Assembly: GCA_023078685.1 (NCBI GenBank)
Contig: JALGAS010000006.1
Span: forward strand, 3,348,001 to 3,412,000
From: Neopestalotiopsis rosae
Lineage: Eukaryota > Ascomycota > Sordariomycetes > Amphisphaeriales > Sporocadaceae
Length of the DNA stretch: 64,000 nt
Reading direction: 5' to 3'
Shown here: piece after piece, positions 1 to 64,000 of the stretch
Numbering within the stretch: the stretch's first letter is position 1
How the letters are laid out: each line of letters begins with the position of its first letter
Position numbers and translations under genes: made by a program
The notes under the pieces: model-generated
What the model was told of the DNA's origin: nothing
Seen by the model: only the letters and a program-made list of their open reading frames with translations
Database searches by the model: none

Positions 1-1175
1 CAGGGTGGGAAACATCCTCGCCGGTTGGACGACCTACGGCACTGAGCTGCACTACGCCACTTCATGGGCCTGGCGCGTGCCAACTATTGTCCAAGCTGCT
101 CTGCCCGCAGTTGTCATGTGTCTCATCATGTTCTTCCCGGAGTCACCCCGTTGGTTGATCCACCAGGACCGCACCGAAGAAGCTCTCGCCATCTTTGCCA
201 AATACCACGGAGACGGAGACGCCAACTCGCCTCTTGTACAGCTTCAGTACCGCGAGATCGTCGAGGAGGCTGCCGCCACCCACGACCCCAACCCCTGGTG
301 GAACTTCAAGGAGCTCGTCAACACCCGTGCTGCTCGATACCGATTTGCCATGGTCATTGGAATGTCCTTCTTTGGCCAGTGGTCAGGTAACAATGTTGTC
401 AGCTACTTCATGCCGTCCATGATTGCATCTGCCGGTATTCATGACACCAGCAAGCAGCTGCTTATCAATGCTGTAAGTTTTGGCCACGAGCATAAATATG
501 CCAGTGCGAAAGAGAAATACTAATAACACGAAAAACAGATCAACCCCATCTTCTCCTTCATCGCTGCCGTATACGGTGCAACGCTGCTCGATAAGCTCGG
601 TCGCCGACCCATGATGCTTTACGGCCTGATGGGCTCCCTCGTCTTCTACATCCTCCTGACCGCATTTACCGCCGAGACTGCCAACCACCCCGACCTGGCA
701 TATGGAACCATTGTCTCCATTTACTGCTTTGGTATTTGCTTTGCCTGGGGCTTCACTCCCCTTCAGACTCTCTATGCCGTCGAATGTTTGGAGAACCGCA
801 CTCGTGCAAAGGGTTCCGGTGCCAACTTCTTATTGTATGTCATCATCGTCTTTCTCTCTTCTATGATACAGAATTAGTTGGCTAACATGTTATCTTGCAC
901 ACAGCCTGAACATCGCCATGGTCGTCAACACCTACGGTATCGCCGTTGGTATGGAAGCCATTGGCTGGAAGCTGTACCTCGTCTACATTGGCTGGCTGTG
1001 CGTCGAGATTGTCGTCATCTACTTCTTCTTTGTGGAGACGGCCGGCAAGACCCTCGAGGAGATGTCGGAGATCTTCGAGGCCAAGAACCCGAGAAAGGCC
1101 AGCACCCAAAAGACCAAGGTCGAGCTCGACTCGACCGGCCGTGTGGTGCACGTCGACAAGGAGCTCATGGCCTAA
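1..1175 (+). CDS. MFS sugar (hexose/lactose-type) transporter, 3' part
   Basis: C-terminal two thirds of a sugar porter of the major facilitator superfamily; the 5' end lies outside the window. Exons are 1-472, 539-834 and 905-1175; the first intron has a TACTAATAAC branch site. Seen: the sugar-transporter signature PESPRWL followed by a helical loop (EEALAIFAKYHGDGD), the DKLGRRPMM motif after helix 8, the ECLENRTRAKGSG loop after helix 10, and a cytoplasmic tail after VETAGKTLEEM. These are typical of fungal lactose permease-like/hexose transporters in the plasma membrane. It is convergent with the rhamnosidase gene, so a shared carbon-use role is possible but unproven. The exact sugar cannot be told from sequence. 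The bases cag at 1-3 could be an intron acceptor, so the left boundary of this exon is uncertain. Confidence 0.9.
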
Positions 1176-1467
1176 GCGGAATAATGATCGGCCAGTGGAA
1201 AAGTCCTTCGGCGTTGACGGGACCTGGTCGATCATCAGTGATGACTGCCTGGCTCATGCCTCTGGCTCTTACCTAATTACGCTTCTTGCAATAGGATGCT
1301 TAATAATGATACCCATGCATAACTGTAAACTTTGAGACTTATTTTTCAATGTGACTGTTGCACCCATTGAAGCGTTTGTAAACTCCATCAAAAGAGAGCG
1401 CCATAGACAAAATACATGTTGTAATTAGTATCTAACGACGAAAATGTTCCGCCCTGAAAATATGCTT

Positions 1468-3659
1468 CTATACACTCTGAACGACAAAGGTATGGTCTCC
1501 ACCCTCCACACTTTGGGAATATCCACTACGCTTGCCCACAACACCAGCACTCCAGGTCGACACGTCGCCGTCGAAGGAAACAGAAGCCTCGGTAGAAGAA
1601 CTGTCGAGCAGAGGCAGAAGCACCACACCCGACGTGCCAGCAGGAGTCTCAACGGTGACATTGTAGCCACCGTCCACCAGGGCCCAAGAGGCCCGGAACT
1701 TGCCCTGCGAGGTGGAGAAGCCGCCCTCGGCAAAAGTAAGGTTGCCAAACTGGGGCATGAGCGTCCAGGCGGACCCAGCAACGCCCGTGACCTCGAGGCC
1801 GACGACAAAGTTGGTCAGGGCCGACGTAGGGCCCGCGCTCCAGCCGTGGGCGTGGCTCGTGTACGACGGGTCGACGTAGCCGCGGTTGTAGCGGTAGGCG
1901 AACGACCCGTCGGCCAGGTAGCCCTCGATGACGGTCGACTGCGTCCCGTTCTCGTGGTTCAGGTACCAGCCCCAGCTCCGGCGGATGAGGTCGAGCGCGC
2001 GGTCGGCTTGGCCGGCTAGGAAGTGCGCCTGGATCTCAAAGGAGGAGATGAAGGGCGATATGGTGTTGGGGAGCTCTGGCGAGACGGCGCCGATGTCGTT
2101 CCAGTTGTCCGTCAGCTGTGAGGAAATATTCTGATCTTGTGCTGCTGTGGTCACGTTGAACAGGACAGCTAGGGAGTTGGCGTCTTGTGGGAGAAGCGCC
2201 GTCTCCGTGGCGTTGTCTTTGAATGCGCCTACATCGGACACCCAGAGATACTTGTTGATGGCGGTTTGTAGATCTGCCGCGCGACTGGTGTAGGTACCAC
2301 TGAGATCCGCATCGCCTACTAGATTGGCGAGTTCAGAGCCTGTCACGAGAGTCCGGTAGAGCCTATGTTCTCGTCAGCATGTTATTCAACCATAGTTCGG
2401 ATGTACCACCTACAGCATGTTTGCTTCGCTATTGTTCCAACCTGTTTGGAAGCGTGCCCAATCCCTGACGCCAGTCACATTAAGAAGTCCAGAATCCAAG
2501 ACCTTGCCATAGACGTTATCCATGGCTGCAGTGTACCTGTCCCAATTCTGGGTCACGAAACTCGTGTCATTGGTGTAAAGCACATATGTCCATGTTCCTA
2601 TCATTGTCCACATCTGGTACGCTGCAAATGTTCAGCATTCTGGTTGGGTTGTGGAACTCCGACCATGGATTGAACTTACTGTCGCTCCCTTGTTGCAGTA
2701 AAGGAGGGCCTGCTTCAGGTAACGACCCATCCGCGTTCTGATTGCATGTGTCAGGCGAGCTTTTTTCCAGATTTCGATTAAGCATGACTTACCTGATGAT
2801 CATACATGACCTGCAATGCATTCTTGACGCTGTCCAACTCGCCGATCGAGTAGAATGCTGACGGGACAGCGATTCCCATGTCACCCGGCCAGACAGCCCT
2901 GTCGCGTTTTGCTCCGTCCACGATAATGGTGCTTCCATTACCAAGGATGCCGTCGTTCGCCCAGCTGTTACTAATAAAGGGCACGCGCCTTCCGGTGTCG
3001 ACCGGTACGCTATTGGTTTGGATGGTGTAGGCTCCGCTGTACCAGATCTTGTTCAGAGTATCATCGCTGGAGTAGAAATATCCCTGGTAGGCCTGCAAAT
3101 TGGACCAAGTCGGTTGAAAGCTGATCTCCAACGATACATTAGAGATATCGATGCTCGCATCATCCTCCGTCAAAAGAAAAAGTGTAAGGTATCGGAACCC
3201 TCCTCGTAGCTTGACCAAAGGCACCTCGTAGGAACCAGCGCCACTTTCTGTGAGATTGACAGACAAATAACCGTCTGGCGTCGAGCCGCCATTGGAGTAA
3301 TCCGACTGCTTTCCAATCCAGTTTTTCGCCTCTGTCCAAGCGAGTCCCAGCTGCCCCGTGCCATCGATGGAATAATTGAGCGAGGTGATGCCGCCAACTT
3401 CGATGCCAAAGTCCAACACTACCTGGGCATTATTTCCGGACAATGAAACTGTTCCATTGTATGCCGTTGACGATGTGGTGTCTGCCGAAAGAATATACTG
3501 GGGCTCGACATTGCGACTCGATGGTGCGTAAATGTACGAGTCCCAGGATCCAGAAAATGCTGGGCCGGAATGCCCATCGCACACTGTATCTCTCCAACAC
3601 GAAGCAGCCGTACAGCTCCGTATCGACGCCAGTATGGTGGGTACCCAAAAATGCTTCAT
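1468..3659 (-). CDS. Secreted alpha-L-rhamnosidase, GH78 family
   Basis: Four exons on the minus strand (3659-2793, 2737-2680, 2621-2414, 2362-1468) join in frame to 675 residues. The enzyme would release terminal alpha-L-rhamnose from pectin (rhamnogalacturonan), flavonoid glycosides or saponins outside the cell. Seen: a short hydrophobic N-terminus (MKHFWVPTILASI) consistent with a signal peptide, many NxS/T sites, a beta-rich N-terminal half, and the start of the six-hairpin (alpha/alpha)6 domain with RDRAVWPGDMG at about residues 251-261. Family knowledge: catalytic acidic residues of GH78 lie in this barrel. An upstream in-frame ATG at 3701 exists; I prefer 3659 because the signal peptide then starts directly. 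Three CreA-type sites and a TATA box lie upstream. GH78 is likely; substrate specificity is not deducible. Confidence 0.85.
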
Positions 3660-3772
3660 CGTGGCTGCTGGAAGAGGCCCGAGAATGAAACTAAGGAACA
3701 ACTAAGCCACTGGAAAGCCGTTGAAAATTGCATCAGTCCATAATTTGCTGGCATTCCCGTTCTATATAGCGA

Positions 3773-3779
3773 AAGATTC
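3773..3779 (-). promoter_or_regulatory. Candidate TATA box of the rhamnosidase gene
   Basis: On the minus strand the sequence reads GCTATATAGA, about 115 bases upstream of the chosen start at 3659. Position and sequence fit a TATA element; no experimental support. Confidence 0.35.
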
Positions 3780-3878
3780 TACCCTTGCAATCTCACTGCG
3801 CGGGACATTATCATCCTGCACCAGGCTTGATTTGAGCCTGCGAGTAATTGATTAATGGCGACATATTGCACCGAAAAC

Positions 3879-3902
3879 GTGGGGAATCCGGGGCATGCGG
3901 GG
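3879..3902 (+). promoter_or_regulatory. Cluster of three CreA/Mig1-type sites
   Basis: GTGGGG (3879-3884), CCGGGG (3888-3893) and GCGGGG (3897-3902) each match the SYGGRG consensus of the carbon catabolite repressor CreA. All lie on one strand within 24 bp, 220-243 bp upstream of the rhamnosidase start codon. Closely spaced pairs are the arrangement known to matter for CreA repression, so glucose repression of the GH78 gene is a reasonable inference. Confidence 0.5.
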
Positions 3903-3909
3903 GAAACTC

Positions 3910-4598
3910 CATAGGTTCAGGATGCTGGGGTCAGCCACAGGGGCATGTAGATAGACATGGAGTGTAGAAAAGGGTCGATCGTGTAAATGTGCGGTATAGC
4001 GCTCATGGTTAGGTTATTCCCACCTTGTATTTTAGGGCACTATTTGAGCAGGGAAAGCAAATGCCAGGGACAAAGACATTTCAATTGGTGGATTTTGCCC
4101 CACGAACGGGTGATCGGGGGGCGAGGGCGCTGGGTCGCCCATTGGAGAGGCAAGATTTCGCTATATTGCTCGACGATTAGAACCTGCGACTTTGTCAGTG
4201 GAACTATTTGACCCCTATTCTGTCTAGTTGAACAGCTTTTGACCCTCGAACGCATATTTCTGGGATCTGCTCTGCGCTTGTATCAATGGCGAGCGAAGTT
4301 GAGGTCGAGCAGCCAAGGCGATACGATGCTCGCAACTACACCATTTCCCGGCTTAGACCGGCATGCATAAATCAGTTCAGAGCCTTCAGCATTGTCGAAT
4401 GAATCGTCAACTGGGGAGAAAAAGAATTGCAGCCAATTATGAAGTATTCGAAATCAGCTAAGCACCGGCTTCTGAAAGTTACTCGAGATACACGAAGAAT
4501 GTTACTGACAGCCACAACGAATAGCCATCTTTGCGGGTGCTATAGACGCGACGCTGACGCGGTCAACTGCCTGCATCAGAACAAAAGCACTTCTTGCC
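3910..4598. other. Intergenic, no gene seen
   Basis: Region between the rhamnosidase promoter and the 3' end of the secreted-protein gene. Only short frames without fungal splice context are present; I see no RNA gene or repeat. Confidence 0.5.
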
Positions 4599-5428
4599 TT
4601 AAGCAACCGGGCCATCATCGGTGCAGTACTCGGTGTAGTGGATGTCGTCCATTGCGAGAAGCAGAGCACCTGGAAGGGTGGTGTTGAACAGGTTGGCATG
4701 CTGGGCAAACCAGTCCGGGCTCTGGACGCGCCCAAAGGTTCGGAAGGAGAAGCCACGTCCGACAGTCCACGACTTGTCGCTCGGCAGGGTGCAATCCTGT
4801 AATCCATATAGTGCAGGGTCCTCGTTGGCTGACTTGGAATCATAGTTGCAGACATGGTAGTCGTTGTATAACTTGGGTTCGAGGGGAACCACGACGAGCG
4901 CGCAATCAAAGTGGACGGCAGGGTTGGTGCCTTGCCGGATAGCACAGCCGAATCTCAAGTTTCGAAGCCGGAGCCGTGTCTGCGGTGCCGCGCCGAACAT
5001 GGACGGTGCCACCAACCTCGGTGGCATCCGTCCGCGCACTCCAATGAGGCTGTTCAAGTTTCGCTGCCACCACTGCCAAGGTCCGGGCTGAATAGGATCG
5101 ATGGTGAGTTTGTGGAAGAGAGCATTGTCGTTGAGGGCGATGGTGCCGACGCCGAAGTGGGTATAGTTCACATCATAATGGGGGTTGAATCCCGAGACGA
5201 CGCCACGGTTGATCATGTCTGCCGGAAGGGCGGGTACGTCGTTGAACTACGGAATCGTTAGTTCGTCTCCTGAACGATGAATAACCACGAGAACAAGATT
5301 GAACTTACGTTGGCAACTCGAGGGCCTTCCGTACACGTCAAAGCAGGTGGTGCCCTGGCTTCGACCGCTGCTCCAGCAGCAACCTGAAGCCCGCAACCGA
5401 GAAGGAAAGTCGAAAGAGAGAAGCGCAT
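4599..5428 (-). CDS. Uncharacterised secreted protein
   Basis: Two exons (5428-5309 and 5246-4599) with a 62-nt intron give 255 residues. I chose the ATG at 5428 because it begins a clear signal peptide (MRFSLSTFLLGCGLQVAAGAA) followed by a dibasic-free short pro-stretch; an in-frame ATG at 5479 would add 17 residues. The mature part carries five cysteines after the leader region, several Trp/Tyr/Phe-rich segments (GPWQWWQRNL, WTVGRGFSFRTFG) and NxT sites (NYT, NTT), so a folded, disulfide-bonded extracellular domain is likely. I do not recognise the family. It lies tail-to-head with the rhamnosidase promoter and might be co-secreted, but no link is shown. Confidence 0.7.
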
Positions 5429-6674
5429 TGCGAACTGAAGTAAGTGGAACGAGTGACTAGCAAGAAAGTAATGAAACAAGAAGAAAGAATCATATGAACA
5501 TATTTGGCAGCACTTCAGGATGCTCAGAACTTTTATTCAAAATGCCCAACCCCAATTTTCGGTTGAGATCGTGCACCCTTGCAGGGCCAAGGCTCTCGTG
5601 CACCGATAGAGTTCGGGACAATGAAAAGATCAGCTACATGACTGTGAAATACATATGAGGAGCACATCCTCATTTGTTATTGTGCTGCAACTTGTGCCGT
5701 CTGGAGGGGTACCAGAATGTAAAAATAGTGCCAAGACCTTCTCGTTTTGGCTACATGTCTCAATCTCCTGCATGAACTCGGGACGCAAACGGCCTTTTTG
5801 GACGCCGCTTACTTTTGGATGCAGTACCCCGAAAGCTTGAGTTTATATCATGAGCATCATCACTCCATTTAGTCCAAAAACAAGAAGAACGGGCGCGTGG
5901 CGCTTTTAAAAGTGAACACGTTAGGTCTAATTTGCAAACCTTTTTCGCATGTTTCAAATTCCCCTTTGATCCCCTGAACCAAGATTCTCCTAGATCGTGT
6001 GATTATGTGGTAAGCTTAGCTACGTTAAGTTTCTATACACGCCCATATCAACTGGCTTGGCGATCTCTGACAGTTTCTTGCTTTCCCTTTTCAAAGCATT
6101 AGACTGTACGAAGTACATCCTCATGACATTGACAGTGTTGATGAGACGACTCAGGTCCTCATTTCTGCCGCTGCCAATACAAGTTGTTTTCCGGCATAAA
6201 TATCCAGCTTCAGCTCGACTGTCTAGCGAAAGTCAACGAAATGGTCATACACGTGCACTTTACAACGCCGTTGACGGGAAGGCGGGGAAGGGTGCAAAGT
6301 CCCGACGCGGACATGCTACGGAGAGCCGCGATTGGTAGCTCCTCCCTCGCAGACCCCAATCAGCACAGCATAGCAAAGGGGACAGACAAATGCTACTAAT
6401 CCTGTGGTGACATTGCATTCGCGAAGGAGTGTACGTGTGACGTACGATGTGCTACCTCTGCTTACACCATACCATCGTATCAAAACCCCATCTTGACCCC
6501 CTCCATGCCATTCCTCATAAAAATCTTTACAAAGGCCAACCTTGAGGGGTGCCTCACTGAGTTGAGGCTTTCTCCGCTGATCTGTGACCGATGTGATCTT
6601 GTCTTTAGGCTTGAAGCTTATACTTGTCTTCTCGAACACACGTAACTATACCATACTCGAATGTAAGGTCAATC
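5429..6674. other. Intergenic, divergent promoter region
   Basis: About 1.2 kb between two divergently transcribed genes (secreted protein on minus, amidohydrolase on plus). No convincing coding region; contains the promoters and 5' leaders of both genes. Confidence 0.5.
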
Positions 6675-8492
6675 ATGGCAACTGGAGCCCTCGAAAGAAT
6701 AGAACCGTGGACTTCATCGTCGCACGTTCAACCGTCGTATGATGGGCCACCTCGCAATATTGCCTATATTGACAGTATTGATTTCGACAAATCGCTGCAA
6801 CCTAAGAACTATAGTATCGTGGGCACCAACAATGAGTCGAAAATTCTGATCTTGAATGTCCAAATCTTGGACGCAACCGGGAGGTCGCCGTATCGAGGAG
6901 ATGTGCTGATTCGAGGTGAGTTAAGAATACTATGAACGCTATTCCGACCATCATTGTAGGTGGGTTTGCTCAACCCAAGACGTACATTAGGGCAATACTT
7001 TTCACATGTTGGTGTCGTTCCCAACATGAAAATTCTTCAAAGCGACCCTGATGTCTGCGTGTTCAACGGCAGAGGTCGAACTTTGATGCCTGGCCTTGGC
7101 GACGCCCATACCCACCTTACCTGGGAAGGCGGCGATCTAAATGGCCTCGGAGATATGCCGGTCGAGGAGCATACTTTGCTTACTGCGAGAAGCGCGCGAT
7201 GCTATTTGGACTCTGGATACACAATGTGAGACGCGTCTACCTCCTACTCTGACTTCGTTGGTGCATCATACTAAAGATAAGAATTAGGTGCTTCGGCGCA
7301 GCATCGGCCAAAGACCGTCTGGATATTGTCATTCGGGATGCTATCAATTCTGGGGACATTCCGGGCCCCAGATGTCTTGCCAACGGTAAGGAAATGGCTC
7401 GCACCGATGGTGATCTTGTGCCAGGTATTACCGCGTACGCCGATGGACCGGAACAGATGAGAGAAGTGTCTGTCAGAATTCTCATTATCTACATCGTGTG
7501 CTTCCAAATTGCTGATAAGTTCACAGAATTCGACACCATGTTAGCCTGGGAGTGGATAACATTAAGTTATCCATGTCTGGTGAATCTGTAAGAGCCTATG
7601 ACCCCAATTCTGAGTTAGTAGATGCGCTTTGTGCTAGCTCAGACTAATTTTCCTTCGATAGTTGACAGAAACGCGGGACGCAGAGGACTGCTATTATACC
7701 GACGAGGAGACAGCAGCGTGCGTGGACGAGGCCCATAGACATGGGAAGAGGCTATGCGCCCACGCTAGAGCTCGAGACTCGGTCAAGATGTGCATACGTC
7801 ACGGCGTCGATGTCATTTACCACGCGTCTTTCATAGACGAAGAAGGTCAGTCTGTAAAATGTCATCGTTCGGCACCGTTCGTCGCAAAAATGCCTTGGTT
7901 GACCCTTTGTACAAACCCAGGTATGGATATGCTGGAAGCAAGGAAGCACAAGCACGTAGTAGCACCGGCCATCAATTGGCTGGTCAACACCCTATACGGA
8001 GCTAGCGCTTTTGGATATGCGACCGAGAAGGCAGAACAGGTTGGGTACAAAAAGGAGTTGGACGCCGCCGTGCGTGGGCTGAGAGAGATGCACCGAAGGG
8101 GAATTGTCGTTCTTCCAGGCGGGTAGGTTGAGTCTCTCTGCTCCAATTCGGTGACATCGCGAGTGGCGAGTTGACTGTTACATCTATTATACAGCGACTA
8201 TGGATTTGCGTGGACTCCTCACGGCACATACGCGCGTGACCTGCAGCACTTTAAGGATCTGCTAGGCTTCACCTCGCACGAAGCGATTATCGCCGCTACC
8301 TACGGCGTGGCAAAGCTCTTCATGCGGTCCGACGAGATGGGTCAGATCAAGGTTGGAAACTTTGCTGACTGCATTTTGGTGAACGGTGACCCTTTAGAGA
8401 ACATCGAGGTTCTCCAGGATCACAGCAAACTGGACATCATCGTCATAAATGGACGGGTACACAAAGCTGGAAGACTGGAATATCTCCATTGA
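6675..8492 (+). CDS. Amidohydrolase (imidazolonepropionase/prolidase-like metal-dependent hydrolase)
   Basis: Seven exons (6675-6915, 6991-7225, 7288-7467, 7527-7587, 7662-7845, 7921-8122, 8195-8492) join to 466 residues. This is a TIM-barrel metal-dependent amidohydrolase. Seen: the HxH metal motif GDAHTHLTW (His120, His122), a Lys in DNIKLSMSG (about 232) at the place of the carboxylated lysine, HAHARARDS and YHASF histidines, and the late aspartate in GGDYGFAW. The C-terminus HxADCILVNGDPL-type beta sandwich (NFADCILVNGDPLENI) completes the family pattern. Such fungal enzymes hydrolyse amide or peptide-like bonds in small molecules; some related ones act on mycotoxins. The substrate is unknown here. 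Intron 3 uses a weak GTCTGT donor. Intron 5 (7846-7920) is 75 nt with no stop codon, so its retention would keep the frame. In-frame upstream ATG at no earlier good position was needed. Confidence 0.85.
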
Positions 8493-8970
8493 GTTCTGGA
8501 TGTCAAGGTAAACATGGAAAGGGTTTGCGAGCGCGGAGAAGCACAGTAAACTACATTCATTGTACTGAAGGCTGTTGATTCCAGTTATCTTGTGAACAGA
8601 GACTTGACACTGCGCTCGGCCCGGCCCTGCTTGGAATAGGCTGTCCCCTTCACCTACCTTTAGGTTATGATTGACCGAGAAGAGAGCACATACAAAGTTC
8701 AAAAGTCAGATTTTACATTGCACCTAAACAATTTTTTCAAGAGTCACAGTGGTTTGAGGTCCTGTTCACTGCGGGCCGATGCTGTTGGTTCTCCTTTGTA
8801 TAACATATTTAAGCAATGAGCTCTCCTCTCACGCCGATGTCTCCTCCGAATCCTCATGCATCCCATCCACATAACACAAACAAATCATATCTTCTAGTAT
8901 TTGGGAAGAAATCAAATAAATCCCTTCTTACTCAGATCATTCCCGACGCTATTACTCAACAGCATCGATC

Positions 8971-9282
8971 ATGTCAAGACTCGTCGTAGCCTTGAGGAGA
9001 TGGCAAATGCCCATACGTGTTCAACGTGTTGGAAGACGACCAGCCTTTTCATGGCCTAGCTCCTCTTCCGCATCATCGAACGTCACTTTTTACGCAAAAG
9101 CAAAACGATTTTGCATTCCCATTGACTTCTATGGTGCATTCTTTGGTACCGTATTCGGCTCAGCAATAGCTCTGTCTCGCTTTTCTTCCATCTCGCCAGC
9201 CACTATACCCGAGATGCCAGAGAGCCGTCAGAGGAACATTGTCATTTTGTTAAAATACCTGATAGAACGGTGGGGGAAATAG
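8971..9282 (+). CDS. Possible small hypothetical protein
   Basis: An uninterrupted 103-residue frame starts with ATG after a plausible fungal leader: a TATA-like stretch (TATAACATATTTAAG near 8800) and a CT/CA-rich 5' region. The N-terminus is rich in Arg and lacks acidic residues (MSRLVVALRRWQMPIRVQRV), resembling a mitochondrial presequence, and residues 52-70 form a Gly-containing hydrophobic segment (FYGAFFGTVFGSAIAL). I recognise no family; it may be a chance frame. Confidence 0.3.
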   Translation: MSRLVVALRRWQMPIRVQRVGRRPAFSWPSSSSASSNVTFYAKAKRFCIPIDFYGAFFGTVFGSAIALSRFSSISPATIPEMPESRQRNIVILLKYLIERWGK

Positions 9283-11540
9283 CAAAGATCAAAGAGGGTC
9301 TGGTAAAGACACGTTCAACTAAGAGAGACAACGTGGGAAAAAATGCTACACGTGTGCTGGCTGGGACTGTCAAGATCGCGTTTGGAGTAAAATGCAGTCA
9401 TAGAGACAATGGAGGTCTGCATCCTTTCAGGCCGCCATCAGATCACCGAGCAGCATTGAAGCTGAGCTGGGGACATTTCTCCTTGGATCGCTTTGCAGCT
9501 GGTGTGAGGACGCCCAATACCTTTACAAGAGGAGCAGGATAGGATGTATCAGTTTGTTTGTCAGGACGCTTTTCCCTTTGCCAGCCTTACAGCATCTGTG
9601 GAAAGTTCTGATATCTAAGAATGAAGTATTTCAAGCAATATCTAATTTGTCTTCAATGTTTCCTAGATGCGCTCGAACGATTTATGCCCTCGGATATATT
9701 TGTTCATCCAGGCGATTGAGCTTACACACTGGTTCGGCAAGAATCTCCGTAAAAAGCTTGATTTCCTTTTTCTTGCTTTCTTTCTCCAAATCTTCATCCT
9801 ATCAAGCATCTCTGGTAATAGCACGAAATGGACTTCCTACGATTCTTGCGAATTTATCGTATAAAAGTGCATCTCTGGTGCACTGCTTGCGAATATGCCT
9901 TGACATTATGACAGGGCTTTTGGTTCGGTTAGCTCAGTGTCGTCTTCGAAATTGAATACCTCTAGCCAGAATAGCATTTTGGTCTGATGTGCACTGTTCC
10001 TCTTTTGACCTGTAGCTCTCGGAATCTTCTTCATATGCCTATATACGTGATTTGCGTCCCAGCAATTTCATCACCATATCTTATGTACCTATCAACCTGT
10101 ATTTGTTGTTAAGCCCATATGCTGGGACTCAAGCTTAGGCTTATTGTGAGTATTCGAGTTTTGGATGATATCAGTCTTCATACAATCCCATTTGTCGTAT
10201 ACGACCTCGTCTGGCCTGTTCAGTGCCAGGCAATATGGACAATGGAGCCTCTTGTTGGTCTGCCTAGCTTGGGCTTCAGCCTCTTTCCGTTAAATGCTTT
10301 AGGGAATGCTTAGTTATATGTGATGCCATAGAATTATGCGCCTTTCATCTGCTGATATACAGTTTGCCCAGCAATACCTGGTGCGTATTGGATTGTGCGT
10401 CTTACACCGCCAACAAAAATCCTAGGGAAAACTACCCGGAAGCGTTTCGTAAAACCCAATGGTGGATGCGGAGCATAATCCTTTGCATGTAGTCTTTGCT
10501 TCACCTAAAAAGTAGCTATCTAGAGTCTTCATTTTTGATTTCAATCAGTGGAACGGTCGCGGCTTCACACGAAGAAACATCGGCCATGATCTCACTGCGC
10601 CCCCGATAACAGCTATGTATACCCGCTGTCTGGGCCACCCACTTGTTAGTCTACTAGCCAAGCGGGAGGAGCCAGAGGCCGAGGGGAGACATTCTACTCT
10701 GCGAGTCAATTCTTCATTTCTTTGTTCTTGATTCTATCCCCAAAAGGGTCTTTTGAACTCGCCTTGGAAATGGCTCCGATCATTGAGAAGCGGAGCAGGG
10801 AGGTTGTTTACTCGTAATCAAGTCAAATGCTGGGAACTAATTAAAACGACCTTGTTGGCGGGTTCGTAACCACCGCGACGCAACATACATAGTTTGCTTG
10901 CGTAAAAAATGTCCTCCCGGAAGAGAATATTGCAATGCTTTTCATCACAGAAAGCCCTCGACTTTTGCAAGATAGTGGCTCCACGAAGGCTGTGGGTACT
11001 GCTTCTGGAGCATCCAGCACCTTACTAAATTCACACGGTAGCCCGTGCGATGCAAATTAGGTGCTCATCACTAGCTCAAACTCGCCGTTTGTTAGCTCTC
11101 CGACTGCACAAAAAAGAACAATTGAGGAAATCGAAGAGAACACTCCGATAAGAGTACTACACATGTTACATTGAGGTTCATAAAGCTGAAAAGTTCTGCT
11201 CGTTTAAATCTCACTGAGGCGAGCTAAAGCAGTTGCACCGCGGAGCCTGATAGTGAATAAATCAAACTTCCGAAATTTGGTTTGTAAACAATCGCTAACT
11301 AAGTACGCAAGGAAATGGGAAATACGAAACTGCGAACGACAGATGGCGTCAGCTCATGACAATTTCGGAATAAAAGAAGTGAAGCAACGAGAAACGGTCT
11401 GGAGGAAAGAGGCATGAAACGAAGGAAAGAGAAGAAAGATAAAAGGAAAAATCCCATAAAAATCGCCCGGGTATAAAAAAGCAAATCCATCTTCAAATCA
11501 ATCAAAATTGGCGGCAAAACGTCCGATCGGTAGCAATACA
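9283..11540. other. Gene-poor stretch, possibly degenerate
   Basis: About 2.3 kb without an intact gene. Minus-strand reading at about 9560-9960 gives protein-like, charged stretches interrupted by TAG/TGA stops, which could be an old decayed gene, but no family is recognisable. No tRNA or clear transposon end seen. Confidence 0.4.
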
Positions 11541-12997
11541 TTAAGAGCTTTCAGAATCTCTTCGAGAAACGTGCGACGCCAATGTGCTTGCGATCAGTGC
11601 CAGAATGATCACATTCGGGAGAACCCGAAAGACGATACTCTGAAAATCAAACCCCACCACAAGTCCCAAGATCACACCGACCGTCCCGCTTCCGACAATC
11701 CATTGATCCTGACGACGCTCAAGTATGTGTCTGCAGTAATGACATCCGGTGGCTATGCCATAGAGCCCGATGGCTCCGATCACGACAGCTGTTAGGGAAG
11801 TACGGGACAGCATTCCAAGCGTAGTGATTGGAAATGGGTCCTAACAAGATGTCAGTTTCTACCAGGTCATTCGTGTTTCTCAGCTTACCTGAATATCCGG
11901 ATTCAACGACTGGAAGTCATATAAACTGCATCGGTGCTTATCGTAGTGATACATGACTGTGGCTGTAGTCGCCGCGCAGGCTAATTCGAGTACATCCATG
12001 CACCAGTCGCGCACCGGTCGGCGTTGTTTCGCGTAAGTATCAGAATCTTTGAGGTGGCCAATGGACATTTTCTCTCGAGTGTTACACATCGAGACCGATA
12101 CGTAATTTCCTCGGTTGAAGCTTTCCTTTGGTATGGGACGTAGATGCATATTCAAGAGCGAAGAAGGTATATCCCCCTCAGCAATCATCGCCGTTGCAGG
12201 CCTCAGCAGTGGAGCAGACATTACTGATGACGGCCTTAGTAGAGCAGTGAATGGTGACGCCCACAATTCATTGTCCTGGTGACAGGTATAGGTCGAGATT
12301 CCTCTGGCACGTATCAAGACTGGATTATAGCTATGTTGGCAATCGTTGTAATAAGACGACTCAAAGCCATTCGTGGGAGTCCGAGGAGGAAATTTCAAGG
12401 ATGAAAAACCATAATCCAACAAGTTCGATCGAACTATGACGCATGGTCGCTCGAAGGATATAGGGAGATAGTCTCGAAACTTTGGCGAACAATCAGCCGC
12501 AGATGTAGGACTGTGCAAAACGTCCGTCAGTGAAACGTATGAACCTTGAAAAGTTTCGATATAAGTACTACTCACTATGGGCGAAACTTCTTGACGCAGT
12601 CTGAGATAGATTGAACATGCTTCAACCAGTGATTTCGATTTCGGAGTCGCCTATCTTCCAGAGTGCATGTGGTGTTCAATTCCATTTCTGCATCTTCCAA
12701 TATATTTTTTGTGGCTTCGAGGGCTTCGGACAGGAGAAATCGGACATGTGCAGAGGGATTATCTGCGGTCTTGTTCAGTGTTGGATCCTGATTCTGGACT
12801 TTCTTCAAGATCAGTGAGAGCGACTCTAGCTCTGTTCGGATCCTCGGCGCAGTACTTTCGAAGACTTCGTGGGTTTGCAGCAGCGTTTGGATAGTGCGGG
12901 TTGACAGATCGACGGTAGGAATGACATCTGTGATCAACCCACAAAGCGACGGTGAATACATTTTGCTGGCGATCGCCAGCGAATACCACAAATATGC
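11541..12997 (-). CDS. Hypothetical protein with helical N-terminus and C-terminal membrane segments
   Basis: Three exons (12997-12576, 12510-11889, 11840-11541) join in frame through introns with GTGAGT and GTAAGC donors and CTGAC branch sites, giving at least 446 residues. The first exon encodes a long amphipathic helical region with heptad-like spacing (RTIQTLLQTHEVFESTAPR, LESLSLILKKVQ) and a final C-x-K-segment; the last exon encodes two hydrophobic segments (TAVVIGAIGLYGIATG; GTVGVILGLVVGFDF; NVIILALIASTLA) and a basic tail. The start is unsettled: an ATG inside the first exon at 12961 is the simplest choice, but the frame stays open and protein-like up to an acceptor at 12998, so an upstream exon (for example from ATG 13080) is possible. 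Family not recognised. Confidence 0.55.
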
Positions 12998-13327
12998 CTG
13001 AACTTGAGTTAGGTGATTGTCGCGAAAGTGTACAACACAAGAAATTTTCCAAGTTGAAAATGGGATCGTCTGGTTGTCATGATGCGGCTTAGTTTTGGGG
13101 GGTGAGGCCTCATTCCCCTCCCATACACGTCGGGCAACAATACAGCCTTACGCCCGAAATCCCGTCCGCAACTTGATTCCCGCCCAAGAGGTCTTCACAA
13201 TTCTTTTCGTCATGTGGTTTTCTTCGAGCTAGTGCACTCCTCCAATATCTTACAGTCAGCATTTGCAAACCAGATCTCGAAGGTGTCGTTTTGTTTGGTG
13301 TGAAATTTCTTCAAATTCTTTCCGGGT
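12998..13327. other. Intergenic, divergent promoters
   Basis: 330 bp between two divergent gene models. May contain the first short exon of the minus-strand gene (ATG at 13080). Otherwise no feature seen. Confidence 0.4.
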
Positions 13328-14975
13328 ATGCAGGAATCTGAGCCCATCATCATCTCACACCACAAATCTCACGCGCGAATGGCGATACTAACGACGCAAA
13401 TAGACATGAACTCAGCATATTTTACCTGGCTGGGGAGCAGCCGTATACCAGATACGCAATACACCTGCGCAATGCACGAACTGTTACAGACTTCGACTCC
13501 GACGGATGAATCTTCACGGGCGCCACAAGATCCAGACCATCAGGTTTCCTTCACGTGTCGCAATGCAAAGTCACTCAGCGTGCCGAAGGCACAGATGTTC
13601 ATCTTCATGGTTTTCGTCTTTGTCTCGTCCTTCGTCGCACCCTTTACAGACCCGAATCTCGTTTCCATGGTCAACCTTTCGGTGATCATGCCCCCGAGAA
13701 CCACACTGCTTTTCCAAGCCAACAAGCAAGAATTCGGTCTTGGCGTTGTAACCGATATGTTCTTTTCGGGTTTCATCTTCCTGTAAGCTATTACAATAGA
13801 GGGAATAGTAGCCTGAGCTGTTGCTAATCCCTTTGAACAGAATTGTTTTGGCAGCCACCATTTGCAATTGCCCTAGGTATACCCAAGGTATAGCGCCGAG
13901 GACTACATTGACAGCACTGCTGCACGTCCTCGAGACCAACAGCTTCTCATATATTGTATGGGACTCGATTGACTCTCTAAGAAGCTCGCTCGGATGTGTA
14001 GTATTGGCGTGTACTTTGTCCGTGGTGCACATAATGCATATAGTCCTCAGTATCCTTTATCGCCGCCGCCACAACGAGAAGCCATGGTCCTTATACAACC
14101 GCAAGCACCGGAAAGACAGCAGAAGCAACCTCCAAGGATCGGAGTTCAAAGAGTGTTTGGGCAACGTTCTTAACTACAGCAACTGCGGCAGACTTGTCGG
14201 TGAGAGCAATCCGGGCTCCTTTGATGCAACCCGCATCGTGTCTTGTGCATTCGAGATGGGTTGTTTTTGTCACCAGTCGAGCCAGGCCACAAGGATCAGC
14301 TTCACAAATGCCCAAGTCACATTCTTCGTCGCAACAATATTTATCCTGCCACTCACTGCCAGCGCCGTACTCACCATATCACCTGGTTTTCGAATCCTCT
14401 CCGGGATTAGTGCTACAGGAACTGCTGTTGCCGTTATTCCACTTCGCACGATACCAGAAGTTCCGAATATGGTGTGGATATTGTAAGTGCCTTGCACAAG
14501 CTCCCATCCTCGACGAATACTGGGAAATACAAACTTGAGCTTCTTCAGTCACTCATGACGATGTTATTGCACTCTTCTCTGACCATGATCAAGCACTTAC
14601 ACTGCCTGGGCAATCGCCTTCTCGGCATACCTGGGGATGCAAAATTTGCTCATCCCTAGTCGATCGATCCACCGCAGGAAATGGTTCGTTCCCCTATCAA
14701 ACACTCCAATCTCCTGTCCTATCGAGCTCTCACAAAATCACATACTCACGTGCAGCAGGTTCCTATCTTGTGTCATAATTGCCGCCGTCCACTTTTCTAT
14801 TGGTTTGGCACAGACCTCGACCACCCTTGCAGACGCGTTCTCCATCTTTGGTCCTCTCATCGCTACTGTGTGCACTTATGTTGTGTCGCTCGTCTTTAGT
14901 GGTGGCGAAAGCGACGTTGAGGCCGACACGCGTCCTGAGGTCATTGCAATGGTGCGCACAGCGATATCTGGGTAG
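13328..14975 (+). CDS. Putative polytopic membrane protein, family unknown
   Basis: Model with four exons (about 13328-13782, 13841-14482, about 14595-14681, about 14758-14975). The first intron is strong (GTAAGC, CTAAT branch, AACAG). The second needs an AAG acceptor near 14594; the third has a GTTCGT donor and GCAGCAG acceptor and restores Trp-Phe-Leu. The joined product shows about six or seven hydrophobic segments (FIFMVFVFVSSFVAPF, LGCVVLACTLSVVHIMHIVL, VTFFVATIFILPLTASAVL, YTAWAIAFSAYLGM, FLSCVIIAAVHFSIGLA, FGPLIATVCTYVVSLVF), a basic loop after segment 3 and a soluble C-terminus. The start is uncertain (ATG 13328 or an internal one such as 13406). I cannot name a family; splice sites 2 and 3 are less certain than the coding nature of the region. 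Confidence 0.5.
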
Positions 14976-15140
14976 GGGTCCAGCCCGGGTCCAGGAATAG
15001 AGGGGTAATTCTCCTCGACATTTTTGGTATACCACCGGAAGAACATAAATATTTATCTCACTGCATCGGATCGGCGTGTCTATTATTTCCTTTTGATTTT
15101 CTTTCCATTTCTTTTTTATCTTTATTTCTATTTTGATACC

Positions 15141-15253
15141 GGCAAGAGGCAGAAAGCCCAGCCACGGAATGTAGAGCTCAGGACTCACCAGATCATGTTA
15201 CTGGCAAGAGGCACAAAGCCCAGCCACGGAATGTAGAGCTGAGGGCTCACCAG
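15141..15253. repeat. Two-copy direct repeat, 51 bp unit
   Basis: Copies at 15141-15191 and 15203-15253 (62-bp period) share GGCAAGAGGCA and then an almost identical run to CTCACCAG; I count only about four mismatches. TTTTGATACC occurs just before the first and just after the second copy. No coding role seen. Confidence 0.8.
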
Positions 15254-16221
15254 TTTTTGATACCTATTTGACCTTTATGGCTGTAGATAAACTTTATAGC
15301 AATTTGAAGTTGGTGTCTTTAAACTAAATCGATGGTTTACAAAAGGCTGGATGCTACAGGAGCTGAGTGCGCCAAGGACTCTACGATAACAAAGCAATGG
15401 GCACGCCTAGGGACAAAGAGAAACCTTTCTTGGTAAGCTGTTGCGATTGAGGATATCGCGGTCATTCTGTCTCAGCATGGCTGAGCTATGTGATTTTGTA
15501 TTGCCCATTTGACGTGAGCCGGTAAGAGAGCAACGAACAGAAAAGAAGACATGGAATACTGCCTATTAAGCATCTTTGACGTCAGCAGGCTGACGATTCG
15601 TGGCGAGGCTGACCAGGTCTTTTCCTTGGTTTCTAGAGTATATTATTAAAAGAGATTAAATCTACGAGTAAAAAGTGCGGAACTGTCCACCGCTGCAAAG
15701 AATATTAGCAACGAGTTGGACATATATTACTAACCTTAGAGTCAACTCGCCAAAAGATTCCATTGAGAAATGGCACCTGTTATTCACTAACTCTCATTCA
15801 CTGACTCTCATACTGATCCTCTTTTACGGGCTGAAGACCACCACCAAGTGACCGACGAAGAGGCTAAACGTCTTATGAAGAGCTCGGCAAATTCTAGCAC
15901 TTTATTGGCGCTTCGCCTAATCCACTGGGCCCAGAGCGTGAACCCTTTTGATCAACTCGGCCATGCCGGTGTGTCTTCAGGTAGTCTCACCAACTTGAGT
16001 ATCGCCACCCAAGAGAAGCGGAACAATCAGAATTTACGACTCTAGTAATTCTTCAAGGAGACCTGCTGTTGACAATGTTGACAAGTCGGTAGCCAGACTG
16101 CGGAAGCTTTTCGGAATGTGACTGCACATAATGGTCTGTCTTTGTAACGATGCGACAATCATTCAGTACACGAACATGAGGAGCATGAGGGGGAGTTGAG
16201 TATACCCAGGCAAATACATAT

Positions 16222-16249
16222 CTAGGTACCTACCTAGGTAGGTACCTAG
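16222..16249. repeat. Perfect 28-bp palindrome
   Basis: The block begins CTAGGTACCTACC, is centred on CCTAGG and reads the same on both strands. It is made of TAGGTACC units. It could be a cruciform-prone intergenic element or simply a local repeat; about 590 bp upstream of the NRPS-like start codon. Confidence 0.85.
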
Positions 16250-16836
16250 GTGTCGGGTTCAGTCGCAGTTGGAGCCCGAACACCAAACATGAGCTGCCCC
16301 ACCTTACCCACCGTCCACTAATTTGGCACGCATCCGCCACCTGGTCGCAACCTAAGCTTTCCCATTTAGCAGTGCCTGCCTGTATTTTGCATTACACGCC
16401 GAGAGTGCATTTGGGCTTGACATTTCTTGGCAACCTATTTGGCGACCATTTCAAAGATACCGTCACTCCAGCCTTCTTCCCCAGGGCCATTTCACCACCT
16501 GTAGCAGGTCGACTTGCAAGCGTCGTTCGGCCAGGTATTTCTCATAACATGCGCGCAATCCCTAGAAACCCCACGCCCGGGGCTACTGCAAGGCACGCAG
16601 CCTGTTGGTCCCAAAAGGGGTGAGAAGCGCGATTGTACACTTGAGCTGGGGCTTCGCGCATGCAAACCACGCGTTATGGACCTTGAATGGGACCAACATG
16701 AACAGAAAGTATCCTAGATGCTGGTGGCGGGGCTAGCCACTACTAAACAGCCGACCTTCCACTCTCCTTTACAATTGAGTCAAAGGTCTTGTTCATCTCT
16801 CATTTTATTTTCAATTTTCCAGTACGTCCAGTAAAC

Positions 16837-19800
16837 ATGGCTCAAATAGCAACAGCTTACGGACGCCGGCTCGTACCTCGAGTCCTGGACGAGTTGGCCG
16901 ATACGGACCCCAAGAGAGTCTATGCCGCCATACCCAAATCAGCTGATGTGAAAGACGGGTTTCACGATGTGACTGTGGCAGATCTTTCGCGCTGTGTTGA
17001 TTTCATGGCCAGTTGGCTTGATGAAAGGTTTGGTCGAAGTGAAAGCTTTGAGACAATCACTTACATTGGACTCTCTGATCTTCGCGGACCTACAACTCTT
17101 CTTGGCTCCATCAAAGTTGGATACAAAGTAGGCAAAAAAAAAAAACCCCCCCTCAAAGGAAAAAGAAAACTGTCAATAGCATTCGCTGATGATGATAGCT
17201 CCTGGTTCCTTCACCGAGAAACCCGCCCTCGGTTACCTTACATCTGATGGAGCGCACTGGCAGCACCAAAGTGTTGTATGCTGCAGAGCTTGCTCCCTTG
17301 ATCAAGCCCCTTCAGGATCTGGCACCGACATTCGTTTTTGATGCTGTGCCTTCATTCCAAACCATGCTCGATAGCCATCCAGTCAGATATCCCTACGAAA
17401 AGAGTTTTGAGCAAGCTAGGGATGAACCAATTGTGGTCTTGCATTCTTCTGGATCAACTGGTAGGACTGCCGTCTACTGGTCAATCGATTGCGACTGACA
17501 ACTTTCAGGGTTGCCCAAGCCAATCACCATCACCCATGGTTCTATCGGCGCACATGACAATGATCATAACCTCCCAGTTCCAGATGGACGAGAGAGATCA
17601 GACTCAACAGTGTTCACTCTCGATGGAAATGATCGGCGCCTATATGTCATATTGCCATTTTTCCATGTACGTTTTGTTGTGCTATTCTCACAATAGAGAC
17701 CAATGCTAACAATGAACAGCTCGGAGGCTTCGTCTTCTTTATGAGTATGTTCGATGACGAACTTGCATCTTTTCTTGTTGTGACTAATAATGTTAGATCA
17801 TGCCCTCCTCAACAACTTGACGCTTGTGCTCGGACCAGCGCATGTGGCTCCGGATGCAGGGCTGCTCACGCAGATTGCGCAACAACAGAAGCTCAGAGGA
17901 ATCATGGTTGTGCCTGCTATTCTGGAACAGCTCTTGCATGATCCGAAAGGCCTGGACTTGCTGAAGAGCTTCGAGTTCGTGGCCTGTGCTGGAGCTCCAC
18001 TGCCGGGCCCAGTCGGTGATCAGGTTGCCAAAGCTGTCAAGATGTTCATCTTTATCGGATCCACCGAGACCTTCCCTCTCCCTGAGCTGAAGAAGGGTCC
18101 CGAGGATTGGCAGTACCATGAATTCAACCCAAACCTCAAGCACGAAATGCGGCCCTACGGCGACGACACGTTTGAATTAGTCATTCTTGCCGATGAGACC
18201 ACAAAGGATTCGTGCCCTGTCTACCACAATATTCCCGGCGAAAGTCCTTTCTTCACAAAGGATCTATTTACACGGCATCCGACGAAGCCAGATCTATTCA
18301 AGTATTACGGTCGTCGGGACGACATTTTGGTATTCGCCAATGGAGAGAAAGTCAATCCGATTCCCTTGGAGCAGCATGTTCAAGGAGACCCTCTGCTCAA
18401 AGGGGTTCTTCTCGTTGGCAATAAACGTACTCAGTCAGCTCTTCTTGTGGAGCCTCGTGATGCCCTAGATGAAGCTGGGCGCAAGAAGTTGATTGAATCA
18501 CTTCGTCCGCGTATCGAAGAAGCCAACAAGCTCGTCCCCGGTCAGGGCCGTGTTGGTAAAGGCATGGTTTTCTGTGCCGTATCCGATAAGCCGTTTGCCA
18601 GGACTGGCAAAGGAACCACCGTCCGCAAATTGACTGAGACTGCTTACGAGCAGGAGATCGAGCATTTGTATTCTACCTCGTCGCTCGAGCAGAAATTCGT
18701 CTCGGTGGATTTGAGTGGAACAAACGTGACCAAGACTGTCTACGAAAGATCCAAAATCATTGGCTTCTTGCGACAAATCTTTGCGTCTTCCTTTGCTGCA
18801 GCATTGTCTTTCGGAGAAGATGAGGATTTCTTCGCCCACGGGCTCGATTCCATACAGACACTTGAGATCACGGGCAACCTAAAGCACAACCTGGCGAAGC
18901 TGACTTCCTCCTCCATCGATTGGATATCACCGCGCACAATCTTTCAAAACTCAACACTTGTAGCTCTCTCGGATGTACTGTTAGACTTTCTGAACAACGG
19001 TACCGTCCCCGAGACCAACTCAGAGACCGCCCGCGCGCTAGCTGTGAGCGAGACAGTGGCACGGTATGTGGAGAAGCTTCCTCAAAGACCAACATCTGCC
19101 ATTGATCCCAAGACTGTGCAAGGCTCAAGTGTGGCCATAATCGGCTCAACTGGTTATGTAGGCTCGTATCTTCTGTCGACCTTGATGAAGAACCCCGAAA
19201 TATCTCGAGTTTACTGCCTCAACCGAAACGATGATGCACAAGTAAGACAGGAGAAGTCCCTGAGCGGGTTCGGTCTTGACTATGAGGCACTTTCGAGCAA
19301 GGTTACTTTTCTCAAGGTCGAGCTTGGTGCACCGCGCCTCGGCCTTGGTCAAGACCAATGGGAGCTGATTGCAAACACCATCGATTCCATTGTTTACAAC
19401 TCCTGGCGTCTTGATTTTGAGATCGGAATTCGCTCCTTCGAGCCATTCTTGCAAGCCACGAGAGATCTGGTCGAATTGTCTACTTCTAGTAGCAACAGGA
19501 TCCGAATCACCTTCGTCAGCTCAACGTCTTCGGTAGAGAACATGGCTCTCACATCCGTAGTTCCTGAAAAGCCAGTGGCGGACCCCCTAGCTGCAATGAA
19601 CACTGGCTACGGCCAGTCCAAATTGGCTGCCGAACAGATACTGGTCGCAGCAAACCGCAAGACCGGCACACCTGTTTCCATCGTTCGCATAGGGCAAGTT
19701 GGCGGCTCATCCCGTCCTGACGCCAAGACCTGGGCCGATCAACCCTGGATCTCCGCTATCATTCAGACGTCGAGAACACTTGGGTGCTTTCCCAGCCCCG

Positions 19801-20186
19801 TGGCTCCAATAGATTGGGTACCGGTCGATAGTGTTGCTACAATCTTGCAAGCCGTCGCCCTTCGCGCCGCTGAGGACGAGCCACAAGTCTGCAATATCGC
19901 CTCTGAACCGCAGCCATGGAGCTTGCTGGTTGACTTGATTCGCCAGTCTACAGACATCAAGGAAGTTTCATCGCTGCCGGAGTGGGTTGACAGGCTCCGA
20001 AAAATCTCCAACCCCGACCTGACACGATTGCCTGCTGTTCGACTGTTGGGATTCTACGAGCTACTGGGCAGTGGAACAGACTCTCTCAAGTTTGCCACTG
20101 AGCACGCACAAGCGGTCTCCGGGGTGGAGCTTAAGCCTCTAAAGAAAGAATTGCTAGAATCTTGGTTGAAATCTTGGGGAGTCTGA
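16837..20186 (+). CDS. NRPS-like adenylate-forming reductase (A-T-R)
   Basis: Five exons (16837-17127, 17199-17460, 17509-17666, 17720-17744, 17797-20186) give 1041 residues; exon 4 is only 25 nt. Domain order: AMP-binding adenylation domain (about 20-560) with HSSGSTGLPKP (P-loop A3), FIGSTE (A5) and YYGRRDDILVFANGEKVNP (A8); a carrier domain with phosphopantetheine serine in GLDSIQ (Ser597); and a C-terminal thioester reductase of extended SDR type with Rossmann GSTGYVGS (about 693-700) and catalytic YGQSK (about 850). Such enzymes activate a carboxylic acid as AMP ester, load it on the carrier and release it as aldehyde or alcohol using NAD(P)H. There is no condensation domain. It ends 76 bp before a convergent UstYa gene, so it may or may not belong to that cluster. 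The 71-nt first intron contains an A12C7 run. Acid substrate unknown. Confidence 0.93.
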
Positions 20187-20261
20187 TACAGCCAGCTTCG
20201 AGTGCAGGCATATCTACCTAGTTCAGGGTACATCAGAGTTTAAGTAGCATTACTACACATA

Positions 20262-21276
20262 CTATTCTCCACCATACTTGTTCTTTACTTCTGCCGGATC
20301 CGGGTGGATCTTGCTCAAATCAGGGTGTCTAGCGTCGCTGAGATCCCACATTCCTCTGTCGTCGGCCAGCTCGAGCAGCGCATCGAAGTCCTTGCACGTG
20401 TGCATCTGTCCCCAGGCTGCCGACGCCGGCCAAGCTCCCGTCTCGCCCTCGAGCGAAGTGTCGGCGTTGCAGAGGATGGCCTGGCGAAGGTATTCAATGC
20501 AGTGGGTAGTGTGTTCAAGCTGTGGCCTGGTGAACTCGGCAAACTCTTCGTATGATGTACCCATTCGTTGTGTGATAATAGACTATTATTTTCAGTCAGT
20601 ACTCACATTTCTTCAACCTGTTCTAATTTCAGTCACGTAAAAGTTCCACGTACCAGGCAGTGCAATTGGTGATACACGCTGAGAATGTAACCCTCGAAGT
20701 GGTCGCCTTCCTCTAGTATGCCGTCCAGATGGTACGCTGGAGTGGCGTATTCGAAGTCATCACCGGGCCGTGGATCAGCCGTGATGTAGCCCCTGCTCTT
20801 TGGGTAAAGCGCTTGCCAGTTCTCGTGCAGCTCGCGCTTATGCGTGGCGTTCCACATCATCTCGTGGTCGACGTAGACGAGGTCTGGGCCGAAGCCTGCA
20901 ACATTGCCAAACTTGACGACTTTCTCTGGTACTACGTCGAGGTTTCAGTCAGTTTGTAGTTCACTAACATATCTCCATCTGCATGAAAGAACTTACATGC
21001 TGGCCCGAATCGGGGAAGCCGATCGGATTTGGACTGTTTTGTCCGGGCAGAGTGATACGAGGCAATAATGATCAACAGAACAAAAATAAGCGCTCCCATC
21101 AATGCCTCAATCATTGCACGGGCGCTCATGTTACTCAGACGCTGTCGAATACTGCCTGAGCTCTTGTGCTTGATCTTGGCCTGTTCCGAGATGAAACCGA
21201 GTTCCTCCGAAGAGTCGAGGGAACTCGAGCCTTCAGTTGAGTCTCGGACTTTCTCATAGACATGCTCCATATTCAT
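20262..21276 (-). CDS. UstYa-family (DUF3328) oxidase, classical subtype
   Basis: Three exons (21276-20997, 20931-20654, 20582-20262) join to 292 residues. Family role: UstYa-type proteins are membrane-anchored oxidases that cyclise or otherwise oxidise ribosomal peptides in dikaritin (ustiloxin-type) pathways. Seen: a Ser/Glu-rich cytosolic N-terminus, one transmembrane helix (about 54-74), PEKVVKFGN-type beta segment, and the two diagnostic HxxHC motifs, HQLHC (181-185) and HTTHC (210-214, followed by IEYLRQAILC), with the typical about 25-residue spacing. Convergent with the NRPS-like gene and divergent from the next oxidase gene across 1.3 kb. First ATG taken at 21276; the second at 21270 is equally possible. 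Its presence beside a Kex2-repeat precursor supports a RiPP role. Confidence 0.9.
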
Positions 21277-22581
21277 TGTATGTGATGAATGTGAATAACA
21301 GAAGTGAAGTCACAATTCCGCGCACATGGGAATTTTTGGAAAAAATCGACGAGGGGAATGGAAAGTATTAGGAGCGATTGATCAATGTCGCATACTACCA
21401 GTTCTGTTGAGATAAGCAGGGCATCTTGTGCTTTACAAGGAATATCTGCCAAAGATTCAGGCAAGACTGGAATAAGTCTTAGACGACCTATGTCCGCGTT
21501 GCCAAGAGCTTCATAGAGTATACACCGACCAGGGTAGGCCTATGTACGCCGTTATTCGCTTATGGCTCGCCGCACCGTGTACAAGATGCAGCACTAGCAG
21601 GGTACCCAAATCCCCTGGCAAACGCTTATCCGTGCCGAACCAGCCCGCTGGATTGGCCCCTAATTCTGATGTTATACTGCGCACCAACTCAGCTTAGGTC
21701 GGCCACTAATGTGAGGTACTTCAACTCCTTCTCAACCCTGGCCTGCTGGCATTTAGATCCTACCCAAATATCTCGAAAATGCATGGAAATGTGCCGCGGG
21801 CCTACAGAAACGAGGCTTTAAGTTGTATGGAATATGGTCATTACCTATCAAAGACCTTGAAATCAGTCAACTGACCCGCCTCTCGATCCTGCAAACGCAT
21901 TCGCAAGCAACATGCTCGTCCAATAGCTAGATCACAAACCCACCAGGCTGGCACGCTAAGGGTGGCTGGCAAGCTGGTTTCCGTTGCCTATCGGACACCC
22001 CAGTATTCTGCCATTGATAGGCTATAGACTACAGCTATAGACTGCTGGGTATCAGAATAATTCTTGGTGACAAGAACTCCATTGTGGCTGCATATACTGT
22101 TGCATTGAAAGGAACTGTACCCGGTCACCACTCGCCTCAATAAGTGGAAAAAATCAAGAACTATCTCGTTCGTGTCCGGCGATCATGACTCCCGGATCTT
22201 CCGAACAGGTCAATAATCCGCAATAATCAGTCAGGTACTGCAGTGCCGTAGACGGTAAGGTTACCCTGTAAAGTTGAGGGGATCATGGAGTCTGCTGGAT
22301 AGGTCCCTTGTCAGTCCTACCACGAACAAGTCTGGCATTTTTCAGGGTCAACGACGGTTCCCTCCTGTCCGCGCAAAGCTGTATGCTATGCCTCATTGAA
22401 GTTCGCATTCCATTCTCTACCCCAAATTGAGGCGCCCGAGTACAGTGCTGTTCGGCGTGGCCAACAGGAACTATTGTTGCAAGGCATCGACTGAGCGACC
22501 ATCATTTAACGAAAGATTCTCAGGGTAAGATCCACAACAAAAGTCTACAAGTTCCATCATCACCTACTAATTTGAACACAG
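21277..22581. other. Divergent promoter region between two oxidase genes
   Basis: 1.3 kb containing the promoters of the UstYa gene (minus) and the second oxidase gene (plus). No gene seen. A regulator binding site might be shared, but I found no convincing repeated motif by eye. Confidence 0.4.
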
Positions 22582-23283
22582 ATGGACACCTCACACAAGA
22601 CCTCCATGGAAGAAGTTGACTTCAACGTCAATGACTCCCTGCTTCAGCAAAGGCCCATTGAAGCCGCACCGAAACGCCACCAAAAGCAAAACCGCGTCCT
22701 CATAACTGCCTTGGCCCTTGTTACAATCATTGTGGCTCTCACAGCTTTCATATTCTGGTCGATCGTGTCGTCCTCAAAATCATGTCCAAATACTTTGCAT
22801 GCGACAAAAGACTCCCAAGTCCTACATTGCGGCAGTAGCCCCTCAGAGGCGCGCTCGCTGGGCTGCAAACTACAAACATGGAGCTACAGCTGGGTGCCGG
22901 AGCCCTGCTTTGACGCCGATCTGAACGAGGAGTTCATTGCCATCCATATCAAGGACGACCTCCCGTACTATGCCGACCGTAACGGTACCAAAATCGTCGA
23001 CTTTGACGCTGTATATGAGGGCAACTTGGAGCTCTTGTACACGGTTTGGGGATCGCATTACTGGCACTGCGCCTTCATGATGAGGAAGTTCTTTCGGCGG
23101 CGGGCGGCCTTTACGGAATCGACTTGGGAGTACGAACATGTTGCGCATTGTCAGATGTGGCTGGCGAATCCGTTTCGCTTTGATTTCAAAAGGGTCACTA
23201 CCAAGGCTGGTCTGGTCTTTTCGACTTGTGTTCCTGGAGAGTTCGAGGGATTCACGCTTGGGAACTTTGAGACAATCGAATAG
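22582..23283 (+). CDS. UstYa-like oxidase, CG/GC subtype (paralogue 1)
   Basis: Single exon, 233 residues. Seen: cytosolic basic N-terminus, one transmembrane helix (about 39-61), a lumenal segment with CGSSPSEARSLGC (Cys83, Cys95) and a third cysteine at 109 (PEPCFD), acidic ELNEEF-like stretch (DADLNEEF), and two HxxHC motifs: HYWHC (159-163) and HVAHC (186-190). The paired HxxHC motifs put it with UstY-type oxidases; the cysteine-rich lumenal head is shared with the two paralogues at 25867-26629 and 27528-28315 but not with the protein at 20262-21276. Convergent with the peptide precursor gene, 473 bp apart. An intronless gene among intron-bearing paralogues. Likely acts in the secretory pathway on the precursor peptide; the reaction is inferred from family only. 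Confidence 0.8.
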   Translation: MDTSHKTSMEEVDFNVNDSLLQQRPIEAAPKRHQKQNRVLITALALVTIIVALTAFIFWSIVSSSKSCPNTLHATKDSQVLHCGSSPSEARSLGCKLQTWSYSWVPEPCFDADLNEEFIAIHIKDDLPYYADRNGTKIVDFDAVYEGNLELLYTVWGSHYWHCAFMMRKFFRRRAAFTESTWEYEHVAHCQMWLANPFRFDFKRVTTKAGLVFSTCVPGEFEGFTLGNFETIE

Positions 23284-23756
23284 CTTAGAAATTGAATCGA
23301 AATCCGTATGCCACTGGCGAAGTAAACAAAGATTCATCACCAAAGCAATTGAAAAGTCGACTCTAACATGGGATTAACCCACATAGATCATAAAAATTGG
23401 TTATCATTTTTGACTTGATCATTATTATGGTGAATCAAGAATAATCTTCACTACTGCTTTGGGATAGTCGGCTCAAGCTTGATCCTTAGGTTCACTTTAT
23501 TATATCAACTAGGATTCTACGAGTATCACGCATTGAGAGCGATATATTTCTTCAAGGAGACATAGGTTGATTCATTGTTACAATTAAAGAGCTAGCCCTT
23601 ATTGGTGTCTACCTAGACTAATTCAACATTCCAGGCTCCTTCTTGATGCTCCGTCGAACAGCTACAGTGTTCAGCATATCATCCATGAGGCCTATATTAT
23701 ATAAGGTATCAGTACTCGTAGCTTCATCAATTGACAATGAAACATACCTCAAGAGC

Positions 23757-24050
23757 TCAAGACTCAATTGTGATGTCCTCCTCGATCACTGGGTACGCGG
23801 CAGTGGAATCACGCTTGGATTCAATAGTGATATCCTCTTCAATGACGGGATAAGCAGCAGTTGAGTCGGGACTGCGCTTGGATTCAATGGTGATGTCCTC
23901 TTCAATGACAGGGTAGGCAGCAGTCGAGTCCGGGCTGCGCTTCGACTCAATCGTAATGTCTTCCTCGATGACGGGATATGCAGCGGTGGAGTCACGCTTG
24001 GACTCGATGGTGATGTCCTCTTCGATGACGGGGTACGCCGCAGTTGAGTC
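23757..24050 (-). repeat. Five tandem core-peptide repeats (57-63 bp units)
   Basis: Units on the minus strand: 24050-23994, 23993-23937, 23936-23874, 23873-23811 and 23810-23760 (then TGA). Unit lengths are 57, 57, 63, 63 and 51 nt. All five encode the same 17 residues. Third positions vary widely: units 1 and 2 differ at 12 of 19 codons, all synonymous. Units 3 and 4 share the extra Ser-Pro codons, suggesting they arose by a more recent duplication. Confidence 0.95.
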
Positions 24051-24122
24051 TCTGGCGCGCACAATGGGGCCAGCGGATGCGAGGCCGGCGACCATGGCAG
24101 CGAGGAACAGGGAGGTCTTCAT
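23757..24122 (-). CDS. Kex2-processed repeat precursor peptide (dikaritin-type RiPP precursor)
   Basis: Single exon, 121 residues. Order: signal peptide MKTSLFLAAMVAGLASA (cleavage likely before Gly18), a short spacer GPIVRAR, then five repeats each containing DSTAAYPVIEEDITIES. Repeats 1-4 end in Lys-Arg, the Kex2 protease site; repeat 5 ends at the stop codon without KR. Repeats 3 and 4 have an extra N-terminal Ser-Pro. This architecture (signal peptide, identical short cores, dibasic separators, next to UstYa genes) is that of fungal dikaritin precursors. The core holds one Tyr, followed by Pro-Val-Ile, a plausible site for an oxidative ether crosslink as in known dikaritins, and an acidic tail. 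Predicted products after Kex2 and carboxypeptidase trimming are 17-mers or shorter cyclic peptides. Alternative: an uncyclised pheromone-like secreted peptide. No database check was possible. Confidence 0.88.
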   Translation of the reverse strand: MKTSLFLAAMVAGLASAGPIVRARDSTAAYPVIEEDITIESKRDSTAAYPVIEEDITIESKRSPDSTAAYPVIEEDITIESKRSPDSTAAYPVIEEDITIESKRDSTAAYPVIEEDITIES

Positions 24123-25866
24123 GATGATTTACTTTGGTAGAACTTAACAGGAGGTAGACTGGGTCGAATGATCTATGACCAAGTTCGAAGTAGGAGAGGA
24201 GGACGCGGGAGAAGTGGTTTTCATGTATCGATTCGGGTCGTTGTATTGAGACGACTCGGTCTCCCAATCATTTTGCCGCTACCATAAGACATTGAAGCGA
24301 ATCTGCTTGACTCTCGTGAAAGGAGGATTCGTTGTCACCACTGGGCCCATAGCACCCTTGTCGTTACGCATTTCGAGTTTTTCCAGACCTTGGATTCACG
24401 ATAATGCCAGGATGGAGATGATCCAAAGTACTATACACCATTAATCAAGAACACAATGGATAAACGCCACATGCAAGGTATACTCGATCCCTCGAAGAAA
24501 AGATACACCCCAGGTTGGATATTGATCTGACACAAAATGGCGAATTATGCGCCCCGTCTTTACATGATCTCAACTAGGGTCATAGAGTCTGACGTGGACA
24601 GTCGTCCGTCTGGCACTAACACACTAACCTAATGTACGAGCCTTTTTAGGTTGCCGTGGTTCCGGGTAGAGTGATCACTATCGGATGTTGACGCATTTGC
24701 CGCAATATTCGTTGTGATGGTACCGTCGATCGCATGCGCGTGAGCAGTGAATATCAGGCAAATCTGTTGATAGCCCCCAAAATTCATCACACTTCAGGAT
24801 CATGTCAGAATCCTCCACGCGAAGCCAGTACGGCGTAGCAATATGCGAAGTGCTCCAAGAGAAACTGACCGAATCACGGGATCGCTCTGTAAGAGTTATA
24901 GTTGCTTATCACCAATAGTAACGGACGTTGCTTCCGATTGGTCCTCCATTAAATCTACTATACTGGATCAATAAGCCCAAAACCGGTCCACCGCAAGTTC
25001 CAGGAATCCTTAAATGAACCAGATCCTTCGGGTCCAACCCAAGGGCATGGTTATCGGTAACCAATCACCCGGGAGGAGACGTAACGTGATTGGGTTCCTG
25101 CTTGGTAGGATTTGGCAGGATGCTGCAGCCTGTCAGCGAACCCATGTCTACTGTACGCCAACCTCATTGACACGCGATTACGAATTTCTAGGGCTGAGCA
25201 AGGCATTGTGTTGTGCTCTTCTTGTTCCGATTAATAGCACGTGCTCATACCATCCTGCAGCTCTTGCATGGATCAGATAGGCCAGACTTAAGCCTGACTC
25301 GACTGTGCCTAGTCCTCCTTCTCATGTAAGCGAATGCCAACATTCATCAACACCTACATAGGACCGTAAGCACGGATTTCCGTGTTTCCAAAGCCTGGCC
25401 CTCGCTTCGATCTGACCAATTACATGCGTCGTAACAGCATCGTCATAGCCATTCAGGTTCGAATCGACTGGTGAGTGACCTCGGACCGGGAGAAGGATTG
25501 TATTGCTTGGGAAAAAAAAGCGAAAGGTCATCATCACGGTTTTGAGATAGGTGAAATGACCCCACACTTTTATTACCTACTTGAATCAGTATAATGGATT
25601 CCACCTTATTATGGAGTAGCCAAGACAATTGGTGCAGAAAACAAGCTCTTCGCTAGACTACGGGCTTACGCCAAACGGCCAAGGAGTTAGATCCGAGCCT
25701 GTCATACCAAGAATTCTATACTTCGTCCTAGCTTGGCGATTTGTTGTCTCGGCCATTCTGGAACACCTTTCAACACTACTCAGGTAAGATGATCCGCAAT
25801 TTCTGAAGGACGGTAGAATGCGTCCACGTCCAAGTAAACAGAGATACCTGACGGCCAAGGTCAGCA
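24123..25866. other. Intergenic, precursor promoter and oxidase 3' side
   Basis: 1.7 kb holding the promoter of the precursor (next to 24123) and the region downstream of the third oxidase gene. I looked for another signal-peptide/KR-repeat frame and saw none. No gene supported. Confidence 0.45.
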
Positions 25867-26629
25867 TCACTCATGGTTGGTGTCGAACACGACCCCAGAC
25901 ACGGTGCCGGTACCATATGTCGCCTTGCGGGCCCAGACCATGCCGCAGTGCTTGATGTGCTCTTCCGTGTCGGATCGGGGGTCCAGCGTCTTGCCGTTGA
26001 GTCGAAAGCGGTGCTCCTTGCGCCAGTAGAACAGGCAGTGGACCTCGTGCCAGCTGTAGTCCATGTGGAAGCGCTCGTTTGGGGTGTCTCCCAGCCATTG
26101 GATCTCTTCGACGGAGATTGGAATGGTGTGGTGAGTGTCCCTGTAGTATAGCCACTGCAAACGAACAATTAGTTACCAAACAAGTCAAGTTTGCTCTTGA
26201 TTGACTTACTGTGCCATTCGGACCGTCTCCTGATCGATCAAACTCAGCTGTCAGTTCGTCGTCTCGACAATGGTCTGGTAGCCAGGCAGCTGCCAGTGAG
26301 TCGTATTTGCATCCCATGGCGATTGCTTCGGTGGAAGTTGTCCCACAGTAGCAACCGCGACGGTCTGGCCCGAAAAGAATGCTGACTTGACTGAATACAT
26401 GAAGAGCAATGTTGATGAAGCCCCACAAGCAGAGGAAAGCGATCAGTGCGAACTTGAGAATTCCCAACCATGTCTTAGATCTGGATCGCAATGGCACATT
26501 GTGCACAGCGCCGTCGTATTCATCTTGGTCGTTGAGCTCAGTTGAGCCATTCTCAATTCTGCGTGAGACTCAGCATGCTGGAATCAAGTAGATGGTTGGG
26601 GTATAATACTTTCTGTAGTCCCCAAGCAT
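25867..26629 (-). CDS. UstYa-like oxidase, CG/GC subtype (paralogue 2)
   Basis: Three exons: a 20-nt first exon (26629-26610), 26558-26210 and 26154-25867, giving 218 residues. The tiny first exon is needed because the frame upstream of the second exon reaches a stop without an ATG; joining restores MLGDYRKIENGS. Seen: transmembrane helix (about 36-60), lumenal head with CYCGTTSTEAIAMGC and PDHC (Cys76, 78, 90, 104), DELTAEF, and HxxHC motifs HEVHC (159-163, followed by LFYWRKEHR) and HIKHC (189-193). The head and the C-LFYWRK context match paralogue 3 closely. Divergent from paralogue 3 across an 898-bp shared promoter, which suggests co-expression. Predicted peptide-modifying oxidase in the secretory membrane; reaction inferred. 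Confidence 0.85.
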
Positions 26630-27527
26630 ATTGCCTTCACGATGTGTGGGGTTTGAAATCAATACCAAGAGATTCGAGGTTGGAGGAGTGACCTGTGCTC
26701 TGTTCTGATTTTGGAAAGACTTGGCAAAGTTACAAGTCTTGTATGTGAAGGAGGTCAATGTTGAGGAATTGAACGCAAAGTCCTCAGCGAGAGGCAAAGG
26801 GAGGCGGGCATTTGAGAATCGCCAACCACATGGCTGCTCCATAACTTTGGACGAACAGTCCAGTATCGTACTCGGTCCATCATATCTCTGGGGAACACAT
26901 GCTTGCGGAAGAGTCGGATCATGTCCTCTGATTCACACCAAGCGCTCTCTGGCGACAATGAAAGCGGGGCAGTCTTCGATTGAGGATTTGGCTGTGCCAT
27001 TTTGGGACATATCGAGGACTTCACCGTTATGCTATATTTTCTAGGATACAAACCGGGGGCAGATAACCGGTTTTGTACACAGTGTTTGTCGTCACTGTGG
27101 CGCAATCGCCCCGACTCCATACATGATACCATGTGTAGTTCATCTTGGTCTGACACAACACACCCTACGCGCCTACGAATTTCCAGATGAATGGAAGTAG
27201 TTGGTTGGAAACCAGTCCAAGATGCTTGCAAGGCATAATGACGAAGGATCGCAACGTTGCATCCGATGCGATACTTCAACCATGAACTTTGGAGGCTTGA
27301 ACATTGGACTTGGGTCGAAGGCGAGGTAAGCAGAAGCTAGAGATAGTACCTTTGAAGGTAGTGATCTCCAGTCTTGTCTTGACCAAATTTACGAGGTCAA
27401 TGATTCACCCGATTTCTCAAGTCTTGTTGATCTCCCAGACTTCTCAGCTTGACCAATATTCTCGCAGTCTCAATTTCTCCAGACTTTGTGGGCAGAACTC
27501 AATATCATCTCAGCCTCTGATTCCAGA
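26630..27527. promoter_or_regulatory. Bidirectional promoter of two oxidase genes
   Basis: 898 bp separating divergent start codons at 26629 (minus) and 27528 (plus). The part near the plus-strand gene is a CT-rich leader with TTGACCAA occurring twice (near 27378 and 27449). No gene seen. Co-regulation is inferred from layout only. Confidence 0.4.
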
Positions 27528-28315
27528 ATGGCGTCTTGGTCAAAATACTCTGAGCTCAAAGACGAGCACTCTGATGAGCGAGAGTTTGACAATGGCAGCC
27601 AGGAAGAGCTTCTTACCCCCAAGCCTAAGAGAAGGCGAACTTTCAATCTCAAGACCACTCTTGTATTTCTTGGTGGAGTTGCTGTTGGTGTGACTATCTT
27701 AGTTGCGACCATGCCTTCCTCGCTGTTTGCAAAGAAACTGCCAACGCCTTCGCGAGACGGCTATTATGTCACCAAGATCGTTGATGGAGCTGTCATCGAG
27801 GGTACTCAGTGCGGTAAGTGGTAGATCTCCACCTACAATTTGAGGAAGCAAGAAGCTAACATCACTCAAAAGGCGACTCGTGGCAAGAGGCCAAAGCTCT
27901 CGGTTGTATCTACGACGTGATTGCATCACGCTGGTACGCTCCCGAGTGCTTTGATCAAGAGTCGTTTGACGCCATGAAGCAGGAGCCCGGCACGAACTAC
28001 ACATGGTACTCAGACAAGGAGCACACTATGCAGGTGCCCACCGAGATTGGCGAGCGCGGAGAGTTTGAGCTCCTCTATCCCCTCAAGAACTTCCACAAGA
28101 TTCACTGCCTCTACCTCTGGCGCAAGATGCACCACGCCCTCCTCAACAATCTGCCCTTGGACGATGACCTCATGGAGGAAGATCATACTATACACTGTAC
28201 CAAGAACCTCCTGACCTGGCCCGATCCAACCGTTAAGGAGGTCGCTTCCATCGCTCATGCAGGACGACCATTTTGCCGCCGGAACCCTCTGGGAGTAATG
28301 CCCTATATCAAATAG
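27528..28315 (+). CDS. UstYa-like oxidase, CG/GC subtype (paralogue 3)
   Basis: Two exons (27528-27813 and 27873-28315), 242 residues. Seen: charged N-terminus, basic cluster KPKRRR before one transmembrane helix (about 42-62), lumenal head with QCGDSWQEAKALGC and PECFD (Cys95, 107, 121), then HKIHC (170-174, followed by LYLWRKMHH) and HTIHC (200-204). The intron sits inside the CG codon pair. Together with the genes at 22582 and 25867 it forms a three-member paralogous set around the precursor. Family knowledge: in dikaritin pathways two or more UstY proteins act together in cyclisation. A longer upstream frame exists but this ATG gives the normal topology. Confidence 0.87.
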
Positions 28316-29294
28316 ACGAGATTCTCGGCGTCTGGTTCTGAAGGCAATTTACTTCTTAGATAATACCAGCCTGCTCTCCTTATGAACAGTCGTGGTATCC
28401 AATAGTAGGAGGGATCGAGTCTGGGCTTTGGTTCTTAGATGTCAATTGTGCAATTCCTTCAAAAGCACTCACTAGTCTACTTAGCTGAACAGATTAAAAA
28501 AAAAAAGAGTTTTATTAATATTGCTCGGATTCGTCTATCAACCTACAGCTTGGGTTTTTTTCCGCTGAGGTGCATGATGAGAGGCAGTCGAGATTCACGG
28601 GCAGTGGCCAGGTACACATCGGAGACCTACGATATACCGAAGTTGAATGGTGCCACCCAATTGCATTCAGCCAGAATCCTACAACCCATTGATACATCAA
28701 TTCTCTGTTCGTGATTGTAATGCAAAATTGCTATTCGCCAAGTCCCATGACTGCCCCCAATATGACAGGCAAGGTCTCTGTTGGCGGTTTGCTCGGACCG
28801 AGACGGCCTATTTTGAGCGCACAGCCTATAGACGTTCGTATTATTGTACTATGCGTCATGCAGCAATGCCTGCTCTGCAGCAGTATCCGGTAGCATGGAG
28901 GTGGAAAACGGGGTGGAATATAGTGGATTCCAGCGATAAGCCAGCCCCTGCGTGATCCTTCTAACGTTAAGCGACGGTCGCTAGCTCCATGACAAAGTAG
29001 CGTCCATGGCGTACCAGACAGGCCTACAGCGAGCTGTGTACCAGACATGCCTCATCAGCGTCGCTTCAAGTCCGACTATCCTGTGCCTCGTACCTGCATG
29101 TAGGATGCAAGTTCTGATATTTATCGGAATGCCTTGTAACGCTGGATATGGGGTCCCAACGAAGTCCCCTCACCCGTTATCTCTCCCGTCCGCTCTAATT
29201 TAGCGAGTCGCTACGGGAGCTGTGTAGCGACCTGAAGCTACAGGCTCATCTTTTCCAACTTGGAGTCCAAGCAGTCTGCTCTTCCAGGCGCGAG
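28316..29294. other. Intergenic, no gene seen
   Basis: About 1 kb between the last oxidase gene and the transporter gene in the same direction. Contains an A-rich run near 28497. No supported gene. Confidence 0.45.
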
Positions 29295-30979
29295 ATGGAC
29301 GCAATGAATCGACACGACCGTTGGTATGACCCTATCCTTTCGACCATTGGGCTAGGAGGGCAAGTGGAATTTTCTTTCTTTCTGTCCTCTTCCTAAATTA
29401 TGTCGAGAACTATCGAGCATCTGACCGTCATTGAATAGAACACAAGTCGTGTTTTCGCTGTTCGCGGGCCAGGCCGTAGTAAGTTTATTCTGGGAGTCTT
29501 CTCTCACAAGGAATCCATAATGAACCCGTTATTATCCAGCTGCATCTCAAAACCTTTGGCCTGAACCCTTTGGAGATCGCGATCACACTACTCTTCGGCC
29601 CAATATGCGGTGCCGTCTTCCCTCCGTATTTTGGCTCCTGGAGCGACCGCTGCCACTCATCGTGGGGTAGACGGCGGCCGTTCATCATCTGGGGCACCGC
29701 AGCCATGAGTCTTGCTATGCTATCGCTGGCTTGGGCAGACTCTATCACCGGGGCTCTACTGCCGTCCACCACAGCGCCCGAGGTCGCCAGGACGGTTCTG
29801 GTGCTTCTATCCATGTTCTTTACGTTGGCCGTCTTTGTTGCCGTGCAGGCGGTTCAGGTCGGCCTCCGCGCGCTGCTCACCGATGACTCTACGGCGAATA
29901 CGTGGGCCAGTCGCCATATAACCTTCTCGGGATTTCTGGCCTATTTTGCAGCATATCTGGATCCTTTGAAAATAGGCGACAGCAATACCGGTAGCACTGT
30001 TTTCGCCCGCACTAGCGTTTTTACGACGATATACTTGACCACTACAATTCTGATCACTTGTCTGTATGCTCTCGATCCGGAGTTCAAGACACTAGACAAC
30101 CCGAGAAAACAGCGTGTCGCGAATACCAGGTTGTTACGACGTGTCTTACTTGGATCCTCCAGCCAAATCAGGACCATATATCTGGTCCAGTTCTTTTCAT
30201 GGCTCGGATGGTTTCCTCTACTGTTTTATACAGTGCCGTAAGTTGCACGATTAATATCCTCAACTGTCATGGAAAAAATGACTGACCTACGTGGTTTAGA
30301 TATTTGAACAGTTTGAGTAAGTATCTCTTTTTTTTTCGAATGAGCCACAGCATGCCCTGATACGTATAATTTAGATAAAATGCGGGAGCAGGCTGATGGG
30401 AATCTGGGCGCACTCACGCCTCTTCTGTACTCTACGGTCTCAATATTCGTCACATTTTGGTGGACCAGCCAGTCATCCGATGATGGCGCCTCCCTTAGAA
30501 TCAGTGATGATCTGGCGCTGACCGACAGACACATTTGGATTGGATCAAATTGCATCTTTGGGGGTTCGATGCTCGGGACCTTTTTCGTCACGTCTTCCTT
30601 GGGCAATGTACTGCTATTCAGCATGGTAGGTATTAGCTGGGCAGTCTCGGCTCGTACGCCCTACTCTCTACTTGGCGAAGAGTTGTCGCGCAAATCATCA
30701 CCCTGGAATGACGACGAAGCGTCCGATCACCAGGGCCTGATTTATGGGCTGAATAATCTGGCTATCTGTCTTCCACAGATACTGATAATGGTTTTAATGG
30801 GATTGGCATGGCTACTCGTTCCGACTAGTGACAATAATACCATTTCTGGTGTGGTGTGGTTCCTCCGGCTGGGTGGCCTAAGTGCTTTCGCTGCGGCTTA
30901 CTTTGCGACGAAACTGAACAAACGGCTTGTCACTGGCGAAAAGGATTTCGCCCTTTCGACTCTAGAAAATATTGAATAA
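29295..30979 (+). CDS. SLC45/sucrose-type (GPH-like) MFS transporter
   Basis: Five exons (29295-29359, 29439-29478, 29540-30237, 30300-30316, 30375-30979) give 474 residues; one exon is 17 nt. The first intron starts with GCAAGT, a GC-AG intron supported by exact frame continuity into GLGGTQVVFSLFAGQAV. Seen: 12 hydrophobic segments, GSWSDRCHSSWGRRRPF between helices 2 and 3, QFFSWLGWFPLLFYTV, WAVSARTPYSLLGEEL and GLIYGLNNLAICLPQ, all hallmarks of the sucrose/maltose proton symporter group. Most relatives import glucosides. Located 1 kb downstream of the oxidase set in the same direction, it could serve the peptide cluster or be an unrelated sugar carrier; sequence alone favours a sugar substrate. 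Confidence 0.87.
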
Positions 30980-31178
30980 AATTGGCGAGAAACTTTGAGC
31001 CCAAATCTGGCAGCATGGCACCGTCTTAAAGCTTCAATAGAGTATGGATATGCGTGATTTTGACATAAATGATTATCTCAAATGAGACGTTGAATAGATA
31101 CGAAACTGAGACAAATCTTCCCTAGCTATCAACGACGATGCATACACCACCAGCTTCTACCTGTGGCTCATTCATGCC

Positions 31179-31670
31179 TCAAGGACGGTGCCACGGCTCA
31201 AGGTAATCCGCCTTGCCAAGCGGAACCCCCTTCATGCGGAGGATGGCGTACACCATGTTGAGGTGAAAGTAGATGTTGGGCACGCCAAAGCCTAGGATAA
31301 ACTGCTTGCCCGACAGCTTTCCGGCGGGCAGGGAAATAAAGGTCTCCTCTTTACCGGCAAACGCCGCAGCGTCCAGCCCCTGCAGCATGGCGAGGCACTC
31401 GTCGGCGCGCTTGATGAGCTCGTCCATGGTCGTTTCCGTATCCTCCCACGCCTGGACCTCGGATTCGAGAAGCCGCGAGAGCGATCGCGTGACCGTTTTG
31501 GTGACAGATTGCACGTGGAAGGCCAAAGGTTTCATATCCTCGATGAGGGTTGCCGAGGGGAATGTGACGGCGTCCGGTTGTAGCGCCGCCTTTTTGAGAA
31601 TGTTGGTGAGCACCGTAAGAGCCCCAATATAGTGATGGGCGCTGATGTCGTAGATGCTAATATCCGTCAT
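31179..31670 (-). CDS. DUF1993 family protein
   Basis: Single exon, 163 residues, start ATG at 31670 preceded by a clean leader. Seen: N-terminal ISIYDISAHHYIGALTVLTNIL, a central LIEDMKPLAFHVQSVT and the C-terminal KQFILGFGVPNIYFHLNMVYAILR, the ordered conserved blocks of DUF1993, a helical bundle related to the DinB/YfiT fold. The family is common in fungi and bacteria, and its function is unknown. Convergent with the transporter (199 bp apart). No signal peptide or membrane segment, so cytosolic. Confidence 0.85.
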   Translation of the reverse strand: MTDISIYDISAHHYIGALTVLTNILKKAALQPDAVTFPSATLIEDMKPLAFHVQSVTKTVTRSLSRLLESEVQAWEDTETTMDELIKRADECLAMLQGLDAAAFAGKEETFISLPAGKLSGKQFILGFGVPNIYFHLNMVYAILRMKGVPLGKADYLEPWHRP

Positions 31671-32677
31671 GGTGGATGAAAGTAGAGGGAGGGAGAAAAA
31701 AGCCGGAATGTTACTGCTTTGGGAAATGGGTGTTCAGGAGAAGGTGGAAAGGTTTATGGTTCCAAGTTATATGGTCTTTGGTGGAAAGACTTGGAATGGC
31801 TTGCGGATGGCGCTGTGTGCCTAGCTTATACAACAGCCAAGCTTGAGGAAATGCGCAGGACATTTTATACTTGACTGTATACACCCCCGAGCCAGAACTT
31901 CCTACAGGGTGCCACACAGAAACCCGTGGGGTATTTTTGGCCAGGTAGCATTTGCAGCGGGGTTATCCTAGCACTATAGTATGCACTCTTCCAGCAGCTG
32001 CATTGGCAAAGGCCAGCTTGGGCTGCCAGGCACTTTGCATCCTTGCTCGCTTCGGGGCCGTCCGTGGCTGAAATTGATGATTTTGCTCAAGATGTCTGTT
32101 TTGATTGAACACCAACGAATACCTAACTTCTGGTAATGTCTCGCTTTCATCGCTCTCAGCGACTGTCACAAGTCACGATGGTGCAAGGCTCACATATCGA
32201 GCAATGATATACTCAGTCACTATTTTCTCCTCCAAGACAAGCTCTGTGAGGGAATGGAGACACGCGATGGTAGTAGTCATTTCAGGCAAAAATAAGCACC
32301 CCTAGATGTTTTTAAATTCCTTTTCTAATTTCTTATTTTTGCGGTCGCTGCAAATGGTTTGGAAGTTTACTCTACTGCTTGATCGTCATGTGGCTTTCCT
32401 TTCACCTTCGTATTCTTTATGCCCAGGTTTTATTGTTGTTCGATGTAGTTACAGTGATTGTCCAGCCACATAAGTATTTGAGGGCAGAAATCAATTTTTA
32501 TTAGACGTCATTCACTTCGGCGTCTGCCATTCAACTCTTGCGACTTTGTCAAAGATTATCGGTGTTTATAGTATCGAGGACAAATAAGCAGTAGAATCAT
32601 CATAAGGGTGCGAAGCTTCTATTCGATATGCATACCTTTTCGAAGAGGCCACTACCGCTACTCAGCAAAGCGCAACA
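31671..32677. other. Intergenic, no intact gene
   Basis: About 1 kb. May include lost upstream exons of the LysM remnant that follows (an ATG near 32352 opens MVWKFTLLL), but no splice path convinced me. Confidence 0.35.
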
Positions 32678-32679
32678 GG

Positions 32680-32959
32680 CATGCAAGCAACAGCAACGGC
32701 CAGCTACGATTTCTTATATACGAGACAAGACAGTGATAGCTGCACAAGTATTGCAGTCGCTCAAAATACCTCCACTTATAAGATTGTCTATAAGAAGAAC
32801 TTGCAAATCGACTGTGAAGCTCTTCCAAGTGCCGGAGAAACTATCTGCTTGCCCAAGACATGCGCAACTCATTTTCTTGCTCGTTCAGACACGTACTACG
32901 GTATTGATCAAGATATACGGCACACAGCTGGCGATATAGAACACCAATGTAAACGATGA
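32680..32959 (+). pseudogene. LysM-domain fragment, probably a broken gene
   Basis: A frame entering around 32680 reads SYDFLYTRQDSDSCTSIAVA, then NTSTYKIVYKKNL and CEALPSAGETICLPKTC, the full pattern of a fungal LysM (chitin/GlcNAc-binding) domain with its four cysteines, followed by a truncated start of a second repeat (DTYYGI). LysM proteins are secreted and bind chitin. Here no signal peptide or upstream exon is attached and the frame ends soon after, so this is either a relic or an internal exon of a gene I could not resolve. Confidence 0.5.
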
Positions 32960-33803
32960 ATGCAGATACCTCGAGAAATGGCGAGGCTGGCATCCATGCG
33001 TCCGGTATGTAACAACTCATCATTTGGCGGGCGACGCATTGTTGGCTATACTGAAGGCCTTTGTGAGGGTACTCAGTGATCATGCCAGCAATCGACACGG
33101 CTACAGCAACGCCGATAAGTTCCGGACCGAAGCCCGGGACGGGCTCGAACGATAATTGCTCGAAGTGGCACGAGGTGAATGGCGAGCCCGTGAAAAGCTG
33201 TGACTCCACAGTGTACTGACCATTTGCGTAGATTACTGATGGAGACACGTGCCGAGGCGCTTGACATACCAGGCGTAAAAGGAGAAGAAATAGAGATTAT
33301 ATGATGAAAATGCAATCTGGTAACTAGGAGAATAAAAAAAAAAAAACAATTGTAGTTTCGACGGTCAGATCTGCGAACCAGTCTATGGTCATGGTAATTG
33401 TGAGAAAATCTGACGGCAGCCCGAATTTAAAGATGTAGTGCTTGCGATACGATCCGTGATGGTATAGGCCCCAGGCGTTGCATAAGCATAAATCAGGGAG
33501 CTACAGCTAGATGTCAATGATGCAACCTTCGAGGCGCGATCTTTGTCGTAGGCTACAGAAGCCTCGAGCTGCTTGCTTAGCATCCCAGGTAGAGTTGACC
33601 CGTGTGATCGAGAGGAATGGAGCGAGGAATTAAACACTGGACGTGAAGAGAATCGACCGTATGGTTCCAAAGTATTGCAATTGTGACAGTAGGAAATTTC
33701 CTTCGGCATGTATATTTAGAACGCCCGTATACATATATATATATATTAAAGCATCACAAGTAGACTCAACGAGGATTCGCAATCGTTCTGCTATACGAGT
33801 GAG
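32960..33803. other. Unresolved region with two minus-strand frames
   Basis: Minus-strand frames at 33248-32841 (135 residues, with SPSVIYANGQYTVESQLF and a hydrophobic ELIGVAVAVSIAGMI) and 33709-33389 (106 residues) look protein-like but could not be joined by good splice sites. They may be relics of a secreted or membrane protein gene. A poly-A run (33336-33350) and a short TA repeat (about 33733-33746) are also present. Confidence 0.25.
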
Positions 33804-35814
33804 TCACACCTTTTCTTGATGATCTAAAGGTCGAAGATCTTCCTGACTTTGTCCCTCTGCCGTACTGGGTCTTCCACCATTACCACAGTTGTCGCTAGAG
33901 TTCCGATTGTCTGACCCTGAAATCTGATTGTCTGGTTCTCTGGACCTCTGCGACCGTACGGAGGCGGACGACTCAGTCATCAGATCACGTCTAGCTGCGC
34001 CCACCGTGGCAAAAAGTCCAGTGACTGAATATGAAAAGCTTTGACGCCGCAATTGAGAAGTTGGGACTGGCACCTGCTTGGAAGTTGGCATTGTTGTCGA
34101 GGTTCCATCGGAACGACTCAACTCAATAAGACCATCATCCGACTTTCGGCGTCTTATGATGAGCGTAACAGAAAAAGAACCTGAGGCCTTTTCTACAGAT
34201 AATCGGAAGCTTGGGATCTTGCCTAAGTTCTTCTTCAGAAACATCATCCCTGAAGACCAATATTTTGACGCAGAAATCGTTCGAAGGAGAGGCCGGAGTG
34301 GCGGCAAATGACAACATATGGCTGCACTGAGAAGCTCAATTAATGACCACATTATGACTTCAACGTCAGTCCCTGCAAACTTGGGAGTCAGCTTTCTTGA
34401 AGAGTTTCCAAATCGAATTTTTCTGAAGGCCAGAATAATGTGTTATCACTTACAGCCAACGTCATATGTGTGTTTGGAGATTATGATGTGTTCAAGCCGG
34501 ATCGCACTCGCAACTGTAGCACTAGAGTGAAGTTCTCGTAAGTATCATGACTCGAGATTGCGTATCAAGGGACTGACAATGATGCCAAGGTGAATACGAA
34601 TATCAGTTGAATTCGTCGACCAAGCTTTGCCTTCAACTTCCATAACTCGGGAATAGGCAGCAAGATCAATACAATGTATTCGACTATGCTTAGAGATGCA
34701 CCGGCGTAAGCGATCGCTGTAAGATTGAGACATGATCCAGTAATATGCTTATCCCATATAGACGAAATGGGTTTGCATTGGAAGATAATGAGGAACAAAA
34801 AAACGAGATTGTGAGTAATGAGTAGGACGATAAAGCATATCGTTGCGCGGCGCATCCACCGAATCGGGAAGATTCGATCAATGAGCAGTGCAATGGATGC
34901 CTTTACCATCACTTTGGCAAGAATGTAAAACATTTGTACAACGTAGTAGAGCTGCTCAAATTCAATATATAGATGCTTGCATACAGAGGAAAGGTCCATC
35001 TTTGTTGAGAACTCCGAAGCCACGCACCTGGAGCAAAGGCTTTGCATTTTGGGGGTTGATATTCCAATGGTGCATACCAAAGCCAAACTTTGTAGCTTTC
35101 GACACTCCTTGATTAGACCCATTTTTAAACGATGCTGTGACATACTTACTAGCTATAGCCATGCATGAAAGAGCAGCGATAAGAGCCTAGTAGTAACACG
35201 CGATTAATCAATGTTGAAAATTCTGTGAAAAAATTATGTAAACATACCGTTACTGCGATTGCTGTCCAATCATCAATTTGCAGAGGCAGATACGCAATTT
35301 TTAATCTTGAGTAAACACGGAGGCCTAAGAAAAGAACAGAGAGGACAAGTCCTATGACCCCAAGGGTCTGGATCTCGCGCGTTTTGGACTCTTTCGGGAA
35401 GTCAGCACATAGTTGACTCGAAACATTCGCCGCCTCTTGAGAATTGTTAGCTGGTTTCACATTGTACTGAAAGATGATTCATGAGTGAATGATTGGGCAC
35501 TTACTAATCTGTTCGTCAAAAGTATTTGTCGTTTGTATACAAGTCGAAATACTAGACTGCAAAGTAATGTTGGAACAAGCGCAGTTTTGCAAAAGCGTGG
35601 TATTCGTAAAGGAGCATTGAGCCTCCAAGAGATTGTTGACAAAACAGTCAAGCTGAAATATCATCAGCCAAGGGAGGTTATGTGTAGAACTGGAGACAGT
35701 CTTTACCGATGAGGCAGGGAGCAAAGCGACAATCTCCTGGATGCTCTGACTCTCCACCATGGAGGAAAACCCATACGCGATGAGCAATAATCGGATAAAG
35801 CTTTTCCATAACAT
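33804..35814 (-). CDS. Pth11-like receptor with CFEM-type N-terminus
   Basis: Seven exons (35814-35707, 35652-35505, 35450-35248, 35186-35028, 34975-34578, 34521-34454, 34372-33804) join to 550 residues. Seen: signal peptide (MLWKSFIRLLLIAYGFSSM), a CFEM-like extracellular domain (LDCFVNNLLEAQC, QNCACSN, STC) with fewer cysteines than the usual eight, then seven hydrophobic helices of the fungal rhodopsin-like fold: IGLVLSVLFLGLRVYSR, QIDDWTAIAV, GMHHWNINPQN, MVKASIALLIDRIFP, VFLFLIIFQCKPISSIWD, IVEYIVLILLPIPELWKLK, and WTDVEVIMWSLIE. A Ser/Arg-rich cytosolic tail follows. Pth11 relatives sense host or surface cues and signal through G proteins and cAMP. The ligand is unknown. Loss of CFEM cysteines may mean altered function. 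Confidence 0.87.
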
Positions 35815-37989
35815 GCTGGCTCTGGTACATACGAGATCACCTCGAGTTTGAAAGTCAGCTCGGAAACTACCAGATGACAGGCTCACGACGTGGCTGTGTC
35901 GTAAATGAGCATGAGGCAACAATGATCTCTGGCAATACGCATCTTCTTATGTACAATACCGAGAACTGGGCAGCTATCTGATGCCTACAGGCCTATTCGA
36001 TTTATTGTTGAGTAAATGTGATGAACACCCTGGAACTGACATAGTAGGTGGAGAAAAACGCTATGAACATCACGTCGTTTCCCATACGGCTTCCTAAATC
36101 GTTGACCAGCAGATGGGCACAAGTTTCATCCTTGGAAAGCTTTGCAACCAGACTTAGGTAAACACTTCGTCGTCGGCCTGTTCGGTTATTCATACACAGC
36201 CATAGTCGTTTCTCATGAATCCTGTGGGTTAGTTCACCGTTATACAGAGTGCGGTTGCACTCGCATACTCTCATGCAGGTGTCATGTACGAACCTTGACT
36301 GTCACGCATGAACAGGTTACAGCCCCATACTTCCAAGATTTGCTATTACATGGAATACTGAGGTTCTCTGACATGTATGGTGGCCTGCCAGCCTGTATAA
36401 CCAGGGCACGATACCCCGGGATTCCCAGTTACCAAGATGGCCGCGATGCATTCATTACCCCGCCCATCACGGTCGGTTGCGCCATGCAGCTGTCGGCTGA
36501 CAGGAGAAGAAGAGACGCTTTGACGACACAGATTTCACGGAGTTATTCCCGGCCGGCTTCCGGCAAGAAGCAACGGTCCCACGAACCACACAGGCTATTA
36601 CCTACTATGTAATTGGTGATCGAGGGCGTGCAGTCTCGAGGATAGATCGAGACAGCCAGCTCGGCCAGTTACCCGGCAATGAGCCGACAGATGACATGCA
36701 AGATGGCGATCTTCGGGCTGGGGGCGCGGCAGTTTCAAGGGACCCCGGAGAAGGCATTTTTGACAGAATGCGGGGAGATCAATGAAGCCAGTGGCACCGC
36801 GGTGTGGCGTAAAATCTCAGCAGTGTGGTTCTTCCAAGACGAATTCAAAGATGCCATCTTTAACGCCGCAGCTGACGCTTTGATTCGAGGACACTCTGTG
36901 TTTCCATCGCGGTTGTCAAGCACGTATAAGCATAAAGCAGGATTTCGATACTAATTTTCGAATCGGAGAGAAAAACTAACAAGAGTGAAAAGCGTCGGCT
37001 TGAAACACAATTACATCCCCGGCTTCGGCTCGCCTGCGGACGTTGGGAATATGCTGGAAACCGCGCCCGGATCCTCCATAATTAAAGCACAAGAAGTTGC
37101 GGAGAGGATGGAGGAACGGACGGCTCCTCGCAACGGACATTTGAGGCACGTTGAAAACTTGCAGGGTCATTGATGCATGCATGTAGTTAGTCGCCATCTC
37201 GGCAGAGATCATAATCGAAACGGCTGACTTCTCCGATTTCGACTAGCGTGAGCTGCCATCTTTACCCTCCAGAAATAGGCTCGTCCAGAATCGGAGTTCC
37301 CAGACGACATGTCCTTTTCGAGTCAATCAGAGTCGGACCTGCTTATATGTTTCCTGGAGTCCTACACTGCTGCTCCACACTCTTTGAAACGTGCCTACCT
37401 GCCAAGCCGGCTCGTACGATCGGCTTCTCCACCTGCCACGATACCAGGTCATTCACTGTTGAATCAGAAGGTTTCGATCTGTGTCGTCCTTCATGACAAC
37501 AACACAACGCTCCCTGCCACCCGGCTCTCTTGGTTTCCCCGCCCATCTCCACCTTGCAACATTCCAGGCTCGAAGACGAGTCTGACGCTCGGCCTGTTTG
37601 CCATGTTTACGGTGCTGTTCGCTTGTGGTATCGTAATCGTAACAAGTGCAACGAGGGACTGAAGTCGTGGGTGCGAGTGCTACCTATAGGGCGGTTCTAG
37701 TCGTCCTATTACCGCACCATAAGCTCTACATACAGATCGCGACCTGGCTCTCACTCACGCAGTTGTCTCGAATTTCCCCCACAAGGGTAAACGTACCAGC
37801 ACTGTTTCTGTACCGCACCATACTGATCTCGCGTAGGTCTACATAATCCAAGACTACATGGGCAACGGGAACAAAGCTCTGTGATACAAACACATATCAC
37901 CCGAGAGCGCTATACCTTCTATTCTGACGCATTACTCAACACAACAATATCTGGCATATTGTATACACAAGGCCTGGAAAAATAGAAAT
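35815..37989. other. Gene-poor stretch
   Basis: About 2.2 kb with only scattered open frames on both strands. One plus-strand piece near 37590-37650 encodes a hydrophobic stretch (LTLGLFAMFTVLFACGIVIV), but no start or splice path is convincing. No RNA gene or transposon end seen. Confidence 0.4.
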
Positions 37990-38316
37990 ATGTCACTGGG
38001 GCGTCTGAATACCGACAATGTCCCAGGATCTTATTTTCTTGGCTCTATACGTCTCCTGGCTCGAAACAAGCATCCACTGCCATCTCTTGGCTATGAAGAT
38101 GATGGCCTCGAGCTCGTTGAGAGTTTGAATTTACAGAAATTGTTTCTGCAACTAATTGTGGTATTGGCAGTCTCCATCATTTCTGGAACGGTCTCAAGTG
38201 TACTTTCGGGATCATTGGAGCGCGGTTTCGTGGTCGCTGCACTCGGTATTTCTCTCTCTCAGCTTCTCGTTGCGGCTTTGGTCTTTGTAGTTCCTCCTCC
38301 ACAGCATTCAAGATAG
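37990..38316 (+). CDS. Possible small membrane protein
   Basis: Uninterrupted 108-residue frame from an ATG. Two hydrophobic segments (FLQLIVVLAVSIISGTVSSV and FVVAALGISLSQLLVAALVF) separated by a short SGSLERG loop, with a soluble N-terminus. No family recognised. It might be a real small gene or the relic of a larger one; upstream sequence is gene-poor. Confidence 0.35.
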   Translation: MSLGRLNTDNVPGSYFLGSIRLLARNKHPLPSLGYEDDGLELVESLNLQKLFLQLIVVLAVSIISGTVSSVLSGSLERGFVVAALGISLSQLLVAALVFVVPPPQHSR

Positions 38317-38507
38317 CATATTGCATCATGTTGTACTCTGTATCAATCACATGAGGTAGATTAGGTCTCAGGCAGATTTTGTATTAGTGTGTATAACAAG
38401 ATTTCATACCTACCCTTCGTTCCCCCTTCGGTTTACCCAGTATATACACGCTATAGTTTCTCTTTCAATATCGGTTGAAGCAGGAGCGAGAATGGTGGAG
38501 ACTAGAA

Positions 38508-38560
38508 ACCTACAGCACCGGGTGTTCGCTGGCCGTCACCGATCCGACTACTAAACCGGA
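38508..38560 (-). pseudogene. 5S rRNA 3'-half fragment
   Basis: The minus strand reads TAGTAGTCGGATCGGTGACG and continues GCCAGCGAA, which matches the 3' half of fungal 5S rRNA (box C region and helix IV). The 5' half is absent. It lies in the same orientation about 245 bp from the full-length copy at 38753-38871 and aligns with it. Confidence 0.65.
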
Positions 38561-38752
38561 TCGAAGGGTTCCCCAATCCGACTCGGTAGCTGTTGCTAGA
38601 CAAGAATTTTCAGTCGGGTATTTTTTAAATTGGAAGCGCCATAGCGATGACCTGTCAATATTTATCGTGCAAGGTGTAGTCTTGTGACACTGTTATGGGA
38701 TATCAAGATTACTGCCAACCAGGATATGAAAAGTCACCAAAAAATGGCAAAA

Positions 38753-38871
38753 ACATACAACACCGGGGATTCCCCAGCCGTCACCGATCTGAGTACTAAT
38801 CCAGCGGTTACCAGTTTATCTAGGGCAGAGCGGACGGGATGCCGAGTTTTCTGGTACCTATGGTCGTATGT
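38753..38871 (-). rRNA. 5S ribosomal RNA
   Basis: 119 nt. The minus strand starts ACATACGACCATAGG and ends GGTGTTGTATGT; these ends pair perfectly over nine bases (helix I). CATCCCGTCCGCTCTGCC matches the conserved helix II-III region, and ATCGGTGACGG the box C region. A T-run (TTTTTG), the RNA polymerase III stop, follows at once. Compared with the usual fungal pattern the segment after GGTGACGG reads CTGGGG instead of the expected CCAGCG, so this may be a variant or decaying copy. Dispersed 5S genes are normal in filamentous ascomycetes. The surrounding reads on the other strand are not coding. Confidence 0.85.
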
Positions 38872-39833
38872 GACAGACTGTTTAATTATCAGCTCCTACA
38901 TATTGCAATGATATGTGCCTTATTGTGTGGCTTGTATATTGCGACACGTGTAAAGGACGACTTGGCATGGTTAAACAGAACTCTGCGCAAGGCAAAAAAG
39001 AAAGATTTCCATCAACATATAAATCATATGCAGGAAGCGCTTGTAGATATATGAGTTGCTGATTCGTCAGTCAAGGCCAGCCTTGGCACAATGTCCATAG
39101 AGGTATCTGTGATCTTTAAAACACTCCAAGTAATACGGTCAAGACACGGGAAATCGATTGGCTCGTCTTGAGAAGACTGTGGATAATCGAGTCGGAAAGA
39201 TGCACAAGGCTCGGGCCAAAATGAATTCGCCGAATTCATGAATGCAGGTAGCTGGTTTGGGCGAGTGCGGAAGCATGCAAAGCGTTTAGATCCGGACCCC
39301 ACCGGCCATATTATTGATGCATCATGCAGGCGTTAAGCCATAATTTCGTAGCGTACCCAGCCAGCCTTGTGCCATTGGATGTGACCACAAGATATTGTCT
39401 GTAAGAGCAGGAAGGGTTGGTATACCAGGCTATCTCATCAGTGAATAGGGCTGGCAGTAAGTGGAATGCGGCAGAATGATTTGGCGCCCGACTTGCTGAT
39501 CCCCGACTATTCTCGACACTTGCATGTTCATCCCCCGACTCTTGCCAACAACCAGGCAGGATCAGCTGCACAATCCACAGCCTGCATAGCAAAAGCTTTG
39601 GCGCGGCAGGTGAAGTACATCGTTGACGTTGACGTTGACGTGGCGGCATGTCATTTCGTCGTAAAACAAAGCACCGCGGTCTTATTATTCGCCCTTTATA
39701 AACATTATTAATAGCTTGACTGAAGCCTTCTATTCTTTTCTACTATTTTCATTTGATTTAGAAAGCCGAATAGCTTGGATTTGTGAATTATTCTCTTTCA
39801 CAGTCCCTTTTCGAAGCGTGAGCTGAGCTCAAA
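38872..39833. other. Intergenic, no gene seen
   Basis: About 1 kb upstream of the second Pth11-like receptor. A short GTTGAC repeat (39622-39639) is present. No supported gene. Confidence 0.4.
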
Positions 39834-41170
39834 ATGTCTGACCTGGCCTCCATTCCCCCAGAGTTTTGGGGAGTATTGTACAACACGCCAAGCTTTGCAC
39901 CACCCAATGGCACGACGTCTAATTTCGATGATCCTCCAAACAAGAATGGAACGGTCGCTGTTGTCATAGTATGCGTTATTCTAGCAACGATCAGCATTGT
40001 CCTCAGGACAATCTCTAGGTTAGGTTTCCAGAAGAAAGTTGAAGTTCAAGATGGTGAGTCAATGCTCAGCCCTGGCAATGTCGGCACATCCAACCCTTTC
40101 TACTGTGGGACTGAACAAATATAGTCCTAGGTGTTCTAAGTTATGTAAGCTTTTCTTCTTATACATTGCAGCTCGTCGAGAATCTCGTACTTACTGCTAC
40201 GAGTGTTTCTTCATTGGGTCTGTATGGAGTATTCTGGAAATCCACCAGACCATCGGTCTATTCGTTCATCAATGGAACGTTAGACTGCTGGACTTGGTGC
40301 ATTTCAGCTATGTAAGTAAGCTCACTCAAATAAACAAATATCATTCGAGGGCTGAATCTCAAGCTGCTACCATAGTGCGCCCACATTCTTCAGGTACTAT
40401 ATTCGTTCGCCATGCTCTTTGGCAAAAGCGCCATTCTGGTAGACTGGGTGCGCATATTCTCGCCACGAGGGATACACAATATGTTCTTCTGGTGTTCCGC
40501 TGCCATAATCAGCCTTAACTCGCTTTTATATGCAACAGCCATCATAGTCTTGAATTTGGGCTGCTCGCCGATGGAAAAGATTTGGCACTTTTGGCTTGAT
40601 GGCTCGTGCATCAACAGAAGTGCTCTCGGCCTGGCAACGTCGTCCATAAACTGTGTCATCGACCTCTCCATGTTCATGCTCCCTCAAAGGTCTATCTGGA
40701 AGCTGAAGCTGCCAGCTAGGCGCAAGATCGGTCTTGCGGTCACGTTCTCTCTCGGAGTACTGTATGTCACCAATCTTGCCTGCCTACTCGATACCCAATG
40801 CTTACCATTTTCCTGAGTGATTAGTGCGTGCGCAGGCGCTATTGGTCGGGTCGCCGCGACCTCCAATATAGATCCCAACGGCGAACAAACATACATTGCC
40901 ACGGCGATCATGATTGCTAGCATCGTGGAACTTACATGCATGATACTCATATTCTGTATACCAACTATACCAAAGATCTTTCTGGAATCAACAGTCATCT
41001 CTAAAATGCATGGATACGTTGGGAGTTGGTTTTCACTGCCCCGGAAAACTCAGAATAACGGCTTATCGGGTGCCCAAACTCCCTCTCAACCAATACGTCT
41101 GATACATATACCTATGAAATTCAGGATTGCACCCGAAGAGAAAAAGTCAATCGAGGTCATGGCTGGCTAG
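39834..41170 (+). CDS. Pth11-like rhodopsin-fold receptor, short form
   Basis: Five exons (39834-40053, 40125-40144, 40204-40311, 40394-40761, 40825-41170) give 353 residues; the second exon is 20 nt. Seen: extracellular N-terminus without a CFEM domain, helices VAVVIVCVILATISIVLRTIS, GSVWSILEIH, the family block GLFVHQWNVRLLDLVHF, SFAMLFGKSAILVDWVRIF, NMFFWCSAAIISLNSLLYAT, CSPMEKIWHFW, CVIDLSMFMLPQRSIWKLK, LGVLACAGAIGRVAAT, and ATAIMIASIVELTCMILIF. The third exon needs a GAG acceptor at 40203. Similar fold to the CFEM receptor 4 kb upstream, but opposite strand and lacking its long tail. Likely a plasma membrane sensor; ligand unknown. The usual DDW motif is not seen, so it may be divergent. 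Confidence 0.8.
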
Positions 41171-41775
41171 AGATTCTCATATTTGAGGACTGGCTCCGGA
41201 GATTTGTTCGAGTCAGGCTAACGTCGCTTGATGATTTGGGTAATAATCCAGGCTCTCAGGGGCATTACAGCCCACTATCATCTATAAGAGTATCGAGAAG
41301 GCGAAACGCCAGCGGAGGCCATCATGTTGACTACATAAAATTTTACCCGTTCTATGTTCTGGCTCTAGAAGTCTCGTAAAGATGATCGTCTTCAGGCTTA
41401 TGCCTCGGCATCCTTTGGTATAATCGATAATTTACTTGGCTGTTGGCCCCATTTTGCCAATGCTTTGAAAGACATTCGACAAGTCTTGCAAAATTCACAG
41501 CTAGTTTTAGGCAGAACGATCAGAGCTGCTGGACAACCTTTTGTTACATCCGACTTACAAACAATGGGCCTGGTGAACTCATATTCATGTGGGTCTGGCG
41601 CTATCCAGCATCTCTTTATGGTTCGCAATCTGGTAATGTGCTTCAAGGACCCAACACTACATTTCTTTATCGCGTCTTGATGAATCTAGCACATTCTTGG
41701 AAAGATTGCATAGCGATCAGGCCGGAATAGTCAGTTCTCCGAATTTCTCGTCGTCGTCGAAATGCTTGAAAGAAC
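41171..41775. other. Intergenic, convergent gene ends
   Basis: 600 bp between the ends of two convergent genes. No feature seen. Confidence 0.45.
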
Positions 41776-43296
41776 CTAAGCTGGCGGTAGGAACGAGGCA
41801 AACAGGACTCCCTGGATAGTAGCGTACATGACCATGTACATGACAATACCACCTGCACGCTTTGATGTATCAGCCTGGCCGAGTTGCCGAGCTAGCCAGA
41901 AGTACCACAGTGGATATGCAGATGAGATTCGCGTGATGACTTGAATGTGGTATGTTGTGACGGCAGCTCCCGCAAGCAGAAGCTGAGAGAAAGCCATGGC
42001 TGCGACAAGTAAGGAGGCTCCCGAGAATGCATCAGCCGGACTTTTCGGGTTCTTGATCTCCAACACGGACTCGCCGAGCATCGACCAACCCGACTTGGTG
42101 AGCAGGTAGATCATGGGTGAAGCAAGGAGGAAAAGTGGAATGTTTCCCGGGACCCAGTAGCGGAGGAACCCAACATTCCTGTGCTTAGTTAGCAAACAAA
42201 AACCTTTTAATCGTCAAATGACCATAGAAAGCTTCTTACCAATACCGCTCTTGCACAAATGTGTAAATGCTTGGAAGCCATGCGTTGCACCACGGTCTGG
42301 GGTCCAATGCGGATGAGCCGGAACAAAAGCTTTGGTAAGCCAGAACCTGTGGGCCGATGGAGCCCATAGCAATGTACTGGCCACCAATCCCGAGCGCGGC
42401 CAAGCGCCTGAGGCTGAAAGCATTCGGACTTTTCAGCACCGATATGAGTTCAGAGATCGCATAAGCAGCAAATGGGACACCGTTAAGGATTCCATTGCTG
42501 CGAAAGGTGGTGGCAAGTCCCAGAATCATGCCAGATCCCACAATAGCAGCATCGCCAAGAACGCTCCGTGTTTTCTCCAGACATCCGTAAGAAAATAACA
42601 GGAAGCCAGAGAATGTGAGGAACGAAAAAGGAGCTTCATTGTATGGCGCAGACAGGAAGAGTCCCGCAGGCGAGATGATATGAAGCAGGGCTGCAATGAC
42701 AGCAGTCTGCTGACTATACAGCCTGAGGCCCAAGCGATAGAGTGCCAAGACAGAGAGTAAATGGGCAACGTGAGAAATGCCGACGCCTATCAAAGGCTCT
42801 AATGCATCGTTTCCTTCAACGCCTAGTTTGTTGAAGACTATAACCCATGTCAGCCTTGCATCCGAGGTCGCCCGAAAATCACGAGGTGTCCGAGATGGAA
42901 TCCGAAGAAATGGCTCGGGTGCTATATCTGATCCCGAGCGGATTTGCAGGTGTCCGATTACCGAGCGATGCGAGCCGAACCTCTTTGGGCGTGCGTACCT
43001 TTGACAATTGCTGAGATGGTAGTGGGAAGGCCCAAGCCAAAAGCCCATTCTTGTTCAAAGACGTAGCCTCTGCGGGCAGACTGAATGAAGTATATGGCGT
43101 CCCATCTCGTCAATTTGGTGGAGATGTCAAAGACTGACTCGTTGAAGGATGTGGTCTGCGGCTGAATCAGGGTGGTGGAGGTATCATAAGCTGGGCCTAC
43201 GCTGCTCCCAATGGCGGCCAACAGCAGAAACGCCTTCCAGGCCACAAACGAAGTGACCAATGTTTGTATAGGTCGCCTTATATCTGATGAAGCCAT
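41776..43296 (-). CDS. gpi18: GPI mannosyltransferase 2 (PIG-V/Gpi18)
   Basis: Three exons (43296-42999, 42837-42240, 42178-41776) give 432 residues. This ER enzyme adds the second mannose to the GPI anchor precursor. Seen: N-terminal helix, lumenal TKLTRWDAIYFIQSARRGYVFEQEWAFG (WDA and EQEWAF are family hallmarks), GVGISHVAHLLSVLALYRL, ISPAGLFLSAPYNEAPFSF, TTFRSNGILNG, ERYWNVGFLRYWVPGNIP, and the C-terminal RISSAYPLWYFWLARQL, all in family order. The length is typical. Intron 1 (about 161 nt) is longer than others in the window. A housekeeping gene; neighbours give no functional hint. Confidence 0.93.
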
Positions 43297-46187
43297 AATG
43301 GGACGACGCCGAATCTTTTAGGACTTGTCCCAGCGATGAGCCGTTGGTGGGTTGGGGAAATTGCAAATGCTCTTGACTCGCAGTAGACGCGCCTTCCAGT
43401 GCAAGCCACGCAGAGCTGCCAGCTTAGCTAGACGCCACAACAATTTACCGAGAGTTTTCAGCCACTCTACTCAATAACACACGGCGTGTGGCTTGGGGCA
43501 TTCCTAGAACGGTGCGCTGAGATGAAGGCAAATACGTCAATGTCAACCACGCTGTTTCAGGTGTTTCGAAACAGGTGACCCAAGAATACCAAGGTTACCA
43601 ACATATTGCAAGCACATACCACGCAGAGTCCACGGCGTAAGCTACTGGAGCACAGGACTTTGGAGTGTTGCGGCATCACAATTGAGGAGGGTTGCACAAG
43701 GTGAGCAAGTAAAAGTACCGAACGCACTATCTCTTGTTGGTAGGTCGGGCGCGGCACGGGGGATCAGGAGGCCCTCCAAAGTCCTCCTCGGGGGTCCTTT
43801 GTCTGCAATGTGCAATGCAGCTGCATTCATTCTGTTCGGCAACGCTGGAAGCCACGCTGCTTGGCAATGTGGTTTTTGGGGGCCGAGGCCTTTTACAGGG
43901 GAGGGGGGAGCCACTATTCATTGTTGGAATTCAATGTCATGTTAAAATAGGTACATTTCTGGGACTCTTTTTCAGCTAAATGGGCCCGTCATATGGCGCA
44001 TTTCTACATTCAGTTAACGAGCGCCGCAATCCAGGTGCTATGCCAAGCCAACCAACCCAACCTAGCTGACCTGTATCCGTAGAACCACATGTTGCAAATT
44101 TTCCATTATTATTACAACACCACATGATTAGACGGAGCATTGGTGAATGCCGACACCGATGAGATGTGCAACGCCCACGAGCGATCGATACATGCTGGAT
44201 TGACTGCTGGATACACAAAGAATGCGTTGTGTAGGCAGATCATGTAATGATTAGAGTACTCGGTCGTCGTAAGGAGAATCGTAGTGTTATGTATGATCAT
44301 CGGTGGCAACGTCATCAAAATGTCAGTGAGCCTGCACCCATGCAAGTCATGGCAGAACGCCTGGGCGGATTGCAACTGCTAACTTTTAACAACTGACTTC
44401 CGATCTGCCGAGGCGCCGACTGGCAAGCAGCCAAACTTGCTGGTACCTTGCCGCCGTCCAAGTTTTTCGTTCATACCATATCTCATTGACAGCTCCATGT
44501 AAATACGCCCAAATCGTCGATGACAAACGTCACTCAATTGATAGGGGTGTCAAGTTGAGTCTCTAGCAGTAATTACCTGACAGCTGGGAAAAGGTACTAC
44601 AGTAGCAGCTAGGTAAAGTACGTGTAAAAAGCATGTCTTGTACCCCATAGGCTACGTAGACTCTCCAGGTAGTTCCAGGTTAGACCCCGCAACCCGAGTG
44701 CGAAAGCATCAACACCAGCTGGACACTTGTAGAACCTGGTTTCAGCAGAGTCTTGCATACTCGAACCTTGCATTTTGCGCTATTCCCAGCCGTCGTCTAG
44801 TCTCGACATGACAATTGCACTGCATTGCATTGCGTTACATTTCACAAACCCATCCCAACGTACACCGACAATTCCAAAAAGGCCTGAAGATTGTCCATTC
44901 CTTCTCGTCGCCGAATGGGGGAATGCTAAACCGTGTCAGATCAGCATCCTCCCAATCAGTTGATCCGCCTGTCGTTTGGACCTTTTTACCATAGAAACAT
45001 AACGGAAGCGTACAAGTGACTCTGTTTGACTGGCCGCTCATGTTAATGATCTTCGTCCCTGGCCACACCCCAAGAGCACTCGCCAGATCCTGCCTAGGTG
45101 CCGTCCGGGATCGCCCTCGCAGAAGACGCTCAGAAAGACTCCGACGGCCAATAGGGGATTCCTGGTGCTTGACACCGGCAGCTCGGCTCAGCGTGCTCCA
45201 TCGTCCGCAAACGTGTTACACCCTTCTTCCTTGCAAAGAGAGCTACTCAAGCTACTGCGCGTCCCCGCCCTCCCGATCGTTGTTCTCACGTTGTCCATCA
45301 TCCACTTTGGGCTGCCTTGGTTTCTTGTCTAAAAGCATTTTTTCCCTCTTTCCTTACCCGCTCTGGCAATCGTCGAGGCATTATCGCTAAGAATACCCTG
45401 TTTTAAGTGTCAGACTCGGGGCTTTTCTCAGTCCGCCAGCCGCCTACTTCCTTCTTCTCTTCCTCCCTCCGATCAGCTGCGGCCAACCAAGCTTTCCTTA
45501 TTTCCAACTTGTGAGAGGAAAACATTGTTTTTAACATTACGATCGTGTCGAATTTCTTATAATTATTCATCGGATATCACCTATATACACGGATTCGGTC
45601 GTGCCTAGAGATCTACAGGCGTGTGCGTGTTTGTCTGTCTCTACCTGACGCCCCAATTACCCCTGTCCAATATCTGCGGGTGCGATCTAAGCTTTATTTC
45701 GCTGCCTGCCGCTTCGCTGCCATTGGCTCAGCCCTAAGAACAGCCCCTAAATCAGGACTGTAATTTCGACAGAACCCCCAAAGTCCTTCGGGGGTCCCAA
45801 GCCTCAGTTGCTTCGTTTTTGTACACTCCATTCCAGGAATTGTGTCTTTTTGTTCAACATTGTTGCAATCGCGATCGGTCCAAATTGGCTTAACTCTTGT
45901 GCAGTTTTGCGGTACTCACGGCAAATCTGCTTCTGTCGGCATCCCTTCTCGGCTTGGACGTGAACTTTCGTCTCTGCGCGCTGTGGCGCATCATGGAAGC
46001 TTGGTAGTTGCGTTGGTCGTGTCGGAGGGGCATCGTCATTTCGAACCTTCTTGATGAGGACCCATTTCAGGACGGGGCCCCGCTGCTTGGTACCGAGTAT
46101 AACCCTCGAATCTTGCCCAGCCGGCCGTTGCAAGCGAGGAAACCGTCAGCCAGTGTAACAGAGGCGATCGCTGCCGGGGTCTTCGTC
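43297..46187. other. Long intergenic and 5' leader region
   Basis: 2.9 kb without a supported gene. From about 45090 it is CT-rich, typical of a long fungal promoter/5' leader, and likely includes the 5' UTR of the Ser-rich protein gene. A short upstream frame (ATG 45993, ending TAG) precedes its start codon. Confidence 0.45.
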
Positions 46188-48167
46188 ATGTTTCTTCACT
46201 CGGGCGCCAGTCTTCACGGGCACGAGTACTCCAACAGAGACCAAGCAACCGCTGGACAGGCTGCTCCTCGACGGAACACACTGCTGCGATCTTCTTTCAG
46301 CACGCCCATAAGCCGATCACCACCACCCTATGCAGACTCTCCTTCGCCTTCTCCCAGTTTTAAGACTACTACCAGCTCATTGAAGAAATCGCGGCGGCGT
46401 CCCGTATCGGACTATTCGCCAAACTTACCAGAAACTGTCGTTCGTTTTATGGAACCACTCGAGCATGTTGCTCAACCTCCAAACAACTCGGAAGCGATGC
46501 ACGAGGATGGTGCGTCAACCGTTGTCTCCCTATCGGACAGCGAGACGAGTCGCGCCGCCTCTTCCACGGTCCAGGCTAGACGTCGCTCGGCGAGACTGCA
46601 TACATCCTATCTGCTCGCCCAGGCACCTCCAAGCTTAAATAAGAAGCAGCGCTTACTTCATATTCGCCCGAAACTGCTTTTACAATTACAACAGGTACCA
46701 GATAGTCAACGGCCACGGCCGGTGATCGACGTGTACCCCACGTCGGGCATCGTCAACACCGCCATCGCGGCGCATTTGTGTAAACGGTTTCCCCGTCTGT
46801 CGAGAATCAAGAGCGAAAAGTCGATACAAGATGTGCTATTATTCAAGAGCGAGGATTATACAGCGCCTGGTTTTGATTCAGACAGTGATGGGGACGATGA
46901 GAGCATAAAGGATCGTGACATCATTGCGATATTGAGCCCGCTCGCCGGACAGGACAAGGCGGAAATAGCTCTACCTGATGGAACTGTTTGGGTGGCTGCT
47001 CCTCGTGTCATTGGCGGTGTCAGATCCTACGAATTCACCACCGTGGACCAGCATGGCATCACGACAACAGCCAGGTGGGTGCGGAGGCCATTGCACGGAA
47101 AGTCTCAATCCAGCACGAAACCCACCACGCCACCAATGTCGCCTGCCGCATCTTTACATCCATTTTCGCCTTCAACTACATCGTTTCCATCTTTTGCAGA
47201 CTCGCCGCCGCTCAGTTACAAGTTCACTTTTAGTATCATCGATCCCAGCTCTCGTCGCCATCCCATCATGGCGACACTTCAGCCTTCATCTTTAGATATC
47301 CAAGACTCATACACTACCGTTTCGCAATCTTCAAGCAAACATCCTCCAACGTCGCCGCAATTGGGCAGTCCCGATAGCTCCGACCCCGACCACCAGGCGA
47401 ATCCGGAGAGGGCGACCCTGCTTGTGGAGGAGTGGCAGAAATCATTTATTCAAATTTCTGCCCTGTGGGTGGCACTCCGACATGGCTGGGTGCCTCATTT
47501 TAAGCCTGGTGATTTCATCCCGGAGTCAGCTAGCACAGCTTCGCCTGCGGCATCAAAGACGCACAATCGCAGTCGTTCCTATAGTACGGGTACTGATGTA
47601 GGTCAAACGGGCGCATCGCGTGCATCTGCTGGACGAAAACGTCACAGTCAACCGCCGCCACCTAAAGGAGAGAGCCCTGCCATGCCTGGGTTACTGCCTA
47701 GGAGAGCGACTTCGACGGGTGCTGCGCGAATGCAAAAAATACGGGCCGAAAAGATGTCAGACACCACCGAGACAAGCGAAACAAGCATGGGATGGATTAA
47801 GGGCAGACGCGTCTTGAGTTGCGACTGGAACGGAAGTTTTGCCAATCGACATTCCACTGCATTAGCCAACATTCAAGATGTGGAATCGGTTCTGAATACG
47901 CCCGAGCCCAGTGTGGACAAGACCATGGTCTCATCGGCAAAGCCAAGCACGATGACACCTAGCAAACGACCAGTATCAGAAATCATCAACAGTACATCCC
48001 GTGCTCCCTCTCCTAACGAGAACCAAGTGCCGATGACCACCAATGGACAACGGCCCAATCATTTAAAATCATCGCGGGGATTAGTCACGGAAGATGAAAG
48101 AAGGGCTCGAAAACACCACAAATGGAAGAGCGTGACCAACTGGTTCAGTAAGCTACGGACTCGCTAG
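46188..48167 (+). CDS. Ser/Pro-rich conserved-looking hypothetical protein
   Basis: Uninterrupted coding exon; the first ATG in the long frame is at 46188, giving 659 residues. The frame stays open upstream without an ATG to about 46008, so an additional 5' exon is possible. Seen: low-complexity Ser/Pro/Thr-rich N-terminus and middle, basic patches (KKSRRRP, RRRSAR), a folded-looking core (RPRPVIDVYPTSGIVNTAIA, DIIAILSPLAGQDKAEIALP, DGTVWVAAPRVIGGVRSYEF), an SFIQISALWVALRHGWVPHF block, and a basic C-terminus (RRARKHHKWKSVTNWFSKLR). No transmembrane segment. I do not recognise the function; the ordered core suggests a conserved ascomycete protein, possibly regulated by phosphorylation. Confidence 0.8.
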   Translation: MFLHSGASLHGHEYSNRDQATAGQAAPRRNTLLRSSFSTPISRSPPPYADSPSPSPSFKTTTSSLKKSRRRPVSDYSPNLPETVVRFMEPLEHVAQPPNNSEAMHEDGASTVVSLSDSETSRAASSTVQARRRSARLHTSYLLAQAPPSLNKKQRLLHIRPKLLLQLQQVPDSQRPRPVIDVYPTSGIVNTAIAAHLCKRFPRLSRIKSEKSIQDVLLFKSEDYTAPGFDSDSDGDDESIKDRDIIAILSPLAGQDKAEIALPDGTVWVAAPRVIGGVRSYEFTTVDQHGITTTARWVRRPLHGKSQSSTKPTTPPMSPAASLHPFSPSTTSFPSFADSPPLSYKFTFSIIDPSSRRHPIMATLQPSSLDIQDSYTTVSQSSSKHPPTSPQLGSPDSSDPDHQANPERATLLVEEWQKSFIQISALWVALRHGWVPHFKPGDFIPESASTASPAASKTHNRSRSYSTGTDVGQTGASRASAGRKRHSQPPPPKGESPAMPGLLPRRATSTGAARMQKIRAEKMSDTTETSETSMGWIKGRRVLSCDWNGSFANRHSTALANIQDVESVLNTPEPSVDKTMVSSAKPSTMTPSKRPVSEIINSTSRAPSPNENQVPMTTNGQRPNHLKSSRGLVTEDERRARKHHKWKSVTNWFSKLRTR

Positions 48168-49398
48168 GGGACGTGCTGGGCTTAGAAGAAAGGTCCCCTG
48201 TGGTATAGAGGGGCCAAACACCAGAAGTCGTCAATTGCGACATCCAACAGGCGAGCTTGCAAAGGCATGAACGGGCGTTGAACATGACAGGGAATTATAC
48301 ACGGGAAACTGGAACCACGGTACAGGGCATGCATCATTGTTGGAAATGGGTTTGGATTAGGCGGCGACCTCGAGGATTGGAGTTTATCAGGAGTTACAAA
48401 ATCCAGGGGCCTCGAAAGAGCGAATTGTCGCATTTGCAATTGTATTATTATATCCACATTGACCTGAAGGGGGTCAGGCAAACAACTGAAAATTCAGTCA
48501 ATCAGCGTCGTATCCACACGCCAATATGCAGATTACATATGTACACGACAGACTTTAACATGTGTATCCATGTGACAAGCACCAATATGTTTCTGGTTTG
48601 CAACATGAACTAGAGGATTCATGCAGAAAGTCGTTGCATAAGACACTGGCTCATGCCCTAGTGTCGGTGACGCCTGTGGATCGGTGAGATGACCATTTCT
48701 TGAGCCCCAGGGATTCGTACAGTAATGATCGTTCTCGAATGCTTTCTTACTCAGGGGAAAAGCTCCCAGAATCACCATGACATCAAAGTCTGCAGCCAAT
48801 AGATGAATTTAGCGATCAATTTCGCGCCTTTTGACTCACTCCGCCCTGCCTGCACGAGGTTCTCCCGCCGCTATTCCCTCCCCGCATTAGATGCAGCACC
48901 CTTACGCTTCCTACGGGAAAGAAGCCGATTAGACGGGCACCGAGCCGATTGGAAGGGAGATGCGCCTACTAACCTTAGTCAAATAGCGTTGGCACCAACC
49001 ACCAGGGAACCGGACTTCAGCCGATTTTGTATGGAGAATGCGCCCATCAACAAGGAAAGAAAATGGACCTCAACCCGTTATTACCGTATGCCAAGACCAA
49101 AAAAGTTTGGGGACGCAGGCGGAGTTACGAAATCAGACTCGAGGATCGTGACTCTCCGTCTTTTTGCTGACATACTCGTTGGATACCGCACAGTTGGAAT
49201 AAGCTGTAGGGCTCTGAGACTCCCATCAATAAATTCCTCGTCTCGCCCCTTCTCGCGTTGCAACTGCCAGATCGAGGGAGCTATCGCCGAAAGACTTGGG
49301 CCATTTTCTTAACTCTTCCAGCATCTCTACGAGGAAAACACCCATACACGCACCAAAGCAGCAATACGGGTCGTGAGTTCGACCGCTGTGCAATCACC
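48168..49398. other. Intergenic, no gene seen
   Basis: 1.2 kb between two plus-strand genes. Contains the promoter of the MFS gene; no repeat or RNA gene seen. Confidence 0.45.
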
Positions 49399-51429
49399 AT
49401 GGCGTTCTCATCCTCATCAACCACGTCCGTGATGGAGATGGAGCCAATTCGCCTGGCACCATCTCCCAAATCGCCAGGACTTGCCTCATCAACGCTCCCT
49501 TCCGAGTTGACACGCCATCACGAGTCGACGTCAGCAGCAGCAACAACAACAGCACCCTCGGTACCAACTGATGACGATGAGCTTCCTCCACCGATTATCG
49601 CAACCAGCATGGTCCAGCGCTGGAATTATCCCCGCAGAAACGTTCCAAAGGTTGCAGCATGTTTTTGGAGCTTTGTTGTCATGGGTGCCAATGATGCGGC
49701 GTATGGTGTGAGTATTTTTTACGTGCCAGCTGGGCGGGGATTGATGATCGTGACGCTGACTATGGTGCAAATAGGCATTAATTCACTACGTAGGTCTTTC
49801 TCAATCAGCGCAATTTCATGAAGACTTCAGGAATTTCGAGGAGTATATGAAAACTGACAAATGGAAAACTTGCAGATTGAGGGTTACTACAACTTGACTT
49901 ATCTGATTGTCTCAATGATCTTCCTTTCGCCATTCGTTGGTTACACTTCTTCGGCCGTGATGAATAACTGGATTCACCACAAGTTTGGTCAGAGAGGTAT
50001 CGCCGTTTTGGCGCCCATTTCCCATCTAATCGCATGTGAGCAATCCTTTCCCCTTCTCCTTGTTCTGAAATGGCACGTAAAATATACTGACTCGCGAAAC
50101 ATGATAAGACCTCATTATTGCCTTGCACCCTCCCTATCCTGTGCTGGTTGTGGCTTTCATGATTGCTGGGTACGGCAACGGCCTCGCCGACGCTGCGTGG
50201 AATGCTTGGATTGGTGCCATGGCCAACGCGAATGAGCTCTTGGGCTTCCTGCATGGTCTTTATGGCGTCGGCGCTGTGATTAGCCCTCTGGTGGCTACGA
50301 GTATGGTGACCAAAGCCAATCTAGAATGGGTAAGCATGCCCTCATTTTGTACAATTTCCTCAACCCTTTGAGCGTTGGCTAGAAAAGAAGACTAACATAC
50401 GTTGGGTTACAAGTACACATTCTACCATGTAATGGTAAGCTTACGATTTGGTTCCTCCTCTGTTCTGAAAAGAGCATATAGGAGACTTTCATGGTGAGAT
50501 TGAGAGAGTTCTAATGATTTTTCCCAGGTATCTCTCGCATGTCTAGAGCTCGTTACCTCGATAGCAGCATTCTGGAAAGACAATGCCGCCGTGTATAAGG
50601 AGTCCATCAGCAGCCACTCGGGTGAGACCCAAAAGGGATCGCTCCGTGATGCTCTGACGAAGCAACCTTCTGCACGCGTCACTTGGCTTTGCGCCTTGTT
50701 TCTTCTCGGCTACGTTGGTGTTGAAGTTGCTCTGGGAGGATGGATTGTGGTTTTCAGTGAGTCGCTCTCTATAAAATCCCCATGCTGCGTTGCGCAATTG
50801 TCAACTTGATTTCACCGATTTACAATTTCCCGGAATATATGCTGATCATTACTCTCTTTCCCTTCATCCAGTGATTCAGGTCCGTCACGGCGAAGAGTTC
50901 GCCTCCGGTATGACAGCCACTGGATTCTGGCTTGGCCTCGCCATCGGCCGTTTGATCCTCGGCTTCGTGACTCCGAGGATCGGAGAGAAGTTGGCTATTA
51001 CTGTGAGCACCACTTGTCCAAACTACCCAGTCCAAGCAGCCTCTATGGTTTCAAAAGATGATTCTGACATGAGATATTCTCATACAGATCTATCTTCCCC
51101 TCGCGATGGGGCTGGAACTCCTATTCTGGCTGGTCCCCCAATTCTACGTGTCAGCAGTAGCAGTGGCGCTCCAAGGTTTCTTCCTGGGGCCTCTATTCCC
51201 GGCCGTCGTCGTGGCCATGTCCAAGTTGCTTCCCCGTCATCTGCATGTCGGCGCCATTGGGTTTGCTGCGGCATTTGGTGGCAGTGGTGCGGCCGTGCTG
51301 CCCTTTGCCGTCGGTGCCATTGCCCAGGCCAAGGGCGTGCAGGTCCTGCAACCCATTATCTTGTCGCTGCTCGGTGTCATTCTCCTGCTCTGGCTTGGGC
51401 TGCCGCGTTTTGACAGGAAGAAGGAATAG
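49399..51429 (+). CDS. MFS transporter, Bsc6-like
   Basis: Eight exons (49399-49707, 49775-49789, 49876-50035, 50109-50329, 50414-50434, 50528-50756, 50872-51002, 51088-51429) give 475 residues. Exons 2 and 5 are only 15 and 21 nt, yet needed to rebuild GANDAAYGALIHYIEGYYNL and LEWYTFYHVMVSLACLE. Seen: long Ser/Thr-rich cytosolic N-terminus, about 11-12 hydrophobic segments, GYGNGLADAAWNAWIGAM, LHGLYGVGAVISPL, GYVGVEVALGGWIV, GFWLGLAIGRLILGF and GFFLGPLFPAVVVAMSKLLP. These blocks are typical of the fungal Bsc6-like group, related to fucose/glucose permeases. Substrate unknown. Confidence 0.9.
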
Positions 51430-51958
51430 TTGGTGATGAACTGTTGGTATCTAAAGACGTGCGCTGCAGCAATGACTCATTCATGGATTTCGCCCAGAGT
51501 GACTAGATCAATTAGCCATCTCCTCAATACGGAGTAAATTATTCGAATGCTGGGAGGATCCGTCACGGCAGTTCCATAATACAAGGGTGCCTGAGTGTTC
51601 ATTCATACATAGGTTTGGAATCAAATATCAATCCTTGGCGGGTTTCCATGCTGGTATTATAAATCATCTCGTACATGTGTAAGCTTCCAAAGGCTCGAGA
51701 GCCGAAGGCGCGAGCTGCAGTAAGGAAGCTACGGGCCACGAGACTACGGGCCGACGTCATTGTCAGCAAAAGCCAGCAAACTCCGGATCCGCGTATTCTC
51801 CGAACTCGTCCGTCCGAACTCGTCCACCAAGAGCCTATATTACTACAAGCACTCGGGCCTAAAATTGTATTAAAGTTTTGTATACCATCTTCTCAAGCAC
51901 CATATTCGAAGCATTATACCATACCATTCACTATACCATTACCTGCACCCCAGTCAAG
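51430..51958. other. Intergenic, no gene seen
   Basis: 530 bp. Near 51897-51945 a CCATA/CACTATACCAT-rich leader precedes the next ATG. No other feature. Confidence 0.45.
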
Positions 51959-52447
51959 ATGTGGGGCCGTTTACTGCTTACCCTTGACAGCGTTGGCCTG
52001 ATCGCCGGCTCGCTCAAGGCGGATTATTTCAGTGATACACACATGTTCAACCCAAACTGGCCACCTCACGCAAAGTACGTCTAGTAGTACCTACATATAC
52101 ATTCCTGGCGGAAGACACTGATCCCCAAGCATCCCTTTCATTGTGACTGACCGTGTCATTTTTCTCCTAGATTCCACAATGCGCAGACCGTCGGCCTAGC
52201 TGTCTCCTTAGGCCTGGCGACGCTGTACTACGCCTGGCGGAGAGCACCGTCACCACAGCTGCACCGGGAATACATGAGGACCGCGGCGTTCCTGGGTTCC
52301 ATCTACTGGATCACGGGCCTGCTCAGCATCCTGCCCGAGGGCACCATGGGCGTCGACCCCGAGTTTGGGGGCCCGGGGTTTCCGCAAAAGTACATCTTTA
52401 CGCCGTTCCTCTTCTTTGGGCTTGTTGGTGCTTGGTTGGAGTATTGA
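51959..52447 (+). CDS. Small membrane protein, DUF6640-like
   Basis: Two exons (51959-52074 and 52171-52447) give 130 residues. Seen: N-terminal hydrophobic segment (LLLTLDSVGLIAGSL), conserved-looking ADYFSDTHMFNPNWPPHAKFHNAQ block with histidines, then three hydrophobic segments (TVGLAVSLGLATLYYAW, AFLGSIYWITGLLSILPEG, IFTPFLFFGLVGAWLEY). The DxxxTHxFNPxWPPHAKFH pattern is shared by a family of fungal four-helix membrane proteins often called acetyltransferases without evidence. Function unknown. The donor is GTACGT and the acceptor is TCCTAG. Confidence 0.78.
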
Positions 52448-54755
52448 GTGACACCGGGAGCTCCTCAACCCTGTGCGACCAACTATCATGCTAGATACAA
52501 AACTACTGCAATAAATCCTCACTCTGCTCAAGTATTCAACGAGATTTCCTTCTTGATCAGTCGCATGTGTTCAAAAGGCCTTTGGAGGTGTGACTATAAT
52601 ACCAAAACGTGACAGACAAGGATTACTGGGCAGATCTTAGTATTGCCATATTAAGCCCGGCGAGCCAGGCAATTTATTGTTTACGCAATGACATTGCCTT
52701 GGGCTGTTAGCGCGTGGGCGATAGTCACCAAAGTTTATAACATCATAAAGCGTACGAAGATTAGCTGGCCCGATGGTGCCTGGGGATTACGTTGTATTCG
52801 ATTACTCGTATATATTGGCCATTAATCGAAGGAAAAGGGCCTGGGTGAGATAGTGGACGCGCTCAAGTGGTTTTCTTCACCAATTCGAACCAGCCAACTT
52901 CAGTAGCGTTGATTCCTCATCTTATTGCATTGGGCGCTGGTTCAAGCCGTACCGTGTGTTGAGAAGAACGCCAAGTCAGCACGAGTCAAACATCATCGCA
53001 AGGTGCACATCATCTTTTGCCGACGAATCTCCAACTTGTCTTCTGATTGTCACAATATATACGTGAGTAGGAGAGCTTTTGAATTTCAATACTATGCAAC
53101 GAACCTGCAGGCAGGTCGAGGAAAAAACAAAGTTCAATTAACACGCGCAGCAGTCGGAAGCGTTGTAGCATTCCCCGAACGCGAGCTGTAATATTTGCGA
53201 TAGCGGTACCATATTGACAGCCAACGACCCCCTTGGAATTTCAGGCTGTCATCAGTTGGCGTAGGTGACGCACGCAGCCGCAGCCTGTTTCGCAGCTACC
53301 CTGGGAGCAGCCCTGCATGCATGGTGCAGTGCAGTTCGCGCTTGCAGCACGCTAAAGTTTCTCATCACTTCCGCTGCTGAGTGAGGGGTTGTGGACACAT
53401 GGGAAGCTACAGGGCCTAGAGACGAGACGCAGACGCAGTAAGCTACCCCCTTCAAGACAATGCAAGCCCAGTCACCCACTCGAGCCACTTCTCTCTCTTT
53501 CCTCGGCGGTTTGGTTCAACTCCAACGTCTATGCACCCGCTGGTTGGAAGCAACAAGGCAACCCTTACAAAACCAGGGTGCAGAGCGCGTGATGCACAGA
53601 TTTTCAGAAACGTGCATATGGAAACAGCTCAAAAGAGAGACGGAGATAGAGTGTATAATTGTCTTGTTTCTTGGTCCGTTGATTTGTCAGAGCCAGGTCC
53701 ATTAATACTAACTGCATGTGAGAACCTCCTTGTAGTATAATCCAGTGCTGCACAGACTTGAAGCCCACTACAGCCCACTCGGTTGCTGTCGAACAGCCCA
53801 CCCGAGACAGCCCTGAAAGACCTTGACTGATCGGAGCTCGAACCCTGGGAATTCTCGGCCCCGTCGCGAGCTAATAATCAATTACGTCTGGTCTGGTCTG
53901 GGGTCCCCAAATTCGAGGGTCTACCTACCTGAACGCACAGCTATATTACCAACTCAAGCAAGGGACCCTCCTATCGCACCTGTCTTCGTGCACTGCGGAA
54001 AGCACGAAGCTCTCCCAATCCTACGCCCGCATCCATCCAGAGCCCAAGTCCCAGCCAGAGCCGCACCCGACTGCAGCCCACACCACCCCCATCGAGTCGT
54101 TTCGTCTTTGGTCCCTACTATCCGCTCTAGTCAGAGCTTTACCTTTGAACTTGACTCGCGGAGCCTTGTAAGAGGAAAAGAGGTTGACATACATTGATAC
54201 CCCCATCTACTCCCATAGCTGCTTATCTCGTTACTCAGGTATTGCTAGCAACTCATCAGCTCTCTGAGCTCTTGCACTTTTGCCGCCACTAGTACGGGGC
54301 CTGTCTGGCGCTACACGAGCTTACCAGCTTACCCTTCCCGCCCCCATTTAATGATCCACATATCTCGTGGCCAGGCCACTTAAGCATCAGTGGCATCAGC
54401 TGCAGTTAGAGCTCGAGAGCTACTCCATTCGAACCCGCTGCTGATTCTCATACACATTCGATAGTCGTGCAGTGCAGGGCGCGATGCCACAGAAGAAAAC
54501 GACGGTGCACGAGATCACGATTCCAGTCACGAACTTCACTCTCACGGCTTCACTTTTAGCATATTCCATCGGCCGTCGATTCCCATAAGCTGTTGACTCT
54601 CATCGACACAGCTCTGCCCATTCTCTAGGAAGAATCATCGCGGGCGTGTGTTGACGAGGCTTGGGAGTTGACCGACAGCCCGCATAACGACTTTGTTTCT
54701 CGCCACCCTCCGCATACTCCGAGCTCATTTTCGACTTCGTACTTCGTTCGTGGCA
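52448..54755. other. Intergenic and BLM10 promoter
   Basis: 2.3 kb. Short frames only. The last few hundred bases are CT-rich leader of the BLM10 gene. No RNA gene seen. Confidence 0.45.
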
Positions 54756-57700
54756 ATGGAAGATCACATCGACGACTCTATGGGCGGTCCATCATTATCT
54801 GGGGCCGCCCAGTTCCTCAGCTCGTTCGCTGGCGGCGAGACGATATCGAGAGCCACGTCACCGGGTGTCCCATCTGCAGAAGATGCCAGCGACACCAGTA
54901 AACGCTACCGACCGAGAACGTTTTCGTATTTCGATTTATTGCCATACCCCGTGGAAGAGGAGGCACAGCGCGACGCCGCGCTCCAGGGTATCCTGAAGCA
55001 GCTCTATATTGCCATCAAGGCTGAAGACTTTTCCCCAGGTGCTACTCACTGGACAAGACAATTGCAATCATGGCTCAATCTAAAGTTTGATATGACAAGG
55101 GAGCTGCGTGCGAACCTTGCGCAACTTTATTTTCACCTGTCTTTGGCCCCTGGCCTCGACGGCAGCACCGCCGATCGGTTCTCCAGAATGGTTTCCGTTC
55201 TAGCCAAGAGGAAGCACCTTCTCAAGCCAATTGAAGATCTGACACTCGACTGGAAACCCATTTGGAAGGAGATAAAATCTCTAGTGCTTCCTGGCGAGGC
55301 ACCAGCACATCACTCTTCCAGAAGGAGAGCACTGAAGCACATGTGGAAGCTGTGCCTGCAAGCATCCATTTACTTTGATCCACGTGAAAGACGAGCGATG
55401 CTAGACGAGATCTTGCCATTCTTCAGTACTTCTGATCTACAAAACGCATACATTGTCGTTGGAGCACTCAATATACTGCTACCGACAACGCCCTGTCCTC
55501 CCACGGAACCACAGTCGCAACCATCGGACTTTGTTCCTACCTTCTTCCACCTTTGGTCTCTGAACACGAGAAGCAAGGTTTTTGACAATGCTTTCCTCGA
55601 CATATTCTCGCGCATGGCACGGGACTACCTATCGTGCCAGCATGTTCCCTTTTCGGAGCATGGTATTTACACTCGCGAGCAATCCGACCTGATATTCACT
55701 GCCATTCTACGCCTTACTGAGATTCCAGTGGGCCAGGCTAACTCGCCCTATACCAATCTTGACTATTCATCTGGCCTTGGTCTCTTCTTGGAAAAGGACA
55801 AGAAAAAGTACCCCATATCCTATACCATCTCTCGTTTTGTCGTCTCTTCTCTGTCTCCCATGTGCCTGGACAAAGAGAGCTCAATACTGAACAGCCTTGA
55901 AGGACTGATGGAAGCTATTGATACATTCTTCCATCCGTCTAACCAGGGCGCTTGGACGCAGATGCTGGCACAGCTTACATTCTATCTGACTGATATGTTT
56001 GTGTCCCGTTGGAACAAGGAACAAAAGGGGGAGCAAGACACTCCAGCAGACCGTCGTCTAAATGATGAGCTGAAGAAGCGCTTCGTGCTAAGTCTACGAG
56101 AGGTCACCTTCATGGGTTTGTTTGGAAAAAGTACCAAGATTACCAACATGTACTTTGGCTCTCTTCAGAATCTGACATACCTTGAGCCTGATTTGATGCT
56201 GCCTGGTGCTTTGCAAAGATTCTACCCCAGTTTGCAAGGATTGGTTGAAGTACATCGAACCACTTCCAGTCTGTGTGGTCTGCAGATGATTGCAAACATC
56301 ATGTCCAAGCAAAAAGGTTTCCGCTGCCACATTACAGCTCTTCTTGCCCTAGCGCTTCCGGGAATCGATGCCAACGATCTCAACAAGACTCAGTACACTC
56401 TCAACTTCATCCAAAGCGTCGCATACAGTATCCCGTTTGTAAACTTGACGCAGGAAAACTCTGGCATTCATGACACGACTTTGGCCATGCAATGGGTGCA
56501 AGGTGAAATGGAACGCATGGAGCACGAGGGGCAGGAAGTCAAGATCGACTACAAGAGCGAGCTGTCGGACGAAGACGAGGCGAACATTGTTCGCTCCTCC
56601 ACCGCTGGCTTTGGCGAGTTTGTCATCGCACTACTTGGCAAAGTGTTCACGCTGCTTGAGAACCTGCCCGACTCCTCGTATCTTCGGACTGGCTCTCCAG
56701 AGGACAACATTATCAATACCCTCCCTGCAGCCTTGACGCCGCTATTCGCCTCATTGTCACCCGAGCTTTTTGACATCGCTCTAGACAAACTATCGACATT
56801 CGTCTCGACACATGTCGTACACCAAGCTCGCGACAGCATGGCCTGGATCTGCAATGCTTTATGCAAGGTCAACCCAGAAAAAACATTGAAAGTTTTCCTT
56901 CCCATGTTGATCGTCAATATTCGCAACGAGATTGACTACAATGGTGCAGCATCTGACCGCAGTAACGGCACTGAAGTCCTCCCACGAGACCGAGCACTTG
57001 TATGGCATGTCAGCATCTTGAGTATGTGCGTTGTCCACGTTGGTGGTGAAGTCCTCAAATACAAGAAGCAACTCTTTGAGGTTGCCCAGTATATGCAAGA
57101 GAAATGCCGAGGCTTGCCAACTCTTCACATTAGCAACTTCATTCATCACCTACTCCTCAACCTGACCCATACGTACCCCATTGATAATGCCCTATATGAG
57201 CCTGATGTCGTCAAGAGAGGACTGGACGTGGATGACTGGGGTCGTGGTACCAATCCTGCAGACCTGACCATCAAATGGCATAGAGCAACCCCTGAAGAAA
57301 TTCAGTTCGCCGTTGAGGTCTTCCAGGCGCAAGCTGAGGGCGCCATGCAGAGACTTGAATCGCTGATGAGTGACGATCCGCCAGTCAGTCGAAGTGGCAA
57401 GAACAAGGAGTGGTCGGATGAAGTCTCGCGTCAACTCAGTCAGATAAGGCTGGTCATTTCAGGTATTGCTACACTGTTCGACCCGAAACGTGCTTCTGGC
57501 GAGCTCAACGGCCACGTCAATGGCGATGAGGAGATGAGAGATGTTGAGGAAGAGGAAGATCCTCTGGCTGAGGTTGGCGAGGACGACGAAACACGACCTC
57601 AGTACAAATACCAAAGTGGCTACCTGCTTAACTCGACAGATCCCCTCTATGGCCGCATCCATGATGTTCGCGACAACATCGGACACCTACTTTCTCGAAT

Positions 57701-60649
57701 CCACTCCTTCCTGAACTCACACCAAGCAGATGATGTGGCATGCTTCACTGCTTTGTATTCTACATACAGAATGTGGATCACCGATGTGGGTTTTGAACGA
57801 TCTGCACATCCGCTTGAACGTTTGGTGAGATTATACAAGGCGGATGTTGGCCCCTTCAAAATCAGTGCTCTTCGCAAGGCCTACCCACGGCCATTACTCA
57901 TCAAGCGAGCTGATGCGTATCACCTGCAAAGAGTAAAGCACAACGCCTCGGTCAGAAATAAAAGCGAGCTTGACATACAACTACTGCTGGATCTGGCCGA
58001 GTCGTGCGTCTCGCCATATGCCGATGTACGCAAAGTGGCGCAGAGTGCTCAGGATGCGTCGCTCAAGGTCCTCATTGGCGGTCGTCCCCTAGTGATTCCC
58101 GTGATACTGGAGCGGTTCCGCAAGGCTCTGGCCGAAGTCGATCATGATCGCATCAAGGGCTCCATGTATACGCTCTTTTCCACGAGCTTGTTGAAGACAT
58201 TGATCAGAGACTGGAGGTTTGCCCCCGACCTCATGCGCTTGTACATCCAGGCCGCTGGGGTTGACAAGACCTCCATCCAACACCTTGGCTCGAGTGCGCT
58301 CTATCACTTGATTGAGTTTGGCAAGCGTTTCGAGCTCATGGTCCTGGTCGATGACGCTTTGGTCAATGTTATCCGACCATCCGAAGATTGCTCGCAAGTG
58401 ATTCAGTCACGCCACAACTTCATCCTTGAACGCAGAAAGAAGGTCGAAGCCAAGAAGGCTGAGCTGGGCATTGAATTGGTTGGTATGGCCAAGGGCGCCC
58501 ACTGGAAAACAGCTAGCAGATGTGCCATCTTCTCGACAAATCTCTGCTTGCGCTTTGACTCTGTTGCGCCAGCAGAGTTCATTGAGTTGGCTGTCACAGG
58601 TGCCAATGACCCGCATCCTGGGCTTCGTACAGGCTACATCACGGCTTTCTCAAATATTTTTACCGTCATCGACCAGCGCGCAGTCTATAATCACTCTTAC
58701 CGTGACTACCTCGAAGAGAAGGAGAAGGATTCCAACAAGGTCGTCGTGAATGTTCCCAGGGGTGACAGAGCATACACCGAGAGCTTCTTGGACCAGTTCA
58801 CCCACCCCGAAAATGCTGAATACTACGTGGATACAGACCATGTTGGATGGCTCGTGTGGGGCAAGCAATTCAATGCTTCCAGAGCGAAACCGAACCGATT
58901 CGACGACTACGATGAAGTGGAGCAGAGAGTTCGCAAGCAGATTGGCGATTTGCTTGACAGAGATTGGCTCAAGAAGTGTTTCGGCTACCTGAAGCAGGAA
59001 CCTCGAGATACTACAGCTGATCGGTTCAGAAGTCAAAATGTCATCCTCTTGATGCATGTGTTTGACCTCATGAACTACGGACAGACAGTGTTGACATTCG
59101 AGGATGTCAAGGAGCTCACATTGGATCTGTACGGAGATGGATCCGACAAGCATCAACACCGTGCGACAGCTGAAATCGTCGGCGCTCTCTTGGCTGGTTC
59201 CGCCGATGATCCAATTGAGATGCGAGACCAGGCATGGGGATTTGCGCAGCCTCTCATGTTGAAGATCTTTGCCGACAGTCTCACACCAGAAAACTTGAGT
59301 TACTGGAGCACTTGCTTGCATTTCATCATTGATACCAAAGACCCTCGTCGTGCGCACGAGCTGGTGGAAAGCCTCAGCTCATTCCGGCTTGACATGACCT
59401 CAAACGCAGCATTCAAAGAGTCATCTAAGGTTCTTCTCCTGGAGATTCTCATTAACGACTGCGGTTGGCATTTCCGCCGAGAGAAGCCAATCCTGGACGA
59501 CTTCCTTGCTCACATCGATCATCCCTACAAATCTGTGCGGGAAGCAATTGGTAGGGTCATCGCAACCATCTATCGTACGCGGTACCACGAATCGTTTGAG
59601 AACGTGTCGGCTCTCCTCGAACAGAACAAGTCGGAGTCGGCAATCGGCATTCGACCGTACCAACCTACAGAAGAATTCTCGTCGACGATCAAGGATGTGT
59701 TTGATCGCCTAGAGAAGTGGCGACATGAGCGCGAACCTGGACAGCAAACACCTTCATCGTACACGTCTGGCTCAAAGACCGTTCTGACATGGCTAGACAG
59801 CACATTGTCATCTCAGGAGTGTACACAACTGGTGTCGTTCTTCCCAGAACCGTTCATGGATCAGCTGCTCCACATGATGGATGTGAAGGAAGACCCAGAG
59901 TTGATGAGGTTGGCATATCATGTCTACCGCCACCTTCCCAACATTCCGTTCCGCTCTGGAGAAGATGATGCCTTCATCAACGCCTTGATCAGGATTGGCA
60001 AGGGGGCCACGTCCTGGCATCAACGTCTACGCGCTCTCGTCAATATGCAGGTGATTTACTTTCGACGTTTATTCTTGTCGCGTCCTGCACAGCGCGAGCT
60101 ACTCTTTGATGGTGTTGGCGACATGCTTGCAGATTCACAACTCGAGGTGCGCACGGTGGCTGGGGCAACTCTTGCAGGAATGATCCGGTGCTCACCCGCC
60201 GCGATCCGCAACCCCATCATTGAGACATTGAAGAAGCGTTTTACTACGCAGCTAGACAAGAATCCCATGCCAAAGAAGAAGCTGCCGGGCACAGATACTC
60301 CAGTCAATATGACGCAGCAGATTGTCCGAAGGCACGCTGCTGTGCTCGGTCTTGGCTCGCTCATTGAGGCGTTCCCGTACGCAACACCACCGCCCGCATG
60401 GATGCCTGAAGTGCTTGCCCTCCTCGCGAGAAGAGCAGCCAGCGACCCTGGTATTGTGGGCAAGGCAACGAAGAGCATTCTGAGTGAGTTCAAAAAGACA
60501 AGGCAGGATAGCTGGGGAGTTGACCAGAAGGTAAGTCGTACACATTCTGGATTTAAGTCTCGGCGCAAAAACTAACATGAATCAAGTATTTCACCCCTGA
60601 ACAGCTAGAGGATTTGGATGGTGTGTTGTGGAAGAGCTATTTTGCATAA
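54756..60649 (+). CDS. blm10: Proteasome activator BLM10 (PA200 family)
   Basis: A 5775-nt first exon (54756-60530) plus a 63-nt last exon (60587-60649) give 1945 residues. The protein is a giant HEAT-repeat solenoid that caps the 20S core proteasome and works in proteasome assembly, nuclear import and ubiquitin-independent degradation. Seen: N-terminal YRPRTFSYFDLLPYPVEEE, a family block; helical repeats throughout; an acidic insert (EEMRDVEEEEDPLAEVGEDD, about 932-951); the central ERLVRLYKADVGPFKISALR; and the C-terminal region with HAAVLGLGSLIEAFPYATPP. The last exon encodes YFTPEQLEDLDGVLWKSYFA. The extreme C-terminus is Tyr-Phe-Ala, where the known HbYX-type tail has Tyr as penultimate residue. 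The ATG at 54756 fits the family N-terminus. Confidence 0.95.
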
Positions 60650-61094
60650 ATAGAAGCAGCGGGATCCACTGCTGGTGCAAAGGATAGCGCATATTACAGG
60701 TCGCGGCATCGAACATTGATTCAAGCACTACAATGATGCTCTCAGTGTCCGGACATGATGGCACAACCATGAACGATGGATCGATTCTGTCTTGGGCCTA
60801 CTGGGAGCAGTATGGTATGGGGTATTACGGAAAGTGTGCATACTTAGGTCATCGATTATAAGCCAGTGTTAGAAGGTACTGGATTTTGTACAGTGTGCCT
60901 TGTAGATAGACGGTTTCAGCTGCCTGGACAGGCTCAGGCGTTTGTAGTATATAATGTACTCGTGTGATCACACAATAACTTTCCATTGGACATCTCTGAT
61001 ATGCATGAACGTCATGAGTTTACATGTTTGCGATGTCCACAAAGATTCAATTTATTACGAGGCAATTTATTTTTTATATGTGGATAGAAGCTCA
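60650..61094. other. Intergenic, convergent 3' ends
   Basis: 445 bp between the ends of BLM10 and the GST-like gene; 3' UTRs only. Confidence 0.5.
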
Positions 61095-61643
61095 TTATAT
61101 ACTCCATTTCTCATAATCTGGAAAATATCGGTCCTGAATCCTCTGGGCGTAATCGACAATCACTGGAAACCCCTTGACGACACGCTGTGAGTCGGGCGCC
61201 GCGGTACTAATGAGAACCGAGGTGATGAAACCAAACAGCGCGGCATCGGCCTCGGTGGGCTGATCCCGCCCCAAAACCCAAAAAGGCGTCGACGTCGACT
61301 GCGCTCCCTCTTCGGCCTGCTGCTGCTGCTGCTGCCGCTGTCGGGCCTCTAGGAGCAACGCATTGACGCTCTTCCAAATGTCGTACCGAAACGCGGCAAT
61401 CTCGTCGCCGCTGTACCGCCCGGTGCCCTGTCCGTGCAGCGTCGAGACGGCGCCGCGGTGGATGATGAGGCCCACGACGACGCGGACGGGGTGGGGGAGG
61501 GTCTGCAGAATGTGGTCGCGCATGGCGTAGTAATTCAGGATCCATCTTTCCCACATCTGTTGTTTGCAAAGGTTAGTCATTACGTACCAGCTACAAGAGG
61601 AAAAAGGAAGCGGTCTTCTTTTCTTGAGCCAAAAGTTGGTCTC

Positions 61644-61678
<35 letters not shown>

Positions 61679-62096
61679 TCTGCTTGGGTTCCATTGTGCA
61701 ATTCCTTACATGATAAAAGTACAGTTTATCCTCGAGCAGCGCCCTCAACGCCATATCCCGCGCGGCATCGGGGCCCGACAATGCGGCGTTGAGGTCGGGC
61801 AGGTCGCCCCATTGAGTCAGGGTTTGAATAATGAGGGTAGAGTCGGCCACTTGTTGCACCTCTTCTTCTTCCTCCTCTCCTTGGTCGCTGCCATTACGTC
61901 TGCGGCACTCGACGTAGGGAACCTTGCCCTTGGGCGCCGTCCTCGGCGAGCCCACGTCGACGGCGTACCTGATGCCTGCGAAGCGCATGCGCGCCTCGAG
62001 CTTGATCACAAAGGGCGACCAGACGTGTTTGCCAAAGTCCTTCCAGCCGCGGAAGATGGTTATGCTTGGCTTGGTGTCGGTGATGGTAGTAGACAT
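61095..62096 (-). CDS. GST/metaxin-like protein (FAX type)
   Basis: Two exons (62096-61710 and 61556-61095) give 282 residues. Seen: thioredoxin-fold GST N-terminal half (SITIFRGWKDFGKHVWSPFV, APKGKVPYVE with the cis-Pro VPYV motif), a Glu-rich insert (GEEEEEEVQQ), a helical C-terminal domain with WILNYYAMRDHILQTLP and the closing GRDQPTEADAALFGFITSV, the metaxin/failed-axon-connection signature. A Gln run (QQQQQQ) interrupts the C-terminal half. Such proteins are GST relatives of unclear activity. The intron (61709-61557, 153 nt) contains a run of 32 identical bases. Confidence 0.83.
61645..61676. repeat. Homopolymer run C32 (G32 in the transcript)
   Basis: 32 consecutive C on the plus strand, inside the intron of the minus-strand GST-like gene, flanked by CT dinucleotides. 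True length may differ because such runs are hard to sequence. Confidence 0.9.
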
Positions 62097-62519
62097 GATG
62101 TGTTGCTTATTATTACGCATGAGTGGGAGAAAAAAGACTTTTTGGCTGGGCTCTCGTCGGCGTCTTATAGTATGAAAAAAGAATACACGTATCAGTTCAA
62201 ATGTAAGCAAAGGTCCAGTATATATTGTGCCATCCATCATATGAGAATAATTGGGACCGCATGCATGCTCAGTTCCTTCAGCTCGCGTGTAAGCGCACTT
62301 TCCCAAAAGTGCGAGGAATGCGGCGCATGAATTAACGGTGGGTGCTTGACAACTAGCTAGCGACGCGATTGATAATCTAATGGGATCGGCGAATGACTCA
62401 ACGTCCATCACTACCAGTTGAAAATAGATGTATCAAAGAATGAGAGAATATAAAGCAATTCACATTAACATGTCAAAAAAAACAAGTCGTAAAGTACAGA
62501 GAAACGACAAAAATTGAAT

Positions 62520-62617
62520 TGCTCAGCCACAGGATTGAACTGAGGACCTTCGCATAACTTGATATTCTTGATTAGAGAATATTAGTACGACGCTCTAACC
62601 AACTGAGCTAGCCGAGC
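62520..62617 (-). tRNA. tRNA-Ile (AAU) with intron
   Basis: Minus strand, 98 nt: acceptor stem GCTCGGC pairs with GCTGAGC, discriminator A. D arm GCTC/GAGC with AGTTGGTTA loop. Anticodon stem TCGTA/TGCGA, loop CTAATA with anticodon AAT, then a 24-nt intron after position 37 and closing A. T loop TTCAATC. The T stem (CTCAG/CTGTG) has one U-U mismatch. The intron position is canonical for nuclear tRNA genes. Decodes AUU/AUC after inosine modification. Confidence 0.85.
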
Positions 62618-63062
62618 ACTTGTTTCGAAGTGCTCTTATTGCATACTATGGCAGCTTACAGCTGCGGCGGGTAGGTGGATAATACCTTGGTAGGGCCAAG
62701 TTCAAGCTGCAAGCCCAAATTTCGTGGTCGGGGTCGGGCGCTGCGTGCAGGTGTGTTGGCTTTGCTTTCACGAAAATGCAGTGTACGGAATCTCCCCAGC
62801 ATGCCCTGACTTCGTCACTGATTTTATTTCAAACAAAAAGTTCAATTGCATTCTTTACAGGTGAACAGCAGGGAAGCCAGATATCTGTTTGAACTCTGAT
62901 ATAGTACATAGTGGGGTAAGGTGCAGAGAAGCGCCGCCATCCAAACCATCTCTCACAACCCAAAAGAATGAAGTGAACACAAGCAAAAGACGCAGCAGAA
63001 AGTAGAAAGACGACGAAAAAAAAAATCATTACCTTACCAATCCTACGATTGGCAAAAGTAAG

Positions 63063-63144
63063 CGACATTGGCCTGATTCGAACAGACGCTCCCGAAGGAA
63101 CAAGATTTCTAGTCTTGCGCATTAGACCACTCTGCCACAATGCC
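63063..63144 (-). tRNA. tRNA-Ser (AGA)
   Basis: Minus strand, 82 nt without intron. Acceptor stem GGCATTG pairs with CAATGTC (one G-U), discriminator G as in serine tRNAs. Anticodon stem CAAGA/TCTTG with loop CTAGAAA, anticodon AGA. Long variable arm with TTCCTTCGGGAG hairpin, typical of class II tRNA-Ser. T arm TCTG/CAGG type with TTCGAAT loop. Decodes UCU/UCC. Confidence 0.93.
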
Positions 63145-63702
63145 TTATTGCTTGTTGTTGAAGAAAGCCGCGTTATGTCACACTATGATGATTTTGGCGC
63201 TAGTGGGTAAATACAAACCTATTTCAAAGTCGCCCCGCCCCACGAAGTGCGAGATTCCACCAGGTGCAGTTAGCAGAAACAGTATCGTAGAAAAGATATC
63301 AGTTGATTAATTATACAGAAACCATAAGTCTATCCCATTATCGTTGAGATAATTAGTTTTAGAAAGTAGTATAATTAGTGCTGCCGAATATCGTGTCATT
63401 CGTTTTTGCTTGTCATACTAGCTTTAGCACGAAGTTAAGAAGCCATGACCCGTTTACTCGTGCCTATATTAGGCCTTGCCTTGTTTTATAAGACATTATT
63501 CTTTCACAAAATATACAGGAAAGAGATCACTTGGAGTATCTTTCGAAATCAGAAGAGAAACATTATATATCCTTCACATATTCTCTTTCCCACCTGGATA
63601 TGATAGACTGCGCACAGGATATAAGTAGACAGAGTGTGCATTATAAAACCTGAACTCTCAAAGCCTTGGCTTGATATAGTAACGACAGTCTATAAGGAAA
63701 AA
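63145..63702. other. AT-rich intergenic, no gene seen
   Basis: About 560 bp downstream side of the tRNA genes. No RNA or protein gene recognised. Confidence 0.4.
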
Positions 63703-64000
63703 TCAAGTGCCTATGATAAAAAGGACAAAAAAGCATGTCAAAACCCAAAGGCCATCAAAAATCATAATTCTCATCCAAACTCCAAAGTGTACGCCGAGGC
63801 GCTGGAAAAGCCTCCCTGAGTTAACGCCCACCTAAAATCATAATAGTCAGCACACTTGATCCCATAAAAGACGAAGACGAACTAACCTTCAAATTGAGTG
63901 CCAACTTGACGAAGATCATGCGCATGGCTAGACTTGGATCGGCTATGACCTTGACGGCTCCCAGAGTCTCCGTTGACATGAGATGACGTCTTATGATCCG
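63703..64000 (-). CDS. Possible partial gene at the right edge
   Basis: Minus-strand reading from the window end gives an open exon (64000-63887) with STETLGAVKVIADPSLAMRM and MIFVKLALNLK, a GTTAGT donor, a 55-nt intron with CTGAC branch and TTTTAG acceptor, and a second exon (63831-63703) ending in a hydrophobic tail before TGA. An ATG is present at 63977-63979, but the frame is open further upstream. Family unknown; may be spurious. Confidence 0.3.

Follow-up and report, generated by a model that had tools for sequence, protein, structure and literature searches.

Asperipin-2a is made by a four-gene cluster (aprA, aprY, aprT, aprR) which, as described in PMC6514808, resembles the present locus in combining a repeat precursor, a UstYa-family enzyme and a transporter, with no tyrosinase among the four genes. 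A tyrosinase, an S41 peptidase and a methyltransferase are listed for clusters of the ustiloxin and phomopsin type. Kex2-repeat proteins (KEPs) carry a signal peptide (SignalP) and are defined in PMC7329392 by at least three tandem repeats of at least 8 amino acids each, between KR, KK, RK or RR sites. UstYa-type genes are known from non-RiPP clusters too, according to PMC12048977.

The sequence analysed here, referred to as the window, is a 64,000-nucleotide stretch of the Neopestalotiopsis rosae genome. Between the stop codons of gene A (20262) and of a transporter gene (30979) it holds a repeat precursor and four genes with paired HxxHC motifs (Table 1). The locus is very probably a RiPP cluster of the kind that fungi build from UstYa-family enzymes and Kex2-cut precursors (dikaritin type), with a product presumably cross-linked within the segment YPVIEEDI, and it is very likely that five peptide copies are cut from one secreted protein and their side chains joined into rings.

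Table 1. Features of the locus, in window positions.
Feature	Description	Position	Strand	Exons or parts
NRPS-like gene, 3' part	adenylation-carrier-reductase; PF23562, PF00550, PF07993	17784..20186	+	
Gene A	classic UstYa family, 292 aa	20262..21276	-	21276-20997, 20931-20654, 20582-20262
Gene B	divergent paired-HxxHC protein, 233 aa	22582..23283	+	single exon
Precursor	open reading frame, 121 aa; range includes stop codon	23757-24122	-	one exon
Precursor repeats 1-5	17 aa each		-	24050-24000, 23993-23943, 23930-23880, 23867-23817, 23810-23760
Gene C	divergent paired-HxxHC protein, 218 aa	25867..26629	-	26629-26610, 26558-26210, 26154-25867
Gene D	divergent UstYa-like protein, 242 aa	27528..28315	+	27528-27813, 27873-28315
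MFS transporter	474 aa	29295..30979	+	29295-29359, 29439-29478, 29540-30237, 30300-30316, 30375-30979

The precursor begins with MKTSLFLAAMVAGLASA, which resembles a signal peptide as judged by eye and agrees with the secreted precursor proposed in the initial annotation. The five identical 17-residue cores proposed there are present as five copies of DSTAAYPVIEEDITIES, and their separation by KR holds in part: the spacers are, in order, KR, KRSP, KRSP and KR, the first repeat is preceded by IVRAR rather than KR, and the fifth runs into the stop codon. Five 17-residue repeats with KR between them match the KEP repeat pattern, and the gene is a multi-core precursor in the dikaritin sense. A script for repeats at dibasic sites called the precursor once in the window and made no call in 20 mononucleotide-shuffled windows. 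All 17 repeat codons differ between copies and every difference is synonymous, which indicates strong selection at the level of the peptide; in repeat 1, 36 of the 153 possible single changes are synonymous. The precursor entered the Pfam scan and alignment A2 minus its last residue.

Public data yielded four more precursors (P0001, P0002, P0003 and P0049). YPVIEEDI is kept in 16 of 16 repeats of the five precursors, while the three residues preceding it and the tail after it differ among repeats. This pattern of conservation suggests YPVIEEDI, between flanks that vary, as the product segment rather than the 17-mer. The octapeptide is unaltered in the precursors of at least four further sequence sources, which suggests that it has a specific target or role. 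As unbroken strings, AYPVIEEDITIE, YPVIEEDITIES, DSTAAYPVIEED, YPVIEED and PVIEEDI were not found in the main texts of an open-access full-text library. The description of the cluster as new is upheld to that extent; RiPP clusters in N. rosae have already been predicted, in general terms, according to a review (PMC12891159).

All four flanking genes encode the paired HxxHC motifs previously noted (A, HQLHC/HTTHC; B, HYWHC/HVAHC; C, HEVHC/HIKHC; D, HKIHC/HTIHC). Together they hold 8 of the 12 HxxHC motifs that a six-frame translation of the window contains; 30 mononucleotide shuffles contained 3.2 on average and never more than 7. Gene A, whose model was built from splice sites with all three exons recovered again, matches PF11807 with 98.3 bits (E 7.8e-28), and gene D passes the cut-off of 25 narrowly, with 26.7 bits. 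Gene B scores 20.1 bits, under the cut-off, and gene C gave no match at E up to 1 in the Pfam scan. On these scores A is a clear member of the UstYa family and D a narrow one, and B and C, which have both HxxHC motifs, are candidate members; with A and D, DUF3328/UstYa genes lie beside the precursor, as in dikaritin clusters. B shares 96% identity with N. clavispora G7054_g11200, C 90% with Pestalotiopsis sp. NC0098 BJ166DRAFT_529259 and D 99% with Neopestalotiopsis sp. 37M E8E14_003848.

Judging from sequence comparison, B and C, though below the PF11807 cut-off, are related to D. By hhalign, the D family is homologous to the B family (99%, 3.6e-18), and both have a weak link to classic UstYa that spans the two motifs (P 1e-4 for D, 4e-4 for B), their profiles reaching just 57% and 34% probability, respectively. 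Of the 45 members of alignment A3, 20 reach PF11807 with an E value of 0.1 or lower, the best being 6.1e-6, and precomputed annotation lists this family in only 2 of 45 database relatives. The divergent subfamily carries an upstream CG...EA...GC...W...C module. Largely missed by Pfam, it becomes tied here to repeat-peptide clusters. Gene A has no PDB sequence match at E up to 1. The sole PDB match of profile A3, 8qag_A (E 0.024), was taken as chance because the alignment (profile positions 29-93) precedes the HxxHC region and no stretch is significant alone.

B/C/D-like genes accompany UstYa genes elsewhere in this genome as well. Outside the window, 12 of 18 B/C/D-like matches lie within 15 kb of UstYa matches, in 7 of 12 neighbourhoods, and 1.8% of the genome falls within that distance. 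At least six further repeat precursor-like frames adjoin UstYa genes, so the cluster is an example of an already known kind. The long frame at L022/L027 was discounted as a precursor, its YEGYA repeats lying in a protein-like frame of more than 300 residues, as were extra calls at L040/L041 and L042, which read the same repeats in a second frame; the repeat-precursor script made no call at L038, L039, L043 and L046.

In other fungi, precursor P0001 and the D-type P0013 agree in the length of their longest contig (5484), as do precursor P0003 and the B-type P0026 (3252). Contig sizes likewise match between the D-type QBC47DRAFT_357814 and the B-type QBC47DRAFT_357812 of Echria and within a D/B pair of Mollisia; neither of these two fungi showed a precursor. 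From matching contig sizes and locus numbers, a precursor-enzyme linkage conserved across fungi is probable, and with it the class initially assigned, a Kex2-repeat precursor with UstYa-family enzymes, is well supported.

This recurrence on equally long contigs, together with the four HxxHC genes flanking the precursor, argues against linear, unmodified secreted peptides that serve as signals while the UstYa-type genes beside them have another substrate. Such a reading is improbable, even though, in PMC7329392, 78% of 7878 Kex2-repeat proteins are without a nearby DUF3328 gene and nearly all annotated pheromone precursors fall in the DUF3328-free group. The Tyr of YPVIEEDI also speaks for modification, Tyr being present in 65.6% of DUF3328-linked repeats versus 38.2% of others.

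The left edge of the locus could instead join two adjacent units, with the UstYa-type genes serving the NRPS-like reductase and the precursor being incidental. We give this little credence: the precursor sits between B and C, away from the edge, and D- and B-type homologues elsewhere match precursor relatives in contig size, although the NRPS-like gene and gene A end only 75 bases apart, stop codon to stop codon, and DUF3328 enzymes are not RiPP-exclusive, some nonribosomal-peptide and polyketide pathways using them as well. That the cluster is silent or decaying is scarcely credible, as the precursor, four enzymes and transporter are all open with plausible splice sites and the repeats are under strong purifying selection.

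The transporter earlier placed within the cluster was modelled as a five-exon MFS gene with one GC-AG intron (PF13347, 33.5 bits, cut-off 27), and of 8 other genomic places with paralogues, 4 by hand count have a UstYa match no more than 15 kb away. None of the genome's 63 tyrosinase (PF00264) matches falls in the window, the nearest (C14:3432711) lying ~54 kb past the transporter, nor do any of its 4 S41 peptidase (PF03572) matches or of the 50 scored among 119 Methyltransf_25 (PF13649) candidates. Five 8-mers recur in 4 of the 6 upstream regions (shuffle mean 0.09), an excess discounted as evidence of a shared promoter motif because these regions overlap between C and D and between A and B.

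In the RiPP pathway that we favour, the predicted signal peptide would take the precursor into the secretory pathway. Kex2 would cleave after KR and, as is general in Kex2 processing, the basic residues would be trimmed, with SP removed if present, to give five 17-mers. The classic enzyme A and up to three divergent paired-HxxHC proteins (B, C, D), with an N-terminal hydrophobic segment, would then cross-link YPVIEEDI oxidatively, with a bond that, by analogy, most likely joins the Tyr side chain and the beta carbon of either Val or Ile. DST and the tail residues flanking the octapeptide may be a recognition sequence that is later trimmed, and the MFS transporter would export the product. Weighing against this pathway are the low PF11807 scores in the B/C/D subfamily, the absence of tyrosinase, S41 peptidase and Methyltransf_25 matches from the window, the IVRAR ahead of the first repeat, the D/B pairs seen with no precursor in Echria and Mollisia, and the occurrence of UstYa-type genes in non-RiPP clusters. 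More tentatively, three divergent proteins and one classic UstYa acting on YPVIEEDI might define a separate product family in Sordariomycetes and Leotiomycetes, with several cross-links or desaturations in an undescribed pattern and precursors missed by annotation. The exact core and exact masses make a testable peptide in a family with mostly unexplored chemistry. The computed [M+H]+ values are 1852.8698 for the 17-mer (minus 2H 1850.8542; minus 4H 1848.8385), 977.4826 for YPVIEEDI (minus 2H 975.4669; minus 4H 973.4513) and 864.3985 for YPVIEED (minus 2H 862.3829). If bioactive, the product would matter for the biology of the pestalotioid fungi, which include plant pathogens.

Among known systems, ustiloxin B shares with this locus a signal peptide (here a predicted one), repeats in tandem that carry KR sites, a Tyr-initial core followed by hydrophobic residues including Ile, acidic residues adjoining the core, and two UstYa-family genes. 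Its core is YAIG, and the window here is without a tyrosinase, S41 peptidase or Methyltransf_25 match. Phomopsin likewise pairs several DUF3328 genes, five in its case, with a repeat precursor; in contrast, it has a tyrosinase, none being found in the window, and a zinc-finger regulator, none being seen among the ORFs scanned. The epichloecyclins (GigA) also derive from a multi-core precursor with probable Kex2 processing, and a Tyr/Ile cross-link is proposed there; they are cyclic nonapeptides with an N-terminal Ile and an internal Tyr, whereas here Tyr stands before Val-Ile (PMC9233826). Asperipin-2a differs (PMC6514808) in its core (FYYTGY versus YPVIEEDI), in having one UstY gene against four HxxHC genes, and in its isoflavone-reductase-like reductase, for which this locus offers just the adjoining NRPS-like reductase as a putative member. 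With a transporter present and a tyrosinase absent, asperipin-2a is nevertheless, on the best reading, the nearest known system.

The cluster at 20262-30979, in a genome of 53.8 Mb and 17 contigs, is real and intact. As the initial annotation had claimed, a precursor, four HxxHC genes and a transporter all lie within this stretch, and the gene models, built from splice sites, have open reading frames once spliced. The stop codons of gene A and of the adjoining NRPS-like reductase gene are 75 bases apart. Within the window there was no match to tyrosinase or S41 peptidase, none to Methyltransf_25 (50 of 119 candidates scored), and no zinc-finger regulator among the 49 selected proteins or frames scanned with Pfam.

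The precursor is encoded by a single exon and comprises 121 residues: an N-terminal part resembling a signal peptide, a short sequence with RAR as its last residues, and the repeat array. The five identical 17-residue cores described initially are present as copies of DSTAAYPVIEEDITIES, but KR is not their sole separator; the joints are, in order, KR, KRSP, KRSP and KR, so that two of the four spacers are KRSP. Between any two copies, 6 to 13 of the 51 DNA positions differ. Each of the 17 codons varies among copies, and every difference is synonymous; in the first copy, 117 of the 153 possible single-base changes would alter the amino acid. With such synonymous-only divergence, the array cannot have arisen by recent duplication, nor is it neutral sequence. 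A degenerate DNA pattern for YPVIEED gave five matches in the genome as searched, each inside the precursor gene.

Two homologue searches against ~5.8 billion clustered proteins yielded four precursor relatives, P0001, P0002 and P0003 from the first and P0049 from the second, in which scoring was confined to the 8000 candidates with the most shared words. YPVIEEDI is invariant in 16 of 16 repeats of the five precursor proteins, as is the DS that starts five residues upstream, while the three residues preceding the tyrosine and the tail vary. Given this pattern, a predicted ring confined to YPVIEEDI is more probable than one spanning the 17-mer. The sources of all four relatives are jgi or lgn, with NCBI or nr listed for none; thus, the precursor seems to be unannotated in the Neopestalotiopsis protein sets that supplied the relatives of B and D, at least at 0.55-1.75x its length.

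Gene A is a classic UstYa gene, scoring 98.3 bits against PF11807 (the Pfam UstYa family, DUF3328). Gene D exceeds the cut-off by 1.7 bits, gene B falls 4.9 bits below it, and gene C has no Pfam match. D is 98.8% identical to a Neopestalotiopsis sp. 37M protein, B 96.1% to an N. clavispora protein and C 89.6% to a Pestalotiopsis sp. NC0098 protein; by these identities the source organism is probably a Neopestalotiopsis (Sordariomycetes, Amphisphaeriales). In a MAFFT alignment, B and C are 26% and 31% identical to D, and hhalign relates the B and D families at 99%. Nine columns are invariant among 45 aligned proteins, four in the HxxHC motifs (H173, C174, H200 and C204 in D) and five upstream (G96, A102, C107, W116 and C121). 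Both motifs align with classic UstYa, with modest support, for the D family (57%, P 1e-4) and the B family (34%, P 4e-4); precomputed annotation assigns PF11807 to only 2 of 45 database relatives. B, C and D likely form a divergent UstYa branch. With high probability the cluster is of the dikaritin type first proposed.

Two D-type relatives, P0031 and P0033, lack a histidine in each motif: the initial one in the first HxxHC (DYIHC, TYTHC) and the second one in the other (HTFYC, HTFFC). These proteins are possibly inactive or altered.

Probable linkage in other fungi was assessed from equal contig sizes and from locus numbers. The longest contigs are of equal size for precursor P0001 and D-type P0013 (5484) and for precursor P0003 and B-type P0026 (3252). 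D-type and B-type proteins also occur on contigs of equal size in Echria macrotheca (loci 357814 and 357812) and Mollisia scopiformis, which belong to another subclass and another class, respectively; neither species had a precursor among the relatives found in protein searches.

The genome contains 78 PF11807 matches, often several exons per gene, in 28 neighbourhoods including the window's cluster. Two match lists, merged by hand, gave 18 B/C/D-like matches outside the window, 12 of them no more than 15 kb away from a PF11807 match. By neighbourhood, 7 of 12 are near PF11807 (1.8% expected; binomial 4e-10, neighbourhoods not being independent), and duplication-driven clustering of paralogues may add to this proximity. 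Transporter paralogues occur at eight places outside the window. Four of these places have a PF11807 match no farther than 15 kb away (hand count; binomial 6e-6), but that of the closest paralogue (C17:587210, 68%) does not. Equal-score B/C/D-like pairs on opposite strands of contig C1, 2747708(-)/2768744(+) and 2706942(-)/2771414(+), suggest that a segment around UstYa genes was duplicated in inverted orientation.

A script applied to 3-4 kb loci (L001-L037) and nine 8-9 kb stretches, which cover part of the 28 neighbourhoods, identified six more frames close to UstYa genes that are repeat precursors or resemble them. The YPVIEEDI cluster is therefore one of a set in its genome.

Features of the cluster, its flanks and further repeat frames (L, fetched locus; G000, genome:contig:position)
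Feature	Location	Strand	Context
NRPS-like adenylation-carrier-reductase gene	~16.8-20.19 kb	+	left flank, adjoining cluster; possible member
A, B, precursor, C, D, transporter, in order	20262-30979	-, +, -, -, +, +	cluster
DUF1993 gene, fungal-rhodopsin-domain frames, PIG-V gene, proteasome-activator gene			right flank
Precursor frame, DEDAIQEYSKR-type, 5 copies of DAIQE	L001 3294-3482	+	beside UstYa match G000:C14:3876973; cut by locus end
Precursor, WAWTKWEDAA-type cores, 4 copies of WAWTK, KR sites, signal-like start	L007 203-637	-	near UstYa matches G000:C10:5907567-5910804
Precursor-like frame, 7-8 copies of AETDSQDSDYTIYK(K)R	L040 7613-8029 = L041 613-1029	+	G000:C12:4748613; UstYa matches, B/C/D-like genes, transporter paralogue
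Precursor, alternating SIDARACVSSTEEDGTVVKR and CAIPWTKNYGDYDEKR, three rounds	L042 360-797	+	G000:C12:2360360; inside 23-kb stretch with 15 UstYa matches
Repeat frame EDLKGMFTTSHDVEAR, mostly AR rather than KR	L044 396-1298	-	near UstYa matches, G000:C3:122-140 kb
Repeat frame NEEAVDGTQIAEGWKR	L045 4615-4839	+	near UstYa matches, G000:C3:122-140 kb

This kind of cluster is already known. A survey of Kex2-processed repeat proteins (KEPs) places DUF3328 genes near 1758 of 7878 KEPs, on average 1.7 each (PMC7329392). Detection there used annotated proteins and an HMM threshold of 1e-5; at the scores found here B and C would escape its count, and an unannotated precursor would be overlooked. RiPP clusters are predicted in N. 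rosae according to a review (PMC12891159). The literature consulted on Neopestalotiopsis or Pestalotiopsis with RiPP, UstYa or DUF3328, a search outside which the supplementary table of PMC7329392 lies, contained no description of the YPVIEEDI cluster. Its conserved octapeptide, fourfold HxxHC set and apparently unannotated precursor make it worth follow-up. The asperipin-2a cluster has four genes and, like the window, is without a tyrosinase, which shows that this enzyme is dispensable in such a cluster (PMC6514808).
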